A stretch of DNA of 64,000 nucleotides from Muricea muricata. Taxonomy: Eukaryota; Cnidaria; Anthozoa; Malacalcyonacea; Plexauridae. The first letter of the stretch is position 1. Every line of letters starts with the position of its first letter. The notes beneath the pieces are model-generated. The model did not search any database, was not told the DNA's origin, and was given only the letters and a program-made list of their open reading frames with translations. The DNA lies in the NCBI GenBank assembly GCA_963855995.1, contig OY979724.1, positions 12,756,032 to 12,820,031 on the forward strand, read 5' to 3'. The translations under genes and the position numbers were made by a program. Below, one piece after another: positions 1-64,000 of the stretch.

Positions 1-223
1 TATTCCGCCACAAATTCACGCCCACAACAACAACAGGCGAGTTTTCTTTTTAAATCATTCCTAGAATCAATCTGAATAAACGTGACCCAAGATCACTTGT
101 GTGTTTTTCTTACGGCCGGGAGAATCTTCTGAAAATTTATTACCCTCGAAAATTTACTTTCATCGTTTTCCTAACGAAATATGAAGTTCGCTGTATTTAA
201 CAGATTTTGGGGGTTTTTTCCAG

Positions 224-889
224 GTATACCGTCCCGCTCCAACAACGAATCAAGCAGCCCAAGTAAATGGTGTGCATCACTATCAGGTCAGGCAAGCTGT
301 TCCCTCCGGTGGAATGGTAGGGGCTCCAGGAGGCCCTCCTCCCTTGGTCCGTGCCCCACCTACCATGCGTCCACAAGTGAACAATGTCCCGCGCTACCAA
401 ACTGCAGTGCGTCAGCGCGCTTCGTACCCACAAAATACCCCTGGAAGCGATCCCCGTGCCCAAGTTTCGGCTGTACCCCCACGCCACGCGGTTGCACCCC
501 CACCGCCCTCTCAAACGTCACCCCCGCAAACGAACGGAATCGCACGGGACCTGCTGCCACCGACGCCAGTGGTCTCAATCTCAGGCGCCTCAAACGGTAT
601 TGTCCTATCGTGGAACATGTCCATTCCCGAAGGATGTGCGCCTATTGACTCTTACCAACTTTTTGCGTACCAAAATAACACCAAGGCGGCGAATTCGCCT
701 TCGCTGTGGAAAAAGCTCGGAATAGTTAAAGCTCTGCCGCTGCCTATGGCTTGTACATTGACGCAGTTTGTTTCCGGAAGCATGTACTACTTCGCGGTAC
801 GCGCAATAGACGTTCATGGCAGGGCAGGCGGCTACAGTTCGCCATGCGCAATAACGTTACCGAATGAAAACGAGAAGGGAAGAGCGTGA
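224..889 (+). CDS. ATF7IP: ATF7IP (MCAF1)-like protein, C-terminal exon with fibronectin type III domain (partial)
   Basis: Last coding exon only. An acceptor (polypyrimidine then CAG at 221-223) opens an ORF in phase 0 that runs 221 codons to TGA at 887-889; earlier exons lie left of the window. The first 110 or so residues are Pro/Gln-rich and low complexity. The rest (about 550-870) is an FN3 domain with segments I recognise from vertebrate ATF7IP, such as NGIVLSW, VKALPLPMACTLTQFVSGS and YYFAVRA. In vertebrates ATF7IP is a nuclear partner of the H3K9 methyltransferase SETDB1, and its FN3 domain recruits other chromatin factors such as MBD1. The family call is strong. Whether it is ATF7IP or ATF7IP2 cannot be settled, because an invertebrate probably carries a single pre-duplication gene. 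Confidence 0.87.
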   Translation, partial: VYRPAPTTNQAAQVNGVHHYQVRQAVPSGGMVGAPGGPPPLVRAPPTMRPQVNNVPRYQTAVRQRASYPQNTPGSDPRAQVSAVPPRHAVAPPPPSQTSPPQTNGIARDLLPPTPVVSISGASNGIVLSWNMSIPEGCAPIDSYQLFAYQNNTKAANSPSLWKKLGIVKALPLPMACTLTQFVSGSMYYFAVRAIDVHGRAGGYSSPCAITLPNENEKGRA

Positions 890-1637
890 GGCCGGAATTT
901 CCGGCCGTAATATGCTTTCGAATTACACCAAATTGCAAGCTGAAACCTCGAAAAACAAGGCTACGATTTTTCATCAAGAGAATCTCGAATGTGCTTAATT
1001 TCATGATTTTTTTATGTCGCTGGTATTTTCTATTTACATCCATTCGTGATTCGATGTTTTCTGTGCGGCGGCTGGAAAGGTCTTCGTTCGTAGCACAGAG
1101 CATGTCTAATTTATGCAATGATATTTTTTGTTTTTTATATTTATTTACTAGCAGAAAATTGTAAAAAGATCACACAGACTTGTACAGATTATTTATTTCA
1201 GGAAAGGAGAGAACATGAAAATTAAAAATCATTTTAACACAACTTGTGTCTTGTAGCTGTATTTTCACAGGAGATACACATGCATAGCTAGAATTTTCCG
1301 TTACCAATTCCAATCCATGTTTTGTCAATTTATCTTTAATGCTCTTTTATTTGTCTTGGACAGACTTTACCGACAGCGTACGATCAGTTTTACTTCGACA
1401 GTGTTTCGTTATCGTTTGGTCTCTGATCTTTAAACTTGTCTTGAAAACGACATTCAGCTTATGTGTTGCCATCTTGCCTGTGAATTTTACTCCAAATTAT
1501 TCTTACATTCTTGACGGATTTTGAAGAAAGCTTTCGTAATTTTTCGTGCATTACACTTCTTACAGGTAACATGTCGTGCGTCTTGTACAGTTGAACCCTT
1601 GTCTCTGTTCCTAGAATGTTTTGTAGAATTCCTAGAA
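890..1637. other. Convergent intergenic region, ATF7IP 3' end / mLST8 3' end
   Basis: A/T-rich sequence between two genes that converge. It should hold both 3' UTRs. TTTATT at 1346-1351 reads AATAAA on the minus strand and is a candidate poly(A) signal for mLST8, about 290 nt past its stop. No coding sequence or repeat family was recognised. Confidence 0.5.
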
Positions 1638-4600
1638 TTAGACTTGTACGTCTCTGAATGCCAGAGATACAAGCGCCTTCTGATGTCCTTGATATTTGCG
1701 AACGACTTCCTCCTGCTCTAAACTCCACAGGCGAGCTATGTTGTCTGACGACACTGCAAAATAATTGCAAAGAAAGATGGCAAAAAATTAGTCTTCAATT
1801 CTTCAATGTGTCGATTCTCCAACTTGCATGTAAAAAGCATTTTCCTACGTACAAAAAAAACACTAAAATGTTTAAGTACGAATAATCTCACGTGAAACGC
1901 TTACTACCAGCCCATATACATCTGAGAGAATACTGCTAAATTTTAAAACACAAATGTTTGCTAGAATAGATTTAGAAGCATTTTCATACTTCCAAGTCCA
2001 ACTTCAAAATGCTCGAGTAGATGCTTTCTACCCACTTGTGGAAAGCGATTCACGCTTAGAACAATTCCATACCCGCCTGTAAATCTTACAAAATACTTCA
2101 TAAAACGTTTGCTACTTCAACTTCTTTCAACTTTCCACTCCGCTTGTATACTGTACCTGCTACGAGGTATTGCGAGTCTTCGGAGAAAGCACAATCCCAC
2201 ACCCAGCGCTGAGATGACTCTTTTAATGTTGACTTTAAAGTAAAATCACTAGTTTGCCATATCTTTATGCTTTGGTCTGCCGATGTAGTTGCCAATAAGC
2301 TGAAAAAATTGCATTGCTTATAGATCGTACACTTTGATTTCAGACGTAAATAATCTGTACTCATGTATAATAAACATGCCATTGTCTTACCACGAGTCGG
2401 GGCTAAAGAGGCATTTTAAGCCAGCTTTCTCGTGTGCTTTCATCAATTTTGTCCTGGGTCTTAAAGTTGTTGGAGCCGTTGAGGTACCTGATGACAAACT
2501 CCAAATATAGAAGTTTCCCTGTGGTATGTAATACAGAAAAGGGAAATATCAATGAATTGCCTCAGGCATGTGCATGTATTTCAGAACACAAAGAACTTAT
2601 GAGGTTACTCAACCTGGTTATTAATGGCTGCCATATAAGTTGCATCTTCGTTGATACTTAATGATAATATTGCTGCATCTGCTTCAGGAATCTGTAATTT
2701 TCAAGTAATATTTGATGCATTGGTAGTGCAATTATCAGAGTGGTAATCACAATTTGAGGAGAAAAATTGCAAGGGATTTTACTCTTAAGTAATCATAGAC
2801 AATGGTCATCTCACATGTCCATAACATATAAGAACCAAACTTGAAGTGGCTGCCTATGAATTCAGACTGATGCATCTGTAGCAATTGAGCTTTATTCTTT
2901 GTTGCAATTCCAGGTGATTATGACATCCTTACCAACTTCTCACTTCTGTCTGTTCTCAAATCCCAGATGTGTATTGCACCACTATGGTCGCCAACAAGGA
3001 GTTCACTCTGGAAAACAAATTGTCTTGGCATGATGGTAATGTAGCGTGATTAAAAACTAAAGTAGTGAACACGTTACGATGATATATTGCTTTACATGGC
3101 AAAAAACCCGAGATCCTATTGAAAACAGAATGCAATTATGTTGGGGCAACATTGCTCCTGGTTGTCAACAATAATGTTCAGTATTTGCACTTGACTGCGG
3201 CCTTATTCAGGCTCAACAATACTGTTAAATATTGTTGATAACCAGAAAAATGTATATATCCTTAACAGCATTGTTGCATCCTGTTTTCAAAATTTTTCTA
3301 TGTTGCTAAGCAGATAAATGCTAAGTACATCCATAGTAAGACATTTGTTCAAAGGGTTGCAAATGGTGTCGTACTTGGTTTGGGTGAAGAATGACACAGT
3401 TCACGGGTGCTTTTAATTGAAAAACACGCTGGCACTGCAAGTTTCTCGACCGAAGATCCCAGATCCTTGCCGAGCAATCCTCTCCACCCGTGTACATCCA
3501 TTTCCCATCCTCGTTAAAGCCCACTGCTGTTGCATTCTTTGATATGCCATCATAATTTACAATCTTGAATAAAATAATTTCAAAATTTATGTGCTTGTTC
3601 TGTGTGCTTGCCAATTGCATGAAGTTGTATCTAGTGGAATAGGGGGTGCTAAGGCAAGGGGGGATAGGTGGTACTAGGGAATGAGGGTGGGGGATAGGTG
3701 GTACTAATGTAAGGTGAGGGGGATAGGAGATACTAAGGTAAGGGGAGGGGGATAGGAGATACTAAGGTAAGGGGAGGGGGAAAGAATTCTAGGGGTAAGG
3801 GTACTAAGGTAAGGAATGAGGGAAGGGGATACTAAGGTAGGGGGGGGGGGTTAGGAACCTGAGCCCCCCTAGCCTGCAAATAATAGTACATAAACTTTTT
3901 AAATATCACTTACAGCATTTGCATTGTTCGATTTGATGTCATACATTTTAATGTGTTGATATCCTGTACAAGACAAAAGATATTTAATAAATTTACAGGA
4001 GAAGCAAGAGGGTACAAAATACAACAGAAATCAGATCCATTGTACCTGCTGCAGCCAAAAGATGTTTGTCTGGTGTGATTGCCATATCGTTAACCTGGTG
4101 AGTTTCTGTTAAGGTATAAATGTCACTAATACACTTAATGTAGACAGATGCAACTCCTGCTTGCATTGAACCACCCACTGTCATTGACTTGGGCACAGGT
4201 TAGGCAAGAACGAGCAAAAGTCGAGGACACAAAATCCTATGAAGTTACACATCTGTTCTTACCCAATCTGTGACTTGGGTCCAGGGCAGACAAAAGCAAA
4301 TGGCAGTGAGTTATTCACACTTCACCAATCTGCTCTTGTCAACTTTGAGTTGGTTCAAATCATGGGAGTTTTTCCCCATAACCAACCCACAAAGGAAATT
4401 TCTGCCATCCAGGGGGGGGGCAGTCTGAAGAATGTCTTAAATTTGTATACCACGTCTAGAAAGAGGGTATTGCTAATTTCCTCCGTGGGGAAGGAATTTT
4501 TTCTGGAACAACCCATTTTGGCAATCATAAGAGTTGTATGCCGTATCAGAGTTTAATGTAGGTTTTATTATAAGAAGTATACCAGTCAGGATTTCTTGTA

Positions 4601-4867
4601 GTTTTAGTGATGTCACAGATTTGTTTTTAACCAACTCTTATCTTCCCCCATGCAAACTCTCGTCAACTGACCATACTTTTCCTGGAACATCACTAAACGC
4701 GCAAGCATTGAGAACATACGTATCAAAAAGGACTAAAAGGATATGGATTCAGTATGCGGTACAGTCCGATGACATACGCCATTGTGAGCTTGCCAAAACC
4801 TAATACTGTGATCGTATCCTGCTGTAGCTAGTATAACCTGATCACCAGTGTCGTCACGACCACTCAT
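1638..4867 (-). CDS. MLST8: mLST8 (GbetaL), WD40 subunit of TORC1 and TORC2
   Basis: Nine coding exons on the minus strand, in reading order: 4867-4745, 4097-4046, 3963-3914, 3563-3375, 3007-2933, 2691-2614, 2518-2391, 2299-2157, 1753-1638. They sum to 954 nt, giving 317 residues plus TAA; the phase closes at every junction, and human mLST8 is 326 residues. The product is a seven-bladed WD40 propeller that binds and stabilises the mTOR kinase domain. Diagnostic segments include [51 protein letters not shown] and SSDNIARLW. The start MSGRDD (4867) sits where the human N-terminus does; an in-frame ATG further upstream would add residues not seen in the family. The first intron is AT-AC U12-type (own entry). 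The 3' end faces ATF7IP, and XPO6 lies upstream on the same strand. Confidence 0.96.
3121..3288. repeat. Foldback element, CAACAATGTTG family, in mLST8 intron
   Basis: The ends are inverted: GAAAACAG(A)ATGCAA at left and TTGCATCCTGTTTTC at right, with inner segments rich in CAACAAT/ATTGTTG and GGTTGTCAACAA/TTGTTGATAACC. It resembles the elements at 55004-55176 and 59864-60069. Confidence 0.6.
3636..3860. repeat. Purine-rich minisatellite in mLST8 intron
   Basis: Degenerate tandem units of roughly 25-40 bp built from GGGGATAGG, GATACTAAGG and TAAGGGGAGG on the plus strand, ending in a G-run near 3840. It lies inside the intron between the third and fourth coding exons. No other function is visible. 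Confidence 0.75.
4098..4744 (-). other. AT-AC (U12-type) intron, first coding intron of mLST8
   Basis: Exon 1 ends with the codons for HTES, and exon 2 opens with QVNDMA, matching the human HQDSQVN segment. The sequence between begins ATATCCTTTT (4744 downward) and ends CTCAC (4098). A branch-point match TACCTTAAC lies at 4116-4108, with the branch adenosine about 11 nt from the 3' end. All three signals match the U12 AT-AC consensus (ATATCCTT, TTCCTTAAC, YAC). No GT-AG pair joins the two conserved coding blocks in frame. Confidence 0.88.
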
Positions 4868-5370
4868 TCTCAAAACTTGACAAAAGATTTGAAACAATCT
4901 CACATTATTTTCCACACGAAATTTCTACTTTCGAATTTCGAAGAAGCTTTCAATTTGTCATTAACAGATGAAGTACTTTATGTAAAGCACGTTATTGTTG
5001 ACAGGTATTGGTAATACCCTAATCCATCCTTAATCCAATCCGCAACTATTTTGCTCTTCTCATTATCTCCCACGTGTGTGTATCTGCCATAGAACATCAT
5101 AGCGGCGGGAACGAGGCTGATTATACATTACGATTAGATCACATATTGGATTATGTTTAGAATTACGAATAAAGCATTGAGATTACCTTGAGATTACAAG
5201 GATTTATCTACGGGATTAAATCAATGAATCAAAACATTTTACTTTTTAACATAAAAACTTTATTTTTTACACTTGAATACGAATAATTCATATAAAAACT
5301 AATAAAATAAACACTTTGAAATTATTTAATTGTAACTAATTTAGTATTCCATACACAACCGTACTGTCAA
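4868..5370 (-). promoter_or_regulatory. mLST8 upstream region / XPO6 3' flank, with candidate XPO6 poly(A) signal
   Basis: About 500 bp separate the XPO6 stop codon from the mLST8 start on the same strand. TTTATT at 5259-5264 reads AATAAA on the minus strand, about 110 nt past the XPO6 stop, and is a good poly(A) signal candidate. The rest must hold the mLST8 promoter. No TATA box or other element is convincing. Confidence 0.5.
5259..5264 (-). terminator. Candidate poly(A) signal of XPO6
   Basis: AATAAA on the minus strand, about 110 nt beyond the XPO6 TAA. This rests on hexamer and position only. Confidence 0.5.
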
Positions 5371-8300
5371 TTAAAATGTTACAGTTCCCGATGGTAGACT
5401 GCTATTGTACAATCTGTAATATCGAACATCGCTCACAAAACGATGCACTCCACGAGTGAATGATGGTAAATCCTAAAATATAGAAAGAGATGTTAATTTT
5501 ACACCATCACATCACACTACACCACCACATCACACTACATAACCACACATCATATTACACCATATATCACACTACACCACCACATCATACTACAACACCA
5601 CCTCACACTAACACCAGCATATCACAATACACCCCCACATCACACTACAGCACCACATCACACTACATCACGTCACACTACACCACCACATCACACTACA
5701 CCACCACATCACACTACACAACATCAACAAACCACATCACATCACATCAGAACATACCACACTACATATAGCACACCACACCACATTAAACCACATCACA
5801 ACACCATACATCGCATCATACTGCAACACAACCCACCTTATCCATTTTAAACGACTTCGACAATTCTGCTTTTTGCTCAGCATAAAGACCCTCGCAGCCT
5901 GTCAAGAACTCGGGCAGAAACCGCCGGTAGAATTTATCAAAATCCGCAGAAGCCATGTTGTACAGCGCAATGGCGATCTCCTCTTGCAGCAAGTCATGAG
6001 AACGGCGAACTAAGACTTGCAGCAGGACGTTTAAGAAATGAAACAGCATACCATCACTGAAGATTGGCTAATGAAAAATAAAAAACGTAAGATTTGGAAT
6101 ATATTTTAGCCTAAATGTCTTTTTAACGTTTATCTTCCACCAATCTTAGCACAATTCAGAACCATCCTCAGCGATATGAAAAACCAGATTCATATTACTA
6201 TGAATCTAATCTCAGCACAATTCTAGTTAATCTGCTGGTCTGCTTGCATAGAAAGGTCATTTAGATACCTTTTGGTAGAGCTTTCGTTTGGAGTTCAAGT
6301 CTTCCAGACTCTGCAGGTTTTGTTTGAAGACAGTTATATCTGTTTGTGTAAACGTTTGTCCAAAAGCCTGCAAAAAGAAACACACACAACAGGATCAGAA
6401 AGAAACTTTTTAGACTTGTCAAGGTTACTACAAAAGGAAACCCTACACTAAACTAACCATATTTATACTGGATAGCTCTATCAGTTCTATACTATTCTTC
6501 CTAGAGGTCCAGTACGGATCATCTATTATTGATCTAGTGTTACTACAAAAGGAAACCCTACACTAAACTAACCATATTTATACTGGATAGCTCTATCAGT
6601 TCTAAACTGTTCTTCCTAGAGGTCCAGTAAGGATCATCTATTATTGATTCAGTGTTACTACAGGAGGAAACCAAAACTAAACTAACTTTATTTATACTGG
6701 ATAGCTCTATCAGTTCTAAACTGTTCTTCCTAGAGGTCCAGTAAGGATCATCTCTTATTGATTCAGTGTTACTACAGGAAGAAACCTAAACTAAACTAAC
6801 TTTATTTATACTGGATAGCTCTATCAGTTCTAAACTGTTCTTCCTAGAGGTCCAGTAAGGATCATCTCTTATTGATCTAGTGTTACTACAGAAGGAAACC
6901 TAAACTAAACTAACTTTATTTATACTGGATAGCTCTATCAGTTCTAAACTGTTTTTCCTAGAGATCCAGCAAGGATTATTGATCCAGTGTTACTACAGAA
7001 GGAAACCTACACTAAACTAACTTTATTTGTAATGGATACAGTAGCTCGGTCAGTTCTTCTGAACTGTTCTTCCTAGAGGTTCAGTAAGGATCCTCTCTTA
7101 TTGATCCAAAGTTACTACAACAGGAAACCTAAACTAAACTAACTTTCTATACACTGGATATCTCTATCGTTTCCCATCAGTCTCTTACAAACCTCCATCA
7201 TTTTGACAAACTGTCCTTGGTTTTCGCAGGCGCCATCATCGCCATGCGTTACGCGAGTTTGAACATTTGGACGGAAGAAATATCGCCAGTTGTTCAAGAG
7301 AAGTTGATAAAGCAGTTCAAAGAATTCCGTCTTGATGTCTGGAGCAGAACGCTGCAAAATTGAAAAAGGAGGTTAGAAATATTTCACATATTAGCGAAGA
7401 GGAAAACTAAACTAACCTTACGGTAAATAACCTTATTCTTCCGAGAGGTCCAGTAAGGATCTTCTCTTATTGATCTCCAGTGTTAATACAGGAGAAATCC
7501 TAAACTAAACTGACTTTATACTGGATAGCTCTAACATTTTTAAACTGTTCTCCTTAGATGCCTTATAAGTTTTTTTTTCTTGCTGCTCCAGTCGTACTAG
7601 AAGGAAATCCTTTAGGACGGTTGAATAGCGCTATCCACAGGATAGTGACTTTCTCAAACATTCTAAACATGTTCAGTAACTGGTAAAACCCATATTAAGA
7701 TTCTAATTTTTGAGTCAGTCGCTTTCTTTTCAATATTCCTGGTGTCATTGCTTTTTATGCCCACCATCCGGTGTATAGCGTACAATCGTCCTACGGTGTC
7801 AGGTAGAGTCAAGTCATATACAAGCAAGCAACTGAGACAAAATTTGAATTCCAAAGAGGAAAGGCTGCAAAATGAACCTCTGCTATGAGCGGGTGAATTT
7901 GATCCAAACAAAAGTTAATAATATTTGGCAACAACGTCTTGAAGGAAGATCCAGTCTGTTGAGCTAAAAGTCTTAAAATTCGTAGAAACTTTTCGAGAAC
8001 GCGCGAGCCTGCTGACATCTCTTGAGATATGGTTTCCTGGAGTTGCTCCCTGGTGAACATGCCCAACAGTCTGTGTATGATCTGTTCCGTGTACGCAACA
8101 CCCAGTTGTAGTTGGAATGCCCCGAAGACCGCGAGAAGAAATCCAAGTATAGAATCGACCACATCTAGAAGATAAACAACCGACAGATTTCGGTTAGCCT
8201 TTCTTCAATTTCAACCTCGTACACTTGATGCAAGTTGTGGATTTTTTTTACCGATTTGATGTCATTAAGTTGCATTTAAGCATGCTGTCTTCACTTGATG

Positions 8301-11300
8301 CAACTTTATATTTGAAGACTTTGTAACAACTTGCATCAAGCTTGCGGATAAAAAGTTTTGACAATCAACTTGCATCAAGCTTGTGAATAAAAAGTCTTGA
8401 CAATCAACTTGCATCAAGCCTGTTGACAACTTGCAGCAGACTTGTTATCATCAAGCCGGAGTAAGCGATGCGAACGCATCCTGATATCGGCTTGATGACT
8501 GCAAGGTAACATGCCTGTAGCAGACTTGCTGCAACTGGCGCAGCTCTAGCTGTAGAGATCACTCCGTGCATATTCCTACCTGATTCATGAATATACACAG
8601 GAAAGAGCGTGAGCGTGGTGTGTAAAGATTCCTGAACTGATTTATAAACGATCGTTTTGGATTTTGTCGCTTCGCCAGAAACCGCCTCGACGATATCCTT
8701 CAATATTGCTAGAGTTCGCCCCATGATGCTCTTTACTATAAAAATACAAGTAGAAAAACATTTTAAAAACGAATTCAAAAAGTACTCTAGATTCGTATAG
8801 TATTACGAAGTCCTTGGATTCCAAAATTCAAATATCTCAGTGAAATAAGCAGGGAGATAGCCAGAACTTTTAAAAGGAGGGAGCTCCGTGGAAGCTCATA
8901 ATTATGGCTTCTGAATTGGGCATTGCCTTATGGCCATATCGGGGTCAATGACGAGGTAAAAATAGCTTGAATATCCCATCGTCTTTCTCAACTTTTCTAT
9001 CAACAGTAGGGGGGGGGGGGAGAGTCGCGGCTCCCCCCTTGGCTACGACGCTAGAAATAAATAGCGCATACCTTCTGTGTGGAAACGTTTGCTGTCAGGA
9101 ATGTGGCTTTGTTCCGCCATTTGCTCATAGTTTATAGTCAGTGCTTTTATTAAGTTGTCATGATTGTTGCTCCGTGACGGCCATTCCTAGAAGACGAAAA
9201 AACCACGTAAAACACTTTTATTTCTACTTCACAGATCTTTCTACAATGCCGTGAATCTGAGGAATATTGTTCTCAATCTTACTTGCTTATCATCAGGTTG
9301 ATTCGGCCAGGGCAGTGCAAGAGCATTTGATAATGCTCTGAAGATCAATGTCTCGATCTGCGGGAAAATGGAAGTCAACAGGTTAGATTAAAACCTCGTT
9401 TGAACCTTTCAAGTAAAAAATCTTTCATCCACCTATAGAAAATCAATGGAATGGGCTGGAAACGCCTGCTAAAGCGCTAATGTTGCTAACGCGACATCCG
9501 TGATACAGTCTGATACGCTGTACTTTGGAGCCCTGTAACGTCACTTTACATATATTCCAGGACTTTGTATTCACATATTTTAAACGAGAACAACAAAGTC
9601 CAAAGAACTATCGACTTTTTATTAAAAGCAAAAGACCAACGCTGATTGTTCGCCTTCTTTTTGCGTGCTGAGAAATATCGCCACTGATCTTGTTAAAGAA
9701 GTGCCACGATACATTCAATGTAAGTTGCAGCCTGTTTACCCCCGAAGGTTTAAAAGTCGATGGTCAAAATCGACATTGGTGTTCTTGTTTAAAATATGTG
9801 AATACAATGTTCGGGAATATGTTTAAAGTGAAGTAACAGGGTTCCAAAGTAAAGCGTTATCAGACCGTGATTGCTTTGATTGTCTATTCCTTTGATATCA
9901 AGATGAGTCACCTCACCTGGACTGTCATTCGCCTCAGTTTTCCCGCCGTCACTTCGTGGTAGAGTTTCTGCACCGTTTCCAAGGCAACAAAGAATGACGG
10001 TCGAACGCTGGTCGTCAAGGAGACCAGAAAATGAGATGCGGGAAGTTGGACTCGTTCTGGGACCTGGAAAGGAGTTATACGAAACAATTGTTTGTTTGTT
10101 TTCCTAGATATATGTGTCGTTGCAGCCAAGAAAGTTTTACTCTCACTCATAATAATATATACATATATGTATTAACTTTCGACACTATGTACCATAAAAA
10201 TAAAAATTAAAAAAAATGAGGCGATAAAAAATACTAGTATGGTCCTTCGGACCTTACCAACGAATCGCCATATTGTAAAAAAAAAATTACAATATGGCGA
10301 TTTGTTGATAAGGGTAATAATTCCGTGTTCTCATATAAATCTTAATCCAAGCCCAAACCCTAATCCTAACCTGCGTTTTATTTGTCATGTTTTTGATTAG
10401 ATTTAGGGCTTGGATTAGAATTTAATTTCGCGTACTGAGAACACGGAATTATTACCTCGATAAGGTCCGAAGGACGAAACTACTATTTTAACGCGTCATA
10501 TTTTTAATTTTTATTTTTATGATACATAGTGTCGAAAGTTAATACATATATGTATATATTATTATGAGTTTGTTTGTTTTTCATTACCAGAATAATCGCT
10601 GGCAAACAAAAACAGTGTCCAACAAGCTTACCCCTTCGTGAAGCAAAGGAATGATGGCGTCAATGCAGCTTGATATGATGGAAACAAACTCATTCTCGTA
10701 TTGTTTGTGGACATGAGAGTAGAGATGAAGTTGAGACAACCAGTGGCAGTAAACTTGTAGCGAGGCGAGCGTCTCTGCAGCTCTGCAAAACAAAGTTGTG
10801 GTTAAAAAATATTTGGTCACTCACAACAGATTGAAACTTGGGTGAGGAAACAATCAGAGCTAGCTGTCACTTTAAGATCACAATGTTTGATGTTAATCAC
10901 GGAAGGGTGGCGACCAGTGGTTGCGAGTAACCCATACTAACAGGCTTTGTGCGTGGTTGACTGTAACGATGAAAGACGATAAACTACAGAAATTGTTGTA
11001 CTGAAGAACGAATCACAAACAATAACTCTTGTGTGCCAAAAGTCAGTCACAAAGCCTATTATTTCATATTGATATTCACCCCCAGAGACTCAGAACAGTT
11101 AAATCAAAGAAATTCATTTATTATTCTTTCTCAAGCTACACAAACGATCGTCGTGTCTTACACTTCTCTGAAATCGACTGATAACACCGTTGCCACCTCA
11201 CTCTTTACATTGAAAGTCCTCATCTCCGTGTTATACAAGGCCAGGTCGCGAAGCCTAAAGTAAAACAGAAACCAGAGAACGGTCGTGAAATGAAAACGTG

Positions 11301-14300
11301 ATAGACAGGAGGAATATATCGAATATGAATACATACCTTTTCACAACGGAAAGACCATCATTAAAGCGATTCTGAAAGTGAGTCTCTCCGATGAAGTGCC
11401 CAGCAAGCCGGCCGAAGATTCTCTGTAGCGTGGCAAGATCACGTGATGCACAGTGGATGCTTCGACAATCCATCTCTGCTTTTACGTTTAAATTACAGCC
11501 TGGAAAAAGACGGTGAATATGAGGCTATGAGATTTGTTGCAAGTGTACACCCCTACTTTCTACCCCCCCCCCCCTTCCACCAGTCGTTTCTTCTGCATTT
11601 TTAGGGGGGACCCCAGTATAGGGGGAGATCCCAAACTTCTGCAGTTTCATGGGGGACATACCAACTAAACACAAACCTTCAGAAGTCTTTACCATTGCAC
11701 CACGGAGTCCGACGAAACCCTCAGAATATTCCACGAACAAAGGAAACTGGCAAAGAGAATAAGCATACGACAATAATCAAAATACCGCGAGAGAATTTTC
11801 GCAAACAAAAAGATTTAGAGAAGAATTTTTGTCTAGCCTCAAACATACCAGGATAGAGAAAGCGTGATTTGGTAATAATTCTGCTATTTTCGCCACCAGT
11901 TCCAGGGAATGTCGCAAAAATTGTTGCCATTCTGTTTCCGACTAAATGGGATGAAAATAAATGGGGTGAAAATAAATAGGATGGAATAGCAGCCAAAATC
12001 GTAGCTAAGTATAAACGCTTCGGAATTTGAACACTTCGGGACTGCGTCTCGCATTTATAAAGAATGGCAATCTTACATCTTCATTCAGTTCCTCGTTGTC
12101 CAACTCTTCCAGTTCCGTTTGATTGTATGTAAACTGAATTTTCTTTAGAATTTCCGTCAGTAACGTGACTAATACATCGCGGTACCTGAGTAAGAGGCGA
12201 GTAAAGCGTGATGCGAAACGAAACACACATAAAAGTGCAAAAGTGGTAACAAGTATGTTCACAAGTTCTTAATAAGTAGCACTGCTTGTTTCAAATTGTT
12301 GAAACAAGCTGTGAACAACTTGTCAGAAGCTTGATGGGACTGTCGCACTTGTTACAAGGTTGTTCCAACAAGACTGTTACAGCTATGATGTAGCAATATT
12401 GTTACAGTTTTATGTTGTCAACTTTGTGACGATCTTTTTGCAACAGATGTGTATCAGAGTCGTTAGGACAACCTTGTACAAGTCTGATATTCCCGTCAAG
12501 CTTGTTACAAGTTTCAACAACTTTTTTTCAAACTTGTTGACAGACTTGGGACAAGTTGCGTGCGAGATTTTTACGTTTCTAACTACAAGAAGCTTTCAGA
12601 TATATGAACACATGAAAAGATAAATAGTTATACAAAGAGAGCGATCAAGGAGTAACAGATTGATAAGCCAACAAGGAAATAAGTGTAACATGACGTACGA
12701 TACCTTTCTACTGCCGGATGAACTTCTGTCGGATGGTTTTCTTTAGTTTCCAACGTTTTTGAACTTAGATAATCGAGGAAGGTCATCCAGATGTCCAAAC
12801 ACGAAAAAAATACTTCGTTGTCAGGCTAGAAGTAGTACACGAGGACAGTTAGCACAGCCGCTGTAGGTACATGCTTTGAGTGAGGGTACTGAGACAGTAA
12901 GTAATAAGCTTTATCATCATAAGCTCCACCAACCACCATAACCACCACCAATACTACCACCACCTATCATCACTACCAACACAACCAGTAGCCATCATGA
13001 CCACCAACGCTACCACCACCCACCATAACTACCAACACTACCAACAACCACACACCACCACTACCACCAACGACTACCATTACCAAACAATTACCACAAA
13101 ATCACCACCATTTGTATCACCGTCTTCATCATTACCAACACCATCGCCACAACTACCATATGTTGTGGAACAGCAGGACAAACATGTAACATTTACCTGT
13201 TTAATTGTGTACTTCAAAAGTAAAGACATAAATTCTATTACAGGAAAATGTAAATTCGCCTCGACCCGACGCAAATGCACGCTAACAAACAGCCGAAGAA
13301 ATTCTGTGAACTTTTCTATATACCTGAAACGAAAAAATAACCAATCAATTTAGACAGTCTGCTACCATCAGATAAGCACGACGATGGATAACCTATTGGC
13401 AAAGTTTTTGTATCGTTTTAGTTCATGACAGTGATGCTTCAGTGGCGCAATCGTCAGAGCAAGCGCCTTTAATCGCTAAGACCGTGAGTTCGATTCTCAC
13501 GTTGGTATTTATGTGAGAAAAGTTAATCGATTATTTTTTCGTGATCTTTTTGCAGGTACAGAGCCAAAAAAAAAAACGCGCCAGTTGCAGCGAGTCTGTT
13601 AACATCTCGCAATAGACTTGACCAATACGCCGATATGATGCATTCTTGCACACTTGTCTGTTGTAAGTTCAACAGACTTGTTGCAAGTTGATTGTCAAAA
13701 CTTGTTATTCACAGACTTGATGCGGGTTGTTTCAACAAGTTGCAACGATCTGCAAATGACAAGTTTCAACAAGCCTGATTTGAACAGACTTGATGATGAA
13801 ATTGACAAGTTTGTTGCAACTTGCTGACAAGCAGATAGTTGTGAAGTGGAAAGAAGGAAATTGTGATTAATTTTATTCGTGAGCGATGACCAACTCTAGA
13901 ACTGCAAGGGACGATTAAGAACTGATAAGGAGAAGCTTTACTGCGCTTATACAGGATTTATTCCCCGACCTTTCATCTAATTCAAGTAATTTATGCCCTG
14001 TCGCTTGCAGACCACTGTCCTTGGTGATCCTCTGCAGGAGATGGTAAGTCTGTTGAAATAATCTCAACAAGAACTCCTCAAATTCTGCAGGTACACAATT
14101 CTTGGATAATATTTCATTAACACAGTCCATTGCTAAAACACCTAGAAGTAAAGGTAAATATTCGTTTAAAATTTACTTAACTCTTGTGTGCAGGAGTCGG
14201 TTGTACGAAAGCTGGAGAGTGCTATCCCCCGGATAATGAATTTTTTCAACTGCCGCAAAAGGACATGAAAAGCAATGACACTTACAATATTGAACTCACA

Positions 14301-16484
14301 AGAGATATAAAGTGACTTTGACTTGAAAGTGATGAACTTTAATATAACTTTTACAAGTTACTGAAAATGTTTAGAAAGTTGCCAAAAAATCATTATCCCG
14401 GTGGATAGCGCTGTTCACCTTTCGTACAACCCACCCCAGACCAATTGCCACCAGACGGTAAACCTAACCAACCTACCTAGCCGAGTGCTGGATCCAGCCG
14501 TTGACATTCCTGAGCTTGAAGTCAAAACATCACAGCCAAATTCAGCAAAACAGAACACAGTTGCAAGAAGTGATGGAGTGATATGAGCTGACAATGGTAT
14601 CCAACTAAACAGGTGTGCAAGGCATGCAAGCGCTAACGAGCTAAGTTCTTCTGAATCTGGGTCAAGCGGGGGTAGAGGGTTATTAAGATTATTCACTGAC
14701 TTGTTGCCGTGGTTAAGTAGTCGACCTATCAGAGGTGAATGTCCATTGTTGTTTCCATGCGGGGGCGATAACGAAAACAAGTCTAGTTCGCTCTCCCCCC
14801 GAGGTGAAATGCTTTGCGAGGATTCACCATGGGTGGGGGAGGGGGGTGGGGTTGCCGTGCTTACGATCCGTCTATGTTTCTCTAAAATGTTTTCTAGAAA
14901 TGTTCCCAGCATTGTCAAGAGTCCTGGTACTTGATGTAGCAGGAGTTCACGTAGTTCCTCTTTACGCTGAACACTGAGGTCTTCCGAGGACGCGACCAGC
15001 TCCTCTGACGTAATTCGTAGCATAATCAGGCCAAGGTTTGTGGTGGATGGTTGGTGGAGCACCTAGGAAATGTAAGGTGGTAGTTAGTGGTGGTTATATT
15101 GGTGACTTAAGCAGAAATAATGGTGATTATAAAATTGCGTTGATGGTAGCCGAACATGCAAATCATAGTCAATGCACACAACACACCTCCAAGATATTCG
15201 AGAAGAAGTCAGGATAAAAATGTGGCCAATCTTGACGACCAACATCGACCAGAACCTTCGCCAGTTTATTCTTGATAAACACTGGTAAATTTTGATGGTT
15301 GTTCATGAGGTAATACGACAATATGTGACGAATCTCAAGCTTCTCTGTCTTGGAGACGCCCGACCACCGTTTGTTCACCAAATGCTGTAACAATATGTTG
15401 GCAAATATTATGGATGAATTGACTTAACATGATGAGAAAAGTGCAAGGCATTCTTATTGTTTCAACCTTCTAAAAAGGTAAATGTATAACTTTACCTCAA
15501 AAACTGATAAAGCATACATTAAGACATAGTGATTCTTAGTATTGTTTAGAAAGAAAACACATGACCGCCAAGCTCCATTCTGCTGGACAAAACTATTAAG
15601 GATATTCTCTGCAAGGAAATGAAGATGTGTCAGTCTCTTCTGTATGTGTATTGTCTCCTTTTTTAAGCAAATTCAAAATAGAACTTCAAATTGTAACCCC
15701 TTACCTATTTCCCTCTTTCTAGCATTGTTCGTTGTGGTGAAAAACTCATTCATTAGGACTTCAAGACCATCAAGTGATGACTTATCATCGGAGGCCTATT
15801 TGAATAAATTTGAATAAATTTGGGAATAAATTTAACTACAATTACTATTATTCTCTGCCCAAGCTGCTGGTCAAATCTCTAGGCATCCCTTCTCCGTAGG
15901 CCCTCACAAGACGGTCGTTATTGATCTATCTCGTGACCTTCCCATGGTTCACCGAGGGCCTGTGGAGGAAGCTGACCTGTAGGCAATGTGTTAGTCGTTT
16001 CTCCCGAGAACAAGAAATCATGCAAAAATAGTACATGTTATCTTGTCAAAATCTCAGAGCAGTGCAATAATGAGCAATCTGACTGGACAAATATATTCAG
16101 GGTCAGATGAGAGGTGGGGGAGGGGTTGTCATGTTACTGGAACTATGACATCATTGCTTGATTGCAGACAATTATAGTTAATGTTTAATTACACTAATTA
16201 TCTAATTTGAATAAATTTAAATCTGAGATGATGATTGTGAAAAATCAACTTGGCACTAGAAAGTCACTGGTATAAACATAAAAAAATCTATTACAAACTA
16301 CACTATCACGTAATTATTCCGTACAAATAACTACTCAGACAATATCTCTATAAACAAACACGTTATAAAAATGTACACTGTGATACACAAATTACAAATA
16401 GATATTATGCTATTGTCAATTTATTATTGAATACAAACAGAAACGATATGTGTTTATATTGTTTTATAAACGACAGCCTACCAT
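5371..16484 (-). CDS. XPO6: Exportin-6, nuclear export receptor for actin-profilin
   Basis: Exons in reading order: (ATG 16484-16482), 15795-15705, 15608-15496, 15384-15187, 15062-14477, 14141-13970, 13323-13197, 12825-12704, 12185-12077, 11941-11849, 11746-11677, 11499-11337, 11254-11162, 10782-10632, 10063-9917, 9357-9283, 9186-9072, 8735-8580, 8164-7878, 7351-7193, 6367-6269, 6067-5837, 5472-5371. This gives 1153 residues (human about 1125) with every phase closing. It is an importin-beta superfamily karyopherin of stacked HEAT repeats that exports actin-profilin with RanGTP. Recognised segments: ATPPPSPT, LACLAHLFSWIPLSA, EWQQFLRHSLELVAK, MFTREQL, HDLLQEEIAIALYNMAS and the C-terminal VRYYRLYN. 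The start is the weak point: exon 2 begins ASDDKSSL, matching human MASEEASL, so I placed the Met at an ATG|GTAGGC donor at 16484. The donor after 13970 (GTCGGG) is also unusual. Confidence 0.94.
5495..5825. repeat. CACCACATCACACTA microsatellite in the last XPO6 intron
   Basis: About 330 bp of interrupted ACACTACACCACCACATC-type units, purely A/C/T on the plus strand. It fills most of the intron between exons 5837-6067 and 5371-5472. Its open frames are a consequence of composition. Confidence 0.85.
6425..7192. repeat. 115-bp satellite array in XPO6 intron
   Basis: About six copies of a 115-bp unit. Landmarks in each unit are TTACTACA, GGAAACC, TAAACTAAACTAAC, TATACTGGATAGCTCTATC, TTCCTAGAGGTCCAGTAAGG and ATCATCTCTTATTGAT. 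The last degenerate copy reaches the donor of exon 7193-7351, and 1-2 decayed copies resume beyond that exon at about 7395-7560. The same unit recurs in ACO2 (27440-27930) and TECPR1 (38749-39155) introns. Confidence 0.93.
8215..8480. repeat. Dispersed CAACTTG/CAAGTTG repeat, copy 1 (XPO6 intron)
   Basis: Recurring short modules such as ACTTGATGCAA, CAACTTGCATCAAG and TTGTTGACAACTTG in both orientations, followed by GCGATGCGAACGCATCCTGATATCGG. The same modules occur at about 12270-12560, 13590-13850, 25840-26140, 35140-35370, 40140-40280 and 48170-48490, which marks a degenerate dispersed family. Confidence 0.7.
9505..9866. repeat. Foldback (MITE-like) element in XPO6 intron
   Basis: Imperfect inverted arms of about 100 bp. 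Left-arm landmarks GTCTGATACGC, TACTTTGGAGCCCTGTAACG and TATTCACATATTTTAAAC reappear reverse-complemented at about 9777-9866. The central part has no coding capacity. A target-site duplication could not be fixed. Confidence 0.75.
10145..10569. repeat. Foldback element with 60-bp near-perfect terminal inverted repeats
   Basis: The left end begins ACTCATAATAATATATACAT and the right end is its reverse complement, with about 60 bp of arm almost identical. Nested inside are a second hairpin (CGCCATATTG/CAATATGGCG around 10262-10305) and a pair of ATTCCGTGTTCTC/GAGAACACGGAAT arms. It is about 425 bp, non-coding, and inserted in an XPO6 intron. It looks like a non-autonomous DNA transposon. Confidence 0.85.
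12270..12560. repeat. Dispersed CAACTTG/CAAGTTG repeat, copy 2 (XPO6 intron)
   Basis: Many interleaved TTGTTGAAACAAG, CTTGTTACAAG and CAACAAG modules with local inverted symmetry, as in copy 1. Confidence 0.65.
12925..13150. repeat. ACC/CAC-rich microsatellite (XPO6 intron)
   Basis: Interrupted CCACCA, ACTACCA and CATCACC triplets on the plus strand. Simple-sequence repeat. Confidence 0.8.
13432..13507 (+). repeat. tRNA-like (SINE head) sequence in XPO6 intron
   Basis: The T-arm is intact (GTGAG, loop TTCGATT, CTCAC) with a B-box, and there is a D-arm-like CAGTGGCGCAATCG...AGAGC. The anticodon arm is irregular and the two acceptor halves do not pair, so this is a tRNA-derived repeat or tRNA pseudogene, not a working tRNA. 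Confidence 0.6.
13590..13850. repeat. Dispersed CAACTTG/CAAGTTG repeat, copy 3 (XPO6 intron)
   Basis: Repeats of ACTTGTTGCAAGTTG, AACAGACTTG and GACAAGTTT, with the family landmark CGCCGATATGATGCATTC in reverse orientation. Confidence 0.65.
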
Positions 16485-16956
16485 TACGTGACACAATTTT
16501 AGGAGAAAAACGGTCGTATAATGTGCTCAATAACAGACCGAGCCAGCGAGGAAATGAACTTGTCAGATGTCAAAGGACTGGCCCTGTTCATCAAAACAGG
16601 TTGTCTGTCAGATTAACTGTGCCGGCATTTCTGAGCTAGATCGCCAAGAATCGAAGATATCTCTTTAAAAAACAACTAATCCTTTATCGAATTTGTCCAA
16701 AATAATAAAATCGACAGTTTTGAGCGGATCTGACGCCAATTCCAGCAGACACTTCCCCCTTTCGAAACGATCGTGCTGACGAGTGATCTAAAATGTTCAC
16801 ATTACATGAAGTATTTCGGGTTGTGAACGCCACATTTCGCAACATTTTCGTCAGTTCGTCTTCCAGTTGCAAAATCAACAACTTGAAAACGTTTGGTCAA
16901 AAAAATTAGGATTTTGAAGCATCTTGAAGCTTATTTTGCATACAAAGAAAAATAAA
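16485..16956. promoter_or_regulatory. Head-to-head promoter interval, XPO6 (-) / ACO2 (+)
   Basis: About 470 bp separate the proposed XPO6 ATG from the ACO2 ATG, which are transcribed away from each other. A TTACGTGA (CRE/E-box-like) octamer overlaps the XPO6 start at 16484-16491. No TATA box is evident. Some of the interval must be 5' UTR. A shared promoter is inferred from geometry alone. Confidence 0.5.
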
Positions 16957-28664
<11,708 letters not shown>

Positions 28665-29131
28665 ACTTTGTACAGGCGGACATAACTCAAAGTATAATGT
28701 CATTAAAAATGATTTTTATATTTCTATTTAAGACGAAAAGTGGAATAACTGTAATGTACAACCTTTCTTAAGCAGTTTTTCTTAGTAAAAAATCCTATAT
28801 GCCATCGAGTAAATTTTAACCTGTTTCTGTATTTTATACCGCCTGCACCGTAGGTCATGGTTTTTGAACCCATCTGAACACGGCATTTGTATCACCCTGC
28901 TGGCTCATCAAAATACTACAGAACTCTTAAAATATACAGCAATGTTGTACAACAAAACATCCAATTATTTAGCAATAATTTTTTACGAGTTTTGCAGTAT
29001 TAAATATATTAAATTTCGTCAGTACTTGCGCTAATCGCTCGTACGGGATTTATTAAACTCATTAGCAATGCGATATACTCCATAGCAACCGTTTTATTGA
29101 CTGCTCTTTTGCAACTTTGTCAAAGTCTGTA
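28665..29131 (+). other. Intergenic: ACO2 3' flank and RING-gene upstream region
   Basis: About 470 bp, A/T-rich, between two tandem plus-strand genes. No canonical AATAAA close to the ACO2 stop, no clear promoter motif and no repeat family were found. Confidence 0.4.
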
Positions 29132-31115
29132 ATGGGTCTAAATGTTAAACATTTTGAAGGCGATAACATCGATTCCAAGTTTATTTGCTCGCACTGTCAT
29201 GGCGTGCTTGTCGATCCCGTCTTGTGCAGGTGTAAGCATATTTTGTGCTGGGTTTGTTTTAAACGAAGAAAAAAACGGAAGTTCAATTGCCTTGTTTGTT
29301 CAGAAGAGCTCGCTGTCTCGTCTGAAGCCCTGGAAAGCGAATGGTTGAAAGAACTGGGTGAATTAAAGGTTATTTGCCCAAAAGGCTGCGAAAAGGTTGT
29401 CGTTTTTGAGTCTTTGAACCAGCATTTTGAAACCGAGTGCGATTTTGCCTTGGTTTCCTGTACGAACAAAGGTTGCACAAGGAAAATAAGACGTACGGAT
29501 TTGACAGATCACTTGACAAAGTGTGATTTCCGTTTGGTGTCCTGCTGCTGTGGTGTTCAAATATGTTTCAGTGATCTACGTCAGCATCAGCTTGCACAGA
29601 AGTGTGTCGTGAAACAAAATCTACAAACGATTGTTCGAAAGAGGCGCGAAATGGATCATGCCATCAGGGAGCATAGATTGAGCATGCAGAAACAGTGCTT
29701 TGAGAAGGAATGTGAACAAAGACGGATGATAAAATCAAAGCAGTTGTCAGTCAGGGTCACCACTGCCTTATCAGTTAGGTCTGAACCAGCAATGAGTACT
29801 GTTGCTAAGGAAGAGGGCGTGGCGAGGTCGTCGTCAAGTCACAGTGCACCCGGACCACTACAAAGAACAGCAATAAGCTGTCGACAATGTGGCAAGTTGT
29901 ATTGTAAAAGCGCTAACCATAAGAATGCTTGCACCTGGCATTTTGGGGTAAGTGCTATTTTGATAATATTTCTGGTTTCTAATTGTGCAAAAACTTGCAA
30001 TTCTTAAATGACTCATAGAGAGATGTCTATGTATTAACCATTCATTTTGACTATTTTTTTGTTTTGTTTTTTATGTTGATGAATTTCTGTATGAATAGCC
30101 AGTAAGTATTTAGCAGTAGGATTTGTTTTTTCAGTTTCATACAGACCTGATTCCTAATCTTTCACTGTTAATTGAAGCTTAGTTTCCATTTGGTAATAAT
30201 TCTCTTGGCAAAGTCACCAAAGACAAGATAGTATCTAGATCTATCTTCTCTTTTGTGAGCTATCTTCATTAAGCGAAGATCTGTATGGATACTCTACAAC
30301 ATCAATGACCTTGATACACTCACAACAATTGTACTAAATCTAACTGGGTTTTAGTAGGCTTGGGAGATTGGAATAACTTCCAAGTTAGACTTGCACAGCT
30401 GGATTTTTCCTGATTCTATTTTTTTTTCATTTACAGATTGCCAATGTGTTTGTAAGTATTTTGTTTATATTTCTTTAGATTTTATGATGGTAGAGTTAAG
30501 TACCATTAAATAACCTTTTTGAATTATAAGGTTTAAGGTCTGCATAATAGCTTGCCATAACTGATTTCTATTTGTTTTTTGTCTATGTTGTTGCTAATTT
30601 GTGGTTGAAACTGGTAAAAGGGGGTAAGCATTAAGTAGATATGATGCATCTCCTAGTGATTTTTGTAAATGTGTTTGAATAGTTATAAATTTGACTTAAT
30701 TGAAGTAACTTTTACGTTGTTTTTTTATTTTTATGTTGTTTGCTAATTGATGTCTTGGTTAAAGGGGATGGTAAGTCAAAATTAAATATCTCCAATCTTA
30801 TTTTAATCATGTGAAACATACAGTCATTCAGCTAACTTTTCACGGTAAAATTCTGAACCTCCTTGTGAAGTTCGCAAATTTGTTGCAACATAGTTTGGAA
30901 TTTAGCTCAGAAAAAGTTAGTTGAAAATAAACTTGAAATGTGATCAACTTACAGTCCTAACATCCAGAAATTTTAGTTCATATTATCAATGGCTACAATA
31001 TTATTTAATTTAGTGTCAATCTTGTGGTAACCTGACAAACACCAAAGGATGTGTGGTGGGATTTCACGAACCTGTCTCAAAGACGTCAGCTCGTACAAGC
31101 TGGGTGGTGTCTTAA
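29132..31115 (+). CDS. RING-finger / TRAF-type zinc-finger protein, probable E3 ubiquitin ligase
   Basis: Exon 1 (29132-29947) encodes 272 residues and ends at a good GTAAGT donor in phase 0. ATG 29132 is used because the frame further upstream has only a TTG. A C3HC4 RING spans residues 19-56 (C19, C22, C34, H36, C39, C42, C53, C56). Two or three TRAF-type Cys/His fingers follow (about 82-158: CPKGCEKV, HFETECDF, CTNKGC, HLTKCDF, HQLAQKC). Next come a basic, probably helical stretch (160-205) and a C-terminal CRQCGKLY...NHKNACTWHFG motif. The exon at 31014-31115 is in the same phase and encodes a second CxxCG...C...GFH motif, then TAA. A 15-nt phase-0 micro-exon at 30439-30453 (CAG upstream, GTAAGT downstream) may lie between. 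RING plus TRAF fingers suggests ubiquitin ligation with substrate-docking fingers. I cannot name an orthologue, and the 3' structure is uncertain. Confidence 0.72.
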
Positions 31116-31598
31116 ACACCTGGCTGCTTTGGTAATTGGGTGGTTAAGTGGTCATGACTACTAGGGCCCGTTGTTCAATAGAAGGGTAGCTTAACCATGG
31201 TTTTTGACATAAAATTTGAATTAAATTTTCTTTGCAGCTTGTTTATAAGCTTGGAAATGTTTCTTGAGAAATCTTGCCTGTGTGAATAGTAGTTTCAGGT
31301 CTTGGAGTTTTAAAGTAAACAGATGTACACTAGAAATACAGAAACTTAAACAGTGAGTTTAGCACTAACCCAGCTTTGAACAACCGGCCCGGCCAGCAGA
31401 ATAATATTTAGTGTGAATGGAGTCTCCCCCAGCAGAATAATATTTGGTGTGGATGGAGTGTTAACCAAATATATATATAAAGAAATATTTTTACAAAGCT
31501 TTAAAACATTTGTATCAGATAAAAAAGTTATTGAACAAACACAAAGGTGGGAACTGTGTAATATATGAGTAAATAAAGAGGCATACATTATTTATATA
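31116..31598. other. Convergent intergenic region, RING gene / NUDT1
   Basis: About 480 bp holding both 3' ends. It contains two tandem copies of a roughly 36-bp unit (CAGCAGAATAATATTT...GGAGT) at 31394-31460. Nothing else was recognised. Confidence 0.4.
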
Positions 31599-33161
31599 TT
31601 AAAGTTTTTTAAGCGTATAATCTATTATTTTGTCGTGTCCTTCAAATTTAAAATATCCTTCAAATTTTTCATTATTCAACAACATTGGAAACCATAGATA
31701 ATCGTCAGGCCACATGTCAGGAAATGGAATCTTGTCCGTTTGGAACCACTGTGGTCTCATTTCTATGAAATGCATGGCCATTCACGGTGAGGTACTATGT
31801 TTAAGGTTTTGTTAGTGGTCACATTGAAAAAGAATATTCATTTCTGGAAGCATATTATCTAATGGATCTTGAAATGATGAAATTTGTAAGACATTGTTAT
31901 ACTTCATAGAAGGTTAGTTTCAGATTTAGTTTAGTCCATTTTTATGCTAGTATATTGCTTTTGCTTCTAAACTATCCTGCATAAAGATAATAGAAATGCT
32001 ATTTCTCATTTCTCAAGCATATTAGTGAGAAAAGAGAGATGAATTTGTGAGTCTTACTACAGAAACTCAACATTAAATGAGCAAAGGCCCCTTGTTAGTC
32101 CTTTGCTCTAAGCATTGAATTTTAGGGCCATTGAAATTAAAATAACTTCACTCAAAATATTGGAATTTCTGCTTATATTGTGAGAGAACCCATATTTTTG
32201 AGTGTTTGACTGCACTGCCGATTGATACTGGCAAAGTTAAAGATTTCTTCACTGCAACGTCATACTTTTTAGGCCAGACTGCAGAGTATGGCAGTTTTCG
32301 ACGAGATCGGGTGCGGAGAAGGCACAAATCTTAGGTTCAGGTGCGCAAAACTGTTGCCAAGTGCGGATCATGAGTGAGTTAAGGGGCAAAAGTAACAAAA
32401 TATGAGTTGGAAAAAAGTGAAAATGAGAGCTTTTGAGGCAGTTTGAATCTGGAAAAAAGAAGGTAGGTGCGCTAATTTTTCCTCTATAAAAAATCTCGGG
32501 GGTACTGTTGACATACTCTTCAGTCTGGTTTCTAGACCATAACTAGTGCTTTCATTGGGTGTAAATATCTATGCATTTTGTTCACAATATATGAATATTC
32601 AACCCTTGCTTCTCCAATTAAAGCACTAGGTACTCTCTTGCCCTCACCCTTGGCTAGTTCCAGTTCAACCGAGGCTCATGAACCAACCACTGTCTCCCAA
32701 ACCTGCTTACCTTCAGATTCTTGTACTTTTCCTTCATAATTGCTTGTCTTGAAAACATGCACTTCCAAAATTCGAGGTTCCCCAACAAATTCAAACTTCA
32801 GAACTGCCAAATGATTTAGGCTCTTTGCAGTCAGATTACACTCTTCAAATAGTTCTCTAAACATTGAATTTGGTGGGGGTCATGAAGTGCTATTAGGCTG
32901 GGGGGAGGCACTCCACCCTGACAACTGTATCCCTCCCCCCCACTTAATGACATATTCTAATCTAAACCCCTTAGCTCCCACCTAAAGTCACCCACTCCGG
33001 CACTCCCACCTTTTTGCAGCAGTCACTATTGATTCACTGGGGTCAACTTTCCCGCCAAATCCGTTCCATCTGCCCACCCCAAATCCACGTTTTTTCATTC
33101 CTAACAAAATCCTGCCCGCATCTGCGACAAATACCAAAGTATACAGCTTATTTTGGGTCAT
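31599..33161 (-). CDS. NUDT1: NUDT1 / MTH1, oxidised purine nucleoside triphosphate hydrolase
   Basis: Three exons, 33161-33010, 32856-32711 and 31762-31599, give 153 residues plus TAA (human 156), all in phase. MTH1 hydrolyses 8-oxo-dGTP, 2-OH-dATP and related nucleotides to monophosphates, keeping damaged precursors out of DNA. Numbering matches human exactly: Thr8, Lys23, Phe27 and Asn33 (RWNGFGGKV), Phe72, and Trp117/Asp119/Asp120 (DMWPDD), the residues that recognise the oxidised base. The Nudix box runs from Gly37 through Glu43 to Arg51-Glu52-Leu53-x-Glu55-Glu56. The final consensus glycine (position 58) is Asn here. The gene is head-to-head with TECPR1 and converges on the RING gene. 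The identity is very secure. Confidence 0.96.
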
Positions 33162-33507
33162 ATTTTTTAAAAATAATTTGGAGTTTGTTCTTGTTTTCTC
33201 GTAAATAAAAGCAATTGCAAATTACGTTCGTTAACATAGCAGAATTCCTTCAAAAAAGAATCGAAAATCCTTACTATTTCCAAAGTTTCTTCCATATTAA
33301 CCATCTTCAATTCCTGGTTTGAGGATACGATCAAATTTCCTGGATCTAAAATATGGGGGGGGGGTGAAGAAAATAGAAACAGCTGAGTCAAGTATTCTTG
33401 GAAAACGGGGTACATCCCATGAAATAAGCTTTTATTTATGCAGAATTAATTCCTACCTGTAGTATGCCTTTGAAACCGAAAAAAACGTTTGAACTTTTAT
33501 ACAAGTG
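33162..33507. promoter_or_regulatory. Head-to-head promoter interval, NUDT1 (-) / TECPR1 (+)
   Basis: Only 346 bp separate the two start codons, so both promoters and 5' UTRs overlap or sit side by side. It includes a G-run at about 33355-33364. No TATA box, and no CLEAR (GTCACGTGAC) element, was seen. Confidence 0.6.
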
Positions 33508-36500
33508 ATGAATAACAAAAGCGTTATATGGCTTGCAGACACGAATGGCTTTGCTCACACGTTGTCCTTGGAAGAAAACAAGTTAACTTTAAGGTCCGAG
33601 GAAACGGATATTATCAAACGAATTTCGGCCGTCGAGTCATGTGCATTCGCCATCGGTGGCGACCAGGAGGTTTATCTCTACGTGAATAGCAGAGATGTTC
33701 CCATTCGTGTGCAAGTCAGCACCTACGAGAACCAGAGATGGGGACTTATACATAAGTGGTCTCCAAAGTCGGTGAGTTTTAGTAGAATTTATGTTAATCA
33801 TAATTAAGTAATTGGAATTCGTGGTGTTTGTGGTGATTATGAATAATTTACATTGATAGCAACTAGTGTGAGTAGATCTGGTATATTTTTCCTAGTTCTA
33901 GTTGGATGGCCTTGGACATTCCCCCCTGCTTTAAAGTTTTGCAACATTTAGAACAGGAGGGGGTGGCTAAGCTGCTTTGGTAAAAATTGCATATATGGTC
34001 ATATTGGTAGCAACAAACATTGGGAGTGGTGTAATTGCTAATTAATTATAATTACCATCAATCACCACAAAACAGGGACATAGCCTGACTGAAAAGTTTC
34101 AAATTGGGTGTTGAGATTTTGAAAATTTACTATAAAATATCAAAACTGTGCAACCGAGATATTGGTTGCACAATACAAGCCTGGGACGTATTCAGGGGGG
34201 AAGCCAATAGAGCCTGGCTCCCCTTTTTTGTTCATAGAAAGGTTCAGGGAGGATGATGCATCCACAAAAACGATGTAAGAATGACATGGAAAATGCAAGT
34301 CATTTTACCTCTGGATTGACACCTGTGTTGCAAAACAGCAATGCCCAATTTGGCAATGCAAAAATCTTGATAGCAATGGTTGTTTTTGACATTTCAACGC
34401 TGTTGATAATTTAATACTGAAGCATCACAACTGAAAAAGCAGTTAAAATTTAAATTAACAAGGTAAGAACATTTCATAATAAACAATTATTTTTGGCTCA
34501 AAACTAGAGAAACCATGCCTATAGATAAGTTAGCAATGGTGCTCAAATTTCAAAAACAACTATTGCTGTCCAAAATTTTGTTTTGCATCATTATATACCA
34601 TTGGAAAGTTCTGTAAAAAATCTGGTGGGTATGTATCACAATCCTCCTTATGTGCAACCAGCCCTGTAATTATCAGGCCCTGAAGGGGGGTCTTTCTTTT
34701 CCCATTTTTCTCAGCCTCAATGTCCAAATGCACAAATCCCATAGTCTTAGTGGATGTCTTGTTCAGATCTTAACCCCATTACGTTTTCTATTGTTTTTTT
34801 TCTTCTAATGATCGCATTCCCAGTATGTGGATTTCCCTTCTCGCGGCACAAAATAGGCAATTTTGCCCCAGCTCCCATTTACCCCTGCAAGACCCTGTAT
34901 TATTGCTCTTTTTGTATGTCTACAATAATACAATGATGAATATTAATTTTTCAATCTAGAGGTTTCCAACAGATCGCTGGGAATGGAGTAATCAAGACGG
35001 CACTAAACACACGCCAAAAGAATCGTTCCTTTTGCCAGAGCATTGGCAATGGGAGGATGATTGGTACATTGATCCAACTGTCCCTGGAGATGAAAAGGTA
35101 ACACTTGCAGAACATCCATTTACTTGTCCTGAGTTAAACATTTTACTGACTTGTTGCAACAAACTTGTCATTTTCATCAAATTGCAACAGTTCTGTTACT
35201 GTAAAGTCACAAGGCTTGCTGCAACTTGGTACAGTTGCACACTTGTTACAACTTGTTACAACTTGTTGAAACAACTTGTAGCAAGATGGCGTATACATGT
35301 GGACGACACATTTTGACAATCGACTTGCGGCAAGTCTGTTCAGCAAGTTTGTTTAGCAGATATGTTGAAGCACTCTAGTAATTATCCCACCTAATGTATT
35401 TAACAATTAGTCATTGAAGGTGAGGTGATTACAAAGCTAAGCTGAAGGCAAAGTGAATATAGGGTTTTAATCACCAAATGACTAATTGTTTTAGTATAAA
35501 TTTCCAGATGTTTACAAATGATAATTACCAAAATGTATTAAAAAAAGCAAAAAGTTATAGTCACTGGCCTGTGACTATCACTTCAGAGATAGCAAATCTT
35601 GACCAATCAGAATAAAGGAAAATCAGTAGTCACCAGGAAATTTATACTAAATAAGTATGTACCTTAGTTATATCTTAAATATAGTTTTCATTGTTGATAT
35701 TATTTTGCATTATCTATTTTGAAAGGGCTGGCAGTACGCACTGGATTTTCCGAGAGAGTATGATCCAGTCAAGGGGATGACGTCATGTGTTCGTAGAAGG
35801 TGTTGGTCAAGATATCGGCGTTTTGCCAGGGTGGAGAAATGGATCAAGGTATATGTACCTAAAGTTGAGAACCTACTTGAATTTATATATACTTTTTTGA
35901 AATTGGAATAATCTTCTTTGCTTGGAAGTGTCATTCAAGTCTTGATAATACATCTATTCTCAATTAAGTTAAGTTCGCTTAAAACAGAAAAGTTGATCGA
36001 AAAAGCCATTCAGGATATTTCTGCCGGTGGCACGTTGATTCCAGGCTGCGAACCAGGTTACATTGCATTGTGGGCTACAAACTTCGCTGGACAGGTGAGT
36101 AATAAACACAGACTATTACAGCCAAAATACAAAACGTGTCCCACTTCGCTTCTACAGTCTATTGTGATCTACTGTAATTTGTAGCGGTTAGTACTGATTT
36201 GTCGGCTAAAATTAATATTCCGTACCTTTTTTATGCGGCAAATTTAAAGAAATACATATCCCTTGCAAAACTGCTGCCGTAGAATAACACACAAGGATTT
36301 CATTGCGGTATTTGCCAATCAATTGATCCGTAATGACCACCACAAATTACAGTAGTTGAATCACGACAGACTTTGGATGTGGGACACTTTTTGTATCATG
36401 ACTGTAGTCAGATAAGGGGAGTGTATTGGAGTCAGTTACTAGCACTTCAAAAGCATGAACTCAGAGATATAACATTTATTTGAGAGTTGGATCATTTACA

Positions 36501-39500
36501 GAATATCAACTTTCAGGTACTTTACAGAGAGGGAATAAGCGCATTATGTCCGGAAGGTACAGGCTGGGTGACTGTGAGCCTTCCAGAAGACGTTCAAGCT
36601 GGGCAGATCTCGGTCGGACCAACCGGGATGGTCTGGGTAATAACCTGGCAACGAAATCTGTATCTTAGGACAGGAATCTCGAAATTTCAACCAACAGGTA
36701 GAAAAAATTAATAAAAATTGCTAGGTGCGCAACCAGGATTCATTCTGAAAACGTTCTCTGATCGTGAAATTTATTTTAACACGAGCTTTCGACTGCCAGT
36801 CTGAAGTCTTTGGCAGGTAAAGTAATGCTAAATATAAAACTATTCTACGACTATGGATTAGTATTACTTTAGAAAAAAATTGTTAAGATATTGCGCACAT
36901 TGTAGGTCCCAATCGCATCAAATTAAGCCAGGTTTACGTGATGAAATAACCACAAGGATAAAGCAGAAAACACAAATGAATAAAGTCAATTGTGTAGTAA
37001 TTCTAATTGAAACACAGAGCTATATTAAATAGTCTCGAAAGATTCTGTGCTAGGGAGCATCAAAATATCGAGACTGTATGAGAAGAAGTGATATAATTCT
37101 TTTCTAATAGGGTTATCGTGGACTTCAGTTCCGTTTCTACCGGATGTTGATGAACGAGTCTACCAACTGTCCGTTGGAATAAATGCTCTATGGCTGCTGA
37201 CAATGGACGGAAAAGTATGAGAACTCACTGCGAGTTTTTGAAATTGTTTAAAAATGTTGAAAATTGGTTGTAGGAAGGTATAAAAAGCAATCACACCAGG
37301 GGTATTGAGCTTGCAAAAGATAAAAACTGACTATAACTCGAAAATGCTGAGCTTTAATATGGGTTCTACCAGTTGCTGGACATGTTCAGAACGTTTGGAG
37401 AAAAATCACAGTCGCGTGGATAGTGTTATTCGATCACCTTTCGTAAAACCGAGCCCACGGTATATTTCTTCGTGTTTCTTCTTATTGACTTCATGCATTT
37501 GTGTTTTTTAGGTATATTTCAGACGAGGTATTTCATCATCCATTGGTTATACAGATGAACAGAACGCAAAAGGAACCAAATGGGTGGAAATGGTGGGCAG
37601 TTTCTCGTTACTCGCCATGGCTTTGAATGACCAGGTACAGTAATATGAAGACGCTTTTTGGCGTATAATTAGATTTCAGAACCATCCTCAGAGACATGAA
37701 AAACTAGATTCATATTAATCTGACACTGCAGAGAACAACGAAAAATCCGTTGTCTCTAGCAGGATTTGAACTCGCATCTTCGGGTTTCTAGACCGCCGCT
37801 CTACCAATTGAGCTATCGAGTCAACTGGGATTGGTAACGAGTCTTATCCAATTTAAGTGCACGAAACATTTTCGTGGCGACTGAACGCTTGTCTTTGAGG
37901 ATGCGCAGTGTTTCAATTTTATTTCAGAACCATCGAGACAACGAATTTTTCGTTGTTCTCTGCAGTGTTAGATTAATATGAATCTAGTTGGGTTTTTTTG
38001 AAATAATTGGATTAATGGTGTTTGTGGTGTTACCCTGAGACCTCAGTTGTTTAAAAGCTGGTTAGCTTAAAGGTTCAAACATGACGATTTCAAAAGTGTT
38101 CGATTTAAAAGTGAAACGTCACGTTTCAAACGTGAACAAACGCGTGAAATAGTTCATGCATCATGCTTGAACATAAATGGCAGTAAAGATAGAAATCTTG
38201 TCCGGATCAATAGCAGTTTTGGTTTTTTTGGAAACTGTTCCTTGATAAACAAAGGGAAACTACGACTTCCAGAATGCTAACTGTAGCTGCGCGTGTTTGA
38301 GTGTGTTATATTTCGCTACGTTAGTTCCTTTGTTATCAATGCAATACTTCTGAAATCATAAATGATTGTAACGATCGGTATAGGTCAATCAGAGACCGGT
38401 TGTATAAAACTCTGAATCTCTTTTTTAATCACTGTGTTGTAGTTAAATATTGATTAAGTGCAAAATACGTTGTTCTAATTGGTTGAAGTTTCCACTGGTC
38501 ATAGTTTTTTATCACTTTTTTATACAAACCGCCCCAGGTTGTCATAAGGCGTCGTCATTTTATTGTAATATACATTCAGGTGTTTGCTTTGAGCACTGGG
38601 TCAGACCATGTCTACTTTCGCTCTGATGTCACTTCCACTGAACTATCTGGCAAGGAATGGAAAAACCTAAACATTGGCCATTCAGTCATGGACAGTACGA
38701 GCAGTCTGTCCAGCGATTCATCACATCACGAATCCGAGGGACCTAGAGGTAAAACTAACTTTATTTATACTGGATAGCTCTATCAGTTCTAAACTGTTCT
38801 TCCTGGAGGTCCAGTAAGGATCATCTCTTATTGATCCAGTGTTACTACAGGAGGAAACGTAAACTAAGTTAACTTTATTTATACTGGATAGCTCTGTCAG
38901 TTCTAAACTGTTCTTCCTGGAGGTCCAGTAAGGATCATCTCTTATTGATCCAGTGTTACTACAGGAGGAAACCTAAACTAAGTTAAATTTATTTATACTG
39001 GATAGCTCTGTCAGTTCTAAACTGTTCTTCCTAGAGGCCCAGTAAGGATCACCTCTTATTGATCCAGTGTTACTACAGGAAGAAACCTAAACTAAACCAA
39101 CTTTATTTATACTCGATAGCTATATCAGTTCTAAACTGTTTCTCCTGTTTTGAAGGTGAAGATGGCACTCTATTCTCTGAACAACTTTCTAGTATGACAG
39201 ACAGTACTACGGAAAAACACCATTGGAACTGGATAAGCTGTGGCGCTTGTGATGTAATGGCAGATTTCTTCAGCTCGCGAAGTCATTTCCAGCGTGTCTC
39301 GTCCTTTAGCTCCATTAGTTTTAGTCCAAATAGATTAAATCTTGGTGACGGCCCATGGAGGGGAACTGTGCTCGACTTGCTACAGTCACGTGATAATAAT
39401 GAATTGATGCCTTACTGTGATTATGAACAGGCTGTGGATAAGGTTAGCGGATAAGGATGAGGGGAAAATCTTTGAGTGATAACAGCTGTGGGTGGAAGAT

Positions 39501-42500
39501 CGTTTGACTAGGACACGAGAGTTGGGAAAACTCTCGTTCAAACTCTCGCCTGTCAACTCTCATGCGACTCTTGTTCCCGTTTGACCAGGACAGGAGAGCT
39601 AAGAAAACTCTCGTTCAAACTCTCGCCTGTCAACTCTCATGCGACTCTTGTTCCCGTTTGACCAGGACAGGAGAGCTAAGAAAACTCTCGTTCAAACTCT
39701 CGCCTGTCAACTCTCATGCGACTCTTGTTCCCGTTTGACCAGGACAGGAGAGCTAAGAAAACTCTCGTTCAAACTCTCGCCTGTCAACTCTCATGCGACT
39801 CTTGTTCCCGTTTGACCAGGACAGGAGAGCTAAGAAAACTCTCGTTCAAACTCTCGCCTGTCAACTCTCATGCGACTCTTGTTCCCGTTTGACCAGGACA
39901 GGAGAGCTAAGAAAACTCTCGTTCAAACTCTCGCTTGTCAAATTTCATCAACACTCATGCAACTCTTGTTCTCGTTTGACCAGCGCATCTGTACCTCTTG
40001 TTCCCGCGTGTTAAAAAAGAGTTGCATGAGAGTTGAGAAGCGCGAGTTTTTATGAACGTTTTCTCAACCCTTGTGTTCTGGTCTAACGAGAGCAAGCATG
40101 ACAATTCATGAAAGTTCAAAAACTGGAGTTTGTATTTCATCTCTTATGCCTCGATCAAATCTGAACAAGAGTTGCACGAGTTGTCAACAAGTTCTCTCGT
40201 GACTTTCTGTCCACAAGTTTATCGAATTTTGTTTCTGCAACTTGCAGTTGTATGAAACTCGCATCAAGCCGGTAAAATTTCCAACTTCTGTGGCGTGTTT
40301 AGCTGTGTGCTAGGTATTTGATCCTTTCTCGTTAATTTAGGGCAGTTGGTCAAAGTCAGGAACATTCAAGATGCTCACTGACCAGCGCCACAAACTCTGG
40401 TCAAGTTGTACAGTAACTCTTTCCAGTGAACCCGACGGTGAATATTTGATCATTCACTACTTCAAGGCCAACAAAAGCAAGGAATTGAAACTCTCCATCT
40501 TCGATATAACTTGTGTCGTTCGTGTTTACAACCAGTCCCATACAAACTGCTTGGCAATCCATACGGCTGTACGCACGATGGAACGAAGTTACATCATGCT
40601 CGCAGCACTCAGCGAAAAGGAGCTTAACGAGTGGATAACGACGTTGAACGCATCTTGTCAAAAGGCGAGGAAATGCGAAGGGGTGCCCAAGCCTTCAGCT
40701 CTATGGTGCACAACATGCTGGGGAGATGTTTTCTTCAGTGACGCGAAGGACGAATCAGGTTCGTCGTTTTCAAAGTCGACTGAACGAATGGACCATTGCC
40801 CTATTAGACAAACTTTTGAATTCCGAAAATCAATTAACACAATCGGAAAGAGCGTCCTAAATTTCATATACAGGTGTATGTACCACAGAATACCACACAA
40901 TTTTCTATCATTCATATTTTATGTCACAAGTATATATCATGGACTATTATTGGTTTTTTGGAAAGGTTTTCCCTGTAGTTTTTCTTCCTGTTGGGTGTTA
41001 CGGTATAGATTTAGCATATTCTAGTATTTTTGAAGCCTGACATTATTTGGAAAAAATCCTAATGTACCACAGAATACCAGTGTGGCAATAAATAAGTAAC
41101 GGTTTATCAAATTGAACCAGGATTTGGTCTGTGATGCTGTATGATAATACTGTATAGATATTGCTATCTAATTTAGTGGAAGGTTAATACTAAAGTCACT
41201 ACATAATACCCATGGTATATACTACAATATATCAGGTTTATCAATAATGTTGAAAGATCGTGTTCTTTTATAGCAAATTTGATTGTTCCCTGTTATTCTT
41301 GAATGGCAGGAATGTTTTATCGCTTAGTACAAATGTCTATGAACATAATTTATGTTGGTTTGCAAACTTATTTTCAAACGTTTTGATTTTACGAGCATTT
41401 AGCAAAAAAGAGGTATCAAAAACAACGAATTATATTTAAACTTTATCCTCGTTACTTTTAAGAATTTTTATTAAAATATTCATTTTTCTTATTTATGTGT
41501 CAATTAACACCAAAATTAATATATATTTACGAGAATAAAGTATTTTGCGCGTTTCTTCCAAATTTTATACTGAAAATAAATACGACTGGTATTCTGTGGC
41601 ACCGAGGTATTTTGTGGTACATATACCTGTAACTGTCAAGTTTGGTTGCAAAATGTTGTAAAATCTGGAAAGTATAGTCCTTATCCACCGTTTACGCTAA
41701 ACGGGCTTCGAACAACAGGCTCCTGTAGAGTTTGCGAATTTTGTATACTTTTGTATTACGCACAAAAAAGTGTTACCACTATGTGGAAACGTGGTTTTTT
41801 GTTGGTTTGTGTCTGGCTGTGTTGGGTTGTGTTTGGTTGTGTTGGGCTGTGTTTTGTTGTGTTGGGTCGTGCCTGGTAGTGTTGTGTTGGGTTGTGTTTT
41901 GCTGTGTTAGGTTGGGTTGGGTTGTGTTGTGTTGGGTTGTGTCTGGTTGTTTTCGGTTGTGTCTGGCTGTGTTGGGTTGTGTTCGCTTGTGTTGTCTTGT
42001 GTTGTCTTGTGTTTTGTTGTGTTTTGTTGTGTTTTGTTGTGTTGTGTTTTGTTGTGTTGTGTTGTGTTGTGTTGTGTTGTGTTGTGTTGTGTTGTGTTGT
42101 GTTGTGTTGTGTTGTGTTGTGTTGTGTTGTGTTGTGTTGTGTTGTGTTGTGTTGTGTTGTGTTGTGTTGTGTTGTGTTGTGTTGTGTTGTGTTGTGTTGT
42201 GTTGTGTTGTGTTGTGTTGTGTTGTGTTGTGTTGGGTTGGGTTGGGTTGGGTTGGGTTGGGTTGGGTTGGGTTGGGTTGGGTTGGGTTGGGTTGGGTTGG
42301 GTTGGGTTGGGTTGGGTTGGGTTGGGTTGGGTTGGGTTGGGTTGGGTTGGGTTGTGTTGTGTTGTGTTGTGTTGTGTTGTGTTGTGTTGTGTTGTGTTGT
42401 GTTGTGTTGTGTTGTGTTGTGTTGTGTTGTGTTGTGTTGTGTTGTGTTGTGTTGTGTTGTGTTGTGTTGTGAATGAATCTGCTTCAGCTGCCAAACTTAA

Positions 42501-45500
42501 AACCTCTCCACTTCATTGCAGATTTCGCGAGTCTACCCGCATACCACATTTTTTGGCGTCAAGTGGGTGGTCACTTAGCCAAAGTCGAGGCAGGGGTTGA
42601 TCAAGTTGTCTGGGGGCTTGGGTACGACGGCAGGCCATGGTGCTTTACACGTGGTTTTGGTGGCGGGATTTTCCCAGCTGACGTGAGCAGCGCCAACGCT
42701 TTTCATGAACAAACAGATCAGAGTGTGTTCTACACTTATGAAAACCAGAGGTGGAACCCCGTGGAGGGCTATGGCGGAAGGTAGGTACTGTGGTATATAT
42801 ATTTTAGGCTGCTTAGGCTACTGAATCAGGTGTAACAATGCTGAGCAATATTGCTGACAGCATTGAACAATGTAAGCAGCACAACATTGGCCATACTTCA
42901 TGCTTGTCAACGACATTAAATAACGTTCGTGAGTCTTAAATCAGGCGTGACAACGCCGAAAAATATTGTTGATATTGCTGATGAACTAAGTTGCCCCGAC
43001 AGGCCGACAACATTCTTGCATCGTGTTTGTTGCATCAATACTTATGATTTTGAAACTGATGGGGAAGTCTTATGCAAAATAGGCGTAACATTCTTATTGT
43101 ATTGCAACCGACTGCATTTCCTAGGCGGTTGTTGACAGATCGTTATGAATGGAGTGACGAAACAGGAGTTTTGGAACGTCGAAAGGAAGGTTACCCTCTT
43201 CCTAACTCTGACTGGCAGTGGTGCGGAGAGTGGAAGGTCGATTATAACACAAAAGAAGGGACGGATAAGAAGGGATGGATGTATGCTCTGGATTTCCCAA
43301 GGTAAGAAAAAGAAGTGGAGAGAGGAAGAGAGACAAGTGTGGCTGTGACCGTTGGCAGCCCAAAAAGTGCGTGTAAAAAATTTGTCGCAAGCCGCAAGCG
43401 CCATTCATGAAAGTCATTGTATAGTATATATTATAATATATACAATGACTTTCATGAATGGCGCTTGCGGCTCGCGACAAATTTTACACGCACTTTTTGG
43501 GCTGCCAATGCTGTGACTTGTGGTTTTGCATGCGGGTGACTGTTTTGTTGTTTTCTAGAGAGTACAGCAACGAGAAGCATTGGAATGATTGCGTGCGAAG
43601 ACGACGGTGGCAAAGGTAAGTTTGCGGTGTGGTGTGATGTGGAGTGGAGTGGAGTGGAGTGGAGTGGAGTGGAGTGGAGTGGAGTGGAGTGGAGTGGAGT
43701 GGAGTGGAGTGGAGTGGAGTGGAGTGGAGTGGAGTGGAGTGGAGTGGAGTGGAGTGGAGTGGAGTGGAGTGGAGTGGAGTGGAGTGGAGTGGAGTGGAGT
43801 GGAGTGGAGTGGAGTGGAGTGGAGTGGAGTGGAGTGGAGTGGAGTGGAGTGGAGTGGAGTGGAGTGGAGTGGAGTGGAGTGGAGTGGAGTGGAGTGGAGT
43901 GGAGTGGAGTGGAGTGGAGTGGAGTGGAGTGGAGTGGAGTGGAGTGGAGTGGAGTGGAGTGGAGTGGAGTGGAGTGGAGTGGAGTGGAGTGGAGTGGAGT
44001 GGAGTGGAGTGGAGTGGAGTGGAGTGGAGTGGAGTGGAGTGGAGTGGAGTGGAGTGGAGTGGAGTGGAGTGGAGTGGAGTGGAGTGGAGTGGAGTGGAGT
44101 GGAGTGGAGTGGAGTGGAGTGGAGTGGAGTGGAGTGGAGTGGAGTGGAGTGGAGTGGAGTGGAGTGGAGTGGAGTGGAGTGGAGTGGAGTGGAGTGGAGT
44201 GGAGTGTGGTATGGTGGTGTGTCGTGTCGTGTGATATTGTGTTGTGTTGTGTGATGATGTGTGGTGCGGTATGGTGTAGTGCTAAATGGTGTTGGGTGAT
44301 GTGATTGGTGTATGGATAGTGTGATGTGGTGTGGTGTGACGTATGGATGTTGTGGTGGGGTAACGTATGTCATTGTGTGGTATGGTATAGTATTGTAAGA
44401 CTAACTGCTACGTAACAACAAGAAACCCATAGTACTTTTCTCGTGTAGATCTGCCCGTGTGAACACAACAGGTCCGTGGCTAGAAATCGTCCCTTCAATT
44501 AAACTCAAAGACGTCAGCATTCAAATAGACCACAAATATCAAAACGACGGCAGTGTGGCAGTCTGGGCAGTCAATAGTGAAGGCGATGTGTTGTGCAGAA
44601 CCAAAGTCACAGCCACCTGTCCTCAGGTCAGGAATAAATTTACAGTTGCTAACGAAATTGAAAATAGTACTGTCTAATTGTTTCATCATTGCTCTAAACG
44701 GTAAAAAAATTATCAGTTTTTACAGGTTGTTGAAAAGAGGATGCGAAAAGGAGTAATTATAGAATACCCTGCCAAGTAAAAACTTGCTTCAGTCATGCCT
44801 CATAACAAGCTTCGTTACTTTCCCCTCTGTACGTGGCTATACTTTGATTGGGTTTTTTTTTGAAAGAACGATGCAAACGCATATAAAGTACATAACAAGT
44901 ATATGTTGTTGCCTACGTGTCGCCAAATCATGTAGCCACGTCTCTCGTTATGGTATTCTATGGTTGTACCTGGTTTTCAACTTTATTGAACGATATCGTT
45001 GAGTCGAAATCAGGGGTAGCATTGCTGAATAGTATCGAGCTGATCTGACCGTGAGGGAAAGGCCTGGAACTAGCGACCAAATGGAAATCCATTTTGCTGT
45101 TTTTAATCATTTATATCTTTTGTTTTCCTTTATGAAACTTGTTGAAACTTTGTAATCATGTTCAGTGAAGAAAATTATAAGTCCACCAGAAATTTGGAAC
45201 CGAAGTAAATTATGCTTAATTTGCTAGTTTGGCTCGAAAAATGGATTTCTATTTGACAACTAGTGCCAGTACTTTTCCGTGTTTTCAGATCATCTAGTTT
45301 GTTGACAACCAGGAACAATGTTGCCCAAAACAACATAGTTGCGTCCTGTTTACAACAGCTTCTGATTTTTAGCCAGAATAGGGTAGTTTTAATTATAGGT
45401 TTAGGTTTTAATAATAGGTTATAATAGGTTTTAGTCTAACAGAATGCCCGTGTGTTTTCATCACTGTACAGGGCGAATCTTGGCATCACATCACGACCAA

Positions 45501-48063
45501 TACTCAGTTTTTGAGCATTTCGGTCGGGTGCAATTACAATGTCTGGGGAATAGGTGTCGACGGAGCAGCGTATCTGAGGGTTGGGTACGAGGGATCTGAT
45601 GACGCAGGTACGGACCGCCTCCCTCAAATAACCCCTTCCAATAGTCTATCATCTCACCATCTCTCCTCGTATCCTCAAAAACCTCACCTTCACAGTGGGT
45701 GCCCATTATACCTCGCTCAAACCCCTCCATAACCTAATCCTACTTCCCTCTACCCTTCTTCTCAAATCCCCCTCCATCAATAGGGAGCTTTAGATTTGAC
45801 TACGACTGCGAGATTTTTATGTCTTAAATTCTCCCAAAAGCCCGTGTTCGTCATCGCTTTGGATCTTGTGATGTGTTCAAGACATATTGTGTCAAAAACA
45901 TAGGATATTATCAAATTTGTAATAGCTGATTTTCAAAGGCAAAATCTTGTAGCCGTAGCGTATTTCTGTGGCCGTCTACAGTCAAATCTAGAGCTCTCTA
46001 TTAAGCCGTCTGCAACAACCTCTCTCGAATAAGCCAATCTTAGTCCAGAACGTGCCTTGAGTCAACACCCGCTCGAAGCGTCAACAATAATTTTTATGCA
46101 TCCTGATTTTTTCTCGTTCCCAGGAAAAATGTGGGAACGCTTCCCCGCCCCAGGCTACAATCCTCTCAACACGATCTCGGTAGGCAAGGGCACAGTTTGG
46201 GCTGTGGATAAGTTTGGTGAACATTATTACCGACAGGGCGTCACAGAAACGTTTCCAGAAGGGACGACGTGGTTAAAGATTTTTGGTCGTGTTCAATCTG
46301 TTTCCGTTGGGCCGAATGACGAGGTATCGTGTGCGAAATTAGTTGCAGTGTAACCATATATGCGAGGTTTTTTGCCGCAGCTGCTTAGAACTGGTCAGAC
46401 CACCCCTCCTGTTCCTAATGTTGCACTTATTAAAAGCGGGGGGGGGGGGGCAAATCGATCCAACCCGAATGTGATAACAGTCATATTTTTCAATTCTCCA
46501 GGGCTCGTACAAAACTTGAATGTCCTTGATTTTGGGAACAAGAAGTGAAAGCTTTGAAAGTTCTTAAGTTTATTAAGAAGTGCTTGAAAGTCCTTGAATT
46601 TGTCTTGCTTTAGTTTCTGGACATTTTGGACATTGATAATTAAATTGCGGTGGTTCATGGCATTGAGATCTGATTCAAATTAATCTAAGTTGCAGTTGGA
46701 GCATTATCTGACTTATTTTAATCCTTGAATTTCCTGGTGTGTGTGTGACCTTGAGAGTCCTTGAAGTTTACTCTTATCCACCTGTAAGAATCCCAGCTTT
46801 TCTGATATGGATTTATATAAACTCAGAGTAACACCTAGAACACCACAAACATAATTTTTACTCATGATATAAAACTCATTATTTCTTCTGGTTTATGTTC
46901 TTAGGTGTGGGTGAAGTGCCAGAGTGGCTTAGAGAAATGTTTCGGTACTTCACAAGACAAACCCACAGGTCGCGGTTGGGTCTTGGCGTTACCCGTAAGT
47001 ATGAGCAAGTTGACCACTGACTGCACGTACACAACTGGACCGCTTATTCCTATACTTTTTGACTTGAGACGTGTGTGTTAAACTGAAGAAAAATACGGAA
47101 GTGGTTAGACTAGACAATGATCGTTTCGTTATAAATTTGATGCTAGTCAGTTGTTTACTGCATTTAAAGTACTTTCGTATTTCCGCTTACTTCTGTACTA
47201 GTGCGGTAAAGTCTGCCCCCCCCCCACCAGCTCCGCACGGTGAAAAAGCTGGGGGCACCCCCCCCCCCTCCCCCTCTCACACCTAGCTTTGCGGTATTTG
47301 GAAAGGGCGATAATTCTCGCTCTCAAGTTATTCTAATGCCTTATTTTCATACATTATATTATATCAGTAAGATACTGAGAATAGCGTGCACGTGCACAAT
47401 TGAGATATCTTCATTTCGATCACGTGATCATTTCCCGCCAAAATTTTTGTATTTTCAAAATGGCGATGCTTGATGGCATGACTACATGTTTGTGTCGACT
47501 AAAATGGGCACTAAAAAATGATTTAGAGGTATTCTTCGGGTTTAAATGATATTGTAGCATTATCAATTGAAAATCAACATTACTCACTTGGGTCGCTTTC
47601 AACCCAAACTGCTTACGACTATATAAGAAAAAGAACAATAACAAAAAAGGTTTGAAGACATTTTATCTTCTCATGGTGAAAACAATATTTTACTCATTAA
47701 TTCGCTGCGCTGATTCGTAAGATGTTAATTTTCATCACTCCAAGATAAAATTAATTTCTTCGCACCGCCGTGTAATATCCTGTATATTAATTCGTATTCA
47801 TTAATACAACCACATTGCAGGCGTTTTGGCACAACATCACGGCCCGCGCTGCTGGAATTGAAGATGCCCCAATAAAAACTGATACCGAGCTGCTTGACCA
47901 GGCGACTGGTGGGAGTCAGGCGGACGTTGAGCAACCTTTAAAACATTTCGAAACGATTAAACAAAGCTCTTATCAAGATCTGATGCAAAGTGGAGATATT
48001 TACAGTATCTTTGGCGGAGAGGAAGAATTTGTTCCGAATTCTGACAGCGATGAAGAGAGCTGA
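33508..48063 (+). CDS. TECPR1: TECPR1, tectonin beta-propeller repeat-containing protein 1
   Basis: Eighteen exons: 33508-33771, 34960-35097, 35726-35848, 35993-36094, 36517-36697, 37111-37214, 37512-37634, 38580-38748, 39156-39442, 40341-40758, 42522-42780, 43125-43301, 43559-43615, 44449-44626, 45472-45607, 46124-46323, 46905-46994, 47821-48063. They encode 1082 residues (human 1165) and close in phase. Order: tectonin blade, first dysferlin domain (about 75-180; YENQRW, WQWEDDWYID, YALDFPREY), tectonin repeats (about 205-385), PH domain (about 500-615), more tectonin, second dysferlin domain (about 706-805; YENQRWNPVEGY, YALDFPREY), tectonin repeats, acidic tail. In mammals it tethers autophagosomes to lysosomes, binds ATG12-ATG5 and senses sphingomyelin through the N-terminal dysferlin domain. 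The linker between the first tectonin block and the PH region is much shorter than in human. AATAAA follows 35 nt after the stop. Confidence 0.96.
35140..35370. repeat. Dispersed CAACTTG/CAAGTTG repeat, copy 5 (TECPR1 intron)
   Basis: ACTTGTTGCAACAAACTTG, CTTGTTACAACTTGTTACAAC and GACTTGCGGCAAGTC modules starting just after exon 34960-35097. Confidence 0.65.
36111..36409. repeat. Foldback element in TECPR1 intron
   Basis: Left GACTATTACAGCC...CGTGTCCCACTTCG...CTACTGTAATTTGTAG is mirrored at right by CTACAAATTACAGTAG-like sequence and GTGGGACAC...GACTGTAGTC. Imperfect arms of about 90 bp around a 100-bp centre. Confidence 0.75.
37703..37986 (-). mobile_element. Composite foldback element carrying a tRNA-like module, copy B (TECPR1 intron)
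   Basis: Terminal inverted repeats of about 53 bp (CTAGATTCATATTAATCTG...GTTGTCTC at 37703-37755 and the complement at 37934-37986). Next to the left end, on the minus strand (about 37825-37750), is the same tRNA-like module as copy A: A-box TAGCTCAATTGGTAGAGC, loop CTAGAAA, B-box GTTCAAATCCTG. About 105 bp of extra sequence separates the module from the right end. Confidence 0.78.
38749..39155. repeat. 115-bp satellite filling an entire TECPR1 intron
   Basis: About 3.5 units of the satellite seen in XPO6 and ACO2 (TATACTGGATAGCTCT, GGTCCAGTAAGGATCA, TGTTACTACAGGAGGAAAC). The array starts within a few bases of the donor at 38749 and stops about 10 nt before the acceptor at 39155. Confidence 0.93.
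39499..40090. repeat. 77-bp tandem array nested in a foldback element (TECPR1 intron)
   Basis: Five near-identical 77-bp units at 39542-39926 (landmarks CTCTCGCCTGTCAACTCTC, CATGCGACTCTTGTTCCCG, TTTGACCAGGACAGGAGAGC), then a degenerate sixth to about 39985. The outer left end (CGTTTGACTAGGACACGAGAG) and a single inverted copy of the unit plus end at 40015-40085 (GAGTTGCATGAGAGTTGAG, TGTTCTGGTCTAACGAG) form a foldback pair. Confidence 0.85.
40140..40280. repeat. Dispersed CAACTTG/CAAGTTG repeat, copy 6 (TECPR1 intron)
   Basis: GAACAAGAGTTGCACGAGTTGTCAACAAG and CTTGCAGTTGTATGAAACTCGCATCAAG-type modules. Short and degenerate. Confidence 0.5.
41800..42475. repeat. GTTGT / GTTGG / GTTGT pentamer array (TECPR1 intron)
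   Basis: A degenerate leader (41800-42050) is followed by three pure blocks: 36 units of GTTGT (42051-42230), 24 units of GTTGG (42231-42350) and 24 units of GTTGT (42351-42470). A period of five with no stop trinucleotide keeps several frames open on both strands. The central block has G3 runs with TT spacers. Confidence 0.98.
43350..43509. mobile_element. 160-bp palindromic MITE with 8-bp target-site duplication (TECPR1 intron)
   Basis: Inverted arms of about 70 bp (TTGGCAGCCCAAAAAGTGCG at left, complement at right) around an A/T-rich centre. GCTGTGAC at 43342-43349 is repeated exactly at 43510-43517. An 8-bp duplication is typical of hAT-superfamily transposons, so a non-autonomous hAT-like element is likely. 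Confidence 0.8.
43641..44205. repeat. 113 perfect tandem units of GGAGT (TECPR1 intron)
   Basis: 565 bp without a single substitution, just after exon 43559-43615. Flanks decay into GTGTGGTATGGTG-type sequence. All the open frames across it are compositional. Confidence 0.99.
45782..45999. repeat. Foldback element in TECPR1 intron
   Basis: Left AGGGAGCTTTAGATTTGACTAC...GCGAGATTTT and right AAAATCTTGTAGCCGTAGCG...CAGTCAAATCTAGAGCTCTCT are inverted copies around a central segment. About 218 bp. Confidence 0.75.
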
Positions 48064-48097
48064 TGATTAGGTGAGCAACTCACTTTGTTTCGTCAGG

Positions 48098-48103
48098 AAT
48101 AAA
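48098..48103 (+). terminator. Candidate poly(A) signal of TECPR1
   Basis: AATAAA 35 nt after the TECPR1 TGA. Hexamer and position only. Confidence 0.5.
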
Positions 48104-48169
48104 TTGTCCCAAGATTTACACAAAGGTCATGCATGTACACAGCCAAGGTCATGCATGTACACAACCTAA

Positions 48170-48490
48170 AACGCCACACCTGTTTGCAAGTTGTCGCTTT
48201 GACCGGCTTGTCGTCCAACTTGTCGATAAGTTGCCACAAACTTCTCAATTTCATCGAGTTGCTACAAGTGTGTTAAAATCAGGCTTTTTGTTGCAACTCG
48301 TCATTTATAGATTTGTTATAACTAGTTGAAACAACTTGCAGCAAGCCTGTGGATAACAAGTTCTGAGAATCAACTTGCAACAGACGGCATGTCATCAACC
48401 AGCTATCACAAGCCATGCGAACGCGTCTTCATATCAGTTTGTTGACAACAAGTGTGCTGCAAGATGTCAGCAGACTGGTTGCAACATGCC
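48170..48490. repeat. Dispersed CAACTTG/CAAGTTG repeat, copy 7
   Basis: Modules CAACTTGTCGATAAGTTG, ACTAGTTGAAACAACTTGCAGCAAG and the family landmark GCGAACGCGTCTTCATATCAG, parallel to copy 1 at 8460. Confidence 0.7.
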
Positions 48491-48989
48491 TGTCAATTGT
48501 GGGGATGCTAGCTAGCGGCACTACCTGCAAGTGCCTGAAGCTAACTGAGATCCTTGGTTGCAACTAACAAGTGTTGTGTGGTTTGACTAATTCAAGCAAA
48601 GTCGGCAAGGTTGAACCACACATTTTTTCCGGCTACCTGCAAAAAATCTAAACATACAGGCATGTATTGCTACTTGCAAATTTTGGGTGTGCAAGGACCA
48701 TCGTCGCTTAATCATAGTTATTCGAACGGGAAAGTTGTAGATCGCGCATGGATGATTTTGATATTCTACGTCAATGAATGATTGAACCACAGAAATGCAA
48801 TGAATTTTAATAGGTGTAGAAATTCTCAATAATTTCTTTTATAATTTTGAAAATGTTATGTAGTGTGAATAAGCAGATTTGATAATTCTTAAAATAACAG
48901 TGGAACTGGTGGTAGCTCAGAAGAAGTGTCTCATGTTGAAAACATGTTAGCAAACTAGAAAACATTGCTTGTGTGTTAAATGAATTTGT

Positions 48990-49285
48990 TATAGCTGGGA
49001 AACATTTTTACTCTCTTGGGAGAAAATTTTGTTTCCGTAACAATGTTGTCCGAAGTAGGCAAACAAATAAACATTGATAGGAAACATAATGTTTTTGCAA
49101 CAATGTTTCACGAGTTTGATAAACAGAGAAACATTTATAGGAAACACATTGTTTCTGCAACAATGTTTCCAGAGGTGGGCAAACATTGATAGGAAACAAT
49201 GTTTCCGCCACTACGTTTCCCGTGGAGGACAAACATGGAAACATTAACAGGAAACATAATGTTTTCGCAACGATGTTTCCTAGTT
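48990..49285. repeat. GGAAACAT...GTTTC tandem repeat between TECPR1 and HS3ST
   Basis: Four to five degenerate units of about 60 bp built on AGGAAACATAATGTTT, TGCAACAATGTTTCC and GGCAAACA. Each unit is itself partly palindromic. It lies in the convergent TECPR1/HS3ST interval (48064-49365), which otherwise holds copy 7 of the dispersed repeat and no gene. Confidence 0.75.
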
Positions 49286-49365
49286 TGTCCAACCTGGCTT
49301 AAAATTTACAAAAATAGATCTTAAAAATTCATTACTATGCACAATAAATAATTTGAGTCGAAATT

Positions 49366-50577
49366 TCAACTTCTTTTATCAAGTTCATACCGCGGCCAGC
49401 TAAAGTTACGATCAGTCATTTTGTATAGTTCTTCATTAAACGGTCTGTAATATGTTCGCAGTTCGTTGAGGATTCTGGGATCGACAGATGGGTGAGTCCG
49501 GCCTTTGGTCTTACCCAGACATCGTTCATTCTTATTGGCTGACGCACGGAAGCAGGGGAAACCTTTCTGTTCATTAAACACAAAATTAGACTTCCTGAAA
49601 TACGGCTCAAGTTCTAGGAATCCTTCGACTTTCTTGATTTCCCGGAAAGGATTGCTCACCAGTTCTTCGCCGCTCACGAAATGGAACCATTCCCGCGGGA
49701 AGTAGCCAAACCATCGCTCCAGATGCTTCGAATACACGCCCGTCTTTACAACTCCCCAAGATGTGTTGATTTCAAACGATGAACGATTCTTAATAACCAT
49801 CTTTTCAAACGGTTGCAAGGCTTTGTTGTATTTTTCTTGGGTGCCTAGGTTGAGTTGAACGTAATCAGAAATTGCTCGGACCGTTGGATCACGGAAAATC
49901 ACCAAGAACTTCAAACTTCTATTGATGGCTTTCGAGTAATCAAGAATGCGTTGAGGGACACCGCGGACGACGAAATAGCTTGGCGTTTTTTCTATAGTCT
50001 GTTGCCCTTCCCGAATTTTGGGCGTTTGATCCAAGTACCAACGCAACCCGCGAGGGTAGTTTTGGTCAAAATAATGTACCTCAGGCCCGCATGATTTTAC
50101 CTGCGGGTGTAGCCTGAGTATAGCCAGCAAGGCGCGTGTGCCTGCCTTTCGTACGCCGATAATTAAGGTGGTGGGGAACCGTTTCACAGCATCTCCCAGT
50201 TTCTTCACTATTGTGGCCGCCGTGTCGTGCTGCGTAATGGATTTCCGAGCAGGGCCGAGCGCTATCGAATTCGCTGTCGCGGCGGGTCGGTTGATCGCAT
50301 AGAATTCTGGAGGCAAGGATATGTTATATTTCGGACGATGTTCTGAGCTTGCTCTCAGCTGCGGTACTTGTGATGGCCGTTGCGGAGATAGACGCGCATT
50401 ATCTGAGCGTGTTTGCGTCGGCACGTCGTCTTTGTTATTGTCTCGAAGAAATTGCGTCTTGGATAAATTACGTCCCGTATTGAACGGGGTAAATTTCGAC
50501 TTCGCGAGCACGGAGACGACGGCGTAGAAAACGAGCGACGAAGCAACTATCACGAGACAGAATTTCTTTGCGTTCAT
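49366..50577 (-). CDS. Heparan sulfate glucosamine 3-O-sulfotransferase (HS3ST), copy A
   Basis: A single-exon ORF of 403 residues starting at ATG 50577. It transfers sulfate from PAPS to the 3-OH of glucosamine in heparan sulfate, in the Golgi lumen. It has a type II signal anchor (residues about 6-25), a variable stem (about 26-130), then the sulfotransferase domain: 5'-phosphosulfate loop GVRKAGTRALL (141-151), PEVHYFD with the presumed catalytic base Glu166, 3'-phosphate site IFRDPTVRAISDY (about 227-239), a Cys342/Cys353 pair matching the family disulfide, KGRTHPSVDP and the C-terminal FNEELYKMT...FSWP. The C-terminal layout resembles the HS3ST1/HS3ST5 group, but subfamily assignment needs a tree. 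It converges on TECPR1. A second copy lies at 61069-62397, on the same strand. Confidence 0.93.
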   Translation of the reverse strand: MNAKKFCLVIVASSLVFYAVVSVLAKSKFTPFNTGRNLSKTQFLRDNNKDDVPTQTRSDNARLSPQRPSQVPQLRASSEHRPKYNISLPPEFYAINRPAATANSIALGPARKSITQHDTAATIVKKLGDAVKRFPTTLIIGVRKAGTRALLAILRLHPQVKSCGPEVHYFDQNYPRGLRWYLDQTPKIREGQQTIEKTPSYFVVRGVPQRILDYSKAINRSLKFLVIFRDPTVRAISDYVQLNLGTQEKYNKALQPFEKMVIKNRSSFEINTSWGVVKTGVYSKHLERWFGYFPREWFHFVSGEELVSNPFREIKKVEGFLELEPYFRKSNFVFNEQKGFPCFRASANKNERCLGKTKGRTHPSVDPRILNELRTYYRPFNEELYKMTDRNFSWPRYELDKRS

Positions 50578-53500
50578 GCTACCTCGTCGTCTACGAGGGC
50601 AGATATCTTCGCGCGCAATTCAGCCGTAGATGACGCCGAATATGTCGCGTCCGTCTTTCTTGCGCTTCACAGACCAAACTTGCCAGCAAACAAAACAGCT
50701 CACCTTTTGACACATCCGACGAAAGTCAACGAGACGCGATGGACTTGCAAACTTGGTTGATTTTCAACTGTATAAGCACAGCGTCTCGACGGGAACTGTG
50801 CTCGAGCCTTTCGTGAGGCCAATAATATGAAACACGAGCGACGTCGAACTCTCTGTTTAATTGTTTTACTGCTATTGGTTATTACACACCACCTCCGATT
50901 AAACACCTATCAACACAAGCAGACACAGATATTTATTTAATGGGCTTTTCAACTTCGCATCCTATTCAGTGTTACTTTACGATCAACGGCTACACGTCAG
51001 AACGTTCGCCACTTCGCCCCACAACAGTATAACGCGATGTGGACAAACAAAATGTTCGTCAAAGCAGCATTAATTTTTAAGTAAACATAAGAGGGTACAG
51101 TTTTTGCAGAAAAATAATTCGCGTTAATCCAATTAGGCAGGAAGAAATAATCACTTTACACTGAATCCACGTAAAGACCCGAAAAAAAAAATTGTGAGAG
51201 AGTATTAACAAACTCGGGCGCGGGGTCAACTGTATTGCGAAGCCGTTTACCGTGAACGCCTGCGCTAAAATAACTCGCCATATTTTATGACCATTTAAAT
51301 TTACAGTTTACCTGCGTCGTTTAAGATCTCATTGCTTTATTGCTTAATGCGTTTTGATGACAACTCTTATTAGTGTTTCTGAACGCGGAAAATAAGTACG
51401 ACCTTGCGGTTGTATCTTCTTGACTGTGGTAACATTTTGGCTGTGGTATTTTGCAAAAGCAGTTGTTCGTAAGTTGCTTCCAAACTATAGACAGCGCGCA
51501 GTTCATAAAGCCTGGTTTGCATATGTCGTCGATCATCCGCGAGTCATTGTCGGTAATATTTCAAGGAGAAAGATCACGAAGGATTAAACTCAGACAATAT
51601 ATTCGTCGCCCATGTCGGCGGCATTTGAGTCCCAGGCTCAGATAGGCACCTATGCTATTTATATTAATGTATAAAAGTTCTATATCAGCTAAAGTTAGAT
51701 CTAACAAACTGATGGTGTTTATATGGGTTCACGATTTGGTCCAATTTTAGCTAGCATAATAATGACTGAAGTCAAACTGTTAAAGTTCTGTATGATAAGT
51801 ATATTTTGTTATTTTTTATTAATTATAGTTATTTCGTGATAATCAAGTTAGTAAATTATTGGCTGTTGGCGTTCAGGCATTAAGTTTCAAAATACTTTAT
51901 AAGGTAAAATGTTACGTGTCTATAAAACACTGACATGTTTTGTAACAAACAAAACCGACCTTTAAAAGGGAATCGAGATTTAATAAGGTTGACCCGAAAT
52001 TTAATTTCCTTTGTTAATGATTTTGTAAGGCAAATAAATTTATCCCAGGCTAATTTCCGCTCTCTGTGCCAGTGTGCAAATGTAGACCAATTTGAAGAAA
52101 ACATGTCCTTGAACATGATTTGATCCGGCTTTTAGAAAAACACAAAATGATCTTGCATGCTGCTTTTATTGCTGCGTGTTTGTGCCATTAAAAACATCAC
52201 CGGCGAGATTGACTTCTGTTTATATTCAAAGCGGAAGAATTTCAATATATCCGCACTTGAAAATGGAAAGATAATCTAGGCTATTCAATTGTCATCGATA
52301 ATGGATGAAGTACTGTCCGCTCTCGTTTTTGAAGTATTAATCAATCTTAAGTCGACACACAGAAGACACCAGCTGTTTGTTTTAACAGGAAGACACTGCC
52401 CGTTTTTTATTGCCAACGTTTTCTTGCGAAATTGAAGAACAGCAATTTATGGATCAAACTGAAAGTGAAGTCAATGAAAATACGTTGAAATGCACTTCCA
52501 TTTGGGAATTAAAATTGACAAATTTTATTAGGTAGTTAAATTTGTGAATCTTATTAGCCAAGTTGATTGTTTCTCATGACCGGCGAGTGATAAATGGTAC
52601 ATATTCCGTATTTGCTGCTTTTACGAATAATGGCACTCACAGACAGAGGTGGAGTACTGGAATATGCGATTTTGACCGGCTATTTTTATTAGATTCGTAT
52701 TTGCTCAATTTTTTTTCAAATTTCACAAAAACGGCGATATTCGAAAGCTAAAAGCCAGGTCTTTCCGACTGTGAAAAAATTATTTCAGCAGATTAAGTAC
52801 CTGGTCATTGACAAGCGAAGATAATAGAGTTATGTTTCATTGTTTATATCCTTCCGAATTTCCAAACGTTCTGCGCTATTAGCGAAGGCTTGTTAAACGA
52901 AGTAAAATAGTTTCCGTTTTACAATCGCCTAAACGTTCTCGGCTTGGCATTAAAACCATAAACAAATTTAGCTACTATACGTCTAATCGTTTGTCATTTT
53001 GTTACTACCAAATGACTTCGAAACTGCACAACGTGATGGGGCAATAAATTAGCATATTTCACGTTAATCTCGTTTGTCCATGAATACAAAATCATGCACG
53101 CTTACCTTAGTATGCGCGATGTATGAGAATTTGAGCTTTTAACTTGGAACTTCACTCGCCGCTTGTTCTTGGACAACCTTCCACTTAGCTGACAAAGTTG
53201 AAAGTATGTCTTTAAGTTAATTTGTGTGAAGATAAGATGTACTGATAATATGTTTTAGATAAGCTTAGCCCAAAGTGATAACAGGCGAGCGCTGACAATT
53301 GTGGTTGTTTGATTATTTTGTGAATTAGTTGGGAGGGACAGTACAAATTTTCCGACTGAAAAAAACAACACGCAACACAAGAGACACAATAGGACTTACA
53401 TTCGTACATCGCGAAACGCGAATGAGACAAGGTGGTGATTTGGTTAAGACGATGAATGAGATTTTCATACCAACTCAGATGGTATCGGCGCAGTTTATTA

Positions 53501-54990
53501 AAACCCTCGTCTCGTCAATCGGCAATGCCATTCAACCCAATCAAACCTGCAGACGACCAGCACTAAGTGTCTGGTTACATTGATTAGTTGTGTCGACAAG
53601 TGATTACAGCACATACCCTTAGGGAATTGTGTGGGGGGGGGGGAGGGGGGAGGGGGGAGGGGAGGCAGTCGCGCACTTTGCTAGTCACAGCGCAGGGCTG
53701 TTGATCGGTAGCTGCACTAATATGCAATCTCGAATAAACCTTGCCATTGTAGGTAGTGCTGTTGATAAAAATAGGATATTTCGACATCTAAAGCCTGGTC
53801 CTCAGCAAGCAACATAAGCACAAGGACAAGCTAGAGCAACAGACAAAGCAAAGAAATGCGGTGAAGTATAACCTTCGACGTTTCAAGCCCCACGCGTGAA
53901 AGCCTCTGTTTCCACTGCTCTTGAGCCAGTTTATTCAATCTTGCTTAGCCTTAGTTTATACGATTAAGTATAGAATAAACTTCTCTAGGTGTTCATTGTA
54001 CAACTAAATTAACACTAATGTACATAACTACATATTGAGTGTTTCAAAATTAAGCTCATTCGTTCGTGAGATAAATGAAAAGTGATTTAAAATTGGCTTA
54101 TCATGCACCGTTTAAATTAAGCTAAACAAGTGACCGACTGCATTACAGCAAGCTTTGCCCGCTGGACCTATATACTTATAGCTATATTTAGTTCCTAAAT
54201 GTTTCTCAACTGTTTCCGCAACGTGTTTGATTTCCGCTCGAGATTAGAAACATTGTGTTACACACTTTGAAACTAGATTTAAATGGTGGTATTCGCGACT
54301 ATGGGTTCGCTGTATAACAGCAATCCAACTTGCCATGCATGAACCGACACGATAATAATAAGTTTTTAAGCTGAAGTATATGCCATTCAATCAATCCTCG
54401 GTGGAGATTAATATCTTTCAGTGCACTGAACATTTAATCCGGCGGTATTGGGCTGAACCTTGTCGTGCGGTTGTGAATTGGAGCTATTTGGGGGGCATTG
54501 TGTTACAAGAAAACATCACAGAAATTAATGATATCAAAGCACGCTACGCCATGCACAAGCGTTCGAAGAGAAAGCATTTTGAATATCGCTACAATGATAG
54601 AGAAACAACGTGTTCACTCACAATTGAAGTTCAAGCTTGCGGAAGTATTTTATTCTTGGAAAGGTTCTTTCCAGTGTGTTACTCTCCACGCGCTGTGATT
54701 AGATTGAGACTTTTTGAACAAAAAAGTCTTGCATACTCCCGAACCGACCTTAGCTGCTGAAACAAAATGGACGTATTCAAAATAAACGTACTATATTTCG
54801 CAATATATATTGTTTATATGAAACATCTGTCGGCTGTGAATGACGTAATCCCCCCCTCCCGGCTGAGTGATAAGGCCACACAAGCAGCCATGTGTTGGCA
54901 ACAGTCAGGAGGACACCATAGCCGGTGGCAGGTGGAACATTCCCCCCCATTCGTTGAAGATGTAGACGTGTCAACATGTACACGGCAAAA
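50578..54990. other. Long intergenic stretch with no recognisable gene
   Basis: A/T-rich. HS3ST-A upstream sequence occupies the left part. I found G-runs near 53631-53660, a C-run at about 54850 and short ORFs of up to 126 codons (54380-54760) that match nothing I know. No tRNA or clear exon-intron signals with conserved coding were seen. Confidence 0.4.
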
Positions 54991-55003
54991 AATCACAAGT
55001 TGC

Positions 55004-55176
55004 TGAAAACAGGACTGAACAATGTTGTGCTGCCCATATTGTTCAATGTGCTTAACAATATTGTTCAGCGTTGTTACACCGATTGTGGGCTGGATTCAGG
55101 CTCAACAATTTCTTCAGTATTGTTGACAACATTGAACAATGAGGGGGCAGCACACGATTGTTCATCCTGTTTTCGA
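55004..55176. repeat. Foldback element, CAACAATGTTG family
   Basis: Left TGAAAACAGGACTGAACAATGTTGTGCTGCCC is mirrored by GGGCAGCACACGATTGTTC...CCTGTTTTC. The centre holds TTGTTCAATG/CATTGAACAA pairs. Same family as 59864-60069 and 3121-3288. Confidence 0.75.
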
Positions 55177-55282
55177 CATCCTTCAACAAATCATAATTTT
55201 TCTGCGTGTAGTCATTTAAGTGAAAAAAACAATATTAATTTTGACGTGTATAAAGACGTTTGACTTTAATGACCTGTAGTTT

Positions 55283-56229
55283 TTATAATAATGTACATTG
55301 TGTACCTCATATTATGTGATGACACCTCTAGTTATTCTGTTTTATAATAATGTACATTGTGTACCTCATATTATGTGATGGCTCCTCTAGTTATTCTGTT
55401 TTATAATAATGTACATTGTGTACCTCATATTATGTGATGACACCTCTAGTTATTCTGTTTTAAATAATGTACATTGTGTACCTCATATTATGTGATGACA
55501 CCTCTAGTTATTCTGTTTTATAATAATGTACATTGTGTACCTCATATTATGTGATGGCTCCTCTAGTTATTCTGTTTTATAATAATGTACATTGTGTACC
55601 TCATATTATGTGATGACACCTCTAGTTAATCTGTTTTAAAATAATGTACATTGTGTACCTCATATTATGTGATGACACCTCTAGTTATTCTGTTTTATAA
55701 TAATGTACATTGTGTACCTCATATTATGTGATGACACCTCTAGTTATTCTGTTTTATAATAATGTACATTGTGTACCTCATATTATGTGATGACACCTCT
55801 AGTTATTCTGTTTTATAATAATGTACATTGTGTACCTCATATTATGTGATGGCTCCTCTAGTTATTCTGTTTTATAATAATGTACATTGTGTACCTCATA
55901 TTATGTGATGACACCTCTAGTTAATCTGTTTTAAAATAATGTACATTGTGTACCTCATATTATGTGATGACACCTCTAGTTATTCTGTTTTATAATAATG
56001 TACATTGTGTACCTCATATTATGTGATGACACCTCTAGTTATTCTGTTTTATAATAATGTACATTGTGTACCTCATATTATGTGATGACACCTCTAGTTA
56101 TTCTGTTTTATAATAATGTACATTGTGTACCTCTTATTTATGTGATGACTCCTCTAGTTATTCTGTTTTAAAATAATGTACATTGTGTACCTCATATTAT
56201 GTGATGACACCTCTAGTTATTCTGTTTTC
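55283..56229. repeat. 59-bp satellite, sixteen units with higher-order structure
   Basis: Sixteen tandem units with landmarks TAATAATGTACATTGTGTAC, CTCATATTATGTGATG, ACACCTCTAG and TTATTCTGTTT. Variant markers (GGCTCC for GACACC, TTAATCTG, TTTTAAAA) recur with a period of five units: units 5-9 and 10-14 show the same order, indicating a 295-bp higher-order repeat. Confidence 0.95.
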
Positions 56230-56984
56230 CTTGTGAGCTGTATGAAATATTCCGACGTTCTTCATATTGTTTTATATGATATTCATTTTTTTAATTTCCG
56301 AATTTTTTTAAATGGCCGAAAGCGAAGCCTAAAGGCAATAACGAAAAAGATAGCAACACGTAAGTTATACCAGAATGCTTTGCGGACATCAAGTACAAAC
56401 GAGTGAAAAAGATGCCAAGAAAAACGCCTGAGGACATAAAACTTTAAAAAAAACAACAAAGAAAATAACCTCCTCTCTTCTGCGCGTCCTTCATGCAGAC
56501 CATTTGCGCTTTCTTTCCGCAATGCATTTAACGCCATCTTGTTCATTACGGTCACATTACATGGACTAAAATTTATTTAAAGGAGCTGCGTCATGATTTC
56601 AAGTACCCGTTATGTGTGATAAGTGCACTGCCAATCACTCGTTATTCATGAAACTTTAATCGTGGCAGCCCTTTAAGATAAGTATTGGTGGTTGATACAC
56701 GTTCATACTTATGTTATATGCACTGTTTGTTGAGGACCAAGCCCCATTACTGCACTAAAATTCACACAACTTCCAATAACATATCTATGTTAGGTTTCAC
56801 ACTATAATTTTACACTGAACTAACGTTGGCAGTGTCGGTAGTGCAATTAAAAACACACAAAAATAAATGGTCTACTACCTAAAGAGATAAAGAACATAAA
56901 ACAAAATTGGACGTTTCGGCAAAATTCGGCGCTTCGAAAGTTAATGGAATATTTCCAGACGAAGGGCCATCCCTCGAAACGTCG
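56230..56984. other. Intergenic, satellite edge to GPCR 3' flank
   Basis: About 750 bp downstream of the GPCR gene and probably partly its 3' UTR. TTTATT near 56570 could give a minus-strand poly(A) signal. Nothing else was recognised. Confidence 0.35.
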
Positions 56985-57066
56985 AATGACAAGAAATGAT
57001 AGACTGAATTCTGAAATAATGTAAATAGACATTATTTCAGAATTCAGTCTATCATTTCTTGTCATT
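56985..57066 (-). other. Perfect 38-bp inverted repeat hairpin just after the GPCR stop codon
   Basis: Arms 56985-57022 and 57029-57066 are exact reverse complements, with a 6-nt loop (AAATAG). The stem begins 3 nt beyond the GPCR TAG (57072-57070), so it lies in the 3' UTR if the transcript extends. It could be a microRNA-like or siRNA-like hairpin, a very small palindromic insertion, or an assembly foldback. Confidence 0.85.
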
Positions 57067-57069
57067 CTT

Positions 57070-58371
57070 CTACACTGTGCTAGTTTGGTTCCAAATCCTT
57101 TTACCATTTCTGCGCTTATCTACTTTCTCCAAGTCTGTGAATGCCATATTTGGTTTGGATTTGTACCAGGCCCTTATCTGCTGGGTTGCTGGCACTGGAC
57201 TGTCCCTGTGCGATGAATGAAAGTCAGCTGCAGACCTTTTAGTCATCTCCATAGCAACCCGACTGCTGGCAAGGCTTTTAGGTACCGGGGATTTTGGCCT
57301 ACTGTACGAAGTTCCTTCGTCCTTGAATTTGCACGGACAGTACTGCAGTAAATATGCGTAGACTTGCAATATTTTTTTGCGCAGTAAGCGGAAGTAAACG
57401 GGATTTCGTAGAATATACACCAAGGGATAGGTAGCTGAGCGGAGCCAGATGAAAAAACGATAAAAAAAAGAATTGAGTTCGCTTTTAGCCGATGACGGTG
57501 CAATAATGATAGGCAGGATAAATCCGTTGCAGATTAAGTACACCGTTATGATGAGTAGGGTTGTGAATGCCGATCTGGCGTAGGCATCGGCGGCCACGTG
57601 ATGTATATTGTAACTCACGCTCACCTGACGTCGATTTCGTAGCGCTGATTTTAAAATATAATAAAAACAGAATATGAGAATTAGAATTGGTACCCCAATA
57701 CAGATCACATTGAGTAAGAAGGTCACAATTACTGCCGGCGAAGGACTGTCGAGGTCGGTAAATATGCCTGGTGATTCTTGACAGTAAACAAGCCAGGCTA
57801 GAAAACGACTTTCGGAAACTGGTTCCAATGCAAATATAGAGCCCCATGGCAAGGATGCGACTAATGCTACCAGCCATATCGCGCATATGACGATTTTTGC
57901 TTTCTTAGAAGTGATTTTATGATGAACTTTCTTCACAACTGCCAGGTATCGGTTCACAGCAATGGCTGTTAGACTCAGGAAGCTTGTGTTGAAAAAGAAG
58001 ACGTTTTCACAACCGATGAAGATGCATGTCTCCATGGAAAACGATGGCTCGCCTTCCATCTCCAGGACGTAAAATGATATGCCGAGACCTTGACAACTTG
58101 CAAAGAATTCCGAAACAATGTGAGAAATGACGAAGAAATTGGTCGTCGTCTGCATGCGATGATCCCTGAGGAAGAGAAATATCAACAAGCCATTTGCGAG
58201 CAAGGCAAATATCAAGACCATTGTTATAACGATGCTTTCGTAAAGTGGAACGTTGACCCCATTTGAGAGAGTGGCACTCGAACTACTGTCGTTCGAGGTA
58301 TTGGAGTTTGAGATACTGTCATTCAAAAATCTGCCATTCCAGCTATTGTTAGTCATGAACATCGCTGGCAT
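57070..58371 (-). CDS. Class A (rhodopsin-like) G protein-coupled receptor, orphan
   Basis: An intronless ORF of 433 residues. The extracellular N-terminus (1-44) is Ser/Asn-rich with several N-glycosylation sequons (NNS, NDS, NTS). Seven hydrophobic segments lie at about 46-68, 78-100, 112-138, 160-180, 213-237, 268-290 and 306-328. Cys116 and Cys197 can form the TM3-ECL2 disulfide. TM1 Asn60, Trp166 (TM4) and Pro228 (TM5) are present. Class A switches are altered: Asn-Arg-Tyr (140-142) for DRY, Glu88 at the usual TM2 Asp, no CWxP in TM6, and Tyr-Pro-Leu-Val-Tyr for NPxxY in TM7. The C-terminus ends TSTV, a class I PDZ ligand form. ATG 58371 is used; ATGs at codons 4 and 6 are alternatives. 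Ligand unknown. It lies between two HS3ST genes on the same strand. Confidence 0.88.
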   Translation of the reverse strand: MPAMFMTNNSWNGRFLNDSISNSNTSNDSSSSATLSNGVNVPLYESIVITMVLIFALLANGLLIFLFLRDHRMQTTTNFFVISHIVSEFFASCQGLGISFYVLEMEGEPSFSMETCIFIGCENVFFFNTSFLSLTAIAVNRYLAVVKKVHHKITSKKAKIVICAIWLVALVASLPWGSIFALEPVSESRFLAWLVYCQESPGIFTDLDSPSPAVIVTFLLNVICIGVPILILIFCFYYILKSALRNRRQVSVSYNIHHVAADAYARSAFTTLLIITVYLICNGFILPIIIAPSSAKSELNSFFYRFFIWLRSATYPLVYILRNPVYFRLLRKKILQVYAYLLQYCPCKFKDEGTSYSRPKSPVPKSLASSRVAMEMTKRSAADFHSSHRDSPVPATQQIRAWYKSKPNMAFTDLEKVDKRRNGKRIWNQTSTV

Positions 58372-59863
58372 TCACTTTGAATGTGTTTTAACGGTAACAA
58401 TTTACCAATGGCTCAAAGGGATTTGGAGTGCTGTTCTTTAGTGTAAGTCTTTTCGGTTTTGTCAAGCTGATTTCTGGCAACTACGTAAGATGTAATACAA
58501 TGACAGTCCTTTAATCGCTCAAATAAAGATGTCTTCAGTACAAATGTACAATGAACTTTTCCTTTTTCTTTGTCCCACCTTAATTGGTCTTGTCCGACGA
58601 TGCCTTTCAACGAGGGAAGTTGAAGGCAAAGACGTTTTTCTCTTCACAATATTTTTTCGCCGAAACGGATATCGTATTTTGACGTTTAGCTGACCATATC
58701 GCATTTAATATTCGACATGTTGAAGAGTGAAGAGACTGACTTGCCCTCCAATGTATAAGCCAAACTTTCGGAAGGCAAAATATGTCCTAATTTAAACACA
58801 GTGAAGATCTTGGTTGCTGAAGGATTAAAGTTTGTTATTCAACTTAATCATTTAGGAAATATTCCAATTCCAAATATAAAATGTGTACTTATTAATGCAT
58901 CACGTCTAGCACGTTTGATTAGTTTACATTTGTCGTTGTAACGAATGGATGTAATTATATACAACCAACAGAATTTTAATCCAATTCGCTGTTATCCAAT
59001 TGCAGAATTTAGTTACCGAGATCTTTTTTCATAAACAATCAAGCTTCGCAATACATCCGGCTCCTCGGCCTGCATTGATTGATCTTTTAATACAGCACGA
59101 TAACTTGTTCATACAGATTTGGTTTTTTCCTTCAATCAACTCTTTATTTATCACTTTGCCCCCACTATCCACTTCCACGATCTAGTTGTAACAGGTCAGC
59201 AGAGAATAAATCAATTTGATGTCTTCTGTGTAGCAACTGGAGTTACAGCATCTGTCAGTTATGTTTAATCTATACTTGTCTTTATACATTTGCTTTTGAA
59301 GTTGTGTATTAAATCATCCGTATATAAAAGTTTTTCTTCTAAGATATCGAGGCGTCGAGACCATTGAGTTCGCTTATCGATACCGTACTTCAATTTCGTT
59401 TAAAAGTGTTAAAAAACGCATGGCTTCAGACGCCTCTTTGCCAGAATGCAAACGTAGATATTAGAGTTCATAAATAGCTTGCGTCTTTTGGACCTGCAGC
59501 TGCGCTTTTGAATTACAGTCGTTTTGAAATTTAAATTCTGTGTACCCTCCAGCTGTCATTTGAATAAGACGTTGTCCTAGTAAACAATGAAATACCCGTC
59601 GACTTAATCTTCGATGCATGTATTTGAAATTTTTTCAGGAATTTTATTTCGCTTCTCTATCTTATGCAGGTCGGTCAAATCCAGGTTTGTTTTGTATGTA
59701 AAGTTACTAGTAATTTCTTTTTTCACATCTGGACTATGTCCGTATATGATGTGCCAGTGAGAGTTACTGTGTTGTGTGTGAGAATCAGTTGGGGGTCAGT
59801 AATACTTGTTCAAGTGAAAATTTAAAAACAGTGGGGCAAAATGATTTCACGAACAACACTGTA
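58372..59863. other. Intergenic, GPCR upstream side
   Basis: About 1.5 kb, A/T-rich. Only short ORFs (up to about 65 codons), none recognisable. The GPCR promoter should lie at the left end. Confidence 0.35.
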
Positions 59864-60069
59864 AAAAATGAACAACCTGTTCTGGCCTGATGAAAACAGC
59901 ATTGAACAGTGTTTGGCTGCCCACATTGTTCAAGATTGTCAAAAATATTGTTCAACATTGTTACACCTGATTTTGTTGTTGATAATATTGTTGACAACAT
60001 TGAACAATGTTGGCAGCAAAAGATTGTTCAATGCTGTTTTCATCAGGCCAGAACAGGTTGTTCATTTTT
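59864..60069. repeat. 206-bp foldback element, CAACAATGTTG family
   Basis: Near-perfect arms of about 50 bp: AAAAATGAACAACCTGTTCT...GGCCTGATGAAAACAGCATTGAACA at left and its complement at right, with inner CATTGTTCAA and TTGAACAATG pairs. Non-coding. Confidence 0.88.
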
Positions 60070-61068
60070 GGCTGTGTGCAACATACCAGGCTCGGCCAGC
60101 TTTATCTCATATGTCAGCGGCGAGAGGGCAATACGAGCCTCCCATGATGCAACGTGACCCTAAATCTCGTTCCCCACTTGAGCTCCCGCACAACCAGGTA
60201 AGGAACCGCGCGTGCTCTGGGAACGAGAAACAAAAAGGAGTGTGTTTGTTCAAACATTCTCTTACTCAGATTAAGGCTAAGTATTAATTGTCAAAAAGCC
60301 TCTCATATTAAGATACAGTCTTAATTTGAATGGCGCCCGAATCTTAATCTTAAACCTCGCCCCACCTCCTCCCCCGACTACCGGTTACACCTTTATCATA
60401 ATTTAAGGATGCATAGATGTGCAACTCGTGGTATTTCTTGTCTTACGTGGATGGCTTGGGTACGTCATACGCACGCTCATTTCTGGCAAGTACACATGCG
60501 AGATTTTATAAGAAATTAGATAAAGAAATGTTGAATAAACGGCGATTTTATGAAAACTTTCTGCTAGATTGCCACAGAAATACATGTATATAAAAAGAAG
60601 TTGCCCAATATATTTCAAGCAACAAATGAAGTTATGTGTTCCTGGTCGCCTATAAAACGGCAGACCATTTTTCTGTAATACATTCGTATTGAAATTCGAA
60701 CCAATGCACTTGCCAGAAATGCGTGGGGATATGACTAAATATATGACGTATTCCGTGAGACAGCGAAATCATAGGCGAAGTATACCCAGTTGCACATCTA
60801 GGTATCCTTAATCTTAAAGCTTTCGTTTATGTCTCACAAGCTTGTCTGATTATTACGGTGCATTAAAATTAAGGCTATGTTTTAATTTTTGCCGTTTTTA
60901 CAAGTCTTAGTTTTAGCAAGAGATCATGATGTTGATTAAAAACCAGTTTAATTTATACAAAATGTATGCTTACATTAATTAATGCAACATCTGATTAAAT
61001 AACCTCTCTAATATAAATATTGTCCCACGATCTATAAACACTTCCTTCCTTTCTGCCTTTGTAAACTG
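60070..61068. other. Intergenic, foldback to HS3ST-B 3' end
   Basis: About 1 kb with no recognisable coding sequence or repeat family. It probably includes the HS3ST-B 3' UTR. Confidence 0.35.
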
Positions 61069-62397
61069 TCATGGCCAACCGAAATTTCGTCCGAGTAACG
61101 CGTAGAGCTCTTCGTTAAACGGTCTAAAATAATCGCGAAGCAACGTTTCTGTCTCGTTCGAGACCAACACATGTGCCCTTCCTTTTGAGCTACTTAGACA
61201 TTGAAAATTAGTTATGTTATGACTTTTATACGGTTCGCTAATTTGTTTGTCAAAGCAGTAAAATCCCTTCGTCTCGTTATACACAAAATATTTCTTCTTA
61301 ATGAAAGGTGGGAGATCTAAAAATTCCTCAACTTTTTTCAACTCTTCATACGGTTGTTTTCTGAGACTCTCGCCGCTTACTACATGTATTTGACGGTTGA
61401 GCTCGAAATATCTCAGCCAGCGTTTCAAGTGCTTCGCATACACGCCAGTCTTGATTGCTCCCCATTGAGTGTTAACATATCGTTTTCCCTCTAAATCCGT
61501 CCTTATCGCCACGTCGTCAAAACTTCGTTTCAATTGAGCATCCTTCGTTTGTGTCTGTGTAAAATCTGAAATTGCACGTCTTGTTGGGTCGCGAATGATA
61601 ACAATTAGTTTCAGTTCTTTCGGCTTCAAAAGCTTGGAATATTCGAATACTTCTTTAGCCACGCCACTTGTCACAAAATAGCTTGGTGTTTTTTCCATCG
61701 TAATTTCGTTTTCGTAGCACAGTGGCATTTTATTTCGATACCATTCATAATTTTTGGTGTAATACCGATCGAAGTAGTGTATTTCAGGTCCGACGCTACA
61801 TATTTGAGGATGTAATTTAAGCATTTGTAAAAGGGCTCTGGTTCCTGCCTTCTTTACACCAATAATTAAAACATTTGGAAAACGCTTCTTCGGGGTTCCT
61901 TTCTTTCTGTAAATAGACGGCAAGCTTTCGTCAAAATCCGTGCCTAGCCCGTTCACAATTCTTTCTATAGTTTTCTCGTCATTCCTTAAAAATCTTCCGT
62001 CCAATTCATCGCCATCTTTAAATCCCCGTTTTTGTTGCTTGTCAAGCGACGGTTTTGTCACCGTGTACATTTCTAATTCATCCCAGGAATCGACCTCATC
62101 ACCAGTAGAAGCCTGTTCAACTGTACGTTGAGATGTACTGTCCTTTAGGTTTCTTTCGTATATTATATGTACATTTTCATTAAGATTTGTCTTCGAGTTT
62201 AATTGATGTTGACTGATCGATAAGAAACCAGTTAGGGAAACAACCGTGTTGGCAGCAATACTAGTTGTTGGTCGATGAGAAAAGTTAATAAGAAAAGCAT
62301 TTCGAACAGGAGTGTAACAAAATATTCCAGCTAACACAAACAGACACAGAATCACGGTACATACTTTACGTAGGCTCATTCGCCATCGCCGTATCAT
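61069..62397 (-). CDS. Heparan sulfate glucosamine 3-O-sulfotransferase (HS3ST), copy B
   Basis: A single-exon ORF of 442 residues from ATG 62397; ATG at codon 7 is a possible alternative start. The layout matches copy A: type II anchor (about 9-27), a long stem (about 28-170), 5'-PAPS loop GVKKAGTRALL (180-190), PEIHYFD with presumed catalytic Glu205, 3'-PAPS site IIRDPTRRAISDF (267-279), TGVYAKHLKRWL, a Cys381/Cys400 pair, SKGRAHV and the C-terminal RPFNEELYALLGRNFGWP. The segment between the paired cysteines is longer than in copy A (18 residues against 10). The two copies share the domain architecture and lack of introns but differ in stem sequence, so they are old paralogues rather than a fresh duplication. 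The GPCR lies between them. Confidence 0.94.
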   Translation of the reverse strand: MIRRWRMSLRKVCTVILCLFVLAGIFCYTPVRNAFLINFSHRPTTSIAANTVVSLTGFLSISQHQLNSKTNLNENVHIIYERNLKDSTSQRTVEQASTGDEVDSWDELEMYTVTKPSLDKQQKRGFKDGDELDGRFLRNDEKTIERIVNGLGTDFDESLPSIYRKKGTPKKRFPNVLIIGVKKAGTRALLQMLKLHPQICSVGPEIHYFDRYYTKNYEWYRNKMPLCYENEITMEKTPSYFVTSGVAKEVFEYSKLLKPKELKLIVIIRDPTRRAISDFTQTQTKDAQLKRSFDDVAIRTDLEGKRYVNTQWGAIKTGVYAKHLKRWLRYFELNRQIHVVSGESLRKQPYEELKKVEEFLDLPPFIKKKYFVYNETKGFYCFDKQISEPYKSHNITNFQCLSSSKGRAHVLVSNETETLLRDYFRPFNEELYALLGRNFGWP

Positions 62398-64000
62398 TTC
62401 GCATCGAATTAGCTAGACCACGTAAATTGCGTGCATATTATATCCCAACGAACAATATATCCTGGCATTCCCAAACAAGCCAGTTATCAGTTCGTAATAC
62501 TTGAAAAGACCAAGAAAAGATTATAGCTTTTTAACAGTGTCCAACACGATACCAAATGTAAACATACAAAATTATACCCTCGTACTCCCGTGAGTGAAGC
62601 CGTTCGAATTCAATGGGCCTTTTCAAATGTAAATTCTTTGAGTATATGCAAATTTATACAGCAAACGTTGACCGCAAACAACCCAAATAAACGCAAAACC
62701 GTTGTCAGTTTCTGTTGTTATGTTATACTCTTGTTCGTACATATTATTGCTACATTATTATGTGCAAAAAGTGTTAAACCCAAAAAGGGGTGTTTCGCAA
62801 ATAGTTAATAATAAAATTAACACAAAGCTTTTCTATACGGCTAACAAAGTGTGTAATTTATATTCTTTCATAATGGACATCATTGCAAGCCTGTATTGAC
62901 ATATAAAACAACGGTACTTTTAAGGCATAGACAATTTCACTCATCGCCGCAAATTCTAAGTAAACAACGCGAAAGATATGTTGAATATTGAAGAGCTCTT
63001 AATGCAGTGGAATTTATATGTGTTTATAAAGCGAAGGAACTATTCAATATTTAATTCAATTTGTGAATTTCACTAAAAACAGCTCATTGTTTATGCCATG
63101 TTTCCATGCTTCGCTACAATTTTCCCCACCCCCATCTTATTCATTTTTCGCACAGAACTTGAACCCTTCAGATCGTGCAGGAATAGAATTTTTCCTTGAT
63201 TACTTGACGAGGTGACTTGCTCATGTTTCGAGCAGACAAATGTTACGAGTCTGAACCATTCAAAACTTCATTCAACAATATCATAAAAGTCAATTCAAGT
63301 GGTTCGAAATAATGAACACTTCAGTGCAGACATTCCAATTATTTTATGTCAAGGGGGGCCTAACCAGCTTGGGAACTTGACCAAGTGACGGACGGACAGC
63401 TAGCTCAGCTGTCATGACCAGGGGCAGGTTGTATAAAAAAGTGATTAAAGCGATTAAGAGTTTGATACAACTGGCTCAAGCTTTTTAAACAATATTTAAA
63501 GCTGCTTTTTTTAGAAAGAACTGTCAAGATTAACCCAGCAAGGGTAGCCTGGGTAGTGCAATGTAGACATTAGTCACATAAGAGTCATTAACAAATATCA
63601 GTCCTCATTCGACTGAATCTCCTCTCCCCTCCCCACAATACAGTTCTCAGTCAACTTCTTATTAATACCTGCCAACGCGATGCTTACATTGAGAATTATA
63701 AATGAGTTTTCAGTAGATTCGCAATCAGTATGTAACTCTCAATTCATTTCTCAAAGTTTCTATCTTATAACGCAATAATTTCTTTCCTCCTCATTTTAAC
63801 ACCGATTTAGGTGTCGTACTTATTGTCGCGAAAAAGCCAAGCTTTTTTGCTCGCCATATAATCATCGTTTTCGGATGTTGCACCAACAAGACACGATAAC
63901 AATAATTACAGTTATGTTTATATGGAAGGAATGATTAGACTTGAAATATCACATACTCCGACACTCGAACCGACCTGACCGCGTATATGCAGAGCTCTGA
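62398..64000. other. Right-hand intergenic region
   Basis: About 1.6 kb upstream of HS3ST-B. Only short ORFs (72 codons or fewer) with no recognisable product. No tRNA, satellite or foldback element was detected. Confidence 0.35.

What the first reader, a model, noticed from the sequence alone, without database searches (positions are those of the whole stretch)
4098..4744. AT-AC minor-spliceosome intron in mLST8
The only way to join the conserved blocks HTES and QVNDMA is an intron with ATATCCTTTT at its 5' end, TACCTTAAC about 11 nt from its 3' end, and AC as the terminal dinucleotide. That is the full U12 AT-AC signature. A tempting GTATGT inside exon 1 would drop conserved residues. This makes a core TOR-pathway subunit dependent on the minor spliceosome in this animal, and implies a U11/U12/U4atac/U6atac machinery.
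Basis: partly seen in the sequence, partly recalled or inferred. Interest (0 to 1): 0.7.

Follow-up and report, generated by a model that had tools for sequence, protein, structure and literature searches.

The report
U12-type intron in TOR subunit mLST8
The mLST8 gene of this animal is interrupted by a rare type of intron that needs the cell's second, minor splicing machine; this is real but expected, since the mouse gene is already known to have one, while the animal's U6atac RNA, a part of that machine, shows an unexpected change.

Summary
Confirmed. mLST8 lies on the minus strand in nine coding exons (317 aa, 4867-1638). Introns 2-8 are GT-AG; intron 1 (4744-4098, 647 nt, phase 0) starts ATATCCTTTT, carries TACCTTAAC and ends AGAAACTCAC. 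Of 113 in-frame single-intron joins listed, it aligns best with human mLST8. U12, U4atac, U6atac and U11 genes are in the same assembly. Mouse Mlst8 is already a named minor-intron gene (PMC8034651, passages), so this is a further case of a known kind.

The unexpected item is in the machinery. The one intact-looking U6atac gene found has GCC where the Rfam consensus has AAG at nucleotides 12-14, in the element that pairs with the 5' splice site. No canonical copy was found, within the limits of the searches. The five minor introns read keep TCCT at +4 to +7, so they mismatch this U6atac at +6 and +7; they were, however, picked by a near-consensus motif, so changed sites would have been missed. 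No transcript data were available.

The parts
4745..4867 (-). mLST8 coding exon 1 (MSGRDDTG...VPHTES), ends in phase 0
   Evidence: phmmer alignment to mLST8
4098..4744 (-). intron 1, 647 nt, AT-AC, U12-type
4735..4744 (-). U12-type 5' splice site ATATCCTTTT
4108..4116 (-). U12-type branch-site element TACCTTAAC (branch A inferred at 4109 or 4110)
4098..4099 (-). 3' terminal dinucleotide AC
4046..4097 (-). mLST8 coding exon 2 ([18 protein letters not shown])
1638..3963 (-). mLST8 coding exons 3-9 (3963-3914, 3563-3375, 3007-2933, 2691-2614, 2518-2391, 2299-2157, 1753-1638); introns 2-8 (intron 2 at 4045-3964 lies just outside this span) are GT-AG, 7 of 7

Best explanation
Intron 1 of mLST8 is an AT-AC intron of the U12 class, probably the ortholog of the minor intron known in mouse Mlst8. 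U11 recognises ATATCCTT, U12 recognises TACCTTAAC, U4atac/U6atac join, and the minor spliceosome joins codon S41 to Q42 in phase 0; introns 2-8 are removed by the major spliceosome. Shown here: sequence signals, spacing, protein continuity, and genes for all four minor snRNAs. Inferred: actual splicing, orthology of the exact position with vertebrates, and any effect on TOR signalling.
For: The 317-aa model matches mLST8 (phmmer E 5.3e-139, 465.6 bits, residues 8-314) with no gap at the exon 1/2 junction. Intron 1 is the only one of 8 introns that is not GT-AG. Best of 113 in-frame joins. In a window scan for U12-like pairs it is the only one of 22 listed pairs without a 5' splice-site mismatch (the scan stops at the first AC and prints its end as 4102). 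U12 at three loci, best 106.5 bits; U4atac 60.3 bits; U6atac 104.3 bits; U11 at two loci, best 96.4 bits. Four further U12-type GT-AG introns join conserved blocks in PHB2, NLK and a MAPK-like gene (two). Mouse Mlst8 minor intron: PMC8034651 passages.
Against: No RNA evidence. The branch element is TACCTTAAC, not TTCCTTAAC: the predicted U12 duplex has 5 pairs and -4.9 kcal/mol against 7 pairs and -7.4 for the consensus. U6atac lacks the canonical nucleotides 12-14: its best predicted duplex with ATATCCTTTT is -2.5 in a shifted register, against -6.8 for the consensus. Phase 0 is the less common phase of minor introns (about 22%, PMC10639083 passage). The exact intron position in vertebrate Mlst8 could not be read.
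Confidence: 0.96

Rival explanations
1. A U2-type GT-AG intron, possibly with an unrecognised exon in the interval, joins the two blocks and the U12-like motifs are coincidence.
For: 18 in-frame GT-AG joins exist; only single introns were enumerated.
Against: The best GT-AG join scores 172 against 195 and inserts 13 residues at a junction that aligns to mLST8 without a gap; its donor GTCCTTTTT is far from the U2 consensus. The joint chance of U12 signals at the fixed junction is about 4e-8.
Confidence: 0.02
2. A U12-type intron with the same 5' splice site but an AG 3' end at 4095 (AT-AG), losing Q42, used alone or alternatively.
For: CACCAG lies three bases downstream; it stays in frame and scores 179.
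Against: It deletes a residue that mLST8 has at this place; AC is the usual partner of AT (recalled).
Confidence: 0.02

Closest known systems
Minor intron of mouse Mlst8 (PMC8034651, minigene reporter)
   Same: Same gene; a minor intron flanked by major introns in a four-exon, three-intron reporter.
   Different: Exact position, phase and terminal dinucleotides of that intron were not visible in the passages; here the intron is AT-AC, phase 0, and the first coding intron.
AT-AC U12-type introns (PMC2831892 passage: ATATCCTT at +1 to +8, TCCTTAAC branch site, AC end)
   Same: 5' element 8 of 8, AC end, CCTTAAC.
   Different: The branch element reads ACCTTAAC, one base off TCCTTAAC.
Canonical U6atac snRNA (Rfam RF00619)
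   Same: Full-length match to model positions 1-126, 104.3 bits; AGAGAAGGUUAGCA segment identical to consensus.
   Different: Nucleotides 12-14 are GCC instead of AAG, in the element that pairs with 5' splice site +6 to +8.

Membership tests
U12-type AT-AC intron | 5' splice site ATATCCTT | tested here: met
   8 of 8 at 4744-4737, minus strand
U12-type AT-AC intron | branch-site element near TTCCTTAAC shortly before the 3' end (usual spacing about 10-15 nt, recalled) | tested here: met
   TACCTTAAC, branch A 11 nt from the end
U12-type AT-AC intron | AC terminal dinucleotide consistent with the reading frame | tested here: met
   top of 113 in-frame joins
U12-type AT-AC intron | U11, U12, U4atac and U6atac in the genome | tested here: met
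   best locus of each above the Rfam cut-off
U12-type AT-AC intron | actual removal by the minor spliceosome | not testable with these tools
   no transcript data
mLST8 (LST8) ortholog | full-length similarity to LST8 and no second copy | tested here: met
   7 of 8 PDB sequences at E<=1e-60 are named LST8; a genome search with the first 163 residues gave 6 matches, 4 here and 2 elsewhere at 22 and 24% identity. Pfam gives WD40 and other propeller families; among the 25 of 46 shown none is LST8-specific
canonical U6atac | AAGGA at 12-16 complementary to UCCUU at +4 to +8 | tested here: not met
   GCCGA in L006
canonical U6atac | pairing with the genome's own U4atac | tested here: met
   uninterrupted predicted duplex, -22.4 kcal/mol, against -14.8 for the same U4atac with a typed human-type U6atac segment (fragments only)

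The most novel reading that the evidence does not exclude
In this animal the minor spliceosome works with a U6atac whose 5'-splice-site pairing element has changed from AAGGA to GCCGA, while at least five minor introns, mLST8 included, keep TCCT at +4 to +7. The U6atac-5' splice site helix, which suppressor experiments in cultured cells show to matter at +5/+6, would be reduced in these introns to the pairs at +4 and +5, sometimes with one more at +8. 5' splice site choice would then rest mainly on U11 and proteins. Whether other minor introns followed the change is open, since the five were found by a near-consensus motif.
Probability: 0.4. Interest if true: 0.75.

Novelty: new member of a known kind. 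Interest (0 to 1): 0.35.

Why it matters
The intron itself extends a known minor-intron gene of the TOR pathway to another animal and is a clean AT-AC example. If the U6atac change is real and functional, it would be a natural change in the pairing element without the matching change in at least some introns, and would let one test how much of the U6atac-5' splice site helix is really needed.

Tried and rejected
GT-AG readings, GTATGT in exon 1 included, were rejected on alignment score. The 21 other U12-like pairs of the window scan each carry a 5' splice-site mismatch and were not pursued.

A canonical U6atac copy was sought and not found. The family search scored 46 of 15,900 first-look candidates. 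Pattern TRTGANNNNAGAGAAGGTTAG with up to 1 mismatch gave 5 hits: 3 U6atac-like, all with GCC, and 2 others. Pattern AAAGGAGAGAAGGTTAGCA with up to 2 mismatches gave 12 hits, against 3 for the reversed control; 10 became loci, 8 of these were given to Rfam and none matched U6atac at E up to 0.1. L059 and L060, with the same matched letters as L058, and 2 hits without loci were not given. The one-mismatch hit L056 looks like a collagen-type exon end, by eye (5 of the 10 loci were looked at there). One search used a pattern with one base too many; its zero is not evidence.

Literature: nine paper searches were answered. No title or abstract start in the listings reported a changed U6atac pairing element, but several listings were partial (25 of 91, 15 of 32, 10 of 16, 12 of 92, 8 of 229), only passages of six papers were seen (PMC8034651, PMC10639083, PMC2831892, PMC2846911, PMC8199999, PMC4980772), and most subscription papers are not held.

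Full report
The window holds mLST8 on the minus strand. I rebuilt the gene from open frames and splice sites: nine coding exons, 317 residues, eight introns. The product matches mLST8 (4jsn_D, human by recall) over residues 8-314 with E 5.3e-139; 7 of the 8 PDB sequences at E<=1e-60 are named LST8. A search of the whole assembly (453,007,491 bases, 74 contigs) with the first 163 residues gave 6 matches: 4 are exons of this locus, 2 are distant (22 and 24% identity). The short exon 2 gave no match of its own there. No retrocopy was seen that could serve as a spliced witness.

Introns 2-8 are GT-AG, 7 of 7. Intron 1 (4744-4098) is not: it starts ATATCCTTTT, ends AGAAACTCAC, and carries TACCTTAAC with the inferred branch A 11 nt from the end. 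It joins HTES to QVND in phase 0, and the joined protein aligns there with mLST8 without a gap. I listed in-frame single-intron joins, with donors from base 61 of exon 1 to 60 nt past it, introns of at least 30 nt and five terminal-dinucleotide classes: 113 joins, the claimed one best at 195. The nearest, 194, lacks the U12 5' splice site and has a branch distance of 7 nt; same-donor AT-AG scores 179; best GT-AG 172. Two-intron solutions with an extra exon were not enumerated. ATATCCTTT is expected 0.82 times per window by chance, so it is the position that carries the weight: at a junction fixed by homology the joint chance is about 4e-8 under a simple Markov model.

Rfam family searches of the whole assembly gave U12 at three loci (106.5, 106.5, 105.3 bits), U4atac at one locus above the cut-off and one just below (60.3, 52.5), U6atac at two loci (104.3, 35.3) and U11 at two (96.4, 95.7); these counts are lower bounds. 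No snRNA lies in the window itself (two tRNAs only). Upstream of L001/L002 (U12), L004 (U4atac), L006 (U6atac) and L008/L009 (U11) a related CCCACA or CCACAAT element lies 58-64 nt before the RNA start, by eye. Scored against the U4atac version it gives 12 of 12 for U4atac itself, 11 of 12 for U6atac at -64 and 8 of 12 for both U11 genes at -58; for U12 the best-scoring place was elsewhere (8 of 12 at -14), so the U12 case rests on eye alone. The element is not evident in L003, L005 and L007.

It is not a new kind of thing. PMC8034651 (passages only) names Mlst8 as a minor-intron-containing gene and used its minor intron with flanking major introns as a reporter in an siRNA screen of 55 factors. 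Minor introns in cnidarians and other animals are long known (PMC2846911 and PMC8199999 passages), and AT-AC introns make up about 26% of human minor introns (PMC10639083 passage). I could not read the exact position of the vertebrate intron, so orthology of the site is likely but not shown.

The unexpected observation concerns U6atac. The Rfam consensus, and the human-type sequence implied by the U6atac morpholino in PMC8034651, read GUGUUGUAUGAAAGGAGAGAAGGUU; L006 reads GUGUUGUAUGAGCCGAGAGAAGGUU. The three changed bases, 12-14, lie in the element that pairs with the intron's +4 to +8. PMC4980772 (passages) reports that a CC5/6GG intron mutation is partly rescued by U6atac GG14/15CC and nearly fully when U11 GG6/7CC is added; G14 is one of the bases changed here. 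L006 is full length, ends in a run of five T, has the upstream element, and forms an uninterrupted predicted duplex with the genome's own U4atac (-22.4 kcal/mol), so it looks like a working gene. L007 and its near-duplicate L019 are decayed and carry GCC as well, which argues against a base-calling error in L006. Searches for a canonical copy found none, within the limits told under Tried and rejected.

I then looked at other minor introns. PHB2 and NLK were chosen from a table of conserved U12 introns in PMC2831892 (passage); the MAPK-like gene and three more kinase places came from the 107 matches of the NLK search, 5 places of which were fetched, NLK included. The 7 fetched loci were scanned as 6 stretches for [AG]TAT followed by at most one mismatch to CCTT, and for a loose branch motif. 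Three stretches gave four introns that join conserved protein blocks in frame: GTATCCTCTA (PHB2), GTATCCTATG (NLK), GTATCCTTTA and GTATCCTCTT (MAPK-like), with branch elements TTCCTTGAC, TTCCTTGAC, TTTCTTAAC and TTTCTTAAC. The other three stretches (L053-L055) gave none that I could join, judged by eye, and several motif hits in all stretches were left unexplained.

With mLST8 that makes five introns, all with TCCT at +4 to +7. This is partly by construction: the motif filter demands T at +4 and allows one mismatch at +5 to +8, so an intron whose site had followed the U6atac change would have been missed. What stands is that these five exist. Against them the genome's U6atac makes standard pairs at +4 and +5 and mismatches at +6 and +7 in 5 of 5; at +8 a Watson-Crick pair in 2, a wobble in 2, none in 1. 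A consensus U6atac would pair at all five positions in 2 of 5 and at four in 3 of 5. The predicted U11 duplex with the mLST8 site equals that of the human-like form (-5.4 in both).

The conservative reading is that the mLST8 intron is an ordinary U12 intron and that a canonical U6atac is missing from the assembly or was missed. The bolder reading is a minor spliceosome running on a shortened U6atac-5' splice site helix. I cannot decide between them without RNA. 

Noticed in passing
L006 1501-1626 (G000:C5:9372768-9372893 +): U6atac gene with GCC in place of AAG at nucleotides 12-14, in the 5' splice site pairing element; no canonical copy found in the assembly.
   Followed up: partly
L007 1501-1621 and L019 (G000:C3:10097681 and about 10150342): Two similar decayed U6atac copies about 53 kb apart, both with GCCA; the upstream element is not evident in L007.
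   Followed up: partly
L052 index 1472 and L050 index 1613 (0-based): A MAPK-like gene and NLK have a U12-type GT-AG intron at what looks like the same protein position (DV|YIVQTL and EI|YIVTEL, phase 2), suggesting a minor intron older than the split of these kinases.
   Followed up: partly
L029 (G000:C5:7534500-7540000, minus strand): PHB2 has a U12-type intron of the GT-AG subtype here; the table in PMC2831892 (passage) lists the fly PHB2 intron, with a human U12 ortholog, as AT-AC, so a subtype switch is possible if the position is the same (not checked).
   Followed up: partly
L008 and L009 (G000:C9:1241849 and 1216451): Two near-identical U11 genes about 25 kb apart, on the same contig as the window.
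   Followed up: no
6424-7168: Tandem array, unit 114 bp, about 6.5 copies, 88% match, right of mLST8 exon 1.
   Followed up: no
3659-3781 and 5500-5719: Tandem arrays: a 29-bp unit (4.2 copies) inside mLST8 intron 3 and an 18-bp unit (12.3 copies) right of mLST8 exon 1.
   Followed up: no
23957-24028 (+) and 37751-37822 (-): Two tRNA matches in the window (47.6 and 45.8 bits).
   Followed up: no
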